From Cellulomonas sp. B6 (lineage in GTDB: Bacteria > Actinomycetota > Actinomycetes > Actinomycetales > Cellulomonadaceae): 64,000 nt of DNA. Of this stretch, positions 1 through 64,000 are shown one piece after another. The stretch lies in NCBI RefSeq assembly GCF_001462455.1, contig NZ_LNTD01000004.1, positions 1 to 64,000 on the forward strand. The letters run 5' to 3'. A program made the translations under genes and the position numbers. Position 1 is the stretch's first letter; each line of letters starts with the position of its first letter. The notes beneath the pieces were generated by a model, which saw nothing but the letters and a program-made list of their open reading frames with translations, had not been told where the DNA came from and ran no database searches.

Positions 1-11
1 GCCCACACCCG

Positions 12-87
12 CGCCGAGTGCGCCCGATGGCCGCCGAGTGCACCGGAAGCGACAGGTGCACACGGCGGCGTGGTGGCGCACTCGGCG
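12..87. repeat. nested inverted repeat at the window edge
   Basis: Two nested inverted repeats fold into one long imperfect hairpin. The outer arms CGCCGAGTGCGCC (12-24) and GGCGCACTCGGCG (75-87) match perfectly. The inner arms at 30-44 and 56-70 match at 14 of 15 positions around an 11-base loop. It lies downstream of the minus-strand hydrolase gene that ends at 146, so it may terminate that transcript. There is no T-tract, which is usual in high-GC actinobacteria. It could also be a dispersed intergenic palindrome. Confidence 0.6.
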
Positions 88-145
88 GCGGTGACGTCCC
101 GGGTGGCGGAGCGCGGGCGGGCCCGCGGGTCGCCCGGGGAGCGGG

Positions 146-1135
146 TCAGAGTCGGTCGAGGAAGTCCGTCACCGCGTCGAGGTAGACCTGGCGCGGGCCC
201 TCGGTCGACAGCGTGAGGTCGTGCACGCCGTCCTCGACGACCAGCTCGCGCACGTCGTGCCCCAGCCGCGGCCCGAGGGCGGCGATGGTCGCGACGTCGA
301 GCACGGTGTCGGCGGTGTCGAGGCCGGGGCCGTCGACGTCGGCCGCCGAGCGGGCCGCGCGCGCGACGAGCACCGGCACGTCGATCTCGAGCCCGCGAGC
401 GACGCGCAGGTGACCCGCACGGACGGCCGCGAGCCACCCCGCGCGCGCGGGCACGCCCCCGGGTGACTTCAGCGACGTGTCGAAGTCCCAGCGCTCGGCG
501 AGCCGCGCAGCGTACCGGGACGGCGCCGCGGCGATGACGCGCAGCGGCGCGCGCCGGGCCAGCGGGCGCAGCGCGCCGTCCTGCAGCGGCCGCACCCACG
601 AGCGCTCGAACGACAGGAACGGGCTGTCCAGCACGACCGCGTCGGCGCCGGCACCCCCACGGTGCGCGTGCGCCCACAGCGCGGTCACGAGCCCGCCGCA
701 CGAGTGCCCGTGCACGACGACCGGCAGCCCGGGCCACGTGCGCCGCGCGACCGTGACCGCGCGCGTGAGGTCCGACGCCTGCTCGCGCAGGTCGCCCTGG
801 TAGTGCGGCACGTCGCCCGGACGCCACGAGCGACCGGCGCGGCGCGCGTCGAGTCCCAGCGCGGCCCAGCCGTCCGCCGCGAGCGCGTCGACCACGTGCG
901 TCTGGAAGACGTAGTCGTTGTACCCGTGCAGCAGCACGACGACGCCACGCGGGCGTGCGGGCCGCTCGACCGGCCGCACGAGCGTGAGCACGGGGGCGTC
1001 GCCGCCCGCGGCGACCTGCCGTGCGAGCGGCCCGACGGCGGGCGGTCGCCACCCGGGCAGGGTCCACGCCTCGTAGCCGGGCAGCAGCCGGTCGGGCTGC
1101 CACGCCTCGGCGGCCGGGCCGGGCAGCGCGCTCAC
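146..1135 (-). CDS. alpha/beta hydrolase (lysophospholipase-like)
   Basis: A 329-residue protein of the alpha/beta-hydrolase fold, probably cytoplasmic as no signal peptide is visible. The fold is shown by the oxyanion-type segment VVVLLHGYNDY, the nucleophile elbow VHGHSCGG (Ser between His and Cys) and a C-terminal VEDGVHDLTLS segment that supplies the catalytic His. The arrangement resembles the serine-aminopeptidase/lysophospholipase group. The GTG start overlaps the stop of the upstream MFS gene by four bases (GTGA), so the two are translationally coupled and probably cotranscribed. The substrate cannot be told from the sequence. Confidence 0.85.
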   Translation of the reverse strand: MSALPGPAAEAWQPDRLLPGYEAWTLPGWRPPAVGPLARQVAAGGDAPVLTLVRPVERPARPRGVVVLLHGYNDYVFQTHVVDALAADGWAALGLDARRAGRSWRPGDVPHYQGDLREQASDLTRAVTVARRTWPGLPVVVHGHSCGGLVTALWAHAHRGGAGADAVVLDSPFLSFERSWVRPLQDGALRPLARRAPLRVIAAAPSRYAARLAERWDFDTSLKSPGGVPARAGWLAAVRAGHLRVARGLEIDVPVLVARAARSAADVDGPGLDTADTVLDVATIAALGPRLGHDVRELVVEDGVHDLTLSTEGPRQVYLDAVTDFLDRL

Positions 1136-2535
1136 GCGTCGGGCGCCGTGACGTCGCGGCGGCCGTCGACCCCCAGACCGCGCGGGAACCGCACGGGCAC
1201 GAAGAGGACGAGCCCGACCAGCAGCACCGCGACGATCCCCAGGACGCCCCAGTACTGCTCCTGCCCGCCCCCGAGGGCGATCGCGAGCGCGAACGCCGCC
1301 GGTGCGAGGAACGTCGCGGCACGGCCCGTGGTGGCGTAGAGGCCGAACAGCTCGGTCTCGCGGCCGGGCTCGGCGAGGCGCGCGAGCAGCCCGCGGGACG
1401 CCGACTGCGCGGGCCCGACGCACGCGGACAGCACGAGCCCCGCGACCCAGAACGCGTTCTTGCCCGCGTCGTGCAGGAAGAACACGGCCGACCCGGACAG
1501 CACGAGCACGACGAGCGCGACGGTGACGAGGCGCCGCGGCCCGAACCGGTCGTCGAGCCAGCCCGAGACGATCGTCGAGATGCCGGCGACGACGTTCGCG
1601 GCGATCGCGAACAGGATGACGTCGGCCGCCGAGAACCCGAACGTGCCCTGCGCGAGGATCCCGCCGAACGTGAACACCCCGGTGAGCCCGTCGCGGAACA
1701 CGGCGGACGCGACGAGGAACCGCAGCGTCGAGCGGCGCTCGCGCCACAGCTGCGCGACGTGCGCGCCGACCGCGCGGTACGCCCCCGCGACGCCGACCCG
1801 CGCGGGCGGTGCGCCGGGGCGGCGGTGGTCGGGCACGAACCGCAGCACGGGCACCGCGAAGACGAGGAACCACGCGCCCGCGACGAGCATCGAGACCCGC
1901 ACGTCGAGCCCGCCCTCGGACGTCACGCCGAACCAGCCGACGTCGGGCTGGATGAACCCGACGTACAGCACGAGCAGCAGCACGATCCCGCCGACGTACC
2001 CGGCACCCCACCCGATGCCGCTGATGCGCCCGATGGTCCGCGGGCCGCTGATCTGCAGCAGCAGCGCGTTGTACGCGACCGACGCGATCTCGAACGCGAT
2101 GGTGCCGACGGCGAGCAGCACGATGCCCAGCAGCACGGCCTGCGTCATGCCGCCCTCGACGGGCCGGACGAACCACAGCGCGAGCACCGACGCCCCGACG
2201 ACGCCCGACGTCACCGCGAGCAGCGGCCGCCGCCGCCCGCCCGCGTCGGCGAGCGTGCCCAGCGCGGGCGCGGTGAGCGCGACGAGCAGGCCCGCGGCCG
2301 CGAGCCCCCAGCCGAGCCACTGGCTGTGCAGGGCCTTGGTCGCGGCCTCGTCGGCACCCGGCTCGACGAACGCCCCGCTCGTGAGGAAGACGGTGAAGAC
2401 GAACGTCGTGACGACCGCGTTGAACGCGGCCGACCCCCAGTCCCAGGCCGCCCATGCGGCGACCTGCCCGCGCACGGGGGTGGGGGCGGGGTCGACGACG
2501 TCGTCGACGGTGGCCTCGGTGCCGGGGTGACCCAT
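1132..2535 (-). CDS. MFS transporter, UMF1/Atg22-like
   Basis: A 467-residue integral membrane protein with about twelve hydrophobic segments. The N-terminus AAWAAWDWGSAAFNAVVTTF (about residues 27-46) is characteristic of the UMF1 (Atg22-like) branch of the major facilitator superfamily, and a cytoplasmic GTLADAGGRRRPLL loop follows the second or third helix. Members are thought to export small metabolites such as amino acids, but the substrate here is unknown. The ATG is preceded by TACGCT six bases upstream, which suggests a leaderless message. It is the first gene of a two-gene unit with the hydrolase ending at 146. Confidence 0.88.
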   Translation of the reverse strand: MGHPGTEATVDDVVDPAPTPVRGQVAAWAAWDWGSAAFNAVVTTFVFTVFLTSGAFVEPGADEAATKALHSQWLGWGLAAAGLLVALTAPALGTLADAGGRRRPLLAVTSGVVGASVLALWFVRPVEGGMTQAVLLGIVLLAVGTIAFEIASVAYNALLLQISGPRTIGRISGIGWGAGYVGGIVLLLVLYVGFIQPDVGWFGVTSEGGLDVRVSMLVAGAWFLVFAVPVLRFVPDHRRPGAPPARVGVAGAYRAVGAHVAQLWRERRSTLRFLVASAVFRDGLTGVFTFGGILAQGTFGFSAADVILFAIAANVVAGISTIVSGWLDDRFGPRRLVTVALVVLVLSGSAVFFLHDAGKNAFWVAGLVLSACVGPAQSASRGLLARLAEPGRETELFGLYATTGRAATFLAPAAFALAIALGGGQEQYWGVLGIVAVLLVGLVLFVPVRFPRGLGVDGRRDVTAPDA

Positions 2536-2541
2536 GCGCGC

Positions 2542-2547
2542 AGCGTA
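2542..2547 (-). promoter_or_regulatory. -10 box of a leaderless promoter (MFS gene)
   Basis: TACGCT on the minus strand ends six bases before the ATG at 2535. This spacing puts the transcription start on or next to the start codon. Confidence 0.55.
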
Positions 2548-2665
2548 GGCCGTCGTCCCGACCGCCGGGAGACGCCCGGGTGAACGGCGTGCCGGAACCG
2601 GTCAGGTCACCCGGGGCCGGCGCCGGGCGCCGCCCGCCACGAGCGGGCCTCGTGCGCCCCGTGCG

Positions 2666-3604
2666 TCAGCGCGCCTCGCGCACCCCGTGCCCGACGGCCG
2701 CGAACGCCGCGACGGCGAGCCGCCGCGCGACCGGGGAACGCCACGTCTGGTCGAGGAACCCGTGCGGCATGCCGTTGGCGGTGAGCACCGACAGCGGCGC
2801 ACCGGCGGCCCGTGCGCGCTCCGCGAACGCCTCCTCGCCCTCACGGAACGCGTCGAGCTCGGCGATGAGCAGCAGGGTCGGCGGCAGGTCCGCGAGCACC
2901 TCGGGCGCCGCGAGGACGGGCGAGACCAGGGGGTCCGTGCGCACGGCGTCGTCGGGCAGGTACGACCGCTCGAACAGCAGCCCGATCTGGTTGCCCGCCG
3001 CCGCACGCACGTCGACGTGGTCGACGTCGGGGTACGCCGCGAGCGCGAACGCCGGGCGCGGGCACTCGCCGCGCGTCGCGAGCTGGCACAGCGCGAGCGA
3101 CACCGACGCACCGGCCGAGTCCCCCGCGACCGCGAACGGACCGGAGACCCCGACGGCCGCGCCGTCGGGGCCGGTGAGCCACCGCACGGCGTCCTGCGCG
3201 TCCTCGATCGCGGCCGGGTACGGGTGCTCGGGCGCGCGCCGGTAGTGCAGGCTCACGACCGGCAGCCCCGCGGTCCGCGCGAGCTCGGCGGCCGTGTGCT
3301 CGGACGTGTCGAGGTCGCCCAGCACGAACCCGCCGCCGTGCACCCACACCACGAACCCGGGCCCGTCGACCCCGGTCTGCGGGTGGTACACCCGCGCCCG
3401 GATCGACCCGGCACGCGTCGGGACCTCGATCTCCCGCCGGTCGACACCCGGTGCGGGCACAGGGCCGAACTGCCCCGTGTCGGCGCCGCGCATGCGCCGC
3501 ACGGTGTCGAGCCGCTCCTGCGGCGTGGCGCTCGGGAAGTCCTCGGGCGGGGCGGACGGGTCGCGACGCGGCGGTGCGTCGACGAAGTCGGGGTCGAGCC
3601 TCAT
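2666..3604 (-). CDS. alpha/beta hydrolase, hormone-sensitive-lipase family esterase
   Basis: A 312-residue esterase of the HSL (alpha/beta hydrolase_3) family. It carries the HGGGF oxyanion motif in VWVHGGGFVLGD, the nucleophile motif GDSAGAS, a downstream Asp in AELDAFREGEE and the catalytic His in GMPHGFLDQ. The length is normal for the family. It probably hydrolyses short acyl esters in the cytoplasm. It stands alone between the MFS gene and tRNA-Ser. The ATG at 3604 begins MRLDPDFVD; a TACGAT box lies eight bases upstream, again compatible with a very short or absent leader. Confidence 0.87.
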   Translation of the reverse strand: MRLDPDFVDAPPRRDPSAPPEDFPSATPQERLDTVRRMRGADTGQFGPVPAPGVDRREIEVPTRAGSIRARVYHPQTGVDGPGFVVWVHGGGFVLGDLDTSEHTAAELARTAGLPVVSLHYRRAPEHPYPAAIEDAQDAVRWLTGPDGAAVGVSGPFAVAGDSAGASVSLALCQLATRGECPRPAFALAAYPDVDHVDVRAAAGNQIGLLFERSYLPDDAVRTDPLVSPVLAAPEVLADLPPTLLLIAELDAFREGEEAFAERARAAGAPLSVLTANGMPHGFLDQTWRSPVARRLAVAAFAAVGHGVREAR

Positions 3605-3685
3605 GACCCGCCATCGTAGGGGCGTGCCGCCGAGACCACCCGGGCCGCGCGTCCCGCGGTGTGCGGGCAGCGCCGGGCGTCGGCG

Positions 3686-3778
3686 TGGCGGAGGGCAAGG
3701 GATTCGAACCCTTGAGCACGGGGTCACCGCACCAACGGTTTTCAAGACCGTCGCTTTCGGCCGCTCAGCCAGCCCTCC
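3686..3778 (-). tRNA. tRNA-Ser (anticodon UGA)
   Basis: Read on the minus strand, the acceptor stem GGAGGGC at the 5' end pairs with GCCCTCC at the 3' end. The anticodon loop CTTGAAA gives anticodon UGA. The long variable arm (GGTGCGGTGACCCCGTGCTC) is typical of class II tRNA-Ser, the T-arm reads GGGTTCGAATCCC, and a CCA end is encoded (plus-strand TGG at 3686-3688). Together these identify a serine tRNA reading UCA-type codons. Confidence 0.97.
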
Positions 3779-3889
3779 CGGTGCCGTGCGGACGAGCCGA
3801 CGGCGCCGACGATCCTCCCACACCGAGGGGCGCGGGTGGGGTGCGTCCGGCGGGCGACGCGGGCGACGCCGCACGGCAGGATGTCCCGC

Positions 3890-4165
3890 ATGGTCGACGC
3901 CGCGCAGCCCGCCGCTCCCCGCCCCGGGCGCACCGCCCGCCCGCTCGTCGTGCTGGGTCTGGGGGTCGTGGCGACGGTGGCCGGGTGGTGGGTCGTCCGG
4001 ACCCACCCGACGACCTTCGGCTGGTTCGCGTACGCGCCGCTCGCCGGGACGGTGTACGCCCCCGGCCGGCCGTGGCAGGCCCAGGCGGGCCAGGCGCTCG
4101 TCGTCGTCGGGATCGTGCTCGTGAGCGGCGCGGGCGGCTACCTGCTGGGACGCCGCTCGCGCTGA
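3890..4165 (+). CDS. small two-helix membrane protein
   Basis: A 91-residue protein of unknown function. A short Pro/Ala-rich N-terminus is followed by a hydrophobic helix (PLVVLGLGVVATVAGWWVV), an external or internal loop of about 40 residues and a second helix (GQALVVVGIVLVSGAGGYLL) ending in basic residues LGRRSR, so both ends are probably cytoplasmic. An AGGA stretch at 3879-3882 sits seven bases before the ATG at 3890 and favours it over the in-frame ATG at 3881. It faces the GH32 gene tail to tail, 19 bases apart. No family was recognised. Confidence 0.7.
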   Translation: MVDAAQPAAPRPGRTARPLVVLGLGVVATVAGWWVVRTHPTTFGWFAYAPLAGTVYAPGRPWQAQAGQALVVVGIVLVSGAGGYLLGRRSR

Positions 4166-4184
4166 TGTCCGCCCGCAGCCCGCG

Positions 4185-5477
4185 TCACACGGGCGTGGAC
4201 GGCTCCTCGGCCGGCACCCGCAGGACGTGCGCCTCCGCATCCCCCGACGTCCGCACGCGCCACCGCTGCCCACCGCGCGGGTACGCGCGCAGCGTCGTGC
4301 TGCGCGCGGGCTCGAACGCCTCGAGCAGCGAGCCGTCGACCAGCACCTCGGCGGGCCCGTCCGACGCCCACACGCGCACCTCGTGCGCGCCGTCGACCAG
4401 CGACACGACGACCGCCCCGGCGGCCGCGACCCGGAACGACGGCTCGTCGGTGTCGAGCACGCCGTCCGCCAGCGGCAGCGCGCCGCCCCGCAGCCCCGCC
4501 AGCTCGGCGACGGGCCGGGTCACGGCCGTGCCCGCCGGCGTCAGCGCCAGCTCGCGCGGGCACGTCAGAACGCCCGCCCAGCCCGCGGCCGCGACCTCGT
4601 GCTCGGGCCGCTCGGCGTGCGCGTCGCCGCGCCCCTCCCACGACCAGCCCCACACCAGCACGCGCCCGTCGTCGGCGACGTACGCCTGCGGCGCGTACAG
4701 GTCCGGGCCCGCGTCCAGAGGTGCGGCGCGCTCGACGACGAACCGCGGCGCCTCCCCCGACACGTCGAGCCGCCCCGTGAACGCCGTGACGCCGAACCGC
4801 TCCGAGTCGCGTTCCAGCCACGACACCAGCAGCACCCACGCGTCGCCGACGCGCACGAGCTGGGGGCACTCCCACACGTGCCCGCGCTGGTCGCCGCCGG
4901 TCTGCGAGGCGGCCTCGTCGGCCGTGAGCAGCGTGCCCAAGGGCCGCCAGTCGTCGAGGTCCGCGACGTCGTACACGAGCACCGCGCCCCGGCAGTCAAC
5001 CCCGGCGCCCTGGACGCCGAGCCGCCGGCCGTCGACCGTCAGCACGAACGGGTCGCGCACGTCCACGACGCCCGGCGCGTCCGGGTGCGGGGCGGCGAGC
5101 CGGTCCGGCTGCACCCACGAGCCGTCGGGACCGCGCCGCGCGACCGCGACGCCCGCGCTCGGCTCGCGGTCGCGCACCGCGCTGTACAGCAGCACGACGT
5201 CGCCGTCGTCGTGCACCGCGACGCCGCTCCACGCCCCGCCCGCGTCGATCGTGCCCGGACGCGGCGCCAGCGCCGTCGGCTCGTGGTCCCAGCGCAGCAG
5301 GTCCGGCGAGCTCGCGTGCCCCCAGTGGATGTCCCCCCACACCGGCGCGTGCGGGTTCCACTGGTACATCACGTGCCAGCGGCCGTCCCACCGGCCGACG
5401 CCGTTGGGGTCGTTGAGCCAGCCGTGCGGCGCGCGCACGTGCCAGCGCGGGGCGTGGCGGTCGAGGTCGGCGGTCAC
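4185..5477 (-). CDS. glycoside hydrolase family 32 (beta-fructosidase / sucrose hydrolase)
   Basis: A 430-residue GH32 enzyme that hydrolyses beta-fructofuranosides such as sucrose or sucrose phosphate. The three family signatures are present: WLNDPNG with the nucleophile Asp at about residue 23, VRDPF with the transition-state Asp at about 142, and WECPQL with the acid/base Glu at about 203. The beta-sandwich module follows from about residue 300. There is no signal peptide, so it acts in the cytoplasm. No PTS or sucrose transporter is adjacent. The GTG at 5477 is chosen because VTADLDRHAPRWHVRAPHGW is the usual N-terminus of this family; AGGAT a few bases before it could be a ribosome site or a weak -10 box. 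Confidence 0.92.
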   Translation of the reverse strand: MTADLDRHAPRWHVRAPHGWLNDPNGVGRWDGRWHVMYQWNPHAPVWGDIHWGHASSPDLLRWDHEPTALAPRPGTIDAGGAWSGVAVHDDGDVVLLYSAVRDREPSAGVAVARRGPDGSWVQPDRLAAPHPDAPGVVDVRDPFVLTVDGRRLGVQGAGVDCRGAVLVYDVADLDDWRPLGTLLTADEAASQTGGDQRGHVWECPQLVRVGDAWVLLVSWLERDSERFGVTAFTGRLDVSGEAPRFVVERAAPLDAGPDLYAPQAYVADDGRVLVWGWSWEGRGDAHAERPEHEVAAAGWAGVLTCPRELALTPAGTAVTRPVAELAGLRGGALPLADGVLDTDEPSFRVAAAGAVVVSLVDGAHEVRVWASDGPAEVLVDGSLLEAFEPARSTTLRAYPRGGQRWRVRTSGDAEAHVLRVPAEEPSTPV

Positions 5478-5521
5478 GGGACCATCCTCGCCCGCCGCAC
5501 GTCCCCGGTCAGCCCCACCGG

Positions 5522-5986
5522 TCAGCCCCACCAGCGGGCCGGACGCCCCGGCGACACGACCGCGAGCCCGACAGCGTCGGCGGCGCGCGCGGTCGGCGCG
5601 TCGTACGTCGCGACGGCCCGGACGTCGAGGTGCGCCTGCGCGGCACCCACGTGCAGCGCCACGAAGGGTCCCAGCCCCGGCGGCAGCAGCACTGCACGGC
5701 GCAGCGCCTGGTCCGACAGCCGCAGCCGCGGCAGCCGCACGAGCGCGTCGAGCACCGCGAGCATCGCGTCGACACCCACGAGCCCGGCGACGACGCGCGC
5801 CTCCAGCACCGACACCTGCGAGACGGCCGCCACCGGCTCGTGCTCCGCGGCCCACGCCGCCCAGGCGCGGGCCTCGGGCGCGGCGGGGACGTACCGGCTC
5901 AGCGCCGAGCCGTCGAGGTAGACCTCGGCCACGGGGTCCCGGGCTCGCAGCACCTCCGCGTCGGGGGCGGGACGAGGTGCGGGCAC
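5522..5986 (-). CDS. PIN-domain protein (VapC-like, no antitoxin partner seen)
   Basis: A 154-residue PIN-domain protein, likely a Mg-dependent ribonuclease. The conserved acidic residues are visible: Asp in VYLDGSALSRY (about residue 24), Glu in VSVLEARVVAG (about 59) and Asp in ATYDAPTARAADAVG near the C-terminus. VapC toxins normally follow a small vapB antitoxin gene, but the upstream side holds only the cvn terminator at 6010-6046 and then cvnD. It is thus an orphan PIN protein or one whose partner lies elsewhere. The GTG at 5986 has AGGAT nearby. The GH32 gene starts 44 bases downstream on the same strand. Confidence 0.8.
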   Translation of the reverse strand: MPAPRPAPDAEVLRARDPVAEVYLDGSALSRYVPAAPEARAWAAWAAEHEPVAAVSQVSVLEARVVAGLVGVDAMLAVLDALVRLPRLRLSDQALRRAVLLPPGLGPFVALHVGAAQAHLDVRAVATYDAPTARAADAVGLAVVSPGRPARWWG

Positions 5987-6009
5987 ACCCCCATCCTGGC
6001 CCCGGACGC

Positions 6010-6046
6010 ACGGACGGCCGGCCCCCGTGGGGGTCCGGCCGTCCGT
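6010..6046 (-). terminator. hairpin terminator after the cvn operon
   Basis: ACGGACGGCCGG and CCGGCCGTCCGT form perfect 12-bp arms, and the stem continues through CCCCC/GGGGG with one bulged base and a two-base tip. It begins 12 bases after the cvnD stop codon. No U-tract follows, as is common in high-GC genomes. Confidence 0.75.
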
Positions 6047-6057
6047 GGATGACGTGC

Positions 6058-6669
6058 TCACCGCTGACGCAGGCGCTCCATGGCGAGCTGCACCAGCGCG
6101 ATGAGGGCCTGCTTGGTGGCCGCACGCGAGCGCGCGTCCGTGTACAGGACCGGGACGTGCGCCGGGATGGCGAGCGCGTCGCGGACGTCGTCGAGCTGGT
6201 GCTTGGCGATCCCGTCGAAGCAGTTGACGCCCACGACGAACGGGATGCCGCGCGACTCGAAGTAGTCGACGGCCGGGAAGCACTGGTCGAGCCGGTCGGT
6301 GTCGACCAGGACGACCGCACCGATCGCACCGCGCACCAGGTCGTCCCACATGAAGAGGAACCGGTCCTGGCCCGGGGTGCCGAACAGGTACAGCCACAGC
6401 GACCCCGGCAGGGCGATGCGACCGAAGTCCATCGCGACCGTCGTGGTCGTCTTGCGGTCGGTCACGCCGCCGGCGTCGTCGACGCCCACGGAGTGCTCGG
6501 TCATCGCGGCCTCGGTGTTGAGCGGCTCGATGTCGGAGATCGAGCCGATGAACGTCGTCTTGCCGACGGCGAAGCCGCCCGCGACGACGATCTTGACGAC
6601 GGTGGGTGCGACGGCGCCCGCGGTCCCCGCCGGAGCGGCGACGGCGGCGTCAGAGGGCGGAAATGCCAT
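6058..6669 (-). CDS. cvnD: CvnD-type small GTPase / ATP-GTP-binding protein
   Basis: A 203-residue Ras-like small GTPase of the conservon type. The P-loop reads GGFAVGKTTFI (about residues 31-41), a switch region contains TTTTVAMDFG, and LFGTPGQDRF is the G3 motif with TPGQ in place of DTAGQ. VDTDRLDQ and GVNCFDG lie at the later nucleotide-binding positions. In Streptomyces, CvnD works with CvnA, B and C in a membrane-associated signalling complex. The ATG at 6669 lies inside the 3' end of cvnC (20-base overlap) with GGAGAG upstream; a GTG three codons earlier is also possible. Confidence 0.9.
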   Translation of the reverse strand: MAFPPSDAAVAAPAGTAGAVAPTVVKIVVAGGFAVGKTTFIGSISDIEPLNTEAAMTEHSVGVDDAGGVTDRKTTTTVAMDFGRIALPGSLWLYLFGTPGQDRFLFMWDDLVRGAIGAVVLVDTDRLDQCFPAVDYFESRGIPFVVGVNCFDGIAKHQLDDVRDALAIPAHVPVLYTDARSRAATKQALIALVQLAMERLRQR

Positions 6670-7027
6670 TGAGAACACTCTCCAGCACGCTCAGGGACAG
6701 GGCGGGGGACTCACCGGTGTTGACCTCGACCGGCTGTGAGGTGTGCACGCGCACGTAGTTGGCATCGGTGAGGTCGGACACGATGATCCGGACGACACCG
6801 AGCGGAAGGTGGAGCAGCGCCGACAGCTCGGCGACCGAGATGTACCCGGCCGACGCGTGCTGGATGATGGCGCGCTTCTCGGGGGTCAGGCCCGTGCTCG
6901 CCACGGCGCCCGGCATGACCTCGACCAGCGCCTCGAGGGGCAGGTCGGAGCGGGCCGAGCGCACGCGACCGCCGGTCACGGCGTAGGGCCGGACCGTTCT
7001 GGCCTCGTACTCGACGTGTTCGCTCAT
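6650..7027 (-). CDS. cvnC: CvnC-type DUF742 winged-helix protein
   Basis: A 125-residue DUF742 protein. The RTVRPYAVTGGRVRS segment near the N-terminus and the winged-helix-like core (TPEKRAIIQHASAGYISVAE, then LHLPLGVVRIIVSDL) are typical of the family that follows roadblock proteins in conservons. It probably bridges the kinase or GTPase to partners; DNA binding has not been established for the family in general. It overlaps cvnD at its 3' end and starts 10 bases after the cvnB stop codon. Confidence 0.9.
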   Translation of the reverse strand: MSEHVEYEARTVRPYAVTGGRVRSARSDLPLEALVEVMPGAVASTGLTPEKRAIIQHASAGYISVAELSALLHLPLGVVRIIVSDLTDANYVRVHTSQPVEVNTGESPALSLSVLESVLNGISAL

Positions 7028-7037
7028 CGTCGACGCC

Positions 7038-7487
7038 TCAGGCGACCGGGGCCCGGGTGGCGCCGTCGACGGGGAGCTGACCGCGCATCTCGGAGATGAG
7101 CTGCGGGGTGAGCGTCGCCTCGGTGCGGGACACGAGCATCGCCATCTCGTAGCCGATGAGGCCGACGTCGCACGTCGACTCGGCGACCACGGCGAGGACC
7201 GAGCCGTTCGACACGCTCATGAGGAAGAGGAACAGCTGGTCCATCTCGATGATGGCCTGCCGCACCTCCCCCGCACGCAGCTGCCGCGACGCGCCGCGCG
7301 TCAGGCTCGACATGCCGGAGACGATCGCCGCGAGCTGGTCGCCGCTGGTGCGGTCGAGCTGCTCGGACATCGCCATCAGGAGACCGTCGGCCGACACCAC
7401 GAGCGTGTGGCGAGTGCCGGGCACGGTCCGGACGAAGTTGTCCAGGAGCCAGCCGAAGTTGGCTGCCTCGGTGCTGAGCGCGGTCAC
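7038..7487 (-). CDS. cvnB: CvnB-type roadblock/LC7 protein
   Basis: A 149-residue roadblock/LC7-domain protein. The domain spans about residues 8-115: NFGWLLDNFVRTVPGTRHTL, then VVSADGLLMAMSEQL and the VSGMSSLTRGASRQL helix. In bacterial conservons such proteins are regulators of the neighbouring small GTPase, comparable to MglB acting on MglA. It lies between the sensor kinase and DUF742 genes in the canonical cvnABCD order, 88 bases downstream of cvnA. Confidence 0.9.
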   Translation of the reverse strand: MTALSTEAANFGWLLDNFVRTVPGTRHTLVVSADGLLMAMSEQLDRTSGDQLAAIVSGMSSLTRGASRQLRAGEVRQAIIEMDQLFLFLMSVSNGSVLAVVAESTCDVGLIGYEMAMLVSRTEATLTPQLISEMRGQLPVDGATRAPVA

Positions 7488-7575
7488 ACTTCCTCCTTCA
7501 TGGTGCAGTCTGGGCCGACTGCGGGCGGGGTGTCGACGGTGACACGCAGGTCACCGGGGATCTGGGGATGTCGGA

Positions 7576-10500
7576 TCACTGGTGGTCACCGTTCTCTGTT
7601 CCGGTGGAGGCACGGCGCCCGCGCGACGTGCCGGACTGGAAGCTCGACAACCGGGACCGCAGCTGGTCGGCGTCGCGCTGGACGGGGCGCTCCTCCATCG
7701 GTGCGGGCGCGGCGGGCACCGCGCTCGGCACACGCTTGGTGAGACGCTCCGAGCCGCCTGCACCGACCGCGCTGGGCCGGTAGGCGGACAGCTGGCTGAG
7801 CTCCGAGAGCGCCTGCTCCTGGATGTCGGAGCGCAGGGCGAGCATCGCCGCGACCTCGTCGTCGAGCGTGCCCACGCGGGGCGCTGCCGACGGCGGGACG
7901 GACGGGTGCGGCACCGTCGCGGCGGGGGCGGCCGGCTGGTGCGACGCCCACTCCGGCGGCGACCACGACGGTGCGGTCCGCGCCCCGAGGGGTGCGGGCG
8001 CCGGGGCCGGTGCCTGCTGGGGCGCGGCCGGGGCCGACCACGCGGGCGCCTGCCAGGCGTCGGCGTCGGGCGCGGGCTGCGCGGGCGCCACCGGCGGGGC
8101 GGCGGCGTCCGGGCCCCACGCGGACGAGCGCACGGGCGTGCGCGGCACCGCGGGGGCGGCCTGCGGCGCCTCGGGGGCGGCCACCGGCTCGTCGCGCTTG
8201 CGGCTGAAGAAGCTGCCCCAGCGACGACGCGGCTTCTCCTCGGCCGGTGCCACGAGCTCGCTGAAGGCGGGCTGCGCGACGGGCGCCGCCGGGCCCGCGG
8301 GAGCCGCGGGCCACACCGGTGCCGGTGCCTCGGCCGCGAACGCGGCAGGAGCCTGCGGCGCAGCGGTCTGCGGAGCAGGTGCCTGCGGCGCGTCGAACGG
8401 TGCCACCGCGTCGGCGGACTCGATCGGCGAGAACATCTGCGTCGGCTGCTCGGCGTCGGCGGGGCGCGCCCACAGCGGTGCCGCGGGACGCCACTCGTCG
8501 CTGGCGGGTGCCTCGGGAGCGGCCTGGGCCGGCGCGGCGGGCGTCTCCTGCTGCCAGGACGGACGCTGCCACGTGTCGCGCGCCGCCAGGGGTGCCGGCT
8601 CGGCTGCGTCGGACGACGGGGTCGCGGCGACGGGCGCCCAGGGCGCGGCCACCTCCTCCTCGTCGTCGGGCTCCAGCTCGACCGTGGGCACCACGGGCTC
8701 GGACGCCGACGACGCGGCGGCCCAGGCGGGCTGCGGTGCGTCCGCGGGCGTCGCCCAGTCGGGGTGCGCGTCGGGCTCGGCCGCCCAGGAGGGCTGCGCG
8801 TCCGCGTCGGCCGACCACGCCGGCTGCGCGTCCGTCGTGCCCGACCATGCGGGCTCCGCGACGGGCGCGGGCTCCGGGACGACCGGGATCGCACCCGTGT
8901 GCCAGGCACGTGCCTCGTCGAGGGAGCGCCCGAACGGTGCGTACGGCTCGGTGTACTCCAGCGCCGGACGCTCCGCACCGCCACCGGCCCAGCCGGAGTA
9001 GCCGCTGTACGACGTGAACGACGGCGCCTCCTCGGCGGCCGGCGCCTGCTCGACGTCCTGCACCTGCTCGACGTCCTGCACGGGCTCGGCCTGCGACGCC
9101 CCCCAGGCGTCGGGCGCCGCGAGCTCCTCGGGAGCCGCGGGCTCGGCGTGCGCGGGGGTGTCCTCGGCGGCCGGGGCGCCCCAGGGGGTCGCCTCGGCCG
9201 ACGGCTGCGCGTCCCACGCATGTGCGGCGGGCTGTGCCGGGGACCACGGCTGCTCGACGGGCTCGGGCGCCTGCCACGTCGGGGCGGAGGCCCACGACTG
9301 CTCGTCCGTGCGCACGGCCTCGAGCGGCTCCTGGACGTCGGCGTGCACGGGGGACCACGGCTGCTCGTCGGACTCGGGCGCCTGCCACGCGGGCGCCGAG
9401 GCCCACGCCTGCTCGGCCGGCTGCGACTCCGCCCAACCCTGCTCAGCAGGCTGCGACTCCGCCCAACCCTGCTCGGCAGGCTGCGACTCCGCCCAACCCT
9501 GCTCGGCAGGCTGCGACTCCGCCCAACCCTGCTCGGCAGGCTGCGACTCCGCCTGCACGGGAGACCACGCCTGGTCGTCGGGCTGCGGCGCCTGCCACGC
9601 CGCGGCCGCGGCCCAGGGCTGCTCGGGCTGCGTCGGCTCGGCGTGCGTGGCCTCGGGCTCACCGCCGCGCGTGGGGAGCGCGGGACCGTCGCCCTGCCAC
9701 GCGGGGGCGGGCCACTCGGCGCTCGGTGCGGGTGCGTCGTCCGGCACCAGGCCCGGGACCTCGAACGCGGGTGCCGAGGCCGCCGCGGGCGCGGCGGGCG
9801 CGGCCGGCGCGACGTCGCGGCCGCGGAAGCCCGAGAACAGGCCGGCGCGGGCGGCGGGGTCGGCGGGCGCCGCCGGACGCGGGGCGTCGGGCGCGGGCTC
9901 GACGAGCGGCGCGGGCGCGGCCGAACGCGACCGCGTGGGCAGACCGCTGGCGCGCGTCGCGGCGGGCACGACCGGCGTCCACTCACCCGTGTCGACCGAG
10001 AGCTCGGGCGACAGGGTCGTCTCGGGGGCGGCCGGGAGGACGATCTTGTCCTCGTCGAAGGTCTTGCGAGGCCGCGTGGGCAGGCCGCCGGGCGCCCCGA
10101 CGGTCGGCACCGGGATCGCCTCGTCGCCGGCCGGCACGGGGCCGGCGGCCGCGGGCATCGCGGTCTGCCGTGCGGCACCGGTGTCGTCGGCGCGGCGCCG
10201 GCGCGGGAGACCCAGGTCCGTCTGACCGTCGGTCAGCTCCGCCAGGTCGACCTCGCGCACCTCCGGCGCCTCGATCTGCGGCGCCGACGCGGGCTGGACC
10301 TGCGCCGCCGGCGCGGCGCCGTACGCGTTGACCTCGTTGGCCGAGAACAGCGTGCTCGGGAACCGCACGAACGCCTCGGTGCCGGTGCCGCCGACGCGCT
10401 TGCGCAGCGTCACCTCCGCGCCGAGGCGCTGCGCGAGGCGGCCGACGACGAACAGGCCGAGGCGCTGGGCGCCGAGCGCGTCGCCCGCCGAGACCGAGAC

Positions 10501-12195
10501 GATCTTGGTGTTCGCGGCCTCGATCTCGGCGTCCGTCATGCCCAGGCCGTGGTCGGTGATCCGCACGATCACGGACCCGCCGGTGATGCCCGTGGTCACC
10601 ACGACCGGGGTCTCCGGCTCCGAGAACACCGTGGCGTTCTCGAGGAGCTCGGCGATGAGGTGGGCGGCGGAGAGCGCGTTGAAGCCGAGCATGTGGGGGT
10701 CGACCTGCAGGTCGAGCTCGACGCGGTCGTACTGCTCGATCTCGGACGAGGCGGTGCGGATGACGTCGGACAGCGGCATCGCGTCGCGCAGGCGGCGGCC
10801 GGAGTCGATGCCCGCGAGCACGAGCAGGGACTCGGCGTTGCGGCGCATCCGGGTCGCGAGGTGGTCGAGGCGGAACAGGTTGGCCAGCGTGCCCGGGTCC
10901 TCCTCGGCGCGCTCGAGCGAGTCGATGAACGACAGCTGGCGGTTGAGGAGCACCTGGTCGCGACGCGCGACGTTGACGAACATCTCGGCGATGGAGCCAC
11001 GCAGCGCCGCCTGCTCCTGGGCGACCTGGACGGTCGTCGCGTTCACCGCGTTGAACGCCTGCGCGAGCCGGCCGACCTCGTCGTTGGAGCGCACGGGGAT
11101 CGGGGCGAGGGTGATCTCCGGGCCCTCACCGGGCGTCGACACCTGCTCGACGAGTCGCGGCAGCTGCTCGCGCACGTCGGCGGCGGCGCCGGTCAGGCGG
11201 CGCAGCGGCACGACGATCGACCGGGCGACGGTGATCGCGAGGAGGAAGGAGGCCACGAGGGCCGCGACCGCGATGCCGACGGTGACGACGGCGGTGTCCC
11301 GGGCGGACGACGCGGCGGCGGCTGCCGTGTCGGTCGCCTTCTCCAGGATCGCCTGGTTGATCGTCGCGAGGGCCGCGAACTGGCTCGTCGTCTCCTGGGA
11401 CCACTGCTCCGCGTCGACCGAGGCGAACGCGGAGAGCGTGCCCTGCGTGAGCAGCGCCCGCATCGAGCGGAGCGCGGCGTTGGGGTCACCGGTGCTGACC
11501 GCGACGCCGTCGATGCGCAGGTCGCCGACGGCGGTCCGGGCGCGGTCACGTGCGAGCTCGGTGGCGGTCACGCGGTCCGCGAAGCTGCGGGCGGCGACGG
11601 GGCTGTCGACCTCGGCGGTCTTGAGCTCGACGCCCGTGACGTACTCGTTCACCAGGGCGTCGACCAGGAGCGCGACCTCGCGGTTGGCGCGGATGTACGT
11701 CGAGAGGTCGCGGTCGCGCAGCGAGTTCGCGACACCCTCGACGACGCGGTCCTGACCGTCGACGATGTCCTGGTAGCCGTTGCGCAGGATCGCGCGCTGC
11801 GTCTGGTTGTCGACGCGGTCACGGACCTGCTGCAGGCCGCCCTGGTACGTCTTCTGCTGGTCCTGGAAGTCACGGACGACCGAGGCCGGGAACTGCGACA
11901 GGTCGATGTCCTGGGTGACCTCGCGCGCAGACTTCAGCGCGGCGTCGGTGGCCTCCCGGGCGCCCGCGATCTGCTCCGCGGAGGCGCCCGTGAGGGACAG
12001 GATGCGTTCCTGCTGGAGCGCGGCGGAGACGGGGGTCATGACGTCGAGCGTCCGCACGACGTTCTGCGTCGCGCGGGCGTAGCGCAGGTCCTGGATCGCG
12101 GTGTAGGAGATGTACGTGCCCGCGAGGAGCAGGACGATCATGGGCACGGCGAGGACCGCCAGGACCTTGGCACGGATACCGAGCCGTCGCAGCAT
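7576..12195 (-). CDS. cvnA: CvnA-type sensor histidine kinase with very long low-complexity tail
   Basis: A 1,539-residue membrane sensor. A transmembrane helix (about residues 10-31) is followed by an extracytoplasmic helical region resembling the nitrate/nitrite-sensing (NIT) domain, a second helix (VGIAVAALVASFLLAI, about 305-320), a HAMP-like linker, a DHp-like helix with LDHLATRMRRN, and an HATPase domain with LIAELLENAT (N box) and ITDHGLGMTD (G1 box). The last 850 or so residues are Pro/Ala/Trp/Glu-rich and contain tandem ESQPAEQGWA repeats. CvnA proteins are typically shorter than this, so the tail is the unusual part; it may serve as a flexible scaffold. AAGGA lies seven bases before the ATG at 12195. 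First gene of cvnABCD. Confidence 0.92.
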   Translation of the reverse strand: MLRRLGIRAKVLAVLAVPMIVLLLAGTYISYTAIQDLRYARATQNVVRTLDVMTPVSAALQQERILSLTGASAEQIAGAREATDAALKSAREVTQDIDLSQFPASVVRDFQDQQKTYQGGLQQVRDRVDNQTQRAILRNGYQDIVDGQDRVVEGVANSLRDRDLSTYIRANREVALLVDALVNEYVTGVELKTAEVDSPVAARSFADRVTATELARDRARTAVGDLRIDGVAVSTGDPNAALRSMRALLTQGTLSAFASVDAEQWSQETTSQFAALATINQAILEKATDTAAAAASSARDTAVVTVGIAVAALVASFLLAITVARSIVVPLRRLTGAAADVREQLPRLVEQVSTPGEGPEITLAPIPVRSNDEVGRLAQAFNAVNATTVQVAQEQAALRGSIAEMFVNVARRDQVLLNRQLSFIDSLERAEEDPGTLANLFRLDHLATRMRRNAESLLVLAGIDSGRRLRDAMPLSDVIRTASSEIEQYDRVELDLQVDPHMLGFNALSAAHLIAELLENATVFSEPETPVVVTTGITGGSVIVRITDHGLGMTDAEIEAANTKIVSVSAGDALGAQRLGLFVVGRLAQRLGAEVTLRKRVGGTGTEAFVRFPSTLFSANEVNAYGAAPAAQVQPASAPQIEAPEVREVDLAELTDGQTDLGLPRRRRADDTGAARQTAMPAAAGPVPAGDEAIPVPTVGAPGGLPTRPRKTFDEDKIVLPAAPETTLSPELSVDTGEWTPVVPAATRASGLPTRSRSAAPAPLVEPAPDAPRPAAPADPAARAGLFSGFRGRDVAPAAPAAPAAASAPAFEVPGLVPDDAPAPSAEWPAPAWQGDGPALPTRGGEPEATHAEPTQPEQPWAAAAAWQAPQPDDQAWSPVQAESQPAEQGWAESQPAEQGWAESQPAEQGWAESQPAEQGWAESQPAEQAWASAPAWQAPESDEQPWSPVHADVQEPLEAVRTDEQSWASAPTWQAPEPVEQPWSPAQPAAHAWDAQPSAEATPWGAPAAEDTPAHAEPAAPEELAAPDAWGASQAEPVQDVEQVQDVEQAPAAEEAPSFTSYSGYSGWAGGGAERPALEYTEPYAPFGRSLDEARAWHTGAIPVVPEPAPVAEPAWSGTTDAQPAWSADADAQPSWAAEPDAHPDWATPADAPQPAWAAASSASEPVVPTVELEPDDEEEVAAPWAPVAATPSSDAAEPAPLAARDTWQRPSWQQETPAAPAQAAPEAPASDEWRPAAPLWARPADAEQPTQMFSPIESADAVAPFDAPQAPAPQTAAPQAPAAFAAEAPAPVWPAAPAGPAAPVAQPAFSELVAPAEEKPRRRWGSFFSRKRDEPVAAPEAPQAAPAVPRTPVRSSAWGPDAAAPPVAPAQPAPDADAWQAPAWSAPAAPQQAPAPAPAPLGARTAPSWSPPEWASHQPAAPAATVPHPSVPPSAAPRVGTLDDEVAAMLALRSDIQEQALSELSQLSAYRPSAVGAGGSERLTKRVPSAVPAAPAPMEERPVQRDADQLRSRLSSFQSGTSRGRRASTGTENGDHQ
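9421..9550 (-). repeat. 30-bp in-frame tandem repeat within cvnA
   Basis: Four near-identical 30-bp units start at 9421, 9451, 9481 and 9511, with a fifth partial unit at 9541. Each encodes ESQPAEQGWA on the minus strand. The only difference visible in the first four units is one base (CTCAGC versus CTCGGC), so the expansion is recent or homogenised. Confidence 0.95.
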
Positions 12196-12437
12196 GTCGA
12201 TCCTTCCCTTTCGCCCGACGTCGGACGCTCACGCGGGGTACCGCTCGCGCCCGCAACACGGTCACCGCAGGTGACTGCCGTCTGCGCTTCATCGGTACCT
12301 GAACACCGGACCATTAGCCCGCCGCCAGAGTTTGCCACGGACGTCACCCCCGCCGATACGCCACGTACGTCGCGAATCGGGCACGCCGGAAGCGCTGTCA
12401 CCGGCGCGCCTGCGCGGCGTCACCCGACCGGTCGGCC

Positions 12438-12443
12438 TACGGT
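12438..12443 (+). promoter_or_regulatory. -10 box of a leaderless promoter (quinone oxidoreductase)
   Basis: TACGGT ends six bases before the GTG start at 12450, the spacing expected when transcription begins at the start codon. The rest of the 254-base divergent gap to cvnA shows only a short GTCACC-GCA-GGTGAC inverted repeat (about 12262-12276). Confidence 0.55.
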
Positions 12444-12449
12444 GCGGCG

Positions 12450-13463
12450 GTGCGCGCCGTCGTGGTCGACTCCCCCGGTGGTCCCGAGGCCCTGAGCCTC
12501 GTCGAGCTGCCGGACCCCGTGCCGGGCCCCGGCCAGCTGCTGCTCGACGTGGCCGCCGCGGGTGTGAACCGTGCTGACCTGCTGCAACGGGCCGGGCACT
12601 ACCCGTCGCCGCCCGGCGCACCGCCGTGGCCGGGCCTCGAGGTCGCCGGCACCGTCGTGGCGGTCGGCCCGCCGCTCGCCGCGGACCGCGGGAGCACCGG
12701 GACGACCGGGACCGTCCCCGTGCCGGCCGTCGGCGACCACGTCGCGGCACTCCTCGCAGGCGGCGGTTACGCCGATCGGGTGACCGTGGACGCCACCCAC
12801 GTCCTGCCGGTCGGGAGCACCGAGGACCTCGTCGACGCCGCAGGGCTCCCCGAGGCGCTCGCGACCCTGTGGTCGAACATGCGGGCGGCGCACCTCGCAC
12901 CGGGCGAGACCGTGCTGGTCCAGGGCGGCTCGGGCGGCGTGGGCTCCGTCGCGGTGCAGGCCCTGCACGCGCTGGGTCACCGGGTGATCGCGACGGCGGG
13001 CGGCCCCGCGCGGTGCGCGCGCGTCGCGGACCTGGGCGCCGACGTCGTCGTCGACCACCGCGCGCAGGACCTGGCCGAGGTCGTGCAGGACGCGACGGAC
13101 GGCCGGGGCGTCGACGTCGTGCTGGACGTGCTCGGCGGGCGCGCGCTGCGCGACAACGTGCGGCTGCTCGCCGAGGGCGGGCGGCTCGTCGTCATCGGGC
13201 TGCAGCAGGGCGCCCGCGGCGAGCTCGACCTGCCGTCGCTCATGGCACGCCGCGGCTCGGTGATCGCCACGACCCTGCGGGACCGGCCCGCGGCCGACAA
13301 GACGCGGATCGTCGCCGACGTGCACGAGCACCTGTGGCCGCTGGTGCGCGACGGCAGGGTCCGCCCGGTCGTGCAGGAGCGCGTGCCGCTGGCCGACGCC
13401 GGCCGCGCCCACACGATGCTCGAGGCGGGCGACGTCTTCGGCAAGCTGCTGCTGGTCCCCTGA
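12450..13463 (+). CDS. NAD(P)H-quinone oxidoreductase (zinc-independent MDR family)
   Basis: A 337-residue medium-chain dehydrogenase/reductase of the quinone oxidoreductase (PIG3-like) type, which reduces quinones or enones with NADPH. The N-terminal GroES-like half has VNRADLLQRAGHYPSPPG, the family signature. The Rossmann half has VLVQGGSGGVGSVAVQ, where the NADPH-binding AXXGXXG motif is found. The cysteines that bind structural and catalytic zinc in alcohol dehydrogenases are absent. It is transcribed away from cvnA and meets the AGE-family gene tail to tail 16 bases on. Confidence 0.92.
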   Translation: MRAVVVDSPGGPEALSLVELPDPVPGPGQLLLDVAAAGVNRADLLQRAGHYPSPPGAPPWPGLEVAGTVVAVGPPLAADRGSTGTTGTVPVPAVGDHVAALLAGGGYADRVTVDATHVLPVGSTEDLVDAAGLPEALATLWSNMRAAHLAPGETVLVQGGSGGVGSVAVQALHALGHRVIATAGGPARCARVADLGADVVVDHRAQDLAEVVQDATDGRGVDVVLDVLGGRALRDNVRLLAEGGRLVVIGLQQGARGELDLPSLMARRGSVIATTLRDRPAADKTRIVADVHEHLWPLVRDGRVRPVVQERVPLADAGRAHTMLEAGDVFGKLLLVP

Positions 13464-13479
13464 CCGGCGGCGCCCGGGG

Positions 13480-14709
13480 TCAGCCCAGCAGCCCCGCGGC
13501 GAGCGCCGGCGCGAGCACGGGCGTGAGCGGCAGCCGCGGGATCAACGTCGCCTGCACCGCGTGGTACAGGTCCGCCTTGCCGGCCCACACCGTGCGCGTC
13601 ACGCGGTTGTCGGTGCCGAGCTCGTGCCACCACGACCCGCCGTCGCGGTCGATCACGTGCTCGCCGACGTACTCCCACCACTGCGTGTAGAGGTCGTCCC
13701 AGCGCGGGTCGCCGGTCGCGGCGTGCAGCGCCGCGACCGCGGCGACGGCCTCGGCGACGACCCAGTGCATGCGCTCGCGCACCACGGGGCGGCCCTGCCA
13801 GTCGACCGTGTAGACGAACCCCGGGGCGCCGTCGACGTGCCAGCCCTCGCGGACGCCCGCCTCGACCAGGGCCACCGCGTCGTCCAGCAGCCAGGCGGGG
13901 GCGACGTCGCCACGGGCGGTCAGCGCGGCGCGCGTGTGCAGCGCGAGCCGTGCCCACTCGAACCAGTGGCCGATCGTCGCGCCGTACGGGCGGAACGGGT
14001 GGGCCGGCGTGTCGGCGTTGTACCCGAGGTCCGGGGTCCAGGTCGCGTCGAAGTGCTCGGGGATGCGCCACGCGTTCCCGCGCGCGAAGCCGTGCACGAC
14101 GCGCTCGACGATCCGCGCCGCGCGGTCGAGCCACACCCGCTCGCCGGTGACGTCGGCCGCCGCGAGGTACGCCTCGACCGTGTGCATGTTGGCGTTGACG
14201 CCGCGGTACGCGTCGAGGTCGGTGAACGTGCGGTCCCACTCCTCGACGACCATGCCCGCGGCGTCGTCCCAGAACCGCCGCTCCTGCACGGCGAGCGCCG
14301 CGTCCAGCAGCTCACGAGCACCGAGGCGGCCGGCGACGGTCGCGCTCGCGGCGGCCAGCACGACGAACGCGTGCGGGTACGCCGTCTTCGCCGTGTCGCG
14401 CGGCGAGCCGTCGGCGTCGACCTCGGCGAACCAGCCGCCGTGCTCGGCGTCGTGGAACGCACCGGTCAGCGCGGCGAGCCCGTGGTCGACCAGCGCGGCG
14501 GACCCGGGACGGCCCGTGAGGTGCGCGAGCGCGTACACGTGCGTCATGCGGCACGTGATCCACAGCTCGGCGGGGCCGGGCAGCGGGCGTCCGACGTCGT
14601 CGAGCCGGGCGAACCCCGTCGACGCGCGCGACGCGCGCCCGAAGTCCCACAGCCGGTCCGTCTCGCCCTCGAGCCAGCGCGCGTGCGCCGGTGTGCTGAG
14701 CCACGCCAT
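13480..14709 (-). CDS. AGE-family sugar epimerase/isomerase
   Basis: A 409-residue (alpha/alpha)6-barrel protein of the N-acylglucosamine 2-epimerase (AGE) superfamily. Diagnostic segments are LWITCRMTHVYALAH (residues about 51-65), the central YRGVNANMHTVEAYLAAA, RPYGATIGHWFEWARL with a putative catalytic His, and the C-terminal KADLYHAVQATL with a second His. The RGVNANMH pattern resembles the mannose isomerase/sulfoquinovose isomerase (YihS-like) branch more than true GlcNAc 2-epimerases. The substrate is therefore an aldose-ketose isomerisation by inference only. A TACGCT box lies seven bases before the ATG. Confidence 0.85.
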   Translation of the reverse strand: MAWLSTPAHARWLEGETDRLWDFGRASRASTGFARLDDVGRPLPGPAELWITCRMTHVYALAHLTGRPGSAALVDHGLAALTGAFHDAEHGGWFAEVDADGSPRDTAKTAYPHAFVVLAAASATVAGRLGARELLDAALAVQERRFWDDAAGMVVEEWDRTFTDLDAYRGVNANMHTVEAYLAAADVTGERVWLDRAARIVERVVHGFARGNAWRIPEHFDATWTPDLGYNADTPAHPFRPYGATIGHWFEWARLALHTRAALTARGDVAPAWLLDDAVALVEAGVREGWHVDGAPGFVYTVDWQGRPVVRERMHWVVAEAVAAVAALHAATGDPRWDDLYTQWWEYVGEHVIDRDGGSWWHELGTDNRVTRTVWAGKADLYHAVQATLIPRLPLTPVLAPALAAGLLG

Positions 14710-14716
14710 GCCGGTC

Positions 14717-14722
14717 AGCGTA
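14717..14722 (-). promoter_or_regulatory. -10 box of a leaderless promoter (AGE-family gene)
   Basis: TACGCT on the minus strand is seven bases upstream of the ATG at 14709, matching leaderless spacing. Confidence 0.5.
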
Positions 14723-14773
14723 GTTGCGGGGATCGCGCGGCGGGGGCTGCGCGTGCCGTGCGTCTCCACCATG

Positions 14774-15391
14774 ATGGGCCGGGTGAGCGACGGCGAGCAG
14801 CGCGACGACCGGACCACCGACGCGACGCGCCCGGGTCGGGTCCCCGACGGGCCGCGCGTCGTGGTGGTCCCGGCGGACGGCCCGGGGGCGGACGGCGGCA
14901 CGCCCGCGGCGGCGCCGGACGGCACGCGTGACGGGGACGTCACGGGCATGGTCGAGCAGCCCGCCAAGGTCATGCGGATCGGCACGATGATCAAGCAGCT
15001 GCTCGACGAGGTGCGCTCGGCGCCGCTCGACGACGCGGCCCGCGCGCGGCTCGCGGAGATCCACGAGCGCTCGCTGCACGAGCTCGAGGAGGGCCTGTCC
15101 CCCGAGCTCGTCGCCGAGCTGCACCGCATCACGCTGCCGCTCGCGGAGGACTCGGCGCCGTCCGACGCCGAGCTGCGCATCGCGCAGGCCCAGCTGGTGG
15201 GCTGGCTCGAGGGCCTGTTCCACGGCATCCAGACGGCACTGGTCGCGCAGCAGATGGCGGCGCAGTCGCAGCTCACGCAGATGCGTCGCGCGCTGCCGCC
15301 CGGCGCCGGGGCCGGGCCGGGCGGGTTCGGGGCGTCGGCACCCCACGCCGGACCCGACGACCTGCGGCCGTCGACGGGGCAGTACCTCTGA
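14774..15391 (+). CDS. bpa: bacterial proteasome activator Bpa/PafE
   Basis: A 205-residue ATP-independent activator of the actinobacterial 20S proteasome. The core VEQPAKVMRIGTMIKQLLDE, followed by the helical region ending GWLEGLFHGIQTALVAQQMA, matches the mycobacterial protein (Rv3780 type). The C-terminus ends in GQYL, the HbYX-like tail that docks in the proteasome alpha-ring pockets. The first 55 or so residues are disordered and variable. The start is uncertain: ATG at 14771 or 14774, or GTG at 14783; no clear ribosome site helps. No proteasome genes occur in this window, so the activator acts in trans. Confidence 0.95.
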   Translation: MGRVSDGEQRDDRTTDATRPGRVPDGPRVVVVPADGPGADGGTPAAAPDGTRDGDVTGMVEQPAKVMRIGTMIKQLLDEVRSAPLDDAARARLAEIHERSLHELEEGLSPELVAELHRITLPLAEDSAPSDAELRIAQAQLVGWLEGLFHGIQTALVAQQMAAQSQLTQMRRALPPGAGAGPGGFGASAPHAGPDDLRPSTGQYL

Positions 15392-15419
15392 GCGGTGCGC
15401 CGCGTCGGGGCCGACGTCG

Positions 15420-16277
15420 TCAGGCGGTCTCGGCCGGGGGCTCCCGCCGCTCGCGCGCGGTCAGCGCGATCGCGCCCGAGACGAGCACGAGGCCGACGAG
15501 CTCGAGCCCGTGCGGCAGCTGCCGCAGCACGACCGCGCCGACGACCGCGGCGGTCGCGGGCAGCAGCGCGAGCAGCACCGCGAACGTCGCGGCGCTCACG
15601 CGTCGCAGCACGACCTGCTCCAGCACGTAGGGCACGAGCGAGGAGCACACGGCGATGACGACGACGAGCAGCGCGAGCCGCGCGTCGTGCAGCACGGGGC
15701 CGGCGCCGCCCGCGAGGAACGGCGCGAGGACGAGCCCGCCGGCCGCCATCGCGACGGCGAGCCCGCTCGCACCGGGCGCCTCGGACCGCGCGACGCGCCG
15801 CCCGAGCAGGATGTACCCGGCCCAGCACGCCGCGGCCACGCCGATGGCGACCAGGCCCGTCGCCGCGCCGGGGCCGGTGTCGAGGCTGACACCGGCCAGC
15901 AGCACGACGCCGACCGCGGCCACGCCGATCGCCCCGCGCTCGCGCCACCCCGACCCGGTGACGGCCGCGACGGCCACGGGGCCGAGGAACTCCAGCGCGA
16001 CGGCCGTGCCGAGCGGCAGCCGCTCGATCGCGACGTAGAACGCGACGTTCATGGTCGCCAGGACCACGCCGAACAGCGCGGTGACCGCCAGGCGGCGCGG
16101 CTCCCACAGGGCGCGCACGCGCCACGGGCGGCGCCACGCCAGCAGCAGGACCGCCGCGACCGCGACCCGCAGCCACGCGACCGTGCCGGCCGGCAGCACC
16201 GCGAACAGCCCGACCGCGACCGCCGCGCCGAGGTACTGCGTGAGCCCGGAGAGGACGAACAGCGCGGGGGCGGGCAC
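15420..16277 (-). CDS. EamA/DMT-family exporter (RhtA-like)
   Basis: A 285-residue ten-helix transporter of the drug/metabolite superfamily. Two EamA repeats are visible, and the segment NVAFYVAIERLPLGTAVALE is typical of RhtA-like exporters of amino acids such as threonine/homoserine. It is a paralogue of the exporter at 54844, which shares NVLFYAAVQRLPLGLAVTLE. The GTG start has TAGCCT six bases upstream. It meets bpa tail to tail. The substrate is not determinable here. Confidence 0.87.
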   Translation of the reverse strand: MPAPALFVLSGLTQYLGAAVAVGLFAVLPAGTVAWLRVAVAAVLLLAWRRPWRVRALWEPRRLAVTALFGVVLATMNVAFYVAIERLPLGTAVALEFLGPVAVAAVTGSGWRERGAIGVAAVGVVLLAGVSLDTGPGAATGLVAIGVAAACWAGYILLGRRVARSEAPGASGLAVAMAAGGLVLAPFLAGGAGPVLHDARLALLVVVIAVCSSLVPYVLEQVVLRRVSAATFAVLLALLPATAAVVGAVVLRQLPHGLELVGLVLVSGAIALTARERREPPAETA

Positions 16278-16283
16278 GGCGCC

Positions 16284-16289
16284 AGGCTA
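16284..16289 (-). promoter_or_regulatory. -10 box of a leaderless promoter (EamA exporter)
   Basis: TAGCCT on the minus strand ends six bases before the GTG at 16277. Confidence 0.5.
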
Positions 16290-16324
16290 CGCGGCGCCGT
16301 GCCCGCCCCCGCGGGGCGCCCCGG

Positions 16325-17263
16325 TCAGCCCTTGACGGACCCCGCGAGCAGCCCGCGCACGAAGTACCGCTGCAGCGACAGGAACACCAGCGCCGGGACG
16401 ATGATCGAGACGAACGCCCCCGCCGACAGCAGGAACCACTGCGAGCCGCGCGTGCCGGTGAGGTTGAACAGCGCCACGGTCATCGGCGCGACCTGGTTGG
16501 ACGACCCCGCGAACGTCAGGGCCACCAGCAGGTCGTTCCACACCCACAGGAACTGGTAGATGCCGAACGCCGCGAGGGCCGGCTTGAGCAGCGGCAGCAT
16601 GAGGCGGAAGAACACCGTGACGTGCCCGGCGCCGTCGACCCGTGCCGCCTCGATGAGCTCGCCCGGGATCTCCCGCATGAAGTTGTGCAGCAGGAAGACC
16701 GCGAGCGGGAGCCCGAACATGGTGTGCGAGATCCACACCGCCCAGAACGTGCCGGCGACGCCGATGTCGGCGTAGAGCGACAGCAGCGGGATGAGCGTGA
16801 CCTGGATGGGCACGACCTGCAGCGCGAACACGGCGACGAACAGCGCGTCACGCCCGCGGAACTGCATCCACGCGAACGAGTACGCCGCGAGGGTCGCCAG
16901 GAAGATCGGCAGCACGACCGACGGGATCGTGATGACGACCGAGTTGATGATGAACGGCAGCAGCGACTGCGAGGAGTCGACCGCCATGACGGTCTGGTAG
17001 TTCTCGAGCGTGAAGTTCGGGCTAGTCAGGACGGTCCACCAGCCGGTGGCGTTGATGTCGGCCGCGGGGCGGAACGACGTGACGAGCAGCCCGAACGTCG
17101 GGATGGTCCACAGCACCGCGAGCACGACCGCGGCGAACGTGGCCCACGGCGACGTCAGACGCTTCTTCGTGGCCCGCAGGGTCGCGGCGACGTCGCCGCT
17201 CCCGGTGCGCGCACCGGCGCCGGCCGGGCCGACGACCTGGGGCGGGGGCGGGGTGGTGGTCAT
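16325..17263 (-). CDS. sugar ABC transporter permease, MalG-like
   Basis: A 312-residue inner membrane permease of the carbohydrate ABC importer class (CUT1). Six helices follow a 30-residue cytoplasmic N-terminus. The EAA loop that docks the ATPase is ELIEAARVDGAGHVTVFFRL, and the C-terminus ends in the family-typical QRYFVRGLLAGSVKG. It overlaps the preceding permease by four bases (ATGA). No ATPase gene is present, so a shared MsmK-type ATPase is likely. Alpha-glucoside-type importers are the closest in feel, but the sugar is not known. Confidence 0.92.
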   Translation of the reverse strand: MTTTPPPPQVVGPAGAGARTGSGDVAATLRATKKRLTSPWATFAAVVLAVLWTIPTFGLLVTSFRPAADINATGWWTVLTSPNFTLENYQTVMAVDSSQSLLPFIINSVVITIPSVVLPIFLATLAAYSFAWMQFRGRDALFVAVFALQVVPIQVTLIPLLSLYADIGVAGTFWAVWISHTMFGLPLAVFLLHNFMREIPGELIEAARVDGAGHVTVFFRLMLPLLKPALAAFGIYQFLWVWNDLLVALTFAGSSNQVAPMTVALFNLTGTRGSQWFLLSAGAFVSIIVPALVFLSLQRYFVRGLLAGSVKG

Positions 17264-18237
17264 CGTGCCTCCGCTCGCCGCAGCTGCCGGACGTTGTAGA
17301 CGATGATCGGGATCACCAGGATGAACAGCAGGACCGCGAGCGCGGCGCCCAGCCCCTGGTTCCCGGCCGTGAAGCTCTGCGTGTAGAACTCGTTCGCGAC
17401 GACCGAGGTCCCGTAGAGGCCGCCGGTCATGGTGCGGACGATGTCGAACACCTTGAGGCACCCGATCGCGATGGTCGTGAGGACCACGACGAGGGTCGGG
17501 CGGATCGCGGGCACGGTGACGAACCGGAACATCTCCGAGGCGGTGACGCCGTCGAGCCGCGCGGCCTCGACGATCTCGCCGGGGATCGCCTTGATCGCGG
17601 CCGACAGGATCGTCATGGCGAAGCCGGCCTGGATCCAGATCATCACGACGATGAGGAACAGGTTGTTCCACGGCTGGTTCAGCAGGAACTGCTGGGGCGG
17701 CAGGCCGACCCACACGAGCAGCTGGTTGAGCAGGCCGATCTGCGCGGGGTTGTTGGCGACCGTGGGGTCGTAGAACCGGTACTCGTAGACGAACTTCCAG
17801 ATGATCGAGGCGCCGACGAAGGAGATCGCCATGGGCAGGAAGATCAGCGCCTTGGCGGCCGCCTCGCCGCGGGCGCCGTTGACCCAGATCGCGTACAGCA
17901 GGCCGACGACCGTCGCGACGACGGGTGTGACGAGCACCCACAGCACGGTGTTGCGCAGCACCACGAGCTGGTCGGGCGAGCTGAAGACCGCCGTGTAGTT
18001 GGACAGGCCGATGAACGACGTGCCCGCCGCGTCGTACAGCGAGCGCACGACCGTGCGCCCCGCGGGGTACACGAGCCCGATGAGCAGCAGCACGACGGTC
18101 GGGCCGACGAAGAACCACGCGACGCGGCGGACGCCGCGCCGTTCCAGCAACGAGACGACCAGCAGGACCAGGCCGATCACCGCGGCGAACGCCACGAGCG
18201 CCAGCACCATCGCGACGAGCTTGTCGGCGACGTTCAT
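17260..18237 (-). CDS. sugar ABC transporter permease, MalF-like
   Basis: A 325-residue CUT1 permease. An N-terminal helix pair (LALVAFAAVIGLVLLVVSLL and AWFFVGPTVVLLLIGLVYP) precedes the six-helix core; the EAA loop reads EIVEAARLDGVTASEMFRFV. The SIIWKFVYEYRFYDP segment is common in alpha-glucoside (AglF/ThuF-type) permeases. It is the first of the two permease genes, 155 bases after the binding-protein gene, with a strong hairpin in the gap. Confidence 0.92.
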   Translation of the reverse strand: MNVADKLVAMVLALVAFAAVIGLVLLVVSLLERRGVRRVAWFFVGPTVVLLLIGLVYPAGRTVVRSLYDAAGTSFIGLSNYTAVFSSPDQLVVLRNTVLWVLVTPVVATVVGLLYAIWVNGARGEAAAKALIFLPMAISFVGASIIWKFVYEYRFYDPTVANNPAQIGLLNQLLVWVGLPPQQFLLNQPWNNLFLIVVMIWIQAGFAMTILSAAIKAIPGEIVEAARLDGVTASEMFRFVTVPAIRPTLVVVLTTIAIGCLKVFDIVRTMTGGLYGTSVVANEFYTQSFTAGNQGLGAALAVLLFILVIPIIVYNVRQLRRAEAR

Positions 18238-18303
18238 CGAGCCTCCAGGGCAGGGGACCGTGGACGGGGTCGGGCCCGCGCGTGCGCGGCACCCGGTGGT
18301 GAC

Positions 18304-18344
18304 GACCGGGCCGCTCCGCCTCGAGGAGGCGGGGCGGCCCGGTC
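18304..18344 (-). terminator. intra-operon hairpin between binding-protein and permease genes
   Basis: Two 19-base arms (18304-18322 and 18326-18344) pair with one G-U-compatible mismatch around a three-base loop. Read on the minus strand it lies 49 bases after the lipoprotein stop and 67 bases before the first permease start. Such hairpins often stabilise the upstream message or partly terminate, giving more binding protein than permease. No U-tract follows. Confidence 0.75.
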
Positions 18345-18392
18345 GCGGACCGGACGGGCGGGTCGCTCAGGACCCGCGCGTCACGTCACCCG

Positions 18393-19772
18393 TCACGGCC
18401 AGGCGGCCTCGATCTTGTCGAGCGTCTCGGTCGTCGACTGCCCGGTGATCCACGCCGTGGCCTCGCGCCAGAACGCGCCGTTGCCGACGGCCGCGGGCAT
18501 CTGGTCGGACCCGTCGAACCGGAACTCGGAGGCCGGGTCGAGCAGGATCTCGGCCGAGAGCTTGTCGATCGGGTTCACGAGGTTCGCGGTGTCGAGCCCC
18601 TTGTTGGCGGAGATCCAGCCGCCGTTCGTCTCGTCGGCCGACGCCTTGGCCTTGAGGTTCGCCCACGTGTCGGTGGACCAGAACTCGAGCAGCGCCTGCA
18701 CCTCGGGACGGTCGGAGAACGCGGTGACGAACTCGCCGGCGCCCAGCACCGGCTTGGTCGAGGCGTCCTTGGCAGGCAGGTAGAACGCGAACACGTCGCC
18801 GTCCTCGGCGATGTTCGTGCCCTCGGGGAAGTTGGCGGCGTAGAACGACGCCTGGCGGTGCAGCGAGCACTGGTTCTGCAGGATCGGCAGGCCGCCGTCC
18901 TGGAAGGCCGTGGTCGCGATCGTCGAGACGTCGCCGAAGCCGCCGTTCACGTTGGCGGGGTCCTTGAGGTACTCCCCGACCATGTCGAGGGCCTCGGTCG
19001 GCACCTCGGAGTTGAACGCGATCTCGTGCTTGACCCACTGGTCGTACACGTCGCCGCCGCCGACGCGCAGGACGAAGTCCTCCATCCAGTCGGTGAGCGG
19101 CCAGCCGGTGGCCTCGCCCGACGCGATGCCCGCGCACCACGGCTTGTTGTTGCCGTCGGACGCGATCTTCTCGGTCAGCGTCTTGAGCTCGTCGAGGGTC
19201 GTCGGGACCTCGTAGCCGTTGTCCTCGAACTGCTTCGGCGAGTACCAGACCAGCGACTTCACGCTCGCGCCCGACGGTGCGGCGTAGAAGGTCCCGTCGA
19301 TCGAGCCGAGCTCCTTCCACGACGGGTCCCAGAACTCGTCGACGTTCTTGGCGACGCCGTCGGGCGCCGCGACCACCGTGCCCGTCGCGACGAGCTGGGC
19401 GAGCAGGCCCGGCTGCGGCACGATCGCGATGTCGGGCGTGTTGCCCGCCTGCGCGCGGACCAGGATCTGCTGCTCGAACTGCTTGTCGGCCTGGTAGTCG
19501 ACCTTCGCGCCCGTGCACTCCTCGAACGGCTTGAAGGACGTGATGTAGGGCGTGTCCTCGGGCGCGACGATCCCGGCGTAGACCGTGATCGTCTTGCCGC
19601 TGAGGTCGCCGTACTGCTTGTAGTCGGCGCAGTCGACGGAACCGCCGGCCGCGCCTCCGGACGTCCCGGTGCCACCCGGGGTCCCGCCCTCGCCCGTGCT
19701 GCAGGCCGCGAGCGCGAGCGCTGCGACCGTCCCGGCGACCAGTGCGCCGGCACGCCTGTTGATGTGCCTCAT
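18393..19772 (-). CDS. sugar ABC transporter substrate-binding lipoprotein
   Basis: A 459-residue extracellular solute-binding protein (family 1). The signal peptide MRHINRRAGALVAGTVAALA is followed by the lipobox LAAC with Cys24, so the mature protein is membrane-anchored outside the cell. A Gly/Thr-rich linker precedes the two-lobed domain, which starts near GKTITVYAGI and contains the family-typical AFYLPAKD and NGAFWREA segments. GGGGGA lies just before the ATG at 19772. It heads the importer operon. No LacI or other regulator is adjacent. Confidence 0.93.
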   Translation of the reverse strand: MRHINRRAGALVAGTVAALALAACSTGEGGTPGGTGTSGGAAGGSVDCADYKQYGDLSGKTITVYAGIVAPEDTPYITSFKPFEECTGAKVDYQADKQFEQQILVRAQAGNTPDIAIVPQPGLLAQLVATGTVVAAPDGVAKNVDEFWDPSWKELGSIDGTFYAAPSGASVKSLVWYSPKQFEDNGYEVPTTLDELKTLTEKIASDGNNKPWCAGIASGEATGWPLTDWMEDFVLRVGGGDVYDQWVKHEIAFNSEVPTEALDMVGEYLKDPANVNGGFGDVSTIATTAFQDGGLPILQNQCSLHRQASFYAANFPEGTNIAEDGDVFAFYLPAKDASTKPVLGAGEFVTAFSDRPEVQALLEFWSTDTWANLKAKASADETNGGWISANKGLDTANLVNPIDKLSAEILLDPASEFRFDGSDQMPAAVGNGAFWREATAWITGQSTTETLDKIEAAWP

Positions 19773-19859
19773 CGATCCCCCACAACGTCGTCGTCCTGTC
19801 GATAACCGGCGCCACGACACAACGCCGTCCCGGCTCGTGTCGCAAGCAGGACAGCGCTC

Positions 19860-19881
19860 GATTCGGTCACGATTCGGTCAC
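19860..19881. promoter_or_regulatory. tandem 11-bp repeat upstream of the sugar importer
   Basis: GATTCGGTCAC occurs twice, end to end, about 90 bases before the binding-protein start and in the 218-base gap behind the HAD gene. It may be a regulator-binding site or part of the promoter. No other clear element was seen in this gap. Confidence 0.4.
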
Positions 19882-19990
19882 ACCGACCAGGACGCACACG
19901 GGAATGCGCTCACCTGGGACCTGGTACCCACGCCCCCCGCGCCCCGTCGTGCAGTCCGCGGCCGCACCGCCGCGGGTCGCGCGCCGCGCG

Positions 19991-20788
19991 TCAGCGCAGC
20001 ACGCGCCGGAGGACCTCGACCGCGCCGTCGTCCTCGATGGTGCCCGTGACCTCGTCCGCCGCAGCCCGCACGGCCTCGCTCGCGTGACCCATCGCGACGC
20101 CGCACGCGGCCCAGCGCAGCATCTCGGCGTCGTTCTCGCCGTCGCCCAGCGCGAGCGTCTCGTACGGCTCGACGCCGAGCTCACGACGCACGTCCTCGAG
20201 CGCGCTCGCCTTCGTCACGCCGCCCGGCGTGAGGTCGAGCCACGCCGACCAGCCGACCGCGTACGTGACCTCGCGCAGCCCGACCCGCTCGACGAGCGCG
20301 TGGAACTCCTCGGGCGTGCTGTCGGGCGCCCGCACCACGACGCGCGTCGCCGGTGCCGACGCGAGCTCCTCGAGCGTCGCGACCGTCTGCTCCCCCGTGA
20401 GCTCGTTCTGCGGGAACGGCTGCGACACCAGGAACCCGACGCCGAGGTCCTCGACCGCGAACAGCGCGTCCGGCAGCTCCAGCGCGAGCGTCCGCAACGC
20501 CGGTCCGGGGTCGAACGTCACGGTGCGCACCAGCGCGTACCCGTCCGGCTCGTCGGGATCGAGGCGCGCCGTCACCGCGCCGTTCGACGCGACCACGTAC
20601 CCGGACGTCAGGCCCAGGTCCGCGGCGACACGCGTCGCCGAGTGCACCGCGCGCCCCGTCGCGACCACCACGTGCACGCCCGCGTCGACGAGCGCCGCGA
20701 CGCCCGCGCGGACGTCCGCGGAGATCACGCCGTCGTAGGACATGAGCGTGCCGTCGACGTCGAGCGCGACGAGGCGCGTGCGGCTCAC
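19991..20788 (-). CDS. HAD-superfamily phosphatase, Cof type
   Basis: A 265-residue Cof-type haloacid dehalogenase hydrolase, likely dephosphorylating small sugar phosphates or cofactors. Motif I is [12 protein letters not shown] (nucleophile Asp10), motif II is VVATGR, motif III has Lys in TKASALEDV, and motif IV is [13 protein letters not shown]. The cap sits between motifs II and III (type IIB). The GTG start overlaps the serS stop by four bases, so it is cotranscribed with and translationally coupled to serS, a frequent actinobacterial arrangement. Confidence 0.92.
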
Positions 20789-22065
20789 CGGACCGGCTCC
20801 AGCACCTCGAGGCCACCCAGGTACGGCCGCAGGCCCTCCGGCACGCGCACCGAGCCGTCGGCCTGCTGGTGGTTCTCCAGCAGCGCGACGATCCAACGCG
20901 TCGTGGCGAGCGTGCCGTTGAGCGTCGCGACCGTGCGCGTGCCGTCCTCGGTGCGCTCGCGCACCCCCAGCCGGCGGGCCTGGAACGTCGTGCAGTTCGA
21001 CGTCGACGTCAGCTCGAGCCAGCGCTGCTGGCTCGGCAGCCACGCCTCGCAGTCGAACTTGCGCGCCGCGCTGCTGCCCAGGTCGCCCGCCGCGGTGTCG
21101 ATCACGCGGTACGGGAGCTCGGCGAGCGCGAGCATCTCCTTCTCCCACGCGAGGATCCGCCGGTGCTCGTCCGCCGCGTCCTCCGGGCGCGCCCACACGA
21201 ACGCCTCGACCTTGTGGAACTGGTGCACGCGGATGATGCCGCGCGTGTCCTTGCCGTACGACCCGGCCTCGCGGCGGTAGCACGCGCTCCACCCGGCGTA
21301 CCGCAGCGGACCGTCCGACAGGTCGACGATCTCGCCCGCGTGGAAGCCCGCGAGCGCGACCTCGCTCGTGCCGACCAGGTACAGGTCGTCGGCCTCGAGC
21401 CGGTAGATCTCGTCGGCGTGCGCGCCCAGGAACCCGGTGCCCGCCATGATCTCCGGCTTCACGAGGGTCGGCGTGATCGTCAGCGTGAAGCCGTTGCGCG
21501 TCGCGAGGTCCACGGCCGCGTTGAGCAGCGCGAGCTCCAGGCGCGCGCCGATGCCGGTGAGGAAGTAGAACCGCGAGCCCGAGACCTTGGCGCCGCGCTC
21601 GGTGTCGATCGCGCGCAGGCCCTCGCCCAGGTCCAGGTGGTCCTTCACGACGAAGTCCGGCCCGTACTCGGCCGCGAGGTCGCGCGGCGTGCCGACCTGC
21701 TCGAGCACGACGTAGTCGTCCTCGCCGCCCGCGGGCACGCCCTCCTCGACGACGTTGCCGATGCGCCGCGCGAGCTCGGTCGCACGCTCCTCGGCCGCGG
21801 CCGCGTCGGCCTGCAGCGCCTTGACCCGCGCCGCGAGGTCCTTGGTGTGCGCGAGCAGCGCCTGCTTCTCGTCGCCGGACGCCTGCGCGACCCGCTTGCC
21901 GAGGGACTTCTGCTCGGCGCGCAGCGTCTCGAACTCGGTGAGCGCGGAGCGACGACGCGCGTCCGCGTCGAGCACCTCGTCGACGAGGTGGGGGTCCTCG
22001 CCACGCGTCACCTGGCTGGCACGCACGACGTCCGGGTCCTGGCGCAGGAGCTGCAGATCGATCAC
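20785..22065 (-). CDS. serS: seryl-tRNA synthetase
   Basis: A 426-residue class II aminoacyl-tRNA synthetase that charges tRNA-Ser. The N-terminal antiparallel coiled coil (about residues 30-105, rich in Arg/Glu/Ala) grips the long variable arm of the tRNA. Motif 2 contains [14 protein letters not shown] and VHQFHKVE, and motif 3 is [16 protein letters not shown]. Length and order are normal. It begins [12 protein letters not shown] from a GTG with TAGGGT six bases upstream. Divergent from the lipid kinase gene. Confidence 0.98.
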
Positions 22066-22071
22066 CCCCCG

Positions 22072-22077
22072 ACCCTA
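22072..22077 (-). promoter_or_regulatory. -10 box of a leaderless promoter (serS)
   Basis: TAGGGT on the minus strand ends six bases before the serS GTG. Confidence 0.6.
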
Positions 22078-22182
22078 CCGACCCGGCCGCGGGGACCGCC
22101 CACGGACGCCCCGCGGCGGCGTGCCGGGCACCGGCCGGGCGCACGTCGCGCGTCCCGCCCTGCGCGGGAGCCCGCGCGGCCG

Positions 22183-22188
22183 TAGATT
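22183..22188 (+). promoter_or_regulatory. -10 box of a leaderless promoter (lipid kinase)
   Basis: TAGATT is six bases before the ATG at 22195 and is one of the best matches to the TANNNT consensus in the window. Confidence 0.6.
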
Positions 22189-22194
22189 CCGGGC

Positions 22195-23334
22195 ATGTCA
22201 TGGGTGGATTGGGTGGCGCTGGCCGCCGCTGTGCTGGCCCTCGTGGCCGTCGGGCTGGGGCTGTGGGTCTACCGCCAGCAGGGCCGCCTGCGTGCGCAGC
22301 TGGCACCGGACGCCGCCGCGGGGACGTCCGCCGCGCCGTCGCAGCGCGGCCAGCTCGTCGCGTTCGTCGCCAACCCCTCGAAGCCCGACGTGACGTCGCT
22401 GCGCGCGGCCGTCCGCAAGGCCGCGAGCGAGCAGTACCTGCCCGAGCCGCTGTGGTTCGAGACGACCGTCGAGGACCCGGGCGTCGGGCAGGCGCGCGAG
22501 GCGGTGGCGGCCGGTGCCGACCTCGTCGTCGCGGTCGGCGGCGACGGCACGGTGCGCGCGGTCGCGGAGGCGCTCGCGGGCACCGACGTGCCGATGGGCC
22601 TCATGCCGCTGGGCACCGGCAACCTGCTCGCGCGCAACCTCGACGTGCCGCTCAACGACCCGATCGGCGCGATGCAGCTCGCGGTCGACGGGCAGGACAA
22701 GCGCATCGACGTGGGCTGGCTGCGGGTCCTCAAGCACGAGTCCGAGATGGACGACGACGTCGCCGAGGCCGCGGACGACGAGCCCGCCGACACCGACGAG
22801 CCGCGCGACCACATCTTCCTCGTCATCGCCGGGCTCGGGTTCGACGCCGCGATGGTCGCCGACGCTGACGACCAGCTCAAGGCACGCATGGGCTGGATCG
22901 CCTACTTCGTCGCGGGGGTCAAGCACCTGCACGGCCGCCGGCTGCGCGTCCGGCTCGCGCTCGACGGCAGGCCCGCGCAGCAGGTGCGGCTGCGCAGCCT
23001 GCTCATCGGCAACTGCGGGCGCCTGCCCGGCGGCATCACGCTGCTGCCCGACGCGGTGCTCGACGACGGCGTGCTCGACGTCGCCGTGATCGACACGCGT
23101 GCCGGCATCGCCGGCTGGGCGCAGCTGCTCGGCGAGGTCGTGCTGCAGGGCGTCGGCGTGCGCAACGAGCTGCCCAACAAGATCGGCCGCATCGACCACG
23201 CCCGCGCGCGCGAGCTGCACATCGAGGTCGCGGGCGGCGAGCACGTGCAGGTCGACGGCGACATCGTGGGCCGCGCGCGCGAGGTCGCCGCACGCGTCGA
23301 CCCCGGCGCGCTCGTCGTGCGCGTCGCGCGCTGA
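22195..23334 (+). CDS. diacylglycerol/lipid kinase family protein
   Basis: A 379-residue member of the diacylglycerol kinase catalytic family. An N-terminal helix (VALAAAVLALVAVGLGLWVY) probably anchors it to the membrane. The nucleotide-binding motif VVAVGGDGTVRAVAEAL is at about residues 103-119 and is followed by the family motif MPLGTGNLLARNL. A C-terminal beta-sandwich follows. An acidic insert (about residues 182-202, DDDVAEAADDEPADTDEPRD) interrupts the domain and is probably a loop. It phosphorylates a lipid or lipid-like alcohol with ATP. It faces pheA tail to tail. Confidence 0.9.
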   Translation: MSWVDWVALAAAVLALVAVGLGLWVYRQQGRLRAQLAPDAAAGTSAAPSQRGQLVAFVANPSKPDVTSLRAAVRKAASEQYLPEPLWFETTVEDPGVGQAREAVAAGADLVVAVGGDGTVRAVAEALAGTDVPMGLMPLGTGNLLARNLDVPLNDPIGAMQLAVDGQDKRIDVGWLRVLKHESEMDDDVAEAADDEPADTDEPRDHIFLVIAGLGFDAAMVADADDQLKARMGWIAYFVAGVKHLHGRRLRVRLALDGRPAQQVRLRSLLIGNCGRLPGGITLLPDAVLDDGVLDVAVIDTRAGIAGWAQLLGEVVLQGVGVRNELPNKIGRIDHARARELHIEVAGGEHVQVDGDIVGRAREVAARVDPGALVVRVAR

Positions 23335-23386
23335 GCCGCGCCCGGCACGGGCGCCGGCGCGAGCACGACGCCCCGGACGTCGCGCG

Positions 23387-24352
23387 TCAGGTCGCGTCGC
23401 CCGCCCGCAGCCGCGACAGCCAGCGCCGCGCCTCGACGAAGTCGGCGTCCGCCGTGCCCACGTGCACCAGCGGTGCGACCGCGTCCGCGCGCGGGTAGGA
23501 CCCGAGGAACCGCACGTACGGGCAGCGCCGGTGCAGCCCCATCAGCACCTCGCCCATGCGCTCGTCCGTGACGTGCCCCTCGGCGTCGATCGAGAACGAG
23601 TACCGACCCAGCGCGTCGCCGATCGGGCGCGACTCGATGCGCGAGAGGTTGACGCCGCGCGCCGCGAACTGCTCGAGCATCGCGAGCAGCGCACCCGCCT
23701 CGTTGTCGGGCAGGTGCACCACGAGCGTCGTCTTGTCCGCGCCCGTGGGCGCCGGCACCTCGCCCGGCGGGCCCACGACCACGAACCGCGTGAGCGCCGA
23801 CGGGTTGTCCGCGACGCGCTCGGCCAGCGGTGCGAGCCCGTACGTCGCGACCGCCGCGGGCGGGACGAGCGCCGCGTCGAACGCGAGCCCCCGGGCCGCG
23901 TCCGGGTCCCCCGACGCGAGCGCGTCGGACAGCAGCGCCGCAGGCGCGGTGTTGCTGGTCGCGGGCACGTGCACCGCGTCCGGGACGTGCGCCGCGAGCC
24001 ACCGGCGGCACTGCACCCACGCGTGCGGGTGCGCCGACACGCGCCGGACCTCCGCGAGACGCGTGCCCGGCGCCGCGACCAGCGTGAACTGCACGGGCAC
24101 CAGCACCTCGCGCAGCAGGACGAGCGGCGTCCCCGTCGCGAGCGAGTCGAGCGTCGCGGTCACGCCGCCCTCGGCCGTCGACTCGATCGCGACCACCGCA
24201 CGGTCCGCCTCACCCGCGCGCACCGCCGCGATCGCCGAGCCCACGTCGGTCTGCGGGAGGTACACCGCGTCGTCGCTCGACGCGACCTGCCGCAGCGCCT
24301 CCTCCGTGAACGTCCCCGCCGGCCCGAGGTACGCGTAGCGCAGCGCCGTCAT
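23387..24352 (-). CDS. pheA: prephenate dehydratase
   Basis: A 321-residue prephenate dehydratase converting prephenate to phenylpyruvate in phenylalanine biosynthesis. The catalytic domain starts RYAYLGPAGTFTEEAL and contains the active-site TRF motif in NPSALTRFVVVG. The C-terminal ACT domain has the Phe-binding ESRP motif (NLSRIESRPIG), so feedback inhibition by phenylalanine is expected. There is no chorismate mutase domain, as in other actinobacteria. The ATG at 24352 is preferred over the GTG two codons earlier. Confidence 0.97.
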   Translation of the reverse strand: MTALRYAYLGPAGTFTEEALRQVASSDDAVYLPQTDVGSAIAAVRAGEADRAVVAIESTAEGGVTATLDSLATGTPLVLLREVLVPVQFTLVAAPGTRLAEVRRVSAHPHAWVQCRRWLAAHVPDAVHVPATSNTAPAALLSDALASGDPDAARGLAFDAALVPPAAVATYGLAPLAERVADNPSALTRFVVVGPPGEVPAPTGADKTTLVVHLPDNEAGALLAMLEQFAARGVNLSRIESRPIGDALGRYSFSIDAEGHVTDERMGEVLMGLHRRCPYVRFLGSYPRADAVAPLVHVGTADADFVEARRWLSRLRAGDAT

Positions 24353-24480
24353 GCCCACTCCCTCCGCACGTCGTCCCGCCGTGGCTCGCGTGCGGCCGAC
24401 CTGTGCGTGCGCCGCGAGGGCTTCGCGTCCGCTCGGTGCGCGGCCGCGTCCCCGGCGCCGCCGAGCCTAGTGCCCGCACG

Positions 24481-24486
24481 TACGCT
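24481..24486 (+). promoter_or_regulatory. -10 box of a leaderless promoter (membrane phosphatase-like gene)
   Basis: TACGCT lies six bases before the GTG at 24493. Confidence 0.55.
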
Positions 24487-24492
24487 GGGGCG

Positions 24493-26832
24493 GTGCCCCG
24501 GACCCTCCGCGCGCTGACCGCTGCCCTCGTCACCGGCCTCGCCGTCCTCGTCGGCGCCCCCGCGCACGCCGCCGAGCCGGACGCCGCACCCGGGCCCGTC
24601 GTGCTCGTCGGCGTCACCGGGCTGCGCTGGGACGACATCGGCTCCCTGACCACCCCCGCCCTGTGGGGCCTGTCCCGTGAGGGCTCGGTCGGCACCGTCA
24701 CGACGCGCTCCGTGCGCTCGCGCGCTTGCCCCGCCGACGGGTGGCTCGCCGTGTCGGCCGGCAACCGCGCCGCCGACCTCCCCGCCGAGGACGGCACGTG
24801 CCGCACGCTGCGCGACCCCGGCGAGTCCGGCCAGGTGCCCGGGTGGGACGACTACCGCGCCGCCGCCGCGGGCGAGTCGTACCGCGCCCGGCTCGGCCTG
24901 CTGGGGGACGAGCTCCAGCGGTCCGGCACCGTCGCGACGGGCATCGGCCCGGGCGCGGCGATCGCGCTCGCCGGGACCGACGGCGTGCCCGTCGGCACGC
25001 ACCTGCGCATGCCCGAGCAGGCACGCGACCTGCAGCGCGCGGTCCGCGACGCCTCGGCCACCTCCGGGCTGATCGTCGTCGACGCGGGCGTCGTCCGGGA
25101 CCCGGGCTGGGCGACCGCGGCGCGGCCCAGCACCCCCACGCCCACCGTCACGCCCGGCGAGGAGGAGGAGGACCCCGGCCTCGGCCTCGGCGGCTCCCAG
25201 GAGCTCCCCGGGTCCGAGTCGATCGTCGAGCCGACGCGCGCGCAGCAGGCCGTCACGATCGACGCGCACGTCGACGCCGTGCTCGACGGCCTGCGGGGGC
25301 GTGACGCGACCGTGCTCGTCGTCTCGCTCGCCGACTCCGGTCGCGTCGCGCTGCAGCTCGTCGCCGCCACCGGGCCCCGCGCGAGCGGCGACGCGTACGG
25401 CGCGAGCCTGCTGACCTCCGGCTCGACCCGGCAGCCCGGACTCGTGCAGACCGTCGACGTCACCCCGACCGTCCTGTCGCTGCTGGGCCTGCCGGACGTC
25501 ACGACGATCCCGGGAGCGACCGTCGTGCCCACGCCCGGCCCCGACACCGGCGGCGCGCGCGTCGCACGCGTGCTCGACATCCAGGAGGAGGCCAGCGCGA
25601 TCACCCGGGTGCACGGCGCGTTCTCGGCCCGCATGGTGCTCAGCCAGGCCGCGCTGTTCATCGTCGCCGCGATCGTCCTGCTCGTGCGCGGCCGCACCGA
25701 CCGCGCACCGCTGCGACCCGCGCTGCGGGTGCTGCAGGTCGCGGCGCTCGCGCTGGGCGCCGCACCCGTCGCGTCGTTCCTCGCCGGGACCGTGCCCTGG
25801 TGGCGCTCCGACCGGCCCGCGACCGCGTTCTGGGCGGTCGTCGTCGGCTGGATCGCCGTGGTCACCGTCGTCGCGCTCGCCGGCCCGTGGCGGCGCCACG
25901 TGCTCGGCCCCGCCGGCGTCGTCGCGGCGGTCACGGTCGGCGTCATCCTCGTCGACGCCGTCACGGGGTCGAACCTGCTGGTGGACTCGCCGCTCGGCGC
26001 GCACCGGATCCTCGCGGCGCGGTTCTACGGCATGAGCAACCAGGCCTTCGCGCTGGTCCTGGCCGCGGGCGTGCTCGTCGCGGTCGTCGCCGCCGACGCC
26101 CTGCTGCGCCGTGGGCACCGCCGCGCCGCCGTGGCCGCCGTCGCCGGGATCGGGCTGGCGATCGTCGTGGTGAACGGCTCGCCGTCCTGGGGCGCCGACT
26201 TCGGCGGCCCGCCCGCGCTGCTCGTCGCGTTCGCGATGCTCGCGGTCGCCGTGAGCGGGCGGCGCGTGTCCTGGCGGACCGTGCTCGTCGTGTGCGCGGT
26301 CGGCGCCGCCGTCGTGCTCGGGTTCGCCTACCTCGACTGGCTGCGGCCGGCCGCCGAGCGCACGCACGTCGGTCGGTTCCTCGACACCGTGCTCGACGGC
26401 GGGCTGTGGGACGTCGTCTGGCGCAAGCTGTCGGTCAACCTGCGGGTCCTGACGTCGTGGCGCTACCTGGTGCTGGCCATCGGCGGGGTCGCCCTCGTGC
26501 TGCTGGTGCTGGTCGGGCCCCGGCCCCGGCGCGGCGCGCTCATGGGTGAGGGCTCACCCCTCGCCGGGCTGCAGCGCGCGGTGCCGCTGCTGCGCCCCGC
26601 GGTCGCCGCGACCGGCGTCGCGCTCACGGTCGGCTTCCTCATGAACGACTCGGGGATCATCGTCCCGGCGATGGGCATCGCGGTCGCGGTGCCGTGCCTC
26701 GTGGCCGCAGCCGCGCAGTGGCGTCTCGACGCGCGCGACGACGACGAGGCGATCGCCGCCGGGCCCGGTCGGGACCCGGACGCGGCGGTCAGCGACCGGC
26801 CGGACGCTCCCGCGGGGTCGTCGCCCGCCTGA
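24493..26832 (+). CDS. secreted alkaline-phosphatase-like domain fused to a multi-helix membrane domain
   Basis: A 779-residue protein of no established function. A signal peptide (ALVTGLAVLVGAPAHAAEP) leads to an extracytoplasmic domain of about 350 residues that resembles the alkaline phosphatase/sulfatase fold: VVLVGVTGLRWDDI at the start, VTTRSVRSRACPADGWLAVS, and VDVTPTVLSLLGLP near its end. From about residue 385 some ten hydrophobic helices follow. The canonical nucleophile (DTSG or CXPSR) is not apparent, so activity is uncertain. Conservation next to pheA in related genomes is my expectation, not shown here. Its last 44 bases overlap the convergent glycosyltransferase gene. Confidence 0.82.
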   Translation: MPRTLRALTAALVTGLAVLVGAPAHAAEPDAAPGPVVLVGVTGLRWDDIGSLTTPALWGLSREGSVGTVTTRSVRSRACPADGWLAVSAGNRAADLPAEDGTCRTLRDPGESGQVPGWDDYRAAAAGESYRARLGLLGDELQRSGTVATGIGPGAAIALAGTDGVPVGTHLRMPEQARDLQRAVRDASATSGLIVVDAGVVRDPGWATAARPSTPTPTVTPGEEEEDPGLGLGGSQELPGSESIVEPTRAQQAVTIDAHVDAVLDGLRGRDATVLVVSLADSGRVALQLVAATGPRASGDAYGASLLTSGSTRQPGLVQTVDVTPTVLSLLGLPDVTTIPGATVVPTPGPDTGGARVARVLDIQEEASAITRVHGAFSARMVLSQAALFIVAAIVLLVRGRTDRAPLRPALRVLQVAALALGAAPVASFLAGTVPWWRSDRPATAFWAVVVGWIAVVTVVALAGPWRRHVLGPAGVVAAVTVGVILVDAVTGSNLLVDSPLGAHRILAARFYGMSNQAFALVLAAGVLVAVVAADALLRRGHRRAAVAAVAGIGLAIVVVNGSPSWGADFGGPPALLVAFAMLAVAVSGRRVSWRTVLVVCAVGAAVVLGFAYLDWLRPAAERTHVGRFLDTVLDGGLWDVVWRKLSVNLRVLTSWRYLVLAIGGVALVLLVLVGPRPRRGALMGEGSPLAGLQRAVPLLRPAVAATGVALTVGFLMNDSGIIVPAMGIAVAVPCLVAAAAQWRLDARDDDEAIAAGPGRDPDAAVSDRPDAPAGSSPA

Positions 26833-27655
26833 GACCGCCCACCGCGGCGCGCGCGCGGCGCGCGTTCACGGCGATCTGCACGTCGCGGTACTGCGCCGCG
26901 CGGTGCAGCTGACCCTTGAGGTCGGAGCCCGAGGGGCGGTGCCGCAGCTCGCACGGCACCTCCAGCACGCGGAACCCCTGCCGCAGCAGGTCGATCGTCA
27001 TGCCGGTCTCGACGCCCCAGCCCCGCGCGAGCGGGGTCGCGGCCTCGAACGCCTCACGGGTCAGGCAGCGCATGCCCGACAGCGGCTGCGTGGGGGTCCA
27101 GCCCGTCATCGACGCGATCGCGCGGCGCGCCGCGCCGACGACGATGCCGCGCCCGCCCGCGCCGGGCTGCGGCGGCAGCAGCGCGATCGTCAGGTCGGCG
27201 ACGCCCTCGAGCACCGGCGGCACGAGCGGGGCCGTGTTGACGGCCGTCTCGGCGAGGTCGCCGTCGATGAACAGCAGGTGCCGCGGCGCGCGGTCCGGAG
27301 CGTCGCGCATCGCGACGACCGCGGCGCCCGTCTCCATCGCGGCGGCCTTGCCGCGGTTGTGCGAGTGCCGCACGACGACCGCACCGGCCTCGCGCGCGAC
27401 GTGCTGCGTGTTGTCCTCCGAGCCGTCGTCGACCACGAGCACGAGGTCCACGTACGGGATGGCACGCGCGGCGCGGACGGTCGCGGCGATGCGGCGCGAC
27501 TCGTCCTTCGCGGGGATGATCACCGCCACGCGCTGCCGCGGCGCGCGAGCCCCGCGCGGTGCGGACGCGCGGCGCTCCGCCGTCGGGGGGGTCGCGGTCG
27601 CGTCGTCGGTCGCGTCGGCCCCCGGTCGGACGCCCTCGCTCCCCGTGCCAGTCAC
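26789..27655 (-). CDS. glycosyltransferase family 2
   Basis: A 288-residue GT-A-fold glycosyltransferase. After a disordered N-terminus of about 40 residues come VAVIIPAKDESRRIAATVRA, LVLVVDDGSEDNT (UDP/metal site) and HLLFIDGDLAET (DXD equivalent). The sequence resembles glucosyl-3-phosphoglycerate synthase-like GT2 enzymes; the acceptor is unknown. No membrane helix is seen. I place the start at the GTG at 27655, because TAGGGT is seven bases upstream; a GTG at 27664 is in frame but inside that box. Convergent 44-base overlap with the membrane gene. Confidence 0.88.
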   Translation of the reverse strand: MTGTGSEGVRPGADATDDATATPPTAERRASAPRGARAPRQRVAVIIPAKDESRRIAATVRAARAIPYVDLVLVVDDGSEDNTQHVAREAGAVVVRHSHNRGKAAAMETGAAVVAMRDAPDRAPRHLLFIDGDLAETAVNTAPLVPPVLEGVADLTIALLPPQPGAGGRGIVVGAARRAIASMTGWTPTQPLSGMRCLTREAFEAATPLARGWGVETGMTIDLLRQGFRVLEVPCELRHRPSGSDLKGQLHRAAQYRDVQIAVNARRARAAVGGLRRATTPRERPAGR

Positions 27656-27662
27656 GGGCACC

Positions 27663-27668
27663 ACCCTA
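27663..27668 (-). promoter_or_regulatory. -10 box of a leaderless promoter (glycosyltransferase)
   Basis: TAGGGT on the minus strand is seven bases upstream of the GTG at 27655 and decides between the two candidate starts. Confidence 0.55.
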
Positions 27669-27699
27669 GCGAGCGCCGGCGGGTGGTCGCCTCACGAGC

Positions 27700-27736
27700 G
27701 ACGGGGCCGGGCGCGCGCTGCGCCCCCGACCCCGTC
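27700..27736 (-). terminator. hairpin after the DUF5926 gene
   Basis: GACGGGG (27700-27706) and CCCCGTC (27730-27736) form the base of a stem that continues through GGGCGC/GCGCCC with a small internal loop. It lies 27 bases past the stop codon at 27763, on the transcript's downstream side. Confidence 0.5.
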
Positions 27737-27762
27737 CGCGACCTGCCTGCGTGCCGTCGCGC

Positions 27763-28587
27763 TCAGCGCAGCGTGACCTGCCGGGCCACGAGGCCCGCGC
27801 GGGCGCGACGCGCGTCCGCGTCGAGCGGGGCGTCGTCGGCGAGGGCCGCGGCGAGCAGGGGCGCGAACGCCTTCACGCCGTCCTCGACGTCCTCGGCCTC
27901 GGAGCCGCGCGCCAGCTCCCACACCGGGACGACGATGCCCGCGGCGCGGAAGTACCCGATGAACTTGTGGCCGTCGAACCCGGACTCGCGGCGGCCGTGC
28001 AGCCGCGCGAGGCCGTCGAGCACGACCTGCTCGTCCTCGGCCTGCGCCCACCGCAGGTACTCGCGCGCGCCCATGCGGCACCAGTAGGCGGACTCGGCCG
28101 ACGCGAGGCGGCGGGTGTCGATGATGCCGGCGTCGGCGTCCTCCATCGCGGCCTGCAGGTCGGGCGTGATCTCGGTGCTCGGGTCCAGCCAGTACGAGAA
28201 GCTCTCCTGGACGGTGACCTCGAACGGCACGGTCAGGTCGAGGACGTCCTGCAGCCGCGGGCCGGGCGTCGGCAGGCCGATCGTCTCGATCGCGCTGCCG
28301 GGCTCGGCGTCGAGCGCGAGCAGCAGCGCCGCCGCGACGTCGCGCGACGCGTCGCCCGAGCTCGTCCCGGTCTGCAGCGCGACCAGCACGACGCCGTCGG
28401 CACGGTGCAGCGCGGCCCAGCTCTCGGGCAGGACCGTCGTGACGACGACGTCCCGCGCGCCGTGCTCGGCGGTGGTCCGGGCGGTCGCGGTCGCGGCGGG
28501 CACGAGCTCGCGCATCGCGACCCAGTCGGGCTCCCCGGGCAGGCCCTCGAACGGGCGCAGCACGAAGTCGGTCGTCTTCTTGGCCAT
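27763..28587 (-). CDS. DUF5926 family protein
   Basis: A 274-residue soluble protein of the actinobacterial DUF5926 family, function unknown. It begins [19 protein letters not shown] and contains the conserved [10 protein letters not shown]-like segment ([13 protein letters not shown]), a [15 protein letters not shown] helix and [20 protein letters not shown]. It has no signal peptide or membrane helix. The family is often found beside a GT2 glycosyltransferase in actinobacteria, as here. TAGGCT is seven bases before the ATG. Confidence 0.87.
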
Positions 28588-28594
28588 GCGCGTC

Positions 28595-28600
28595 AGCCTA
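28595..28600 (-). promoter_or_regulatory. -10 box of a leaderless promoter (DUF5926 gene)
   Basis: TAGGCT on the minus strand lies seven bases before the ATG at 28587. Confidence 0.55.
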
Positions 28601-28671
28601 GCGACTCCGCTCCCGCCGACCTCCGCCGCTCCGACCGCCCGCCGACCCACCCCACGCCGACGGGCACCCGC

Positions 28672-28711
28672 ACGGACGACGGACAGCGGCACGCACCTGT
28701 CCGTCGTCCGT
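28672..28711. repeat. perfect 15-bp inverted repeat in the DUF5926-pgm gap
   Basis: ACGGACGACGGACAG (28672-28686) and CTGTCCGTCGTCCGT (28697-28711) are perfect complements around a 10-base loop. The inner part resembles a second copy at 51800-51825 (ACGGACA ... TGTCCGT with a similar GCGGC-initiated loop), so this may be a dispersed palindromic element. It lies in the 258-base divergent promoter region of pgm. Confidence 0.8.
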
Positions 28712-28845
28712 ACGCCTGTCCGTCGGCGAAGAAGGGCGGTGGGCGAAGAGGCGGGGCGGCCCGCGCCGGCGGGTGTCGGGCCGAGGGCGGAGGCGAGCGG
28801 TCCGAGCGGGTGCGCGGCGGGCCTCGGCTGCGGGAGGATCGGGGC

Positions 28846-30531
<1,686 letters not shown>

Positions 30532-30538
30532 CGCCGCC

Positions 30539-30753
30539 GGGGAGGGTGACCGGATCGCACTCTCACGCCCCACGGGGACGGGTGACCCGATCGCACCCTC
30601 ACGCCCCACGGGGAGGCTGACCCGATCGCACCCTCACTCCCCACGGGGAGGCTGACCCGATCGCACTCTCACGCCCCACAGGGAGGCTGACCCGATCGCA
30701 CTCTCACGCTCTTCAAGGAAGGGGTGAGAGTGCGATCCGGTCACCGGGTCAGC
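30539..30753. repeat. five direct ~35-bp repeats closed by an inverted copy (terminator array)
   Basis: Units begin at 30539, 30574, 30610, 30645 and 30680 and share the core CTGACCCGATCGCACYCTCAC followed by GCCCCAC. The fifth unit is followed, after a 16-base loop, by GTGAGAGTGCGATC (30724-30737), the perfect complement of its own GATCGCACTCTCAC (30694-30707). The hairpin lies between convergent pgm and the GNAT gene, whose stop codon is at the repeat edge, so it probably terminates both. Confidence 0.85.
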
Positions 30754-31039
30754 GGTGGTCCAGCAGGTCCTGGTACTCGGCGTGCCGTGCGACGTACGCC
30801 TTGACGAACGGGCACAGCGCGACGACGCGGCGCCCCGACGCGCGCACGTCGTCGAGCGCGCCGCGCACGAGCGCCGAGCCGACGCCCTGCCCCTCGGCCG
30901 CCGGCTCGACCTCGGTGTGCGTGAACACCACGCGCCCGGCGTCGACCACGTAGGCCGCGAGGCCCAGCAGCTCACCGTCGGGCGTGCGCGCCTCGAACCG
31001 GCCCTCGGCGGGCACGTCGGTCACCACCACGTCGCTCAT
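30749..31039 (-). CDS. GNAT-type N-acetyltransferase domain protein
   Basis: A 96-residue protein of the small GCN5-related acetyltransferase-like family (YidJ/NATD1-like). The acetyl-CoA-binding motif is EGQGVGSALVRGALDDVR, preceded by VVFTHTEVEPA and followed by CPFVKAYVARHAEYQDL, a near-invariant tail in this family. The substrate is unknown. The ATG at 31039 gives the family-typical length; an in-frame ATG at 31051 is possible. Divergent from the MFS gene at 31118. Confidence 0.9.
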   Translation of the reverse strand: MSDVVVTDVPAEGRFEARTPDGELLGLAAYVVDAGRVVFTHTEVEPAAEGQGVGSALVRGALDDVRASGRRVVALCPFVKAYVARHAEYQDLLDHR

Positions 31040-31117
31040 GGCGACGATCATCGGCGCTCGTCGCGTCCCGCGCACGCGTGGTCCCGAGGTGTCGGCGACG
31101 GGTGCGACAGTGAGCAC

Positions 31118-32506
31118 ATGCTCAAGCCCTACCGGGACGTCCTCGCGCGCCCTGGCGCACTCGCGTTCTCCGCCACCGGTGTCGTCGCCCGTCTGCCCAT
31201 GTCGATGGTCGGCATCGGCATCGTCCTCATGGTCTCGTCGTTGTACGGGTCGTACGGCCTGGCCGGGCGGGTGTCCGCCGCGATGGTCGTCGCGCAGGCC
31301 GCGGGCGGCCCGCAGATCGCGCGCCTCGTGGACCGGTACGGGCAGGCGCGCGTCATGCGCCCCGCGATCGTGGTGTCGGCGTCGAGCATCGTGGGGCTGA
31401 TCGTCGCGGCGTCGGTGCACGCGCCGTCCGCGTGGCTGTACGTCACCGCGGTGCTCGCGGGTGCGACGATCGGGTCCTTCGGCTCGCTCGTGCGCGCACG
31501 CTGGACGCACGTGCTGGGCGACGACCCGCGGCGCATCCACACCGCCTACTCGCTCGAGTCCGCGCTCGACGAGCTCGTGTTCGTGGTCGGCCCCGTCGCC
31601 GCGACCGCGCTCGCCACGAGCGTCGCGCCGACCGCCGGGCTGATCGTGCCCGTCGTCGCGATGCTCGTCGGGGGCCTGGCGTTCCTCTCGCTGCGCCGCA
31701 CCGAGCCCGGCGTCGCCGCCGCGCACGAGCCGCGCCCGCGCGGCAGCGTCCTCGCGCGGCCCGGCATGCTCGTGATCATCCTGGTGTTCGTCGCGATCGG
31801 CGGGATCTTCGGCGCGACCGACGTCTCCACGGTCGCGTTCGCCGAGGAGCAGGGCAGCAAGGGGTCGGCGGGCCTGATCCTCGCGGTCTTCGCGCTCGGC
31901 TCGCTCATCTCCGGCCTGCTGTACGGCGCGCGGCACTGGGTGTCGCCGCTGCACCGACGGTTCGCGATCGGCGTGGTCGCACTCGCGCTCGGGGTGTGCG
32001 CGTTCTTCCTCACGCAGTCGCTGTGGGTGCTCGCGGGCGTCATGTTCGTGGTCGGGTTCGCGATCGCGCCGTCGATCATCAACGGCAACGCGCTGGTCGC
32101 CGAGCTCGTGCCGTCCGGTCGGCTCACCGAGGGTCTGACGTGGGTCGGCACGGGCCTGAGCGTCGGGGTGTCGGTCGGCTCGTCGCTCGCCGGCACGCAG
32201 ATCGACGCGGGCGGCTCGCACGCGGGCTTCCTCGTCGTCGTCGTGTCCGGCGCGGCCGCGCTCGTCGCGACGCTCGTCGCGCTGCCGTCGCTGCGCCGGC
32301 AGGCGGCGGTGCGGTCCGCGGACCCGGCGGACGACGCACCGGGGGACGCGCCGACGGCGGCCGCGGACGCCCGGCCCGCCACGCACGGGCACACGTCCGC
32401 CGACGCGACGTGCGTCGAGGACCAGCCGACCAGCCCCACCGCCGGCGCGGCGGTCGCGGCGGCCGAGCTCGCGACCGACCGGACGGCCGAGACCTCCGAG
32501 CGCTGA
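31118..32506 (+). CDS. MFS transporter
   Basis: A 462-residue MFS transporter with about twelve hydrophobic segments. The first begins LAFSATGVVARLPMSMVGIG, and the conserved cytoplasmic loop reads QIARLVDRYGQARVM. The last 60 or so residues are hydrophilic, Ala/Asp/Thr-rich and probably disordered. It is of the type often labelled putative drug or sugar efflux; substrate unknown. GACAGT six bases before the ATG is a poor -10 box, so leaderless transcription is only possible. A 17-bp tandem repeat array follows it. Confidence 0.85.
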   Translation: MLKPYRDVLARPGALAFSATGVVARLPMSMVGIGIVLMVSSLYGSYGLAGRVSAAMVVAQAAGGPQIARLVDRYGQARVMRPAIVVSASSIVGLIVAASVHAPSAWLYVTAVLAGATIGSFGSLVRARWTHVLGDDPRRIHTAYSLESALDELVFVVGPVAATALATSVAPTAGLIVPVVAMLVGGLAFLSLRRTEPGVAAAHEPRPRGSVLARPGMLVIILVFVAIGGIFGATDVSTVAFAEEQGSKGSAGLILAVFALGSLISGLLYGARHWVSPLHRRFAIGVVALALGVCAFFLTQSLWVLAGVMFVVGFAIAPSIINGNALVAELVPSGRLTEGLTWVGTGLSVGVSVGSSLAGTQIDAGGSHAGFLVVVVSGAAALVATLVALPSLRRQAAVRSADPADDAPGDAPTAAADARPATHGHTSADATCVEDQPTSPTAGAAVAAAELATDRTAETSER

Positions 32507-32530
32507 GCCGCCCGCCGCCGCGCGGCAGGT

Positions 32531-32632
32531 CGTCCGTCCGCACGGCACGTCCGTCCGTACGGCTCGTCCGTCCGCACGGCACGTCCGTCCGTACGGCTCG
32601 TCCGTCCGCACGGCACGTCCGTCCGCACGGCA
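32531..32632. repeat. 17-bp tandem repeat, six units
   Basis: Six consecutive units of CGTCCGTCCGYACGGCW: units 1, 3, 5 and 6 have CGCACGGCA and units 2 and 4 have CGTACGGCT, so the two variants alternate and then one repeats. Each unit has an inverted CCGT...ACGG core. The array lies 24 bases after the MFS stop codon in a 278-base gap and is not part of a likely gene. Confidence 0.95.
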
Positions 32633-32771
32633 CGTCCGCGACGCGGCGTCGAGCACGTCGCGTCCGGCAGCCTCCGGCACGTCCGTCGCGCTGCGCACAC
32701 CGCACCCCGGCGCGGACCGCGACACCCGGGTGACCCTGCGCAAAGTCCTGGGCCGGGGCCGGTGGCGCCCC

Positions 32772-32777
32772 TAGGGT
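32772..32777 (+). promoter_or_regulatory. -10 box of a leaderless promoter (APH-fold kinase)
   Basis: TAGGGT is followed by seven bases and then GTG at 32785. The earlier in-frame GTG at 32776 lies within the box and is unlikely to be translated. Confidence 0.6.
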
Positions 32778-32784
32778 GACGGCC

Positions 32785-33822
32785 GTGAGCAGCGCCGCCA
32801 TCGCCCCGACCGTCGACGACGCGACGATCGCCGCCCTGACCCGCGTGGTCGCCCCCGTCGGGGAGCTGACCGGCGCGACCCCGCTGACCGGGGGCTACTT
32901 CGCCACGACCTACGCGGTCGACCTCGCCGACGGCACGCGCGTGGTCGTCAAGACCGCGCCGACGGCCTCCGAGCGGCTCATGACGTACGAGCTGGACCTC
33001 GTGCGCTCCGAGTCGCTGGTCTACGAGCTGGCCGCCGACCGGCCCGAGCTGCGCATGCCTCGGCTGCTGCGGTTCGACGGCTCGCGCACGGACCTGCCGG
33101 GCGACGTCGTCGTCGCGTCGTTCCTGCCCGGCACGCCCTGGCAGGAGGCGGGGTTCGGCAAGGTCGACGAGGACCCGCGCGCGGCGCGCACGCAGCACGA
33201 GCTCGGGGTGCTCATGGCGCGCCTGCACGCCGTGACCGGTGAGCGCTTCGGGTACGTGCGCTCGGTCGCCGAGCCCGCGGGCACCGACGGGCCCGCCGGT
33301 GCGCGGCTGCACGGCGACACGTGGCCCGAGGCGTTCGGGCGGATGGTCGAGGCGATCCTCGGCGACGGCGTGCGGTGGGGCGTCGACCTGCGGCCCGACG
33401 ACGTGCGCACCGTGCTCGCGCGCCACCACGACGTGCTCGCGCGGGTCACGACGCCCGTGCTGGTGCACGGCGACCTGTGGGAGGGCAACGTCTTCGTCAC
33501 CGCCGAGGGCGAGCTCGTCGGCGTCATCGACCCCGAGCGGGCGCTGTGGGCGGACCCGCTGATGGACCTGATCGGGGCCGACCAGTTCGGGCGCGACACC
33601 CCCGCGCCGCGGCTGCTCGCGGGGCTGCGCGAGGGCGGCGCACCGCTGAGCATCGACGACGAGGACGCCTACGTACGCTTCATGCTCTATCGCATGTACA
33701 TGAGCATGATCCTGCACGTCGAGGCCGAGCCCCGCGGGTACGACGGCGAGGGCGGTGCGTGGTACCGCCGCACGTCCGGCGAGCTCCTGGGCTGGGCGCT
33801 GGACGAGCTGCTGCGTCGCTGA
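32785..33822 (+). CDS. aminoglycoside-phosphotransferase-fold kinase (APH family)
   Basis: A 345-residue small-molecule kinase of the APH/choline kinase superfamily. The N-lobe has TGGYFATTYAVDLADGTRVV with Lys in VVVKTAP. The catalytic loop is VLVHGDLWEGNVFV, with the Brenner-type Asp, and the metal-binding Asp follows in GVIDPERALWADPLMDL. No nearby gene points to a substrate, and resistance should not be assumed: many actinobacterial members act on sugars, amines or fructosamines. The start is discussed with the promoter at 32772. Confidence 0.85.
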   Translation: MSSAAIAPTVDDATIAALTRVVAPVGELTGATPLTGGYFATTYAVDLADGTRVVVKTAPTASERLMTYELDLVRSESLVYELAADRPELRMPRLLRFDGSRTDLPGDVVVASFLPGTPWQEAGFGKVDEDPRAARTQHELGVLMARLHAVTGERFGYVRSVAEPAGTDGPAGARLHGDTWPEAFGRMVEAILGDGVRWGVDLRPDDVRTVLARHHDVLARVTTPVLVHGDLWEGNVFVTAEGELVGVIDPERALWADPLMDLIGADQFGRDTPAPRLLAGLREGGAPLSIDDEDAYVRFMLYRMYMSMILHVEAEPRGYDGEGGAWYRRTSGELLGWALDELLRR

Positions 33823-33895
33823 GCGTGGCCGGCCGCGTCAGGCCCACGGCCCATCCGGACCCTGGTCACGCCCGCGGACGACCGACCGCACGCAC

Positions 33896-33901
33896 TACCC
33901 T
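33896..33901 (+). promoter_or_regulatory. -10 box of a leaderless promoter (TetR gene)
   Basis: TACCCT is six bases before the GTG at 33908. Confidence 0.6.
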
Positions 33902-33907
33902 GACCAG

Positions 33908-34747
33908 GTGACGGCGACCCCGACGGCAGAGACCTCCGGGTCCCCGACCCCCGCCGCACGCAGCCCCCGCGGCCGCCCGCGGGACCCCGACCTCGCGCGA
34001 CGGGCGCACCGCGCCGCGCTCGGGCTGTTCGCCGAGAAGGGCTGGGCCGGCTTCACGCTCGACGGCGTCGCGGCCCGTGCGCGCATCGGCAAGTCGGCGA
34101 TCTACCTGCGGTGGTCGGACCGCGCCGAGCTGCTGGTCGAGGCGCTGCGCCGCGTCCAGGACGAGGACGAGGGCGCGACCGGTGGCGCCGCCGCCCCTGG
34201 GGAGGCGACCGGCGCCGAGGCCGGCGCCGCACCCGGCACGGCGTCCCCCACCGCCGACGGCACCGCCGCGGCGTCGGCCGACACCGAGTCCGCCCCTCGC
34301 ACGCTGCGCGACTACCTGGTCCGGCACGCGCGTCGCCGCGCGCAGCAGTACCTCGGCGAGAACGGCATGGCCATGATCCGCCTGTACGCCGAGGCGCAGG
34401 CGCACCCCGAGCTGCTCTCCGAGGTGCGTCGCCAGGCGCTGACGAGCTACGTGCTCGCCGAGCGCGAGCGCGTCGCCGAGGCGGTGCGCCAGGGCGAGCT
34501 CGCGCCCGACGCCTCCCCCATGCGCATCCTCGACGCGGTCGAGGGCGCCGTGCTCATGCACGTCATCGTGACGCCGCCGCACCTGCGCGACCGGGTCCGG
34601 GACACGATCGACGAGTACGTCGAGCTCATGGTCGACGACCAGCTGCGCGCCGCGGGGTACGCGTTCCCGTCCACCGGGCCCCGGACCCCGGCGACGCCCC
34701 CGACGCCCGCCACCGCCACGACGGACGACGGCACCGGCACGCGCTGA
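33908..34747 (+). CDS. TetR/AcrR-family transcriptional regulator with long linker
   Basis: A 279-residue TetR-type repressor. After a Pro/Thr-rich lead of 20 residues, the HTH runs RAHRAALGLFAEKGWAGFTL then DGVAARARIGKSAIYLRWSD (about residues 35-75). An Ala/Gly/Glu/Thr-rich insert of about 50 residues follows, and only then the all-helical ligand domain (LRDYLVRHARRRAQQYL to VDDQLRAAGYAF). Typical TetR proteins are about 200 residues, so the linker and tail are unusual. It lies just beyond the 3' end of the fixX side of the fix operon and could regulate it, but it has its own promoter and no binding data support this. Confidence 0.88.
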   Translation: MTATPTAETSGSPTPAARSPRGRPRDPDLARRAHRAALGLFAEKGWAGFTLDGVAARARIGKSAIYLRWSDRAELLVEALRRVQDEDEGATGGAAAPGEATGAEAGAAPGTASPTADGTAAASADTESAPRTLRDYLVRHARRRAQQYLGENGMAMIRLYAEAQAHPELLSEVRRQALTSYVLAERERVAEAVRQGELAPDASPMRILDAVEGAVLMHVIVTPPHLRDRVRDTIDEYVELMVDDQLRAAGYAFPSTGPRTPATPPTPATATTDDGTGTR

Positions 34748-34767
34748 CGCGTCCCGGTGCCGTCGAG

Positions 34768-34790
34768 GCTCCCTCGGGGAGAGAGGAGCC
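34768..34790. terminator. weak hairpin between convergent TetR and fixX genes
   Basis: GGCTCC (34768-34773) and GGAGCC (34785-34790) pair, with an adjacent CTC/GAG, in the 47-base gap between converging stop codons. It may terminate both transcripts. Confidence 0.4.
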
Positions 34791-34794
34791 GTCC

Positions 34795-35085
34795 TCAGCC
34801 CTCGCGGAAGGCCACGCCGAAGCCCCCGCGCGGGTAGTGCCACCGCAGCGCCCCCGGCGCCGCGACCGCCAGGCACGTGCCGCACTCCAGGCAGGCCGCG
34901 TACTCGGCGTCGATCGTGCCGTCCTCGCGCTCGGTGTAGACCCCGGCGGGGCACACCGCCACGAGGCGCTTGCCGGTCCCGGTGCTGCGGCACACCTCCT
35001 GGTCGATCTCGATGTGCGACTCCTCCTCGTCGAGGAGGAACCGGTTGCGTGCCAGCCGGACCGTGACCGTCTGCGACGTGCTCAC
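34795..35085 (-). CDS. fixX: FixX-like ferredoxin (YdiT type)
   Basis: A 96-residue ferredoxin-like protein that partners FixC. It begins TVRLARNRFLLDEEESHIEI, and the cysteine motifs read VCPAGVY and CLECGTC, followed by LRWHYPRGGFGVAFREG, the typical FixX end. An Fe-S cluster carrying electrons between FixABC and quinone or ferredoxin is expected from the family. Its GTG overlaps the fixC stop by four bases. Last gene of the acyl-CoA dehydrogenase-fixA-fixB-fixC-fixX operon. Confidence 0.93.
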   Translation of the reverse strand: MSTSQTVTVRLARNRFLLDEEESHIEIDQEVCRSTGTGKRLVAVCPAGVYTEREDGTIDAEYAACLECGTCLAVAAPGALRWHYPRGGFGVAFREG

Positions 35086-36395
35086 AGCGCCCTCACCCCT
35101 GCCCATCCGTCGGAGACCAGCTGACGCACGGTCACGGGTGACCGCTTGAACGCCCCGAGCGCGACCTTCGCGAGGTGGCGCCGCGGCGTGGTGTCGAGGC
35201 TGAACACGTCGCGGAACAGGTCCGCGGCGAGCTCGCCGTACGCGCCGTACATGCCGGTGCGCTCGAGGAACGCGGGCGCCTTGGCGTACGTGCGCATGTC
35301 CGCCATGACGAAGGACTCGTCGAGGTGGCGGCGGTAGGCCGCGAGGCCGTCGCGGCTGACGTCGCCGGCGGCGATCGCCTCGGCGACGCCCGTGGCGGCC
35401 GCGAGCGCGGAGCCCACGGCGAGGTCCATGCCGCGCACGGTGAGCCCCGAGTTGATGGTCAGCCCGGCGGCCTCGCCGACGACCACGAGGCCGTCGGTGT
35501 GCACGTCCCCGACCATCGCGAGGCCGCCCTCGGCGACCAGGTGCGAGCCGTACTCGGCGATCTCGCCGCCGCGCAGGTAGGGCGCGAGGCCGGGGTGGTC
35601 GAGGTAGTCCTCGAACACCTCGATCGCGGTGCGACCCGAGCGCAGCAGGTCGTCGAGCCGCAGCACGACGCCCACGGACAGCGAGTCGGTGTTGGTGTAG
35701 AGGAACCCGCCGCCGCCGATGCCGTGCGTGCAGTCCCCGACGATCGCGTGCGCGGCGCCGTCGTCGCCGCTGACGCCGAAGCGGTCCTCGACCGCCTCGC
35801 GCGGCAGCCGCACGACGGCCTTCACGCCCACCGCGAGGTGGTGCTCGGGCGGCTGCGGGCGCAGACCGATGCTCCGGGCGAGGAACGAGTTGACGCCGTC
35901 GGCGGCGACCACCACGCGGGCGCGCAGCTCGTCGTCGCCCGCGCGCACGCCCACGACCTGCGGGCGGCCGTGCGGGCCGGGCTCGCGCAGCAGCTCGTCG
36001 ACGCGGACGCCGGGCATGACGAACGCCCCGGCCTCCTCCGCGCGCTCGACGAGCCACGGGTCGAGCTTCGCGCGCAGCACCGTCACGGCGTTGACGGGGT
36101 CGGCCAGCGGGCCGCCGCGGTAGTCGAGCGACACCGCGGAGTCCGGTGTGAGGAACGTCGTGACGTGCCGCGTGATGCGGCGCTCGACGGGCGCCTCCTG
36201 CGCGAACCCGGGGAAGACCTGGTCGAGCACGCGCCCGTAGAGCACGCCGCCGGACAGGTTCTTCGAGCCCGGGGTCTCGCCGCGCTCGATGAGCACGACC
36301 GACAGTCCCGCGGTCGCGAGCTGGTGCGCCGCGACCGCGCCGGCGGGGCCGCCGCCGACGACGATCACGTCGAAGTCGGGCTCCGGGCTGGTCAT
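35082..36395 (-). CDS. fixC: FixC-like FAD-dependent oxidoreductase (ETF-quinone oxidoreductase family)
   Basis: A 437-residue flavoprotein of the FixC/ETF-QO family. The FAD-binding dinucleotide fold is FDVIVVGGGPAGAVAAHQL at residues 8-26, followed by the family-specific SKNLSGGVLYGR, and GLVVVGEAAGLTINSGLTVR holds the second FAD contact. It transfers electrons between the FixAB flavoprotein and the quinone pool or ferredoxin. It overlaps fixB and fixX by four bases each, a tightly coupled string. Sequence order matches YdiS and FixC. Confidence 0.95.
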   Translation of the reverse strand: MTSPEPDFDVIVVGGGPAGAVAAHQLATAGLSVVLIERGETPGSKNLSGGVLYGRVLDQVFPGFAQEAPVERRITRHVTTFLTPDSAVSLDYRGGPLADPVNAVTVLRAKLDPWLVERAEEAGAFVMPGVRVDELLREPGPHGRPQVVGVRAGDDELRARVVVAADGVNSFLARSIGLRPQPPEHHLAVGVKAVVRLPREAVEDRFGVSGDDGAAHAIVGDCTHGIGGGGFLYTNTDSLSVGVVLRLDDLLRSGRTAIEVFEDYLDHPGLAPYLRGGEIAEYGSHLVAEGGLAMVGDVHTDGLVVVGEAAGLTINSGLTVRGMDLAVGSALAAATGVAEAIAAGDVSRDGLAAYRRHLDESFVMADMRTYAKAPAFLERTGMYGAYGELAADLFRDVFSLDTTPRRHLAKVALGAFKRSPVTVRQLVSDGWAGVRAL

Positions 36396-37312
36396 GCCCC
36401 GCCCCCGAGCGCGGCGGTCAGCGCGGGCACGACGTCGTACAGGTCGCCGACGATCCCGTAGTCGCACTGCGCGAACACGGGCGCGTCCTTGTCGCTGTTG
36501 ATCGCGACGACGGTGCCGGCCCCGCGCACGCCGACCATGTGCTGCAGCTGGCCGGAGATGCCGATCGCGAGGTACAGGTCGGGCGAGACGCGCTGGCCGG
36601 AGATGCCGATGTAGCGGTCCTTGGAGACCCAGTCGACGCCCTCGGCGAGCGGGCGCGAGCACGCGAGCTCGCCGCCGAGCGCCTCGGTGAGCGCGGTGAC
36701 GATCGCGAGGTCGGCCTCGGCGCGCAGTCCGCGACCGATCGCGACGACCGTGCGGGCCGAGCCGAGGTCGCCGCCCGTGCGCTCGCGCGGGCGGACCTGC
36801 GTGACGGTGACGCCCGCGAACGGCGTCGCCGGGGCCTCCTCGACCGTGACGGCCGGGCCGTCGGCGGGCACGGCGCCCGCGTCGACCGCGAGCACCGGGA
36901 CGCCAGCGACGCCCGTGCGGTGCTCGACGAGCCCGCCGAGCACGGCGTGCGTGACCACGGCGCCGTCGGCCGCCGCCTCGACCTGCTGCACGTTGCTGAG
37001 GACCGGTGCGCCGAGGCGTGCCGCGACGGCGCCGAGCAGTGCACGCGCGGCGGGGCTCGTCGCGCCGACGACGGCCGCGGGGGCGGCCGCGGCGACGACG
37101 TCCGCGACGGCGGCCGCGTACGCCTCGACGGGGACCTGGCCGGGCTCGCCCAGCCACACGACGCGGTCGGCCGCGCGTGCGGCGGCGTCGGCGGCCTCAC
37201 GCGACCCGACGACGACGGCCACGACCTGCGGCGCGAGCTCCCGTGCGGTGGTGACGAGGCCCGTGACGGCGGGCTCGTCAGCGACGACGACCCACGACTG
37301 GTTGCTGTTCAT
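36392..37312 (-). CDS. fixB: electron transfer flavoprotein alpha subunit, FixB/YdiR type
   Basis: A 306-residue ETF alpha subunit. The C-terminal FAD domain shows GRGLRAEADLAIVTALTEAL, ELACSRPLAEGVDWVSKDRY, GISGQRVSPDLYLAIGISGQ and INSDKDAPVFAQCDYGIVGD, the canonical ETF-alpha signature. The N-terminal half packs on FixA. It accepts electrons from, or supplies them to, the adjacent acyl-CoA dehydrogenase. It overlaps fixC by four bases and starts 23 bases after fixA. Confidence 0.95.
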   Translation of the reverse strand: MNSNQSWVVVADEPAVTGLVTTARELAPQVVAVVVGSREAADAAARAADRVVWLGEPGQVPVEAYAAAVADVVAAAAPAAVVGATSPAARALLGAVAARLGAPVLSNVQQVEAAADGAVVTHAVLGGLVEHRTGVAGVPVLAVDAGAVPADGPAVTVEEAPATPFAGVTVTQVRPRERTGGDLGSARTVVAIGRGLRAEADLAIVTALTEALGGELACSRPLAEGVDWVSKDRYIGISGQRVSPDLYLAIGISGQLQHMVGVRGAGTVVAINSDKDAPVFAQCDYGIVGDLYDVVPALTAALGGGA

Positions 37313-37335
37313 GACGTCTCCTTGGGTGCCGCGCG

Positions 37336-38103
37336 TCAGCGCGCGCCGGCGAGGTCGAGTGCGGCGACGAGGTCGGCGACGGCCGTCGGGCCCTCGAGCA
37401 CGACGCGACGGCGCTCGCCCTGCGAGGGGCGGGCGGTCGCGAGCGTGGTCAGGGCGGTGCCGGGCGCCGGCACGTCGAGCGCCGCCAGGGCGAGCGCCTC
37501 GACGGGCTTCTTGGCCGCGGCGAGGATGTCCTTCATGCCCGCGACGCGCGGGACGACGGCGTCGGCGGTCGCGGCGAGCACGACCGGGCCGGCGACGTGC
37601 AGCACGCTGACGCCGGCCGGCAGGTCGCGCTCGACGACGAGCCCGCCGTCGGCGGCCTCGACCGCGGCGACCCGGGCGAGCCCGAGCCAGCCGAGGTGCC
37701 CGGCGAGCGTGAGCGGCACCTGCCCCTCGGCGACGTCGATCGACGAGTCGCCGGTGAGGACGACGTCGACGTCGCCGATGCCGCGCACCGCGGCGGCGAG
37801 CACGACCGCGAGGCGTGTGGAGTCGGCGCCGACGAGCGCGTCGTCGGCGACGACCACGAGCCGGTCCAGGCCGCGGGACAGCGCGGCCTTGCGGGCGAGC
37901 GGGGTGTCGATCGCGGCGGGCCCGACCGTGAGGCCGACGACCTCGCCACCGGTCGCGTCGGCGAGCCGGCGCGCGAGCTCGAACGCGACCGGGTCGTACT
38001 CGCTCACGGCGGGCTTGGCGCGGCCGGCGTCGACGGTGCCGTCGGGCCGGACCTCGAGGTCCTGGGGGTTGGGCGCCCACTTGTAGGCGACGACGATCTT
38101 CAT
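37336..38103 (-). CDS. fixA: electron transfer flavoprotein beta subunit, FixA/YdiQ type
   Basis: A 255-residue ETF beta subunit beginning MKIVVAYKWAPNPQDLEVRP. It contains SEYDPVAFELARRL, a nucleotide-binding VVLTGDSSIDVAEGQVPLTL segment, and GMKDILAAAKKPVE, the recognition-loop region typical of the family. It pairs with FixB. FixA-type ETFs can take part in flavin-based electron bifurcation in other organisms, but whether this one does cannot be told from sequence. Confidence 0.94.
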   Translation of the reverse strand: MKIVVAYKWAPNPQDLEVRPDGTVDAGRAKPAVSEYDPVAFELARRLADATGGEVVGLTVGPAAIDTPLARKAALSRGLDRLVVVADDALVGADSTRLAVVLAAAVRGIGDVDVVLTGDSSIDVAEGQVPLTLAGHLGWLGLARVAAVEAADGGLVVERDLPAGVSVLHVAGPVVLAATADAVVPRVAGMKDILAAAKKPVEALALAALDVPAPGTALTTLATARPSQGERRRVVLEGPTAVADLVAALDLAGAR

Positions 38104-38135
38104 GTGCGGGCTCCTTCGTGGTGCCGAGCCGGGGC

Positions 38136-39278
38136 TCAGGCGTGGTCCTTGACGATCTGGCGGCCCGCGATGTGGACCATGATCTCGTCGGTGCCGCCGC
38201 CGAAGCGGTGGCCCCGCAGGTCGCGCCACAGGCGCGAGACGCGCGTGCCGACGGTGACGCCGACGCCGCCGAAGATCTGCATGGCCTCGTCGGCGACCTC
38301 GAACGCGGCCATCGCGGCGTACCGCTTGCACAGCGCGCCCTGGCTGCGCAGCGGCAGGTCCTGGTCGAGCAGCCACGCCGTGCGGTAGACGAAGTTGCGG
38401 ATGTTCTCGAGCTTGATCGCCATGTCGGTGAGCTTGAGCTGGATGAGCTGGAAGTCGCCGATGGGCCGGCCGAACTGCACGCGCTGCGCGGCGTAGGACG
38501 CGGCGTCGTCGAACGCGCACTGCGCCAGGCCCAGGCAGGTCGCGGAGATGACGAGGCGCTCGAACTCGAAGTTGCGCATGAGCTGCTTGAAGCCGTTGCC
38601 CTTGACGCCGACCAGGCAGCTCTCGGGCAGCGTGACGTCGTCGAGGAAGATCTCGCAGCTGTCGGAGATGTGCCACAGGATCTTGTCGAGCTGGTTGGTG
38701 GTCAGGCCCGGCGCGTCCATCGGCACGAGGTACATCGAGATCGCGTGGCGCTTGTCCTCGACCTCGGGGTTGCGGGCCATGAGCAGCAGGTACTTGGACT
38801 GCAGCGCGTTGGTGATGAGGGTCTTGGTGCCCTTGAACGTCACCATGCCGTCGTGGTGCACCGCGGTGGTGGCCATCGCGGAGTTGTCGGAGCCGGCGCC
38901 GGGCTCGGTGAAGCCGAGCGCGAAGGGCACCTCGCCGTTGGACAGCAGGCCGAGGATCTCGTCCTTCTGCTCGGTCGAGCCGAACTCGAGGATGTCCATG
39001 GCCTGCAGGAGCTCGAGGCCGAACCCGTTGTTGAGGCCCTGGCGGCACACGCGCTCGGCGAGCAGCACGAGCGTGACGGCGTCGGTCGGCATGCCGCCGT
39101 ACTCCTCGGGGAAGCCAAGGGACATGAAGCCCGCCTCGTGCATCGCCTTGCGGAAGCTCGTCGGCGGCTGGTGGTGCAGGTCGAGGTCGGCGACGTAGGA
39201 CTCGGGACACTCCCGCTCCAGCAGCTCGTCGAGGCTCGACAGCAGCAGCTCCTGCTCGTCGGTCAGTCCGAAGTCCAT
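38136..39278 (-). CDS. ydiO: acyl-CoA dehydrogenase, CaiA/YdiO type
   Basis: A 380-residue acyl-CoA dehydrogenase-family flavoprotein. ALGFTEPGAGSD and NALQSKYLLLMAR form the FAD and substrate pocket, and FGRPIGDFQLIQLKLTDMAI and the MQIFGGVGVTVGTRVSRLWR region are family hallmarks. Where medium-chain dehydrogenases carry their catalytic Glu (YEGT), this protein reads GGGT in HRFGGGTDEIM, as CaiA-type reductases do by my recollection. With fixABCX behind it (32-base gap), it likely reduces or oxidises an acyl-CoA whose electrons pass through FixAB. The symbol is by analogy with E. coli. Confidence 0.9.
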   Translation of the reverse strand: MDFGLTDEQELLLSSLDELLERECPESYVADLDLHHQPPTSFRKAMHEAGFMSLGFPEEYGGMPTDAVTLVLLAERVCRQGLNNGFGLELLQAMDILEFGSTEQKDEILGLLSNGEVPFALGFTEPGAGSDNSAMATTAVHHDGMVTFKGTKTLITNALQSKYLLLMARNPEVEDKRHAISMYLVPMDAPGLTTNQLDKILWHISDSCEIFLDDVTLPESCLVGVKGNGFKQLMRNFEFERLVISATCLGLAQCAFDDAASYAAQRVQFGRPIGDFQLIQLKLTDMAIKLENIRNFVYRTAWLLDQDLPLRSQGALCKRYAAMAAFEVADEAMQIFGGVGVTVGTRVSRLWRDLRGHRFGGGTDEIMVHIAGRQIVKDHA

Positions 39279-39306
39279 GGTCCGCCCCTTCGCGTATCCG
39301 GTGGTC

Positions 39307-39456
39307 GTTCAACGGACGATCTTCGTCCGCAACACCTGCCGACCATGGTGGCGCGACCGCCACGGGGGCCGCGCAGGACGATGGTCCCCGTTTCGGACGC
39401 ACCCGGTCCGGAAGGTCAGGACGATGGTCCTCATTGCGGACGCGCACGGTCCGGAA
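39307..39456. promoter_or_regulatory. operator-like repeats between the divergent fix and CoA-transferase operons
   Basis: Two kinds of repeat fill this 215-base divergent promoter region. CGGACGA-TCT-TCGTCCG (39313-39329) is a perfect inverted repeat inside GTT(N)21AAC. Two 40-bp direct repeats at 39374-39413 and 39417-39456 (period 43) match at about 35 of 40 positions, each with GGACGATGGTCC and CGGTCCGGAA. GGACGAT occurs in all three. This is the layout of binding sites for one regulator acting on both operons; the regulator gene is not identified. Confidence 0.65.
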
Positions 39457-39493
39457 CTGTGAGCACGGGTCACCAGACGAAGGAGTGTGGACC

Positions 39494-41085
39494 GTGGCAC
39501 GTGTCATCACCGCCCAGGAGGCGGCCGCCCTGATCGGCGACGGAGCGACCGTCGGCCTCTCGGGCTTCGGGCTCGCGTGCGTCAACGAGGAGACGATCGC
39601 GGCCGTCGAGCAGCGCTTCCTCGCCGACGCATCGCCGCGCGACCTCACCGTCGTGCACGCCTCCGCCGTGGGGAACCGGCGCGACAAGGGCATGAGCCAC
39701 TGGGGCCACCCCGGGCTCATCAAGCGCTGGATCGGCGGCATCGCGATCGCCTCCCCCGCGCTCGCGAAGCTCATCGAGGCCGACGGCTGCCAGGCGTACA
39801 ACCTGCCCCAGGGCGTCATCACCCAGCTCTACCGCGAGATCGCCGGCGCCCGCCCGGGCGTCATCACCAAGGTCGGCCTCGGCACGTTCGTCGACCCGCG
39901 CGTCGAGGGCGCGCGCATGTCACCCTCCTCCACCGACGACGTCGTGCAGGTGCTCGAGCTCGCGGGCGAGGAGTGGCTGTTCTACCCCTCGTTCCCGATC
40001 GACGTCGCGCTGATCCGCGGCACCGTCGCCGACGAGAACGGCAACCTCACGCTCGACCACGAGGGCCTCAAGATGGAGGTCCTGCCGCTCGCGCAGGCCG
40101 CGCACAACTCCGGCGGCGTCGTCATCGCGCAGGTCGAGTCGGTCGCCGCCGCGGGCACGCTCGACCCCAACCTCGTCAAGGTCCCCGGCGTGCTCGTCGA
40201 CTACGTCGTCGTCTCGCAGCCCCCGAGAACCACTTCCAGACCGAGAACACGCACTACAACCCGTCGTTCTCCGGCCAGCTGCGGGTCCCGCTGTCGTCCG
40301 TCGCACCCATCGCGCTGTCCGAGCGCAAGATCATCGCGCGCCGCTGCGCGATGGAGCTGCGCCCCGGCGACGTGCTCAACCTCGGCGTCGGCATCCCGTG
40401 CGACGTCGGCACCGTCGCCGCCGAGGAGGGCTTCGCCGACCAGGTCGTGCTCACCACCGAGGCCGGTGCCGTCGGCGGCGTCCCCGCGGGGCTGCGCGAC
40501 TTCGGCCACGCGTACAACCCCGAGGCCCTGGTCGACATGCACGCGCAGTTCGACTTCTACGACGGTGGCGGCCTCGACGTCGCGGTGCTCGGGCTCGCGC
40601 AGAGCGACGCGCACGGCAACGTCAACGTCTCGAAGTTCGGGTCACGCGTCGCCGGGTGCGGCGGGTTCATCAACATCTGCCAGTCCGCGACGACCCTCGT
40701 CTTCGCCGGCACCTTCACCGCCGGCGGGCTCGAGGTCACGGTCGAGGACGGCGAGCTGCGGATCCTCACCGAGGGCCGGGCCCGCAAGTTCCTCGCCGAC
40801 GTCGAGCAGATCACGTTCTCCGGCCCCTACGCCGCCCGACGCGGGCAGCGCGTGCTCTACGTCACCGAGCGCGCCGTCCTCGAGCTCGTCGACGGCGTCA
40901 TGACGCTCGTCGAGATCGCGCCCGGGGTCGACCTGCAGCGCGACGTGCTCGACCTCATGGACTTCGCCCCGGCGGTGTCCCCCGACCTGCGTCCCATGCC
41001 CGCGGGGATCTTCCGCGAGACCTGGGGCGAGCTGTGCACCGTCACGTCCACCGAGCGTCCGGCCCCCGCCGGCGCGACGCTGTAA
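39494..41085 (+). pseudogene. ydiF: acyl-CoA:acetate CoA-transferase (YdiF/COG4670 type), frameshifted
   Basis: A fused alpha+beta CoA transferase of about 530 residues if repaired. The first part (39494 to about 40219) reads VARVITAQEAAALIGDGATV to VLVDYVVVSQ. The second part, in another frame, reads PENHFQTENTHYNPSFSGQL onward, with the catalytic-Glu region LTTEAGAVGGVPAG, the GCGGFINICQSAT motif and a complete C-terminus. The break falls in a run of five C's (40220-40224); a sixth C would restore the frame as VVVSQPPENHF. It is either a recent mutation, a sequencing error or slippage. AAGGAG precedes the GTG by eight bases. It heads the plus-strand operon. Confidence 0.88.
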
Positions 41086-41098
41086 GAGAGGCACCGAG

Positions 41099-42340
41099 AT
41101 GCCCACCGTCAACCGCTGGCGGGTCCTGTCCGGGTCCGTCCTGATCCTGCTCTGCACGGGCGCGATCTACGCGTTCTCCGTGTTCGCGGTGCCGCTCACG
41201 CAGGCTCACGGCTGGACCATGCCGCAGGTCATGCTCGCGTTCACCATCAACGGCGCGGTCGCGCCGCTGCCGATGATCTTCGGCGGCTTCCTCATCGACC
41301 GGGGCGGCGCACGCTGGGTCATCACGATCGGCGCCGTGCTGTTCGCCGCCGGGTTCGTGCTCACCGGCACCGCGACGACCCTCACGCAGCTCTACCTGTT
41401 CTACGGCGTGATCGCCGGCCTCGGGCAGGGCTTCGCGTACGCCGGGTGCCTCAACAACACGATCAAGCTGTTCCCGGACCGGCGCGGCATGGCCGCCGGG
41501 ATCATCACCGCCGGCATGGGCGCCGGGTCGGTCATCGCGGCGCCGGTCGCGCAGCAGCTCATCCGCACGTCGGGCACCGACGCGGCGTTCCTGCGCATGG
41601 GCGCGGTCTACGCGGTCGTCGTGGTCCTCGGCTCGCTGCTCGTGCGGCCCGCCCCGGTCGGCTACGCGCCCGCGGGCTGGACCCCGCCCACCGGGGCCGC
41701 CGCCCCGGTCACCATGACCTGGACGCAGATGCTGCGCACGCCGAGCGCCTACCTCATCTTCGTGATGCTCGGCGCCGGTGCGTTCTCGGGGCTCATGATC
41801 GCCTCGCAGCTCTCGCCCATCGCGCAGACCGCGTCCTTCGGCATCTCGGCCGCCACCGCCGCCGTGCTCGTGTCGGTGTACTCCGTGTGCAACGCCACGG
41901 GGCGGTTCGTGTGGGGCGCGGTGTCCGACCGGCTCGGGTACACCAACGCGATCGTCTGCATCTACGCGGTCGTCGCGCTGTCCATGGTCGTGCTGCTGAC
42001 CATGCACTCGACGCTCGGGTTCGTGCTCGGAATCGTCGGGCTCGGCCTGTGCTTCGGCGGCGTCATGGGCGTGTTCCCCGCGCTCACGATGAAGACCTAC
42101 GGCCCCCGCTTCCAGGGGGTCAACTACGGGATCATGTTCAGCGCGTACTCGATCGCCGCGTACTTCGGGCCGAAGGTCGGTGCGACCCTCGGCGGCGGCG
42201 CCACGGGCGACTACACCCGCCCGTTCGTCATCGCCGTGGTCGTGGCGCTGGTCGGCCTCGCGCTGACGGTCGTGCTCGCGCGCGTCGGGCGCGCCACCAC
42301 CGCCCCGACACCCGCCGCACCGGCCCGCGCGGCCGCCTGA
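41099..42340 (+). CDS. OFA-family MFS transporter
   Basis: A 413-residue MFS carrier of the oxalate/formate antiporter (OFA) family, which moves small carboxylates. It has twelve hydrophobic segments; GAIYAFSVFAVPLTQAHGWT is the OFA N-terminal signature, and GLGQGFAYAGCLNNTIKLFP and GRFVWGAVSDRLGYTN mark the central loops. It starts 13 bases after the CoA transferase. Its place between a CoA transferase and an acyl-CoA ligase suggests uptake of the organic acid the cluster activates. Confidence 0.92.
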   Translation: MPTVNRWRVLSGSVLILLCTGAIYAFSVFAVPLTQAHGWTMPQVMLAFTINGAVAPLPMIFGGFLIDRGGARWVITIGAVLFAAGFVLTGTATTLTQLYLFYGVIAGLGQGFAYAGCLNNTIKLFPDRRGMAAGIITAGMGAGSVIAAPVAQQLIRTSGTDAAFLRMGAVYAVVVVLGSLLVRPAPVGYAPAGWTPPTGAAAPVTMTWTQMLRTPSAYLIFVMLGAGAFSGLMIASQLSPIAQTASFGISAATAAVLVSVYSVCNATGRFVWGAVSDRLGYTNAIVCIYAVVALSMVVLLTMHSTLGFVLGIVGLGLCFGGVMGVFPALTMKTYGPRFQGVNYGIMFSAYSIAAYFGPKVGATLGGGATGDYTRPFVIAVVVALVGLALTVVLARVGRATTAPTPAAPARAAA

Positions 42341-42362
42341 CCCCGCCACCGTCCGACACCGA

Positions 42363-42397
42363 CCGGGCGCGGCCGGCCCTCCACCGGCCGCGCCCGG
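42363..42397 (+). terminator. perfect 14-bp hairpin between transporter and ligase genes
   Basis: CCGGGCGCGGCCGG (42363-42376) and CCGGCCGCGCCCGG (42384-42397) are perfectly complementary around a 7-base loop. It lies 22 bases past the transporter stop and 36 bases before the ligase start. It could attenuate read-through inside the operon or define transcript ends. Confidence 0.65.
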
Positions 42398-42432
42398 CAC
42401 CCCCACCACGCAGGACCGACGGGAGACGACAC

Positions 42433-43965
42433 ATGGCGCACGAGCGGTCGCTGCTGGCGGCGATCGACCGCCGCGCGACCACGGCCCCCGCCGCGCTCGC
42501 GCTCGTCGACGACGACGGCACGACGCTGACCGCCGCGCAGCTGCGCGACGCGGCGACGGCCCTCGCCGGGCGCCTGCACGCGGCCGGGACCCGCGCGGGC
42601 GACCGCGTCGCGTGGCACGGCCGCAACCACCGCGGCACGGTCGTCACGCTGCTCGCCGCGCAGCACCTCGGCGCGGTCTTCGCCCCCCTGAGCTTCCGCG
42701 CCGCCCCGCGCGAGCTGACCGACGCGTTCGCGCTGCTCGAGCCGCACGTCGTCGTGACCACGCCCGACGTGGTCACCGCACCGTGGGGCGACGGCGGCCC
42801 CCGGCATCTGCCCTGGTCGGACGCCGCCGCGGCCCCCGAGGCGCCGCGCGCGCCCCTGCACGACGACGACCTGGCCGTGCTGCTGTGCACGTCGGGCTCG
42901 TCCGGCCACCCCAAGGCCGTCATGCTCAGCCACACCAACCTGTGGTGGAGCACCCACAACCTCGAGGACACGCTCGACCTGCGCCCCGACGACGTCGCGC
43001 TCGCCGTGGCACCGCTGTTCCACGTCGGCGGCCTCAACGGCGTGATGCTCGGCACGCTCGCGCGCGGCGGCACCGTGCTGCTGCGCGCCGGGTTCGACCC
43101 CGCCCGTACGCTCGTCGACCTGCGGGACCACGGCGTCACGACGATGTTCGGCGTCCCCGCGATGTTCGGCGCGGTCGCGCACGAGCCCGGGTTCGACGAC
43201 GCCGACCTGTCCGGCCTGCGCGCCGGGATCGTCGGCGGCGCACCCGTCCCCACCGCGCTGCTGCGCGCGTGGACGGCCCGCGGCGCGCGCCTGCACGCGT
43301 CGTGGGGCATGACCGAGACGGCACCGGCCGGCACGCTCGTGCGCGACCCGTGGTCGGTGCCGCGTCCGTGCGGGATCGGCACGCCGCTGCCGCACCTCGA
43401 GGCCCGCCTGGTCGAGGTCGAGACGGGCGCCGAGGTCACCGTGCCCGGCCGGGTCGGCGAGCTCACGGTCCGCGGGCCCCAGGTCATGCTCGGCTACTGG
43501 CGCGACCCGGTCGCGACCGACGCGGCGCTGCGCGACGGCTGGCTGCGCACGGGTGACCTCGCCACGTGGGACGCCGACGGCGCGCTGCGGATCTCGGGGC
43601 GGCTCACCGAGGTCGTCAACACCGGTGGCGAGAAGGTCCCCCCGGTCGAGGTCGAGGCGGCGCTGGCCGACCTCGACGTCGAGGAGGTCGTGGTCGTCGG
43701 CGTGCCCGACCCCGCGTGGGGCGAGGTCGTCGTCGCGGTGGTCGTGCCGCACGCGGGGCGCCCGGTCGACCTGGCGACGGCCCGGGCGCTCGCCGAGCGC
43801 TCGATCGCGCGCTACAAGCTGCCCAAGCACCTGGTCGAGCTCACGGAGCTGCCTCGCACCGCGAGCGGCAAGGTCGACCGCCGGTCCGTGCGCGAGCTCG
43901 CCGCGTACCTCCTGGGCCGCCGGGCGTCAGCACCGTGCGTGGTGGAGCGGCCGCCGGCGCGCTGA
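42433..43965 (+). CDS. acyl-CoA synthetase (AMP-forming ligase)
   Basis: A 510-residue ANL-superfamily ligase that activates a carboxylic acid with ATP and CoA. The ATP loop is LLCTSGSSGHPKAVMLSH, A5 is SWGMTETAPAG, the hinge region is DGWLRTGDLATWD, and the catalytic Lys is in PRTASGKVDRRSV near the C-terminus. It would fill the FadK or CaiC role in the adjacent pathway. The substrate pocket does not identify the acid. The ATG at 42433 starts MAHERSLLAAIDRRA with GGGAGA about seven bases upstream. Confidence 0.92.
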   Translation: MAHERSLLAAIDRRATTAPAALALVDDDGTTLTAAQLRDAATALAGRLHAAGTRAGDRVAWHGRNHRGTVVTLLAAQHLGAVFAPLSFRAAPRELTDAFALLEPHVVVTTPDVVTAPWGDGGPRHLPWSDAAAAPEAPRAPLHDDDLAVLLCTSGSSGHPKAVMLSHTNLWWSTHNLEDTLDLRPDDVALAVAPLFHVGGLNGVMLGTLARGGTVLLRAGFDPARTLVDLRDHGVTTMFGVPAMFGAVAHEPGFDDADLSGLRAGIVGGAPVPTALLRAWTARGARLHASWGMTETAPAGTLVRDPWSVPRPCGIGTPLPHLEARLVEVETGAEVTVPGRVGELTVRGPQVMLGYWRDPVATDAALRDGWLRTGDLATWDADGALRISGRLTEVVNTGGEKVPPVEVEAALADLDVEEVVVVGVPDPAWGEVVVAVVVPHAGRPVDLATARALAERSIARYKLPKHLVELTELPRTASGKVDRRSVRELAAYLLGRRASAPCVVERPPAR

Positions 43966-44096
43966 GCACGCCCCCGGGCGCGCCGCCGCTGCAGGACGGC
44001 GGCGCCGACGTCTCGCGGCTCACACCCCGTGCGGGTGCGGGCACCCGGAGGCGGGCCGACGATGAGGAGGAACCCCACCACCCCTCGGAGGTCACC

Positions 44097-45866
44097 GTGG
44101 CACGTCGTACCGTCGCCGACCAGCTCGTCTCGCAGATCATCGCCGCGGGTGCGCGGCACGTGTACGGGATCGTCGGGGACAGCCTCAACCCCGTGGTCGA
44201 CGCGGTGCGGCGCGCCAAGGAGGGCGGCGCCGACATCGAGTGGGTGCACGTGCGGCACGAGGAGGCCGGTGCGTTCGCGGCGGCCGCCGAGGCCGAGCTC
44301 ACGGGCCGGCTCGCGGTGTGCGCCGGGTCCTGCGGGCCCGGCAACCTGCACCTCATCAACGGGCTGTACGACGCGAACCGCACGCGCGTGCCCGTGCTCG
44401 CGATCGCGTCGCACATCCCCTCGGCGCAGATCGGCACGCAGTACTTCCAGGAGACGCACCCCGACCGGCTGTTCCTCGAGTGCTCGGTGTACTCCGAGCT
44501 CGTGTCGACCGCGGAGCAGGCGCCGCGCGTGATCCGCTCGGCGATCCACCACGCGTACGGCGCACCGGGCGTCGCGGTGCTGAGCCTGCCGGGCGACGTC
44601 GCCGACCAGGCCGCGCACGACGACGGCGTCGACGTGCTCACGCCGCCGCCCGCGCCACGGGTCGTCCCCGACGCGGACGCCGTGCAGGCGCTGGCCGACG
44701 CGATCGACGCGGCCGACAAGGTGACGATCTTCGCCGGCGCGGGCGTCGCGGGTGCGCGCCCCGACGTGCTCGCGCTGGCCGACCTGATCGCCGCGCCCGT
44801 GGGTCACTCGCTGCGCGGCAAGGAGCACGTGCAGGTCGACAACCCGTTCGACGTCGGCATGTCCGGGCTGCTCGGGTACGGCGCCTGCCAGGCCGCGATG
44901 GAGGGCGCCGACCTGCTGCTGCTCCTGGGCACCGACTTCCCGTACGACCAGTTCCTGCCGGGCGACGTGCGCACCGCGCAGGTCGACGTCGACCCCACGC
45001 GGCTGGGCCGGCGCACGCGCAACGACCTCGCCGTGCTCGGCGACGTCGGCGAGACGGTGCGCGCGCTGCTGCCGCTCGTGCAGCGCAAGCGCAGCCGGCG
45101 GTTCCTCGAGAAGATGCTCGACAAGCACCGCAAGGCGATGAGCGGGGTCGTCGGGGCGTACACCAAGGACGTCGAGCACCACACGCCCATCCACCCCGAG
45201 TACGCGGCCGTGCTGCTCGACGAGGAGGCCGCCGACGACGCCGTGTTCACGGTGGACACCGGCATGTGCAACGTGTGGGCCGCGCGGTACGTCACGCCCA
45301 ACGGACGACGCCGCGTCATCGGGTCGTTCCTGCACGGCTCGATGGCCAACGCCGTGCCGCACGCGATCGGCGCCGCCCTCGCGGCGCGCGACGACGGCGG
45401 CCCGCAGCGCCACGTCGTCGCGATGGCCGGCGACGGCGGCCTGTCGATGCTGCTGGGCGAGCTCATCACGCTCAAGCACTACGACCTGCCGGTCAAGGTG
45501 ATCCTGTTCGACAACGCGACCCTCGGCATGGTGCGCCTCGAGATGCTCGTCGACGGTCTGCCGTCGTACGCGACCGACTCGCCGCACGTCGACTACGCGG
45601 CCGTCGCGCAGGCGGTCGGCATCCCGTCGGTGCGCGTCGAGGACCCCACGCAGATCCGCGCGGCGCTGCGGCAGGCGTTCTCGCACGACGGCCCCGCGCT
45701 CGTCGACCTCGTCACCGACCCCCGCGCGCTGTCCCTGCCGCCCAAGATCACGCGCAAGCAGGTCGCCGGGTTCACCGCCGCGATGAGCAAGGAGGTGCTC
45801 GGCGGCGGGATCGGCGAGGTCATGGCGATGGCGCGGTCGAACCTGCGGAACGTCCCGCGCCCCTGA
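44097..45866 (+). CDS. poxB: pyruvate oxidase/dehydrogenase (quinone), PoxB-like
   Basis: A 589-residue thiamine-diphosphate flavoenzyme that oxidatively decarboxylates pyruvate to acetate, passing electrons to quinone. HVYGIVGDSLNPVVDAV and the catalytic Glu in HVRHEEAGAFAAAAEAELTG open the PYR domain; VTIFAGAGVAGARPDVL is in the FAD-binding domain; GDGGLSMLLGELITLK through NATLGMV is the ThDP/Mg motif. The C-terminal tail (about 30 residues, QVAGFTAAMSKEVLGGG) resembles the membrane-binding end of PoxB. CGGAGG lies five bases before the GTG. 131 bases after the ligase; acetate produced could feed the CoA transferase. Confidence 0.93.
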   Translation: MARRTVADQLVSQIIAAGARHVYGIVGDSLNPVVDAVRRAKEGGADIEWVHVRHEEAGAFAAAAEAELTGRLAVCAGSCGPGNLHLINGLYDANRTRVPVLAIASHIPSAQIGTQYFQETHPDRLFLECSVYSELVSTAEQAPRVIRSAIHHAYGAPGVAVLSLPGDVADQAAHDDGVDVLTPPPAPRVVPDADAVQALADAIDAADKVTIFAGAGVAGARPDVLALADLIAAPVGHSLRGKEHVQVDNPFDVGMSGLLGYGACQAAMEGADLLLLLGTDFPYDQFLPGDVRTAQVDVDPTRLGRRTRNDLAVLGDVGETVRALLPLVQRKRSRRFLEKMLDKHRKAMSGVVGAYTKDVEHHTPIHPEYAAVLLDEEAADDAVFTVDTGMCNVWAARYVTPNGRRRVIGSFLHGSMANAVPHAIGAALAARDDGGPQRHVVAMAGDGGLSMLLGELITLKHYDLPVKVILFDNATLGMVRLEMLVDGLPSYATDSPHVDYAAVAQAVGIPSVRVEDPTQIRAALRQAFSHDGPALVDLVTDPRALSLPPKITRKQVAGFTAAMSKEVLGGGIGEVMAMARSNLRNVPRP

Positions 45867-45891
45867 CCGGCGCCTGACGCCCCGGACGACG

Positions 45892-46290
45892 TCAGCCCGC
45901 GTCGAGCGCCGCGTACAGGTCGATCGCGTTGCCGTCGGGGTCGAGCAGCACCGCGTACCGCTGACCCCAGAACGCGTCCCACGGCGCGCGGTGCCCGGTG
46001 TGCCCGGCGGCGACCATCGCGGCGTACGTCGCGTCGACCCCGGCCGGCGACCCCGCGTCGAACGCGAACGCGACATGGTGGCCGCCGGTCGGCGGCACGT
46101 AGCCCGGGTCGAACGAGCGGATCGCCTCGACCGTGTCCCACGCGAGCAGCGTGCCGTCGTCGAGCCGCGCCTCGACGTGCGGGGCGTCGTCCTGCCCGTC
46201 GTCGATCGCGACCCCGAGGGACCGGTAGAAGCGGAGGGACGCGGCCATGTCACGCGTGACGATGCCGAGCAGACCGAGCGAGAGCGCCAT
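45892..46290 (-). CDS. VOC-family (glyoxalase-like) protein
   Basis: A 132-residue vicinal oxygen chelate protein with two beta-alpha-beta-beta-beta modules: LGIVTRDMAASLRFYRSLGV opens the first, and HHVAFAFDAGSP and LLDPDGNAIDLYAAL mark the second. Metal ligands typical of the fold (His in HHVAF, Asp/Glu near the end) are partly present. No function can be assigned; such proteins range from lyases to antibiotic-binding proteins. TACGGT is seven bases before the ATG. It converges with poxB. Confidence 0.85.
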   Translation of the reverse strand: MALSLGLLGIVTRDMAASLRFYRSLGVAIDDGQDDAPHVEARLDDGTLLAWDTVEAIRSFDPGYVPPTGGHHVAFAFDAGSPAGVDATYAAMVAAGHTGHRAPWDAFWGQRYAVLLDPDGNAIDLYAALDAG

Positions 46291-46297
46291 GCGGGGA

Positions 46298-46303
46298 ACC
46301 GTA
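46298..46303 (-). promoter_or_regulatory. -10 box of a leaderless promoter (VOC gene)
   Basis: TACGGT on the minus strand is seven bases upstream of the ATG at 46290. Confidence 0.5.
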
Positions 46304-46345
46304 CGGCCCGGCACCGACACCGGCACTGACCGCTGGCCGGCGGAC

Positions 46346-46395
46346 ACCGCACCGCACCGCACCGCACCGCACCGCACCGCACCGCACCGCACCGC
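46346..46395. repeat. (ACCGC)10 microsatellite
   Basis: Ten uninterrupted copies of ACCGC lie between the divergent VOC and Fic genes, about 120 bases upstream of the Fic start. Copy number of such a tract can change by slippage. Confidence 0.98.
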
Positions 46396-46426
46396 ACGCG
46401 AGCCTTGCACGACGCGATCGTCAAAC

Positions 46427-46447
46427 AGGCAAATTTGTGATTTGCTT
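46427..46447 (+). promoter_or_regulatory. AT-rich inverted repeat upstream of the fic gene (putative operator/promoter)
   Basis: AGGCAAAT-TTGTG-ATTTGCTT is an inverted repeat (7 of 8 arm positions pair), and it contains the perfect palindrome CAAATTTG. The sequence is strikingly AT-rich for this genome. It lies 66 bases before the Fic start, where a regulator site is expected. The winged helix at the end of the Fic protein could bind it for autoregulation; this is inference. Confidence 0.5.
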
Positions 46448-46512
46448 GCTTTGTCATCCGGAAGCGCTCGCTTCCCCGAGCCCGCCCTGAGGGCCGAGCC
46501 GCAGGAGGCCGC

Positions 46513-47826
46513 ATGGGCCGGTGGGAACGCGTCGCCGTGGCACCGGACTTCCAGGGATACACGCGTCGCGAACGCGAGGGCGGGCACTACCTGCGGTACC
46601 ACCCGTCGCCGATGCCCACCGCCTACCGGACGCCCGATCCGGCGCTGGGTGAGCTGGTGACCGATGCGTCGGCGCGGGTGGCGGCGCTCGGTCAGCGACT
46701 CCGCGACCGGCCGTTGCGTCTGCTGTACGCCACGCTCCTGCGGTCCGAGTCGATCGCCTCGTCCTGGATCGAGGGCCTGCGTGACACCCCGAGGAACGTG
46801 CTCGCCGCACGACTCGACGAGGTGCACGGTCTGGGGTCGACCTCCCACGAGGTGCTCCGCAACATCGACGCCATGTCGAGCGCCGTGACGACCCTCGCCC
46901 GCTCGTCGTGGCAGCACACCGACGTCCACGCGGTGCACGACGCCCTCCTCCCGCACGACGCCCGGTCGAGCTACCGGGACGAGCAGGTGTTCATCGGTGG
47001 CCGGTCGCCCCTGACCGCGTCCTACGTCGCGCCTCCGCACGGTGACGTCACCGGACTCATGGACGACCTGCTCGGGTACGTCCGCAGCACGGGTGACCCA
47101 CCCCTCGTCGCCGCAGCGCTCCTGCACGCGCAGTTCGAGACCATCCACCCGTATCCCGATGGCAACGGCCGAACGGGCAGGGCCCTGTTCCACGCGTACC
47201 TGGCACGATCCGGGCTCGTCGACCACGGCGTGCTCCCGCTGTCGCTCGTGCTGCGCGACGACACGCAGGGATACGTCGACGCGTTGACCGGGTTCCGGTC
47301 GGGATCGGCAGCCACCTCGGAGGTCGATGCCGCGCGGGGCGCGTACCTCACCTACATGCTGAACGCCGTGGTCGACGCCGCCCAGATCGCCGACGCGACG
47401 TTCGCCGGCGTCGACGACGTGCTCGCTCGGTGGGGGCCGTACGTCGGCAGGCTCCGCGCCGACTCCAGCATCCACCGGCTCCTCGACGTCCTCGTCGAGC
47501 AGCCGGTCGTCACTCCCGGATACGTCATGGACGCCCTGGGCGTCACCCGCACCACGGCGAGCAACTCCCTCGTCGAGCTGGAGCGCGTCGGCATCGTGCA
47601 GCGTGCGGGCGGTCGGTTCCGACGTCAGGTCGTCTACCAGGCCAACGACGTGCTCGCCATCCTCGACCGACACGTCCCGGGCCCCCCGACGGTCACGGTC
47701 AACCCGATGCCGCCCGTCGCGCCCGTCCGACGCTACGGCGGTGCGCGATGCGGGGCACTCCTCTCCCGCAAGGGCGTGCCGTGCACGCGGACGGCGGGAC
47801 ACCCCGGACCGTGCCGGGCCCCGTAG
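46513..47826 (+). CDS. Fic-family AMP-transferase-like protein with C-terminal winged helix and Cys/His tail
   Basis: A 437-residue Fic protein that probably transfers AMP from ATP to a protein. The class II inhibitory motif SSWIEG (Glu87) lies N-terminal to the Fic core; the catalytic loop is HPYPDGNGRTGRAL with His212; the beta-hairpin flap region is RSSYRDEQVFIGG. From about residue 320 a winged-helix domain (TPGYVMDALGVTRTTASNSL) follows. The last 30 residues, CGALLSRKGVPCTRTAGHPG then PC, form a C-X10-C-X5-H-X3-C cluster likely to bind zinc. The combination resembles large single-protein Fic regulators. Upstream DNA is AT-rich. Confidence 0.93.
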   Translation: MGRWERVAVAPDFQGYTRREREGGHYLRYHPSPMPTAYRTPDPALGELVTDASARVAALGQRLRDRPLRLLYATLLRSESIASSWIEGLRDTPRNVLAARLDEVHGLGSTSHEVLRNIDAMSSAVTTLARSSWQHTDVHAVHDALLPHDARSSYRDEQVFIGGRSPLTASYVAPPHGDVTGLMDDLLGYVRSTGDPPLVAAALLHAQFETIHPYPDGNGRTGRALFHAYLARSGLVDHGVLPLSLVLRDDTQGYVDALTGFRSGSAATSEVDAARGAYLTYMLNAVVDAAQIADATFAGVDDVLARWGPYVGRLRADSSIHRLLDVLVEQPVVTPGYVMDALGVTRTTASNSLVELERVGIVQRAGGRFRRQVVYQANDVLAILDRHVPGPPTVTVNPMPPVAPVRRYGGARCGALLSRKGVPCTRTAGHPGPCRAP

Positions 47827-47830
47827 CTTC

Positions 47831-49114
47831 TCAAGGCGTCGGGTGCAGCGCGTCGTAGCGCCAGAACGTGCGCTGCGCGCGCACCAGCACCCACAGCAGC
47901 ACGACGCACGCGACACCGCCCAGCACCGCCGCCCAGCCCTCGCCCACGCGCGTCGCGAGCGCGCCGAGCACGAGCTCGCCCAGGCGCGGCCCGCCCGCGA
48001 CGACCACGACGAACACGCCCTGCAGGCGCCCGCGCATGTCGTCGGGCGTCGCGGTCTGCAGGATCGTCTGGCGGAACACCGCCGACACGGTGTCCGACGC
48101 GCCCGCGAGCGCGAGCGTCACGACCGCGAGCGCCAGCGCGACGGGCAGCACGTGGTCGGGCGTCGTGCGGCCCGCCGTCACGAGCACGAGGCCGAACGCG
48201 ACGATCGACAGCCCCCACGCGGTGATCGCGACGGCGATGATGCGGCCCTGCCAGCGCACGCGCGCGAGCCCCCCCGAGAACAGCCCGGCCACGATCCCGC
48301 CCACGGCGATGGCCGCGACGAGCACGCCCGTCGTCGTTTCGCCGCCGCCCAGGTACAGCACGCCGACCGCGGGGAACAGCACGCGCGGCATCGCCGTGAT
48401 CATCGCGACCAGGTCGACCAGGAACGTCATGCGCACGTTGCGCTGCGTGCCCAGGTACCGCAGGCCGTCGACCACCGACCCGAGACCGAGCCGCTCGCGG
48501 CGGTGCGCCGACGGCTCGGGCGGCACGGGCGGCAGCCGCAGCAGCGCGGTCAGCGCGAACGTGAACAGCACCGCGTCGACCGCGTACGCCCACGCGTACC
48601 CGACGCCCGCCACGAGCAGCGCTCCCGCGAGCGGCCCGACCGTGAGCGCGGTGTTCCAGCCGATGGTCTGCAGCGCGTTCGCCGCGGGCATGAGCCGCGG
48701 CTCGAGCAGCCGCGGGATGATCGCCGACCGCGCCGGGGAGTTCACGGCACCGGCCGCGGACTGCACGGCGACCAGGCCGTACAGCAGCCCGACGTGCTCG
48801 TTGCCGAGCGCGGCCTGCGTGACCAGCCCCAGCACCGCGACCCACGACACGACCGACGCGACCAGCGCGACGGTCCGGCGGTCGTAGTGGTCGACGAGCG
48901 CGCCGCCGTACAGGCCGAAGACGACGAGCGGCACGAGCGCGCAGACCCCGAGCACGCCGACCGCCAGCGTCGAGGCCGTCAGCGCGTAGACCTGCAGACC
49001 GACCGCGACGACCGTGAGCTGCGAGCCGAGGTTGGCGACCGAGAGGCCGAGCCACAGCCGCCGGAACGCCGGGCTGACGCGGACGGGGGTCAGGTCGACG
49101 AGCACGGACGGCAC
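47831..49114 (-). CDS. MFS exporter, EntS-like
   Basis: A 427-residue MFS protein of the EntS/MFS_3 type, exporters of siderophores or drugs in characterised members. It opens VSPAFRRLWLGLSVANLGSQ, typical of this branch; the loop GALVDHYDRRTVALVASVVS is motif A. VQSAAGAVNSPARSAIIPRL and PDDMRGRLQGVFVVVVAGGP are further hallmarks. There is no siderophore gene nearby. It ends five bases from the fic stop, tail to tail. TAGGCT is seven bases before the GTG. Confidence 0.9.
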   Translation of the reverse strand: MPSVLVDLTPVRVSPAFRRLWLGLSVANLGSQLTVVAVGLQVYALTASTLAVGVLGVCALVPLVVFGLYGGALVDHYDRRTVALVASVVSWVAVLGLVTQAALGNEHVGLLYGLVAVQSAAGAVNSPARSAIIPRLLEPRLMPAANALQTIGWNTALTVGPLAGALLVAGVGYAWAYAVDAVLFTFALTALLRLPPVPPEPSAHRRERLGLGSVVDGLRYLGTQRNVRMTFLVDLVAMITAMPRVLFPAVGVLYLGGGETTTGVLVAAIAVGGIVAGLFSGGLARVRWQGRIIAVAITAWGLSIVAFGLVLVTAGRTTPDHVLPVALALAVVTLALAGASDTVSAVFRQTILQTATPDDMRGRLQGVFVVVVAGGPRLGELVLGALATRVGEGWAAVLGGVACVVLLWVLVRAQRTFWRYDALHPTP

Positions 49115-49121
49115 CCGCAGC

Positions 49122-49127
49122 AGCCTA
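49122..49127 (-). promoter_or_regulatory. -10 box of a leaderless promoter (EntS-like gene)
   Basis: TAGGCT on the minus strand lies seven bases before the GTG at 49114. Confidence 0.5.
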
Positions 49128-49210
49128 CGGGCGCCCGACGACGGCCGAGGTCACGCCCGCCCGGGGACCGGACGGCGGTCCGGACGGCGGTCCGGCCGCG
49201 GGACCCGACG

Positions 49211-49726
49211 TCAGGCCGGGCGCCACGCCTCGAGCGCCGCGAGCGCGTCCGCCACCACGACGTCGGGCGCCCCCGCGACGGGCACGGTCACGCCGTCCTC
49301 GTCGACCTGCAGCGGCTCGAGCGTCGCGAGCTGCGACTCCAGCAGGCTCGGCGGCATCCAGTGGCCCGAGCGGTGCAGCATGCGGTCGCGCAGCACGTCG
49401 GCCGGCACGTCGACCAGCACGAACCGCACCCGGCCCTGCGCCTCGCGCAGCACCGCGCGGTAGACGCGCCGCAGCGACGAGCACGCGACGACCGTCGACG
49501 TGCCCGCGGCCGCGTGCTCGCTCATCGCGTCGCGCAGGGTCCGCAGCCACGGCCACCGGTCGTCGTCCGTGAGAGGCACGCCGTCGCGCATCTTGACGAC
49601 GTTCGCCTCGGGGTGGAACGCGTCCCCCTCGAGGAACGGCCGGCCGAGCCGGTCCGCGAGCGCCTGCCCGACGGTCGACTTGCCGGTCCCGGAGACGCCC
49701 ATGACCACGATGTGCTCGACACCCAC
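49211..49726 (-). CDS. gntK: gluconate kinase
   Basis: A 171-residue P-loop kinase that makes 6-phosphogluconate from gluconate. The Walker A motif is VMGVSGTGKSTVG (residues 8-20); the family signature FLEGDAFHPEANVVKMRDGV follows, then LTDDDRWPWLRTL and VACSSLRRVYRAVLR. HWMPPSLLESQLATLE is near-invariant in GntK. No gluconate permease or regulator is adjacent. The GTG at 49726 gives the usual N-terminus; the gene is 96 bases upstream of the EntS-like gene. Confidence 0.95.
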   Translation of the reverse strand: MGVEHIVVMGVSGTGKSTVGQALADRLGRPFLEGDAFHPEANVVKMRDGVPLTDDDRWPWLRTLRDAMSEHAAAGTSTVVACSSLRRVYRAVLREAQGRVRFVLVDVPADVLRDRMLHRSGHWMPPSLLESQLATLEPLQVDEDGVTVPVAGAPDVVVADALAALEAWRPA

Positions 49727-49769
49727 GGCCCTACCCTGCCATCGACCGGGCCGTGGGTGCCGGGACGTG

Positions 49770-50105
49770 TCAGGGACGCGTCGCGTCCGGGTTCGCGTCG
49801 TCCGCGTCCACGAGCGGCCCGTCCGACGGCTCCCACGTGCCCGCGGTCGGCGCGGACGCGTCGTCGTCGGACCCCGAGAACCGGGCCTTGGCCGTCTGCA
49901 CGGCCTTGTCCTTGAGCGCCGAGCCCTGCGTGCGCGCGAACTCGGTCGCGGCCTGCTCGGCGTCCTGCACGTAGCCCTGGACGCGCGGGTCGTGCCACGT
50001 GTCCGACGCCCACGCCTTGATCTTCTCGAACTGCTGTCGTCCCGCGCGGGTGCCCAGCAGGTAGCCGACACCGGCACCGACGACGAACGCGGCCTTGCCC
50101 TTCAT
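49770..50105 (-). CDS. YtxH-like small membrane-associated protein
   Basis: A 111-residue protein starting MKGKAAFVVGAGVGYLLGTR, a single glycine-rich hydrophobic helix followed by a basic AGRQQFEKIKAWA amphipathic segment, as in YtxH-domain proteins. The tail is Asp/Ala/Pro-rich and disordered. Function unknown; homologues are general-stress or envelope-associated proteins. It starts with AGGAG just ahead of the ATG (plus-strand CTCCTT at 50111). Confidence 0.83.
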   Translation of the reverse strand: MKGKAAFVVGAGVGYLLGTRAGRQQFEKIKAWASDTWHDPRVQGYVQDAEQAATEFARTQGSALKDKAVQTAKARFSGSDDDASAPTAGTWEPSDGPLVDADDANPDATRP

Positions 50106-50327
50106 GGGTCCTCCTTCGCGCCGTGCCCCCACGGGCCGGCGGGTCGTGTGCGAGCGGGTGGGCGGACGACCCGGCCCACCGGCACGCACGGCCGGGCGCC
50201 GGGCCACGCCGCCGGGGCTGCGAGCGTAGGTCGGCGGTGCCGCGCCCGCTCGCCGAGCGGGCCGACCGACCCGGCGTGACACTGACGGCAGCGACGGCGC
50301 CGGGCCGTCCGACCCCGGGAGGTCGCC

Positions 50328-51755
50328 GTGGCCCTCGACCCCACGTCCGCCGCCGCGGACCGCACGACCGGTGCCCCGGACGGGGGCGAGCCCGCCCTGC
50401 GTCGCACGGTCGGCCGGAAGATGCTCCTCGTCTTCGTCGTCGGGGACATCCTCGGCGCCGGGATCTACGCGCTGACCGGCAAGGTCGCCGCCGAGGTGGG
50501 TGGGGCGATCTGGATCCCGTTCGTCGTGGCGTTCGGGCTCGCCGCGCTCACGGCCACGGCGTACGCCGAGCTCGTGGGGCGGTTCCCGCGTGCGGCGGGC
50601 GCAGCGGTGTACGCGCAGCGCGCGTTCGGGCGGCCGTTCGTCACGTTCCTCGTCGCGTTCGCGGTGCTCATGAGCGGCATCACGAGCGCGAGCGCCGCGG
50701 CCCGCGCGTTCGGGGGCGACTACCTCGCCGAGCTCGTCACGGTCCCGACCCTCGTCGCGGCGTGGGCGTTCGTCGTGCTCGTCGCGGTCGTCAACGCGAT
50801 CGGCATCAGCGAGTCGGTGCGCGTCAACCTCGTGCTGACGGCCGTCGAGGTCACGGGGCTGGTCGTCATCCTCGTCATCGGCGTGCGCGCGTTCCTGGCC
50901 GGCGAGGGCGACCCGTCGCGCGCGATGACGCTGACGACCGACGGACCGGCGTGGATGGCCGTGCTGGGCGGCACGGCGCTCGCGTTCTACGCGCTGCTCG
51001 GGTTCGAGGACTCGGTGAACCTCGCCGAGGAGTGCCGGGGCCCGCGCCGCGACTTCCCGCGCGCGCTGTTCGGCGGCATCGCGATCACGGGCGTCATCTA
51101 CCTCGCGGTCGCGTTCACGACGTCGATGCTGGTCGAGACGGACACGCTCGCCGGGTCCAGCGGACCGCTGCTCGAGGTGGTGCGCGTCGCCGGTCTGGTG
51201 TTCCCGCCGTGGCTGTTCGCGCTCATCGCGCTGGTCGCCGTGTCGAACACGGCGCTCATCAACATGATCATGGCGTCGCGCGTCGTCTACGGGATGTCCC
51301 GCGAGGGGATCGTGCCCGCGTGGCTGGGCCGCGTCGACCGGCGTCGGCGCACGCCGTGGGTCGCGATCGCGTTCACGACCGTCGTCGCGCTCACGCTCGT
51401 CAGCACGGGCGACCTGTCGGGCCTGGCCGACACGACCGTCCTGCTCCTGCTGCTGGTGTTCGCCGTGGTCAACGTGTCGGTGCTCGTGCTGCGCCGCCGC
51501 CCGCGGGACGAGGACGAGCGGGTCGAGGGTGACGCCGCCCGCGGCTTCCGGGCGCCGACGTGGGCGCCCGCGCTCGGGGCCGTCGTGTCGCTCGTGCTGG
51601 CCTCGCCGCTGACCGGCCGCGACGGCGACGTCTACGCACGCGCCGGGCTGCTGCTCGGCATCGGCGTCGTGCTGTACGTCGTCAACCGGCTGCTCGTCGG
51701 CCCCGCGCGCCAGGCCGACGCGGTCGCGGCGACCGCCCACCACGACCCCCGCTGA
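50328..51755 (+). CDS. APC-family amino-acid permease
   Basis: A 475-residue transporter with twelve or more helices. The first helix, LLVFVVGDILGAGIYALTG, carries the unwound glycine-rich substrate motif of the APC superfamily; AALTATAYAELVGRFPRAAG and FYALLGFEDSVNLAEECRGP are typical of amino-acid permeases, the latter matching basic/cationic or ethanolamine-type members. The C-terminus is loose and Arg-rich. Substrate unknown. GGGAGG lies five bases before the GTG. Divergent from the YtxH-like gene. Confidence 0.9.
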   Translation: MALDPTSAAADRTTGAPDGGEPALRRTVGRKMLLVFVVGDILGAGIYALTGKVAAEVGGAIWIPFVVAFGLAALTATAYAELVGRFPRAAGAAVYAQRAFGRPFVTFLVAFAVLMSGITSASAAARAFGGDYLAELVTVPTLVAAWAFVVLVAVVNAIGISESVRVNLVLTAVEVTGLVVILVIGVRAFLAGEGDPSRAMTLTTDGPAWMAVLGGTALAFYALLGFEDSVNLAEECRGPRRDFPRALFGGIAITGVIYLAVAFTTSMLVETDTLAGSSGPLLEVVRVAGLVFPPWLFALIALVAVSNTALINMIMASRVVYGMSREGIVPAWLGRVDRRRRTPWVAIAFTTVVALTLVSTGDLSGLADTTVLLLLLVFAVVNVSVLVLRRRPRDEDERVEGDAARGFRAPTWAPALGAVVSLVLASPLTGRDGDVYARAGLLLGIGVVLYVVNRLLVGPARQADAVAATAHHDPR

Positions 51756-51799
51756 CCTCGCGCGGGCGCCCGCTCGCCGGCGGACCGCGGTACGGCCCC

Positions 51800-51825
51800 A
51801 CGGACAGCGGCGTGCGCGTGTCCGT
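51800..51825. repeat. palindromic element related to 28672-28711
   Basis: ACGGACA (51800-51806) and TGTCCGT (51819-51825) flank GCGGCGTGCGCG. The copy at 28 kb has the same arms and a loop GCGGCACGCACC, so the two share about 20 of 26 positions by eye. It lies between the amino-acid permease and the antiporter genes. Confidence 0.6.
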
Positions 51826-51871
51826 CGAGCGTGGCGCCGTCCGTCGACCGGGCGGGGGCGACGCGGGGGCG

Positions 51872-51877
51872 TAGGTT
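51872..51877 (+). promoter_or_regulatory. -10 box upstream of the CPA1 antiporter with a tiny leader frame
   Basis: TAGGTT is followed five bases later by GTG (51883) opening a seven-codon frame (VTLPRRP, stop at 51904-51906). The antiporter ATG follows at 51915 with GAGGTGA just upstream. A leaderless mini-frame may thus precede the gene; it may equally be chance. Confidence 0.4.
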
Positions 51878-51914
51878 CACCTGTGACCCTGCCGCGCCGA
51901 CCGTGAGGTGACGC

Positions 51915-53678
51915 ATGGACCTGGTGGCCGCCGGCGTGCTCGCCGTGCTCGTGATCGTGGCGGTGACGACGTTCGCCCCGCGGGTCGGCGTCGCGGCGCC
52001 CCTGCTGCTCGTGCTCGTCGGCGTGGGCGTGAGCTTCCTGCCGTTCGTGCCCGAGATCGAGATCCAGCCCGAGTGGGTGCTCGGGATCGTGCTGCCACCG
52101 CTGCTGTACTCCTCGGCCACGAACATGCCGACGATGGACTTCCGGCGCGACCTGCGCACGATCTCCGCGTTCTCGGTCGTGCTGGTGCTCGTGTCGACGG
52201 TCGCGGTCGGGTTCGCGCTCGACGCGCTGCTGCCCGACCTCGGCCTGGCCACGGCCATCGCCGTCGGCGCGATCGTCAGCCCCACCGACGCGGTCGCGAC
52301 GTCGATCGTGCGCAAGGCGGGCGTGTCCCCGCGGATCGTCACGGTGCTCGAGGGCGAGTCGATGCTCAACGACGCGTCGGCCCTGGTGCTGCTGCGCTCG
52401 GCGATCGTCGCGACCGCCGGCACCGTGTCGCTGTGGGGCGTCGCGGGCGACTTCGTGTTCGCGGTCGTCGTCGCCGTGGTCGTCGGGTACGTCGTGGGGC
52501 GCCTGCACGTGTGGGCCCGCGGGCACATCACGCAGACGACGTCGAACGTCGCGATCTCGTTCGTCGTGCCGTTCGTCGCGTACCTGCCCGCCGAGCACCT
52601 GGGAGCGTCGGGCCTCGTCGCGGCCGTGACCGCGGGGCTCGTCACGGGGCACGCGGCACCGGCTGCGCTGCGGGCGCGCGACCGCGTCACCGAGCACGCC
52701 GTGTGGCGCACGGTCGAGCTGCTGCTCGAGGGCGCGGTGTTCCTCGTCATGGGGCTCGAGGTGTTCGGCCTGGTCGTCGACGTGCGGGAGGCGCACGGCA
52801 GCCTGTGGACGGCGGTCGGGCTGGGCGTGCTGGCCGCGACGATCGTCATCGTCGTGCGCTCGGCGTTCGTCGCGTGGTCGGTGTGGGAGCTGGCGCGCCG
52901 CGCCGAGCGCACGCCCGAGCTGCGCGACTGGCTCACGCTCGCGCAGGAGCGCCTGGACGACGGGCAGATGCCGCAGGCACCCCGGATCGCCGGGCGGCGT
53001 CGGCGGTTCCGCGCGGGGCGCCGGGTCGCCGCCGCCGCGATGCCCGACCCGGCGGACCGTGCGCAGGCCGTCGGACGGCGCGTGCGCCGCAAGATCGCGG
53101 ACATCGACTACCTCACGGCCGAGCGGTTCGGCCCGCGCGAGGGCGTCGTGCTGGTGTGGGCGGGGATGCGGGGCGCCGTGACGCTCGCGGCCGCGCAGTC
53201 GCTGCCGTCTGACACGCCGCAGCGCTCGCTGCTCGTGCTCGTCGCGTTCGTCGTGGCGGCCGGGACGCTCGTGGTGCAGGGCGGCACGCTGCCCTGGCTG
53301 ACGCGTCGGCTCGGCCTGACCGCGCGCGACGACGACGACGCCGAGCAGCTCGCCGCGCTGCGCACCGAGCTGCGGCGGGCCGCGGTGCAGCGGCTCGACG
53401 ACCCGGGGCTCGCGCAGCCCGACGGCACGCCCTACCCGGGGGTGACGGTCGAGCGGGCGCGCCGCCGGCTCGCGGCGATCGACGCGGCGGTCGAGGCGGA
53501 CGACGAGCAGCACGCGGCGCAGCGCACCTCCGACCAGCGGCTCATGGTCACGCTGCTGGCGGCGCAACGCGCCGAGCTGCTGCACCTGCGCGACCTGGGC
53601 ACCTACCCGTCCTCGACGCTCGACCGCGCGCTCGCCGAGCTCGACGCGGTGCAGATCGGTGTCGAGCTGCGGGGCTGA
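51915..53678 (+). CDS. Na+/H+ antiporter, CPA1 (NhaP-like) family
   Basis: A 587-residue cation/proton antiporter. The membrane domain (about residues 1-420) has eleven or more helices. IVSPTDAVATSIVRKAGVSP and VLEGESMLNDASALVLL are the CPA1 ion-binding signatures. A 100-residue hydrophilic insert (about 325-400) comes before a final helix block with VVLVWAGMRGAVTLAAAQSL. The cytoplasmic tail contains AAIDAAVEADDEQHAAQRTS and ends DAVQIGVELRG. A degraded copy of this tail lies at 54114-54242. Confidence 0.92.
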   Translation: MDLVAAGVLAVLVIVAVTTFAPRVGVAAPLLLVLVGVGVSFLPFVPEIEIQPEWVLGIVLPPLLYSSATNMPTMDFRRDLRTISAFSVVLVLVSTVAVGFALDALLPDLGLATAIAVGAIVSPTDAVATSIVRKAGVSPRIVTVLEGESMLNDASALVLLRSAIVATAGTVSLWGVAGDFVFAVVVAVVVGYVVGRLHVWARGHITQTTSNVAISFVVPFVAYLPAEHLGASGLVAAVTAGLVTGHAAPAALRARDRVTEHAVWRTVELLLEGAVFLVMGLEVFGLVVDVREAHGSLWTAVGLGVLAATIVIVVRSAFVAWSVWELARRAERTPELRDWLTLAQERLDDGQMPQAPRIAGRRRRFRAGRRVAAAAMPDPADRAQAVGRRVRRKIADIDYLTAERFGPREGVVLVWAGMRGAVTLAAAQSLPSDTPQRSLLVLVAFVVAAGTLVVQGGTLPWLTRRLGLTARDDDDAEQLAALRTELRRAAVQRLDDPGLAQPDGTPYPGVTVERARRRLAAIDAAVEADDEQHAAQRTSDQRLMVTLLAAQRAELLHLRDLGTYPSSTLDRALAELDAVQIGVELRG

Positions 53679-53686
53679 GCCGCGCC

Positions 53687-53692
53687 TAGCAT
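53687..53692 (+). promoter_or_regulatory. -10 box of a leaderless promoter (small gene, copy 1)
   Basis: TAGCAT is six bases before the GTG at 53699. The same box and spacing recur for the paralogue at 54252. Confidence 0.6.
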
Positions 53693-53698
53693 GGGCGG

Positions 53699-54061
53699 GT
53701 GCACCACGGTCGCAGCGGGTTGGCCCCGCTCCTCGCCGTCGGCCTCGTCATCGTGGTCGGCGTGGTGGCCCTCCTCGTCGCGGGGCCGCTGGCCGAGCGG
53801 TGGGCCCGCACCGACCGGTCGTGCGAGGACCTGGTCCCCCGCGCCGAGGTCGAGGCCGACCTCGCCGCGAAGGCCGACGCCGTCGCCGAGCTCGAAGCCC
53901 TCTCGCCCGACGTCCGCGTGGGCGTCGGCGAGCCGTGCGCCGAGCAGCCGGGCATGGCCCGCATCGAGGTCACGTACGGGCCGGGCACCCCGCTGGACGT
54001 CGTGCGGCGGAAGATCTCGACCTCCGGGTTCGACGCCCCGCTGGCACTCCTCGCCCCCTGA
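53699..54061 (+). CDS. small membrane-anchored protein, tandem copy 1
   Basis: A 120-residue protein of unknown function. One transmembrane helix (LLAVGLVIVVGVVALLVAGP) is followed by an extracytoplasmic domain with two conserved cysteines: DRSCEDLVPRAEVEADLAAK and GEPCAEQPGMARIEVTYG. The pair could form a disulphide. It is clearly paralogous to the next gene (same architecture, both Cys, ALSPDVRV/AVSPDVRV). Its GTG follows a TAGCAT box at leaderless spacing, 20 bases after the antiporter stop. No family was recognised. Confidence 0.8.
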   Translation: MHHGRSGLAPLLAVGLVIVVGVVALLVAGPLAERWARTDRSCEDLVPRAEVEADLAAKADAVAELEALSPDVRVGVGEPCAEQPGMARIEVTYGPGTPLDVVRRKISTSGFDAPLALLAP

Positions 54062-54113
54062 CGTCACGCGCACCGGTCCGGTGCGACACCCGCCCGAGCC
54101 ACGCGCTGCCCGG

Positions 54114-54242
54114 GTGAGGCTCTCGGCCGTCGACGCGGACGACATCGTGGACGACGAGCACCGTGCGACCCACCGCACGTCCCACCAGCGGCCCATGGTC
54201 AGCGCCCGGCGCGCCGCGCTGCTGCACCTGACGCAGACCTAG
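54114..54242 (+). pseudogene. remnant duplicate of the CPA1 antiporter C-terminus
   Basis: This 42-codon stretch reads VDADDIVDDEHRATHRTSHQ then RPMVSARRAALLHLTQT. The antiporter tail reads VEADDEQHAAQRTSDQRLMV then TLLAAQRAELLHL. The match is collinear at DNA level, including GCGGACGAC, CAGCGG and GCTGCTGCACCTG. The copy has lost several codons and the rest of the gene. It sits just before the second small gene, as the real tail sits before the first. It could still be translated from the GTG at 54114, but it most likely is a relic. Confidence 0.8.
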
Positions 54243-54245
54243 CAT
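54240..54245 (+). promoter_or_regulatory. -10 box of a leaderless promoter (small gene, copy 2)
   Basis: TAGCAT is six bases before the GTG at 54252; its TAG is also the stop codon of the upstream remnant frame. Confidence 0.6.
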
Positions 54246-54251
54246 GGCGCC

Positions 54252-54617
54252 GTGCAGAACGGCCGGAGCCAGCGGCTCCCCCTCATCCTCATCGGCGTCA
54301 TCATCATGATCGGCGCGGTGGGCTACCTCGTGGCCGCGCCGCTCATGGACCGCTGGGCCGGCGCGGACCGCTCGTGCGAGAACCTCATGCCGCGCAGCGA
54401 GGTCGAGGCCGCGCTCGCCGCGAACCCGGACGTCGCGGCGAAGCTCGAGGCCGTCTCGCCCGACGTCCGCGTCGAGGTCGTCGAGCCGTGCGCCGAGAAG
54501 CCCGGCATGGCGACCATCCGGGTCAGCTACGGGCAGGAGGCCGACCTGGAGTACCTGCGCAGCACCCTCATGGTCAGCCGGTTCGGTGACGCCCCGACGG
54601 TGCTCCGGTCCCGCTGA
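54252..54617 (+). CDS. small membrane-anchored protein, tandem copy 2
   Basis: A 121-residue paralogue of the protein at 53699. The helix is LPLILIGVIIMIGAVGYLVA, then DRSCENLMPRSEVEAALAAN, LEAVSPDVRVEVVEPCAEKP and ATIRVSYG. Both Cys and the RSCE(D/N)L and SPDVRV segments are kept. The C-terminal 25 residues differ more. The pair arose by tandem duplication with the antiporter tail; being intact in both copies suggests both are functional. Role unknown; coupling to ion transport is only suggested by position. Confidence 0.8.
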   Translation: MQNGRSQRLPLILIGVIIMIGAVGYLVAAPLMDRWAGADRSCENLMPRSEVEAALAANPDVAAKLEAVSPDVRVEVVEPCAEKPGMATIRVSYGQEADLEYLRSTLMVSRFGDAPTVLRSR

Positions 54618-54671
54618 GGGCACGGCCGTCGGGCCGGTGAGACACCGGCCCGAGCCTCGCACGACCGGCGT

Positions 54672-54677
54672 TATGGT
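54672..54677 (+). promoter_or_regulatory. -10 box of a leaderless promoter (leader peptide)
   Basis: TATGGT ends six bases before the ATG of the leader frame at 54684. Confidence 0.6.
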
Positions 54678-54683
54678 GCGGGC

Positions 54684-54740
54684 ATGGATCCCATGAGCAG
54701 CCTCGGGTGCGCGGCGCGCCGCGGCCCCTGCGCCCGGTAG
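54684..54740 (+). CDS. 18-residue leader peptide upstream of an EamA exporter
   Basis: A short frame reads MDPMSSLGCAARRGPCAR and stops with TAG at 54738-54740. It begins six bases after a TATGGT box, so a message starting there would be read at once by the ribosome without a leader. It has two Cys and three Arg codons. Its stop codon coincides with the start of the first hairpin, and a second hairpin lies just ahead of the exporter start at 54844. This is the geometry of attenuation by a translating ribosome. Translation of the peptide is inferred. Confidence 0.55.
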   Translation: MDPMSSLGCAARRGPCAR

Positions 54741-54829
54741 CGGGCCCTCCCCCGGCGGACGCACGGCGTCCGCGGCTCGACGGCCCGCGCTGATCGACAC
54801 CACCCCCGCCGGCGGCGTCCGGCTCGATC
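54740..54829 (+). promoter_or_regulatory. two-hairpin leader RNA (putative attenuator)
   Basis: Hairpin 1: outer stem GCGGGCC (54740-54746) with GGCCCGC (54782-54788), enclosing inner stem GCGGACG (54755-54761) with CGTCCGC (54767-54773). Hairpin 2: GATCGA (54792-54797) with TCGATC (54824-54829), enclosing GCCGG (54808-54812) with CCGGC (54819-54823). A ribosome ending at the leader stop codon would cover the outer arm of hairpin 1. Hairpin 2 lies 14 bases before the exporter ATG and could limit ribosome access. Confidence 0.6.
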
Positions 54830-54843
54830 ACCCGGGACCTCTC

Positions 54844-55767
54844 ATGACCTTCCTGTCCTCCTTCCGTGCTGCCCACCCGCGCTCGGGCCCGCTGCTCGCG
54901 CTGGGCCTCGTGCTCGTCGGCTCGTCGAGCATCCAGGTGTCGGCGGCGCTGTCGTCGTCGCTGTTCGCGACCGTCGGGACGCTCGGCGTCAGCGGTCTGC
55001 GCATGGCCGTCGCGGCGCTCGTGCTGCTGGCCCTCACGCGGCCGTCACTGCGGGGTCGTCCACCGCGCGCGTGGCGCGGCGTCGTGCTCTACGGCGTCGC
55101 GATGGCCGCGATGAACGTGCTGTTCTACGCCGCGGTGCAGCGGCTGCCGCTGGGCCTGGCGGTGACGCTCGAGTTCCTGGGGCCGCTCACGGTGGCCGCC
55201 GCGGGGGTCGCGCGGCGGCGCGAGCTCGCGCTGCCGGCCGCGGCGCTCGTGGGCGTGCTGCTGGTCGCCGGACCGGTGGGCGGCGTCGACGCGCTCGGCG
55301 TCGGGTTCGGCCTGGGCGCGGCGGTCGCGTTCGGCGCGTACACGTTCCTCGCGGGCCGTGTCGGCGACGACACCGCGGGCCTCGACGGGCTCGCGCTGTC
55401 GGTCGCCGTGGGGGCGCTCGCGCTGCTGCCGTTCTCGGTGCCGGCCGTGCCGCGCGTCGCGGCCGGCGGGTGGGGCGTGCTCGTCGTGTCGGGCCTGCTG
55501 GGCGTCGCTCTCGCGTTCTCGCTCGACTTCCTCGCGGTGCGGGTGAGCTCCACGCGCGTCGTCGGCACGCTGTTCGCGATGGACCCCGTGACGGGCGCGC
55601 TCGTCGGGGCCGCGCTGCTGGGCGACCCGCTGGGCGTGCGAGCCGTCGCCGGGATCCTGCTGGTGTCGGCGGCGGGCGCCGCGACGATCTGGGTCGCGGG
55701 GCGGGCCGCGAGCGGGGCAGCGGACGACGCCATCGACACCGCCCCCGTACCGGCCCCGCTCGGCTGA
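54844..55767 (+). CDS. EamA/DMT-family exporter (RhtA-like)
   Basis: A 307-residue transporter with ten hydrophobic helices and two EamA repeats: LALGLVLVGSSSIQVSAALS opens the first, AMNVLFYAAVQRLPLGLAVT is characteristic of RhtA-like members, and DFLAVRVSSTRVVGTLFAMD the second repeat. Such proteins export amino acids or metabolites; E. coli EamA itself exports cysteine and O-acetylserine. A Cys-containing leader peptide and two hairpins upstream suggest regulated translation or transcription. It is a paralogue of the gene at 15420-16277. Confidence 0.88.
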   Translation: MTFLSSFRAAHPRSGPLLALGLVLVGSSSIQVSAALSSSLFATVGTLGVSGLRMAVAALVLLALTRPSLRGRPPRAWRGVVLYGVAMAAMNVLFYAAVQRLPLGLAVTLEFLGPLTVAAAGVARRRELALPAAALVGVLLVAGPVGGVDALGVGFGLGAAVAFGAYTFLAGRVGDDTAGLDGLALSVAVGALALLPFSVPAVPRVAAGGWGVLVVSGLLGVALAFSLDFLAVRVSSTRVVGTLFAMDPVTGALVGAALLGDPLGVRAVAGILLVSAAGAATIWVAGRAASGAADDAIDTAPVPAPLG

Positions 55768-55773
55768 GCCGGT

Positions 55774-55816
55774 CCCGGGTCGCCCGTCGGTCACCGCTCC
55801 CGACGGGCGACCCGGG
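55774..55816. terminator. bidirectional terminator hairpin
   Basis: CCCGGGTCGCCCGTCGG (55774-55790) and CCGACGGGCGACCCGGG (55800-55816) are perfect 17-bp arms with a 9-base loop. It fills the 53-base gap between the converging EamA and TetR stop codons. Confidence 0.9.
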
Positions 55817-55820
55817 GCCG

Positions 55821-56444
55821 TCAGCGTCCGGCGAGCAGGTCCTCGACCCCGGCGCGCAGCGTCGTGCGGGCCTGCTCGACGTCGCCCAGGTAGGCGCCGA
55901 CCATCGCGCCGTCGCGCAGCGTCATCCACCGTCCGCCCGCGGCCCGCGGGTCGGGGTGGCCGGTGCGCGCGAGGGCCGCCGTCGCGGTGCCCTGCAGCCA
56001 CTCGCGGTGCTCCCGCACGGCGACCCGCACGGGGCTGGCGGGGTCGGGGTACTCGGCGGCGGCGTTAATGAACGCGCAGCCGCGGAAGCCGGGCCGGCAC
56101 AGCTCGTCACCGATCTGCGACGTGAGCCTGCGCAGCCACGACGCGACCTCGGCGGGGTCGTCGGGCTGCTGCCCGGCGCGCGAGCGCGTGGCGTCGTCGA
56201 CGGCCTGCAGGTAGGCGACGACGAGCGCCTCCTTGCCGGCGAAGTGCCGGTAGAACGTCGCGCGCGTGACCGACGCCTCGGCGACCACGCGGTCGACGCC
56301 GACCGCGCGCACCCCCTCGGCGTAGAACAGCGCGGACGCGGTGCGCAGCAGCCGGTCGCGCGCGGCCGACCTGGGCGGTCCCGGTGCCGGTGGGGTCTGC
56401 TCGGCCATGGTCGAACCGTAGGCGGCGTCGTGCGTGCTTGACAT
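55821..56444 (-). CDS. TetR/AcrR-family regulator divergent to ohr
   Basis: A 207-residue TetR-type repressor. The HTH is [20 protein letters not shown] then [20 protein letters not shown], followed by a helical ligand domain with [20 protein letters not shown], which has two Cys close together (CRPGFRGC) and could be redox-sensitive. AGGAGG lies six bases before the ATG at 56444, making that the better start than the ATG at 56408. A perfect 14-bp palindrome in the divergent gap is its likely operator, so it probably controls itself and the ohr gene. Ohr is more often controlled by MarR-type OhrR. Confidence 0.9.
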
Positions 56445-56479
56445 CCCGACCTCCTCGGAGTGAAGTGTACGCCGTAGGT

Positions 56480-56493
56480 AGAACGATCGTTCT
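56480..56493. promoter_or_regulatory. TetR-type operator (AGAACGATCGTTCT)
   Basis: A perfect 14-bp palindrome lies between the TetR start (56444) and the ohr start (56525), partly overlapping a likely -10 element (TAGGTA, 56475-56480). ATCGTTC-type palindromes are common TetR operators. The surrounding TTCTTTCTCTTGTCTTTCTC stretch is unusually pyrimidine-rich and AT-rich for this genome. Confidence 0.75.
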
Positions 56494-56524
56494 TTCTCTT
56501 GTCTTTCTCTTGGAGGCCTCCCGC

Positions 56525-56947
<423 letters not shown>

Positions 56948-56962
56948 CGCGCCAACGCCCCC

Positions 56963-57003
56963 GTGAGAGGTCGATCCAGCTCCGTGCCGGATCGACCTCT
57001 CAC
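56963..57003 (+). terminator. hairpin after ohr
   Basis: GTGAGAGGTCGATCC (56963-56977) and GGATCGACCTCTCAC (56989-57003) are perfect 15-bp arms around an 11-base loop, 16 bases past the ohr stop. The arm resembles the GTGAGAGTGCGATC motif of the repeat array at 30539-30753. Confidence 0.85.
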
Positions 57004-57074
57004 CACCGGGCGGAGGACGCGCGCGACCGACCCGCGGCCCTGACGCCCGCGGGCGCGGAGCAGGGCGCCCGACC

Positions 57075-57080
57075 TACACT
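57075..57080 (+). promoter_or_regulatory. -10 box with a possible upstream reading frame (hydrolase)
   Basis: TACACT lies eight bases before a GTG (57089) whose frame of 41 codons ends at 57212-57214 and overlaps the hydrolase GTG at 57211 by the GTGA arrangement. Within that frame GAGGAG (57148-57153) precedes another GTG at 57158. A coupled leader frame is possible. Confidence 0.4.
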
Positions 57081-57210
57081 GGCCACCGGTGTGCCGGGAA
57101 GTCTGGTCGGCTGGCGCTGCGACGCGCCATCGACGTCCGGACGACCCGAGGAGCGCCGTGCGCCCCACCTCCCCTGCCTGCCCGCGCGCCACCACCACCC
57201 TCCCGGGGCG

Positions 57211-58089
57211 GTGAGCGGCGTGACCGAGAGCATCTACCGGACGCTGCACGACCCGCACGCCCGGCGGCGGATCGACGACTGGTGCGACGCGCGGATCTCC
57301 GCGTGGGACGTGCCCCACCGCCGCGAGCACCGCGACACCGTCGCCGGCCCGACCCACGTGCTCACGGCGGGCGACGCCGACTCATCCGTCACGACCGTGC
57401 TCGTGCCCGGTGCCAACGCCTGCGCCGCCGCGCACCTGCCCGCCCTCACGGCGTTCGCCGCGCGCGGGCAGGTCGTGGCCCCCGACGTGCCGGGCGAGCC
57501 CGGGCTCAGCTCGGGGCGTCGCGTCGAGGGGGCCCGCGTGCACCAGCTCGGCGCGTGGCTCGACGAGGTCGTCGCGCGGCTGGACCGGCCCGTCGTGCTC
57601 GTCGGGCACGCACTCGGTGCCGCCGCCGCGCTCGCGACCACGTCACCGCTCGTCGTCGGCCGCGTGCTCGTGTGCCCCGGCGGCCTGCGCCGGCCCCGGC
57701 TGCCGCCGCGCGTGCTCGCCGCCGCGGCGCGCTGGCGCGCAGCACCGCGGCCGGCCACCAGCTACCGGCTGCTCGAGCACCTGGTAGCGCCCGCGGAGCG
57801 GGTCGACCCGGAGCTCGTCGAGTGGCTCACGCTGGTGGGTCGGCACGTCCGGCCCGGCTTCGTCCCCGGGCGGCAGGCCGACCGGATCACGGACGCGCTG
57901 CGGTCGCGGCCGCCCGTGGTCGCGGCCGGCGTGCACGACCGGCTGCTGCCCCCCGCCCACGTCGCACCCGCCGCGCGGCGCCTGCTGGGGACGGACGTGG
58001 TCCCGCTCGCGTGCGGGCACCTGCCCGACGCCGCCGCGTGGGGCCACGTGGCCGCGACGGTCGACGCGCTCGTGGCACGACGGGCCTGA
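57211..58089 (+). CDS. alpha/beta hydrolase
   Basis: A 292-residue alpha/beta-hydrolase with the elbow VVLVGHALGAAAAL, where the usual nucleophile Ser (GHSLG) is replaced by Ala. VTTVLVPGANACAAAHLPAL forms the oxyanion-side strand, and the late PLACGHLPDAAAWGHV carries a His. Loss of the Ser argues for a non-catalytic or different-chemistry protein. The start may be GTG 57211 or GTG 57220 (VTESIYRTLHD). It converges with the mrp operon. Confidence 0.75.
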   Translation: MSGVTESIYRTLHDPHARRRIDDWCDARISAWDVPHRREHRDTVAGPTHVLTAGDADSSVTTVLVPGANACAAAHLPALTAFAARGQVVAPDVPGEPGLSSGRRVEGARVHQLGAWLDEVVARLDRPVVLVGHALGAAAALATTSPLVVGRVLVCPGGLRRPRLPPRVLAAAARWRAAPRPATSYRLLEHLVAPAERVDPELVEWLTLVGRHVRPGFVPGRQADRITDALRSRPPVVAAGVHDRLLPPAHVAPAARRLLGTDVVPLACGHLPDAAAWGHVAATVDALVARRA

Positions 58090-58093
58090 CGCC

Positions 58094-58139
58094 CCGCACG
58101 GTCCCGCCCGGCGTCCGGCGCCCGGGCGGGACGGTGCGG
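58094..58139. terminator. bidirectional terminator hairpin
   Basis: Arms 58094-58111 and 58122-58139 are 18 bases long with one mismatch and a 10-base loop. It fills the gap between the hydrolase and the end of the mrp operon. Confidence 0.85.
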
Positions 58140-58142
58140 CGG

Positions 58143-58337
58143 TCAGCCCAGCGGCGGCACCGCGGCGACCAGGTGCTCGACGAGACCGACACCCGCGGTG
58201 TCGTCCTCGTCGTCGTCGCCGACGTGCAGCGTGCGCCGCGCCAGCCACGCCAGCGCGGCCATCACGGCGCACGCGGCGAGCAGCACGAGACCACCTTCGC
58301 GGTGCCCCCACTCCCGGTTCTCCTCCCGTGCCGGCAT
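58143..58337 (-). CDS. small membrane protein at the end of the mrp operon
   Basis: A 64-residue protein with one hydrophobic helix (GGLVLLAACAVMAALAWLA), a charged N-terminus (MPAREENREWGHRE) and a DDDEDD acidic stretch. It starts 10 bases after the mrpG stop, so is probably cotranscribed with mrp. No family was recognised. It could be an accessory to the antiporter or unrelated. A GTG two codons earlier is possible. Confidence 0.65.
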   Translation of the reverse strand: MPAREENREWGHREGGLVLLAACAVMAALAWLARRTLHVGDDDEDDTAGVGLVEHLVAAVPPLG

Positions 58338-58347
58338 GAGCACGTCG

Positions 58348-58695
58348 TCACTCCTCCGCGTCGGGCGCGTCGGGCGCGTCGAGCGCGCGCGTGTCGGTGC
58401 CCGGCGCGAACCGGTGGCCCGACCCCACCGCGGCGCGGGCGATCGCGATGCCGCCGACCGCCGAGGTCAGCAGCTGGAGCACCACCGCGACGGCGACCTT
58501 GGCCGCGCTCGCGACGGACGGGTCGAGCAGGACCGCCCCGACGGTGAGGCAGGCGACCCCCAGACCGCCGGCCGTCGCGACCGCCGAGATGCGCATGTAG
58601 GGGTCCTGGAGGCGTCGGAGCCCGAGCGCCGCGACCACGAACACCGCGGCACCGAGCAGCACCAGCACCTGACCGACCAGGTCCGCGGCGCTCAC
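58348..58695 (-). CDS. mrpG: multisubunit Na+/H+ antiporter subunit G
   Basis: A 115-residue MrpG/MnhG/PhaG subunit with three helices: VLVLLGAAVFVVAALGLRRL, then DPYMRISAVATAGGLGVACL and VAVAVVLQLLTSAVGGIAIA. RISAVATAGGLG is the family signature near the second helix. It is needed for antiporter assembly in characterised systems. Overlaps mrpF by four bases; followed by a Pro/Asp-rich tail. Confidence 0.93.
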   Translation of the reverse strand: MSAADLVGQVLVLLGAAVFVVAALGLRRLQDPYMRISAVATAGGLGVACLTVGAVLLDPSVASAAKVAVAVVLQLLTSAVGGIAIARAAVGSGHRFAPGTDTRALDAPDAPDAEE

Positions 58696-58949
58696 CGGTG
58701 GCCCCCCGTCAGCGCGCGGGCCAGCGAGACCGCCGCGAGGAACGCCACGAGGGTCGCGACGATCACGAGGTCGAACGTGCCCGCACGGGCCAGCCGCGTC
58801 CCGACGAGCGCGACCAGCCCGATGAGGCTGAACGTCAGCAGGTCGGCCGCGACGACGCGGTCGGCGGGCGTCGGACCGGCGACGACCCGCCACGCGGCCA
58901 CGAGGAACGCCACGGCGAGGCCCGCGACGGCGATGTCGATGACGATCAC
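58692..58949 (-). CDS. mrpF: multisubunit Na+/H+ antiporter subunit F
   Basis: An 85-residue MrpF subunit with three helices. AWRVVAGPTPADRVVAADLL is the family signature between helices one and two, and FDLVIVATLVAFLAAVSLAR the last. Four-base overlaps join it to mrpE and mrpG. Confidence 0.93.
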   Translation of the reverse strand: MIVIDIAVAGLAVAFLVAAWRVVAGPTPADRVVAADLLTFSLIGLVALVGTRLARAGTFDLVIVATLVAFLAAVSLARALTGGHR

Positions 58950-59308
58950 GGTCGTCCTCCCAGGGTCAGGCCGCGCACGAGCCGGTCGTCGAGGTCGCGC
59001 AGGTCGGCGACGGCGGTGGCCTCGTCGCGGTGGTACATCGAGTGCACGAGCACGGCACGCGTGCCGCCGGGCTGCTCGACGACGCCGAGCACGAGCGTGC
59101 CGGGGGTGAGCGTCACGAGGACGCCGAGCGCCGTGACGTGGTGGTCGCCGGCGTCGGCCAGGTCGAGCCGGACGACGCGGGGCGTGCTGCGCCGGCCGGA
59201 GACCAGGACGTCGGCGAGCACGGCCGCGGACGAGAGGACGACCTGCCCGGCGAACCACAGCAGGAACGCCGCGGCACGGACCGGGAGGGTGAGGGCGCGG
59301 AGGATCAC
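58946..59308 (-). CDS. mrpE: multisubunit Na+/H+ antiporter subunit E
   Basis: A 120-residue MrpE subunit: a membrane segment (AAAFLLWFAGQVVLSSAAVL) then a cytoplasmic domain with VLVTLTPGTLVLGV, the family motif. The VHSMYHRDEATAVADLRDLD tail is typical. It is shorter than Bacillus MrpE (about 158 residues), which has more N-terminal membrane sequence. The GTG overlaps mrpD by four bases. Confidence 0.9.
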   Translation of the reverse strand: MILRALTLPVRAAAFLLWFAGQVVLSSAAVLADVLVSGRRSTPRVVRLDLADAGDHHVTALGVLVTLTPGTLVLGVVEQPGGTRAVLVHSMYHRDEATAVADLRDLDDRLVRGLTLGGRP

Positions 59309-60870
59309 GGCAGCACCGCCTCGACGTAGCCGGACGTGTCGAGCAGACCGTCGGCCGCAGTCGACGTGAGACAGAGCAGCCCCTGCGCACCCAGGCCCAG
59401 CACGACGGTGACGCCCGCGAGCGCGACCGCGGGCGCCGCCAGGGCGGCCCGGGTGCGGCGCGTCCGCGTCGTCGTCAGCGTCGCGACGCCGCCGCCGTCG
59501 CCCGTGCCGTCGGCGGGAAGGTCGCCGCCGTCCGGGCCACCGGGGTCGTCGGCCCGGCCCGCGGCGCCCGTGAGCGTCGGGGCGAAGACCTTGCCCCAGA
59601 TCTTCAGCATCGACAGCAGCGTGACGAGGCTGACGACGAGCGCGAGCGCGACGACGACCAGCTGGTCGGCCCGCACCGCGGCGAGGACCAGCGTGAGCTT
59701 GGCGACGAAGCCGGAGAACGGCGGCAGCCCGGCCAGGGACAGCGCGGCGACGCCGAACGCCGCCGCGAGCACGGGCTCGCGGCGCACCCGGCCCGCGAGG
59801 TCGTCGAGCTCGTCGGTGCCGTACCGCTCCTCGATCGCGCCGGCGGACAGGAAGAGCGACGCCTTCACGACCATGTGGTGCAGCAGGTAGAAGATCCCGG
59901 CCGTGAGCCCGGCGTGGGTGAACAGCGCGACGCCCAGCAGGATGTAGCCGATCTGGCTGACCATGTGGAACGCGAGGATCGCGCGCATGCGGCCCTCGCC
60001 GGCCGCGCCGAGGACGCCGACGACCATGGTCGCGGTGAACAGCACGAGCCCGATCCACAGCCACCGCTGGTCGCCGTCGAACACGACGGCGTAGACGCGG
60101 TAGATCGCGTAGATCGCGACCTTGGTGTGCAGGCCGGAGAACAGGGCCGTCACCGCGGGGGACGTGCTCGGGTAGGTGCGCGCGAGCCACCCGTGCACGG
60201 GCACGACCGCGGCCTTCATCGACAGCGCCGCGAGGCACAGCCCGGCCGCCGCCGCGACCGTCGGCGACTCGGTGGCCGCCCCGGCGAGCTCCGCGAGGTT
60301 CACGGTGCCGGCCGTGCCGTAGACCAGCGCGACGCCCGCGAGGAACACGGTCGAGACGAACAGGTTGAACGCGACGTACAGCCGCGACCCGACCACGGAC
60401 CGTTCGGTGCCGCGGCGACGCCGCGCGAGCACGAGCAGCCCGTACGACGGCAGCAGCATGACCTCGACGAACACGAACAGGTTGAACAGGTCACCCGTGA
60501 CCAGCGCGCCGTTGACGCCCGCCAGCAGCACCAGGACGAGCGGCCCGAACAGCGGCAGCCGGCCCGGGCCGGACGCGACCGCGAACGCGGTGCACGCGAG
60601 CGTCAGCAGGCCCGCGACCGTGAGCATGAGCGCGGCGAACGCGTCGACGACCACGGGGATCGCGATGCCGCCGGGCCAGCCGCCGACCTGGTGGGCCAGC
60701 ACCTCGCCGCCGCGCGTGGCCGCGACGAGCGCGACGCCCGCGGCGACGTCGGCGACCAGGAGCGCGAGCGTCACGGCCACGACCCGCGCCGGGCGGGCGC
60801 GCAGCAGCAGGACGACGCCCGCGCCGAGCAGCGGGACGGCGACGAGCAGGGGCAGGAGGTGGTCGCTCAC
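59305..60870 (-). CDS. mrpD: multisubunit Na+/H+ antiporter subunit D
   Basis: A 521-residue proton-translocating subunit related to NuoM/NuoN of complex I. The family core is LFNLFVFVEVMLLPSYGLLVL (with the key Glu), AAGLCLAALSMKAAVVPVHG then WLARTYPSTSPAVTALFSGL with Lys and His, and YILLGVALFTHAGLTAGIFY. About fourteen helices are visible. A Gly/Asp-rich loop (about 435-460) precedes the last helix. The GTG overlaps mrpC by four bases. It is part of the secondary Na+/H+ pump that supports pH and Na+ homeostasis. Confidence 0.95.
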   Translation of the reverse strand: MSDHLLPLLVAVPLLGAGVVLLLRARPARVVAVTLALLVADVAAGVALVAATRGGEVLAHQVGGWPGGIAIPVVVDAFAALMLTVAGLLTLACTAFAVASGPGRLPLFGPLVLVLLAGVNGALVTGDLFNLFVFVEVMLLPSYGLLVLARRRRGTERSVVGSRLYVAFNLFVSTVFLAGVALVYGTAGTVNLAELAGAATESPTVAAAAGLCLAALSMKAAVVPVHGWLARTYPSTSPAVTALFSGLHTKVAIYAIYRVYAVVFDGDQRWLWIGLVLFTATMVVGVLGAAGEGRMRAILAFHMVSQIGYILLGVALFTHAGLTAGIFYLLHHMVVKASLFLSAGAIEERYGTDELDDLAGRVRREPVLAAAFGVAALSLAGLPPFSGFVAKLTLVLAAVRADQLVVVALALVVSLVTLLSMLKIWGKVFAPTLTGAAGRADDPGGPDGGDLPADGTGDGGGVATLTTTRTRRTRAALAAPAVALAGVTVVLGLGAQGLLCLTSTAADGLLDTSGYVEAVLP

Positions 60871-61193
60871 GTCGGGCTCCCGTCGTCGTCCGGCCCGGCC
60901 ACGTCGCGCGCGGTGCCCGTGACGGCCAGGACGAGCAGGTAGATGGTGATGGCGAACGCGATGACGATCGCGGTCAGCACGAACGCCTGCGGCAGGGGGT
61001 CGGCCGTCACGGCGGGGTCGGGGCCCTGCCCGAGCGGCTCGCCGCGGCGACCGGTGCCGCCGGCGGAGAAGAGGAGCAGGTTGACGCCGTGCCCGAGCAG
61101 CACGAAGCCGAGCACGACGCGCAGCGCGTCGCGCTGCAGCAGCAGGTGGACGGCTCCCGCGACGAGGAGCCCGACGGTCAGGGCGAGGATCAT
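60867..61193 (-). CDS. mrpC: multisubunit Na+/H+ antiporter subunit C
   Basis: A 108-residue NuoK-like MrpC subunit with three helices: LALTVGLLVAGAVHLLLQRD, VVLGFVLLGHGVNLLLFSAG (the family signature GHGVNLLLF) and QAFVLTAIVIAFAITIYLLV. It is joined to mrpA and mrpD by four-base overlaps. Confidence 0.95.
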   Translation of the reverse strand: MILALTVGLLVAGAVHLLLQRDALRVVLGFVLLGHGVNLLLFSAGGTGRRGEPLGQGPDPAVTADPLPQAFVLTAIVIAFAITIYLLVLAVTGTARDVAGPDDDGSPT

Positions 61194-64000
61194 CGGCGGG
61201 CTCCGCTCTGCTCGGCCGGGGTGCGGGTGGCGGGTGCGGCGGCGTCTCGCGCCGCGCGCGCCCGGCGGGCGTCGGCGCGCCGGTCGGAGGCGGGCGACAG
61301 CCCGAGCCGGACGACCGCGGCCAGCAGCACGCCGAGCACCGCGAGGTACACCCCGACGTCGAAGACGAGCGCGGTCGTCACCTTGAGCCCGAGCACGTCG
61401 AGGTGCAGCGGGCGCAGGAACGAGCCCTCGGCGAGGCCGAGCAGCCCCGTGCCGACCGCGACGACGACGCCCCAGCCGGCGATCGTCAGGTACGGACGCT
61501 CGACGCGCGGCACCTCGTCGGTCGCGGCCGACAGGTACGCGAGCACGAGGGCCGCGGCCCCCAGCAGCGCCGCGATGAACCCGCCCCCGGGGGCGTCGTG
61601 CCCGCGCAGCAGCAGGAGCACCGACCCGACCAGCATGAGCGGGACGAGGTACCGGTCGAGCACGCCGAGGAAGACGGCGTTGGGCCCGGCCGGCACGAGC
61701 GGCGTGCGGGCGAGCGGCACCGACCGCCGGTCGACCGCGCGGCGCGCGTCGAGCAGCGCGGTGATCGCGACGGCCCCGACGGCCAGCACGACGAGCTCGC
61801 CGAGCGTGTCCAGCGCGCGGAAGTCCACGAGGATCGTGTTGACCACGTTGGTGCCGCCCGTGAGGTCCTCGGCCCGGCGCAGGTAGAACTCCCCGGCGCC
61901 AGACAGGGGCCGGTGCCCGGTGAGCGCGAGCGTCGCGACCGTGGCGGCGGCGCCCGCGGCGAGCGCGACGACGGCCGTCACGACCTGGCGCCGCGCGCGC
62001 ACCGGACGGAACGTGCCGGACATGCGGCGCAGCACCAGCACCATGACGACGACCGTGAGGATCTCGACGAGCAGCTGGGTCATGGCCACGTCGGACGCAC
62101 CGAGCACGACGAACCACAGCACGACCCCGAAGCCGGCGACGCCCGTCGCGATCACGGCCGTCAGCCGCTGCCGCGCGCGCACGACCCCGACGACGCCGGC
62201 TGCGACGCCGACCAGCAGCGCGACCTCGCCCGGCGTGACCGGGCCGACGTCCGGCAGCCCGGACCACAGGCGGGTCAGGCCCAGGGTGCTCGCACCGACG
62301 AGGACCACCGGCACGGCCAGGTGCGTCGCCGGGACGTCCGACCGCGTGATGTCGCCGACCCGGCGACCTCCGGCGATGACCCCGTCGACCGCGCGCTGCA
62401 CCACGGCGGTGCCGTCGACGGGGAACAGCCGACGCCCGACCAGCAGCGCGTCGACGCGGCGGCGCGCGAGCGTGAGCCCGACGCCGCCGAGCACCGCGGC
62501 GACCGACAGCAGCAGCGCGGGCGTCACGCCGTGCCAGAGCGTCAGGGACGGGACCTGGTCGACGTCGACGCCGCCGACCACCGCCGCCGCGGGCGCGACG
62601 AGCGCGTCGAGCGTCCCCGGGAGGACGCCGGCGACGAGCCCGCCGAGCGCGGTCACGGTGATCGCCGTCGTCATCGCGGGGTCGGCGCGGCGCACGGGCG
62701 GCGTGGGAGCGGGTCCGGGCAGGGTCGTGACGACCATGCGCAGGCTGTACGCGACCGTGAGCGCGGCGCCGACGGTGACGACGGCGACCGTTCCCCAGCC
62801 GAGCACGGCGCCCGGCTCGGCCGTGACGAACGCGTCGAGCACGAGCTCCTTGCTGACGAACCCGACCGCGGGCGCGACGCCGGCCATGCTCACGACAGCG
62901 AGCACGAGCATCGCGGCGGTCCACGGCATGGCGCGCGCGAGGCCGCGCAGCTCGCGCAGGTCGCGGGTCCCCGTGCGCTTCTCGATCACCCCGACCGTCA
63001 TGAAGGCGGCGGACTTGAACAGCGCGTGCGCGACGACGTGCAGGCAGGCCGCGAGCAGCGCCCCCGGCGTGCCGACGCCGATCACCGCCACGAGCAGCCC
63101 GAGCTGGCTGACGGTCGAGTACGCGAGCAGCTCCTTGAGGTCGGTGCGCTGCAGCGCGAACACCGCCCCCACGACGGCGGTCGCGACGCCGACGACCACG
63201 AGGGTGCCCGACCACAGGGGCGACGCCGACGCGGCGGGCGCGAGCACGAGCAGCAGGTAGATGCCCGCCTTCACCATCGCGGCCGCGTGCAGGTACGCGC
63301 TGACGGGTGCGGGCGCGACCATCGCGTCGGGCAGCCACGCGTGGAACGGCAGCTGCGCCGCCTTCGTCATGGCCGCGAGCGCGACGAGCACGGCGACCGC
63401 TCCGGCGAACGCCGGGTCCTGACCCCAGACGGGCGACGCGAGCGCGGCGGTCAGCTCGGTGGTGCCGGTGCGGACGACCACGAGCGCGACGGCCCCGAGC
63501 AGCGCGAGCCCGCCGAGCGCCGTGACGAGCAGCGTGCGCGTCGCGGGGGGCCCGGCGGCGGGCCCGGACACGAGGATCAGCAGGTAGGAGCACAGCGTCG
63601 TGAGCTCCCACGCGACGAACAGCACGACGAGGTCGTCGGCGAGCACGAGCGTGAGCATCGCGGCGGCGAACGCCGTCATGAGCACGAAGAAGCCGACGGG
63701 CCGCGGCGAGCGCACGTACCCGGCGCTGTAGACCATGACGACGGCGCCGACGAGCAGCACGAGCAGCGCGAACAGGAAGCCGAGGCCGTCGAGCCGCAGC
63801 CGCAGCGCGACGTCGACCGCGGGGATCCACGGGACGGACGCGGTGACGTCGCCCGAGGTCGCGCGCACCTGGACGAGCGCGGCCGCGAGCGCGGCGAGCC
63901 CGGCGGCGACGACCCAGCCCGTGCGGGGGCCGAGGAGGCGTGCGAGGACGGGGGTGATCGCGACCAGCGCCCAGGCGCCGGCCACGAGGACCACGAGGCT
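61190..64000 (-). CDS. mrpA: multisubunit Na+/H+ antiporter subunit A, fused to MrpB domain (5' end at window edge)
   Basis: At least 934 residues are visible, the largest Mrp subunit. The NuoL-like part runs from VVMVYSAGYVRS and VLFVAWELTTLCSYLLILVS to LPFHAWLPDAMVAPAPVSAY and KSAAFMTVGVIEKRTGTRDL. A DUF4040-like block follows (VTQLL-type helices). The final 150 residues, from LVPLMLVGSVLLLLRGHDAP and GGGFIAALLGAAALVLAYLS, are an MrpB domain, so A and B are fused, as in other actinobacteria. The N-terminus begins MVLVAGAWAL from a GTG near 63994, but a few upstream residues may lie outside the window. First visible gene of mrpA(B)CDEFG. Confidence 0.93.
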   Translation of the reverse strand, partial: SLVVLVAGAWALVAITPVLARLLGPRTGWVVAAGLAALAAALVQVRATSGDVTASVPWIPAVDVALRLRLDGLGFLFALLVLLVGAVVMVYSAGYVRSPRPVGFFVLMTAFAAAMLTLVLADDLVVLFVAWELTTLCSYLLILVSGPAAGPPATRTLLVTALGGLALLGAVALVVVRTGTTELTAALASPVWGQDPAFAGAVAVLVALAAMTKAAQLPFHAWLPDAMVAPAPVSAYLHAAAMVKAGIYLLLVLAPAASASPLWSGTLVVVGVATAVVGAVFALQRTDLKELLAYSTVSQLGLLVAVIGVGTPGALLAACLHVVAHALFKSAAFMTVGVIEKRTGTRDLRELRGLARAMPWTAAMLVLAVVSMAGVAPAVGFVSKELVLDAFVTAEPGAVLGWGTVAVVTVGAALTVAYSLRMVVTTLPGPAPTPPVRRADPAMTTAITVTALGGLVAGVLPGTLDALVAPAAAVVGGVDVDQVPSLTLWHGVTPALLLSVAAVLGGVGLTLARRRVDALLVGRRLFPVDGTAVVQRAVDGVIAGGRRVGDITRSDVPATHLAVPVVLVGASTLGLTRLWSGLPDVGPVTPGEVALLVGVAAGVVGVVRARQRLTAVIATGVAGFGVVLWFVVLGASDVAMTQLLVEILTVVVMVLVLRRMSGTFRPVRARRQVVTAVVALAAGAAATVATLALTGHRPLSGAGEFYLRRAEDLTGGTNVVNTILVDFRALDTLGELVVLAVGAVAITALLDARRAVDRRSVPLARTPLVPAGPNAVFLGVLDRYLVPLMLVGSVLLLLRGHDAPGGGFIAALLGAAALVLAYLSAATDEVPRVERPYLTIAGWGVVVAVGTGLLGLAEGSFLRPLHLDVLGLKVTTALVFDVGVYLAVLGVLLAAVVRLGLSPASDRRADARRARAARDAAAPATRTPAEQSGARR

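Follow-up and report, generated by a model that had tools for sequence, protein, structure and literature searches.

The gene for an RhtA-like exporter in Cellulomonas sp. B6 is preceded by a short reading frame whose product begins M-D-P-M-S-x-x-G-C-[AS]-x-R-R-G-P. This peptide recurs at 19 distinct loci in three genera and two families, and a cis-regulatory leader of the exporter very likely exists. The best explanation, and the one toward which we lean, is that ribosome arrest at Gly14/Pro15 of the leader would rearrange the downstream RNA and so control the exporter. Comparison across the loci supports selection on the peptide, a fixed spacing of the −10 box, and linkage to one exporter clade, and it supports conservation of the RNA stems more weakly.

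The window is the whole stretch of DNA that was analyzed, 64,000 nucleotides of contig NZ_LNTD01000004.1, and the leader, its −10 box, the hairpins, and the exporter gene lie on its forward strand. Reading the sequence places the box, the 18-codon frame, and both hairpins at the positions given by the original prediction. The −10 box TATGGT occupies 54672–54677, and the leader ATG lies six bases further on at 54684. The leader frame MDPMSSLGCAARRGPCAR has 18 codons, including two Cys and three Arg, and ends at a TAG stop (54738–54740). It consists of a conserved core of codons 1–15, MDPMSSLGCAARRGP (54684–54728), and a variable tail, Cys-Ala-Arg plus the stop (54729–54740). Hairpin I is predicted by RNA folds at 54740–54788, starting at nucleotide 57 of the leader; its first paired base is the G of the TAG, and its arms are GCGGGCC (54740–54746) and GGCCCGC (54782–54788). 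Hairpin II (54791–54830), identified from sequence and folds, has the arms TGATCGA (54791–54797) and TCGATCA (54824–54830) around an inner GCCGG/CCGGC stem, ends 14 bases from the exporter ATG at 54844, and is found in such form only in the two loci of the window's own lineage. In the predicted free RNA, leader tail nucleotides 54733–54737 pair with CCGGG at 54832–54836, a pairing that is identical in loci L001 and L002 when folded from nucleotide 43 to the exporter. The exporter gene spans 54844–55767 and encodes 307 amino acids.

The peptide core is conserved residue by residue. Met1, Asp2, Pro3, Met4, Ser5, Gly8, Cys9, Arg12, Arg13, Gly14, and Pro15 are invariant in 19/19 loci, which comprise 12 from the window's genus, five from genus g62 of another family, and two from genus g29. 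Synonymous variation is seen in nine of these 11 codons, the exceptions being both ATG codons, and the Arg13 codon is CGG, AGA, CGA, or CGC. Identical residues encoded by synonymous codons indicate that selection acts on the peptide. Positions 6, 7, 10, and 11 are variable, position 16 is Ser, Gly, or Cys, position 17 is Ala in 17/19 loci, and beyond it the tail differs in both sequence and length. Strict invariance ends at codon 15 while the stop codon shifts from codon 18 to codon 25, giving peptides of 17–24 residues. The second Cys of the window's leader, at position 16, is present in 2/19 loci, leaving Cys9 as the sole conserved Cys.

The peptide was first sighted by reading 5′ of exporter relatives, and a peptide profile was then run through genomes. 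Profile A1, run against the order (297 genomes) with matches accepted up to E = 1, gave five matches at E ≤ 1.9e-9 with the next best at 8e-4. Profile A2 at E ≤ 1e-4 detected the leader in 12/81 genomes of the window's genus, 2/6 genomes of g29, 5/29 genomes of g62 (the genus of genome G134), and 5/245 genomes of the family of G134. The search for the leader outside these two families with profile A2, in 396 genomes of the phylum, returned only the window's own genome. These searches scored only the best first-pass candidates, 30 to 150 per genome and fewer in the phylum search, so diverged leaders may be missed. The 19 loci were gathered with a fixed core pattern that lost none of the 19 profile-match genomes, and duplicate loci were merged; profile and pattern were both built on the conserved core, and strongly diverged leaders could escape them. 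Named carriers include Cellulomonas pakistanensis, Cellulomonas sp. RIT-PI-Y, and Cellulomonas sp. ACRRI. A DNA search with 261 bp in 58 genomes matched 194/261 bases in one genome (G028) and 56 bases within the leader of a second (G034), and the further listed matches were 24–112 bases long.

The promoter region is fixed relative to the peptide. A TAnnnT box lies 6–7 nt 5′ of the ATG in 19/19 loci, which predicts a leaderless start, and the transcript probably begins at the leader ATG itself. The joint recurrence of peptide and −10 box at every one of the 19 distinct loci found bears out the view that the arrangement is more than chance, and spacing and peptide conservation together support the proposed leader peptide with a predicted leaderless start. 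A conserved triplet, GAC at 54641–54643 in the window, is GAC in 16/19 loci and GTC in 3/19 with identical spacing, 28 nt 5′ of the −10 box and at approximately −43 relative to the A (+1) of the leader. Its conservation makes it a possible candidate site for a regulator, either activator or operator. By eye, −35 hexamers are poor in the GC-rich loci and read TTGnnn in g62. An inverted repeat, GGGCCGGTG-AGA-CACCGGCCC (54631–54651), lies directly 3′ of the open reading frame ending at 54617 and overlaps the −43 triplet; it may be the terminator of the upstream gene. The window also encodes tandem small membrane-like proteins of 120 and 121 residues (53699–54061 and 54252–54617) that are alike by eye and have no Pfam match.

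The exporter matches Pfam EamA with E = 8.2e-18. Its best NCBIfam match is the threonine/homoserine model RhtA at 105.9 bits, far under the model cut-off of 354; at E ≤ 1e-3 it otherwise matches only TIGR00950, a general transporter model. No cysteine-exporter model is among the NCBIfam matches at this threshold, in a library that may hold none. The exporter lies 3′ of the leader in 19/19 loci and starts 141–163 nt past the leader A by a simple start rule. Presence of the leader and presence of this exporter clade coincide. In 110 genomes of two genera they co-occur in the same 17; the 12/81 leader genomes of the window's genus and the 5/29 of g62 are those with an exporter of at least 56% identity. 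A search of the 81 genomes of the window's genus for the exporter (E ≤ 1e-45) found 12 with at least 63% identity, and these are the 12 leader genomes; five more genomes have exporter relatives at 39–54% identity, and the leader matches in none of them. Four of these five relatives were fetched and scanned upstream, where the leader is absent and a long reading frame extends as far as the exporter. In loci L156–L159 of the same genus, exporter relatives of ~53% identity lie immediately 3′ of the stop of a long upstream frame with no leader, and this frame is similar across the four. The five exporter genomes among the 29 of g62 are the five leader genomes. Among the 297 genomes of the order, the top five exporter matches (E ≤ 1.3e-83) come from precisely the five leader genomes, and 78 further genomes have an exporter at E ≤ 1e-35 with no leader match of comparable strength. 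The scanned upstream regions of distant exporters (~34–54% identical) contain no such leader. The exporter had no match on plasmids at E ≤ 1e-20.

A maximum-likelihood tree was built from 38 exporter rows, of which some are partial. The 19 leader rows form one cluster (support 97/96), and only two identical Luteimicrobium rows inside this cluster lack the leader. The leader label requires two changes on the tree compared to 13.0 in shuffles, for example one gain and one loss, a clustering that also reflects the inclusion of near relatives. The Luteimicrobium album exporter (L061, the same as G364) has 70% identity and is without the present leader. Its gene points away from two others, an SMR efflux gene (SugE-like, below cut-off) and a TetR-like gene; a palindrome, TGGTAC-N4-GTACCA, lies between them and the exporter (2380–2510 of L061). 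A different 17-codon leaderless-type frame is found here, MQRRLGSCPARPLGKPP, with its ATG 6 nt past TAGCGT and its stop overlapping the exporter ATG. This frame scored 0.0 bits against the leader profile, and 165/401 reported shuffles were equally good, so the Luteimicrobium leader has been either replaced or changed past recognition.

Neighboring genes were inspected by eye at nine loci with crude reading-frame calls. No neighbors are shared between lineages, and the neighborhood was rejected as a clue to the exporter substrate. Members of lineage C share some neighbor genes, and a TetR-type gene and an Ohr-type gene lie downstream in both the window and locus L153.

The RNA following codon 15 was evaluated by folding and by comparison with shuffled sequences. 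For the window, the 199-nt RNA gave z = −0.76 with 40/200 shuffles as good, the segment from codon 15 to the exporter start gave z = −0.94 with 16/100 as good, and nucleotides 57–110, containing hairpin I, gave z = −2.42 with 5/200 as good. As a single sequence, the predicted fold of the window's RNA is thus modestly past chance. Rfam at gathering scores identified only a tRNA elsewhere in the window and gave no match for six related loci. Free folds from nucleotide 43 have negative z values in 19/19 loci (−0.94 to −3.92), and at 14/19 loci, the window not among them, at most 5/100 shuffles were as low. Sixteen of the 19 loci, representing six lineages, were folded from nucleotide 43 (codon 15, no ribosome) and from nucleotide 57 (ribosome halted at codon 14/15). 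In the free fold the leader tail is predicted to pair downstream in all six lineages; the core of hairpin I starts at about nucleotides 57–64 in lineages A–E and is absent from the g62 minimum. In the halted-ribosome fold hairpin I begins at nucleotides 57–60 in all six lineages, a start that the cut point helps to set. Hairpin I starts near the 3′ edge assumed for a ribosome that has stopped at codon 14/15. In the two related g29 loci the leader stop is at nucleotides 73–75 and hairpin I lies within the leader tail, which indicates that hairpin I tracks codon 14/15 and not the stop. The predicted folds with and without the leader tail differ in all six lineages, in keeping with the proposal that the shape of the RNA should depend on where the ribosome stops.

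Substitutions avoid the predicted stems. This test was run within lineages on the fold of one member, its columns are not independent, and lineage D, with one locus, was left out, giving five lineages. In the free fold, 30/348 paired columns vary compared to 55/217 unpaired columns with the lineages pooled (p = 7e-8 for the lineages combined), and in g62 the counts are 1/66 paired and 15/42 unpaired (p = 1.3e-6). Restricting the free fold to G/C columns gave p = 0.0026. The halted-ribosome fold gave p = 0.013 combined over all columns, and its G/C columns gave p = 0.12 combined and 0.012 pooled. Compensatory changes on both sides of a pair were absent from lineages A, B, and F; two-sided changes affect 1/33 pairs in lineage C (free fold) and 0/36 (free fold) and 1/28 (other fold) in lineage E. 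Some member breaks 3/34, 4/33, and 2/36 free-fold pairs in lineages B, C, and F, respectively. The original prediction had looked to conserved leader codons and covarying stems: the codons are conserved in the 19 loci, stem covariation is nearly absent, and conserved paired positions stand in its place. Selected RNA structure after codon 15 is moderately supported by these predictions, and the exact switch is not.

The effect of the fold change on the exporter start was then predicted. With a ribosome at codon 14, start accessibility goes up in 8/19 loci, is unchanged in 2/19, and goes down in 9/19, and in the window it falls from 0.45 to 0.25. Unmasking of the start or Shine-Dalgarno sequence as a common mechanism was rejected on this inconsistency. 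The g62 loci appear to be the cleanest example of a switch: in the predicted free fold a long hairpin encloses the exporter start region, formation of hairpin I would disrupt this long hairpin, and computed accessibility is slightly up in four of the five loci and down in one. An intrinsic terminator was also rejected; none of the 14 GC-rich loci has four consecutive T anywhere from the leader stop to the exporter, and in the three of five g62 loci that do, the T run is inside hairpin I, not 3′ of it. The spacer between leader and exporter, taken alone, has more C than G in 19/19 loci (33–54% C compared to 23–32% G). With a C-rich spacer at every locus, Rho-dependent control as described for CruR would be possible.

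Leader arrest would proceed as follows. The transcript would begin at the leader ATG, and the peptide encoded first, 17–24 residues long, would regulate the RhtA-like exporter in cis. During its synthesis, the chain M-D-P-M-S-x-x-G-C-[AS]-x-R-R-G-P would slow or halt the ribosome at Gly14/Pro15. Arrest is probably signal dependent, and the signal is most likely a compound removed by the exporter. A halted ribosome, with an assumed footprint of about nucleotides 26–58, would bar the leader tail from downstream pairing, and the RNA would shift from tail-paired forms to hairpin I directly ahead of the ribosome. This shift may raise exporter expression, either because the start region becomes free or because termination factors are denied access to the C-rich spacer. 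In short drug- or metabolite-sensing leaders the whole nascent chain matters, and conservation from Met1 onward suggests that the whole 14–15-residue chain matters here. More tentatively, this leaderless 14–15-residue chain may sense the exporter's own substrate in the upper ribosome tunnel, making the ribosome that translates from the first base of the transcript the regulator of an exporter of the amino acid type. That reading, and with no greater assurance, would make the core MDPMSxxGCxxRRGP a new arrest-peptide family with a new ligand.

The invariant R-R-G-P end of the core is the basis for comparison with arrest peptides. The available portions of three reports describe an Arg as essential in the arrest cores R-A-P, R-G-P, and R-A-G (PMC12992588, PMC10951299, PMC10951233). 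In the available text of PMC12992588, the Arg of ApcA, ApdA, and ApdP is irreplaceable and the ribosome stalls when the third residue occupies the P-site. The rule calls for a small residue following the Arg (Ala or Gly, and in part Ser, Asp, or Pro) and for Pro or Gly in the P-site. ApdA and ApdP tolerate or even favor Gly at the Ala position, which ApcA does not, and in ApdP a RAGP motif retains partial arrest activity. Arg as the second residue of the motif is not permissive in ApdA or ApdP, and ApcA (RAPG) arrests without an A-site proline (PMC12992588, same portions). SecM has Gly165 in the P-site and Pro166 in the A-site, and Arg163 and Pro166 are critical (PMC10951299, in part). The leader has an Arg two residues before the P-site residue in either of two registers, Arg12 and Arg13 both being invariant in 19/19 loci. 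The register R12-R13-G14|P15 is SecM-like with an A-site proline, but Arg in the second place breaks the ApdA/ApdP rule. The register R13-G14-P15|[S/G/C]16 has the favorable R-G-P, but its A-site residue is Ser, Gly, or Cys and not proline. Judged by its sequence, each register thus breaks one published rule, and we do not assign the leader to the RAPP-type arrest peptides. If arrest requires a ligand, an intrinsically weak core would be fitting. Like the RAPP/RGPP/SecM-type peptides ApdA, ApdP, ApcA, and SecM, as the consulted sections describe them, the leader has an Arg-x-Gly-Pro or Arg-Gly-Pro core near its C terminus and is encoded 5′ of the gene it would regulate. In those peptides the core is past residue 100 of secreted or membrane proteins with a link to protein localization, whereas the leader is 17–24 residues with R-R-G-P and a putative arrest.

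A rather unlikely explanation is antibiotic-type translation attenuation, in which the leader ribosome is stopped by a compound that targets ribosomes, as for cmlA, ermC, and cat, and this compound induces the exporter that removes it. The leader is short and conserved from its N terminus, the absence of a neighbor common between lineages would suit a stand-alone cassette, and the Luteimicrobium exporter adjoins the SugE-type SMR efflux and TetR-like genes. Against this, RhtA relatives are known for amino acids, the exporter has no resistance annotation, and the predicted rise in start accessibility is inconsistent across loci. The precedent is cmlA, for which the portion of PMC8876359 consulted describes a 9-residue leader with alternative stem-loops. 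Both systems place a very short peptide and alternative stem-loops, predicted ones here, 5′ of an exporter-type gene. They differ in that cmlA has a 9-residue leader with a strong Shine-Dalgarno sequence, chloramphenicol as inducer, and a stem-loop that masks the cmlA Shine-Dalgarno sequence (PMC8876359, in part), whereas consistent masking was not found across the present loci.

An amino acid starvation attenuator, in which a shortage of charged tRNA-Cys or tRNA-Arg would stall the ribosome at codon 9 or at codons 12/13 and so switch the hairpins, is less probable still. The leaderless-type start, the invariant Cys9 and Arg12-Arg13, and the use of AGA or CGA for Arg13 in 8/19 loci suit it, and leaderless Cys-codon leaders occur in mycobacteria (PMC4633059, PMC9031893, in the parts available). 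Those mycobacterial short reading frames (PMC4633059; Canestrari et al. 2020 as cited in PMC9031893, PMC13236596) are leaderless, as the present leader is predicted to be, and resemble it in being Cys-containing, actinobacterial, and located 5′ of the gene under control. In the consulted parts of these sources they carry clustered or contiguous Cys codons and precede genes that include cysteine genes, whereas the present leader has one conserved Cys9, a strict peptide, and an RhtA-like exporter. The leader lacks the contiguous Cys codons of polycysteine leaders, Cys9 alone being conserved across the 19 loci. Cysteine or arginine sensing, the guess attached to the original prediction, is not supported in its codon-starvation form: there is one conserved Cys codon and no Cys or Arg run, and starvation would not require the conserved M1-D2-P3-M4-S5, G8, or G14-P15. 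An exporter induced by scarcity of its own presumed substrate makes little sense, and the nearest named model for this exporter is RhtA. An exporter should respond to excess, so ligand-induced arrest fits better than starvation. The codon-starvation model was set aside on the codon counts in the 19 loci.

Sensing of a thiol, redox state, or metal by the nascent chain through Cys9, perhaps with Met1 and Met4, to cause or relieve arrest as in CruR ranks just below the starvation model in probability. It would fit the C-rich spacer and the invariant Cys9, which precedes the R-G-P core by a few residues. A single Cys in a chain of ~14 residues still within the tunnel argues against it, and we know of no metal link for this exporter family. 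The precedent is CruR (DUF2946), which senses copper through a CXXC before a RAPP arrest coupled to Rho termination, according to the available part of PMC9426467. The CruR copper upstream reading frame and the leader share a conserved Cys, an Arg-Pro arrest-type core, C-rich downstream RNA, and association with transport genes. CruR differs in having a CXXC, RAPP at 139–142, and demonstrated roles of copper and Rho (PMC9426467, same part), compared to a single Cys, R-R-G-P, and a leader that is a candidate regulator only. That the leader encodes a small peptide with a function of its own, and is only linked to the exporter, is very improbable: strong peptide conservation and strict linkage would suit a peptide-transporter pair, but strict conservation stops at codon 15, the tail varies in length, conserved RNA structure follows directly, and peptide transport by DMT transporters is not known to us.

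Arrest of the leader ribosome at Gly14/Pro15 is the explanation we carry forward. By analogy, the leader's closest functional counterparts would be CruR and exporter attenuation of the cmlA type; the peptide, start mode, and gene differ. No description of it was found in the open-licence literature, peptide strings included. The leader is new as a family, and its general kind is already known. Overall, the observation on which the original prediction was based is confirmed, and its interpretation is partly supported.

Leader peptides that halt their own ribosome are, to our knowledge, few, mainly erm/cat, TnaC, and secretion monitors. The leader described here adds a small, defined arrest candidate in actinobacteria: it is predicted to be leaderless, has 17–24 residues, belongs to one exporter clade, and is conserved residue by residue. 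It also offers a direct handle on the natural substrate of an RhtA-like exporter, since whatever compound triggers the leader is likely also the one exported. The conservation of the 18-residue peptide before the exporter suggests that the translating ribosome acts as the sensor that sets the exporter level.
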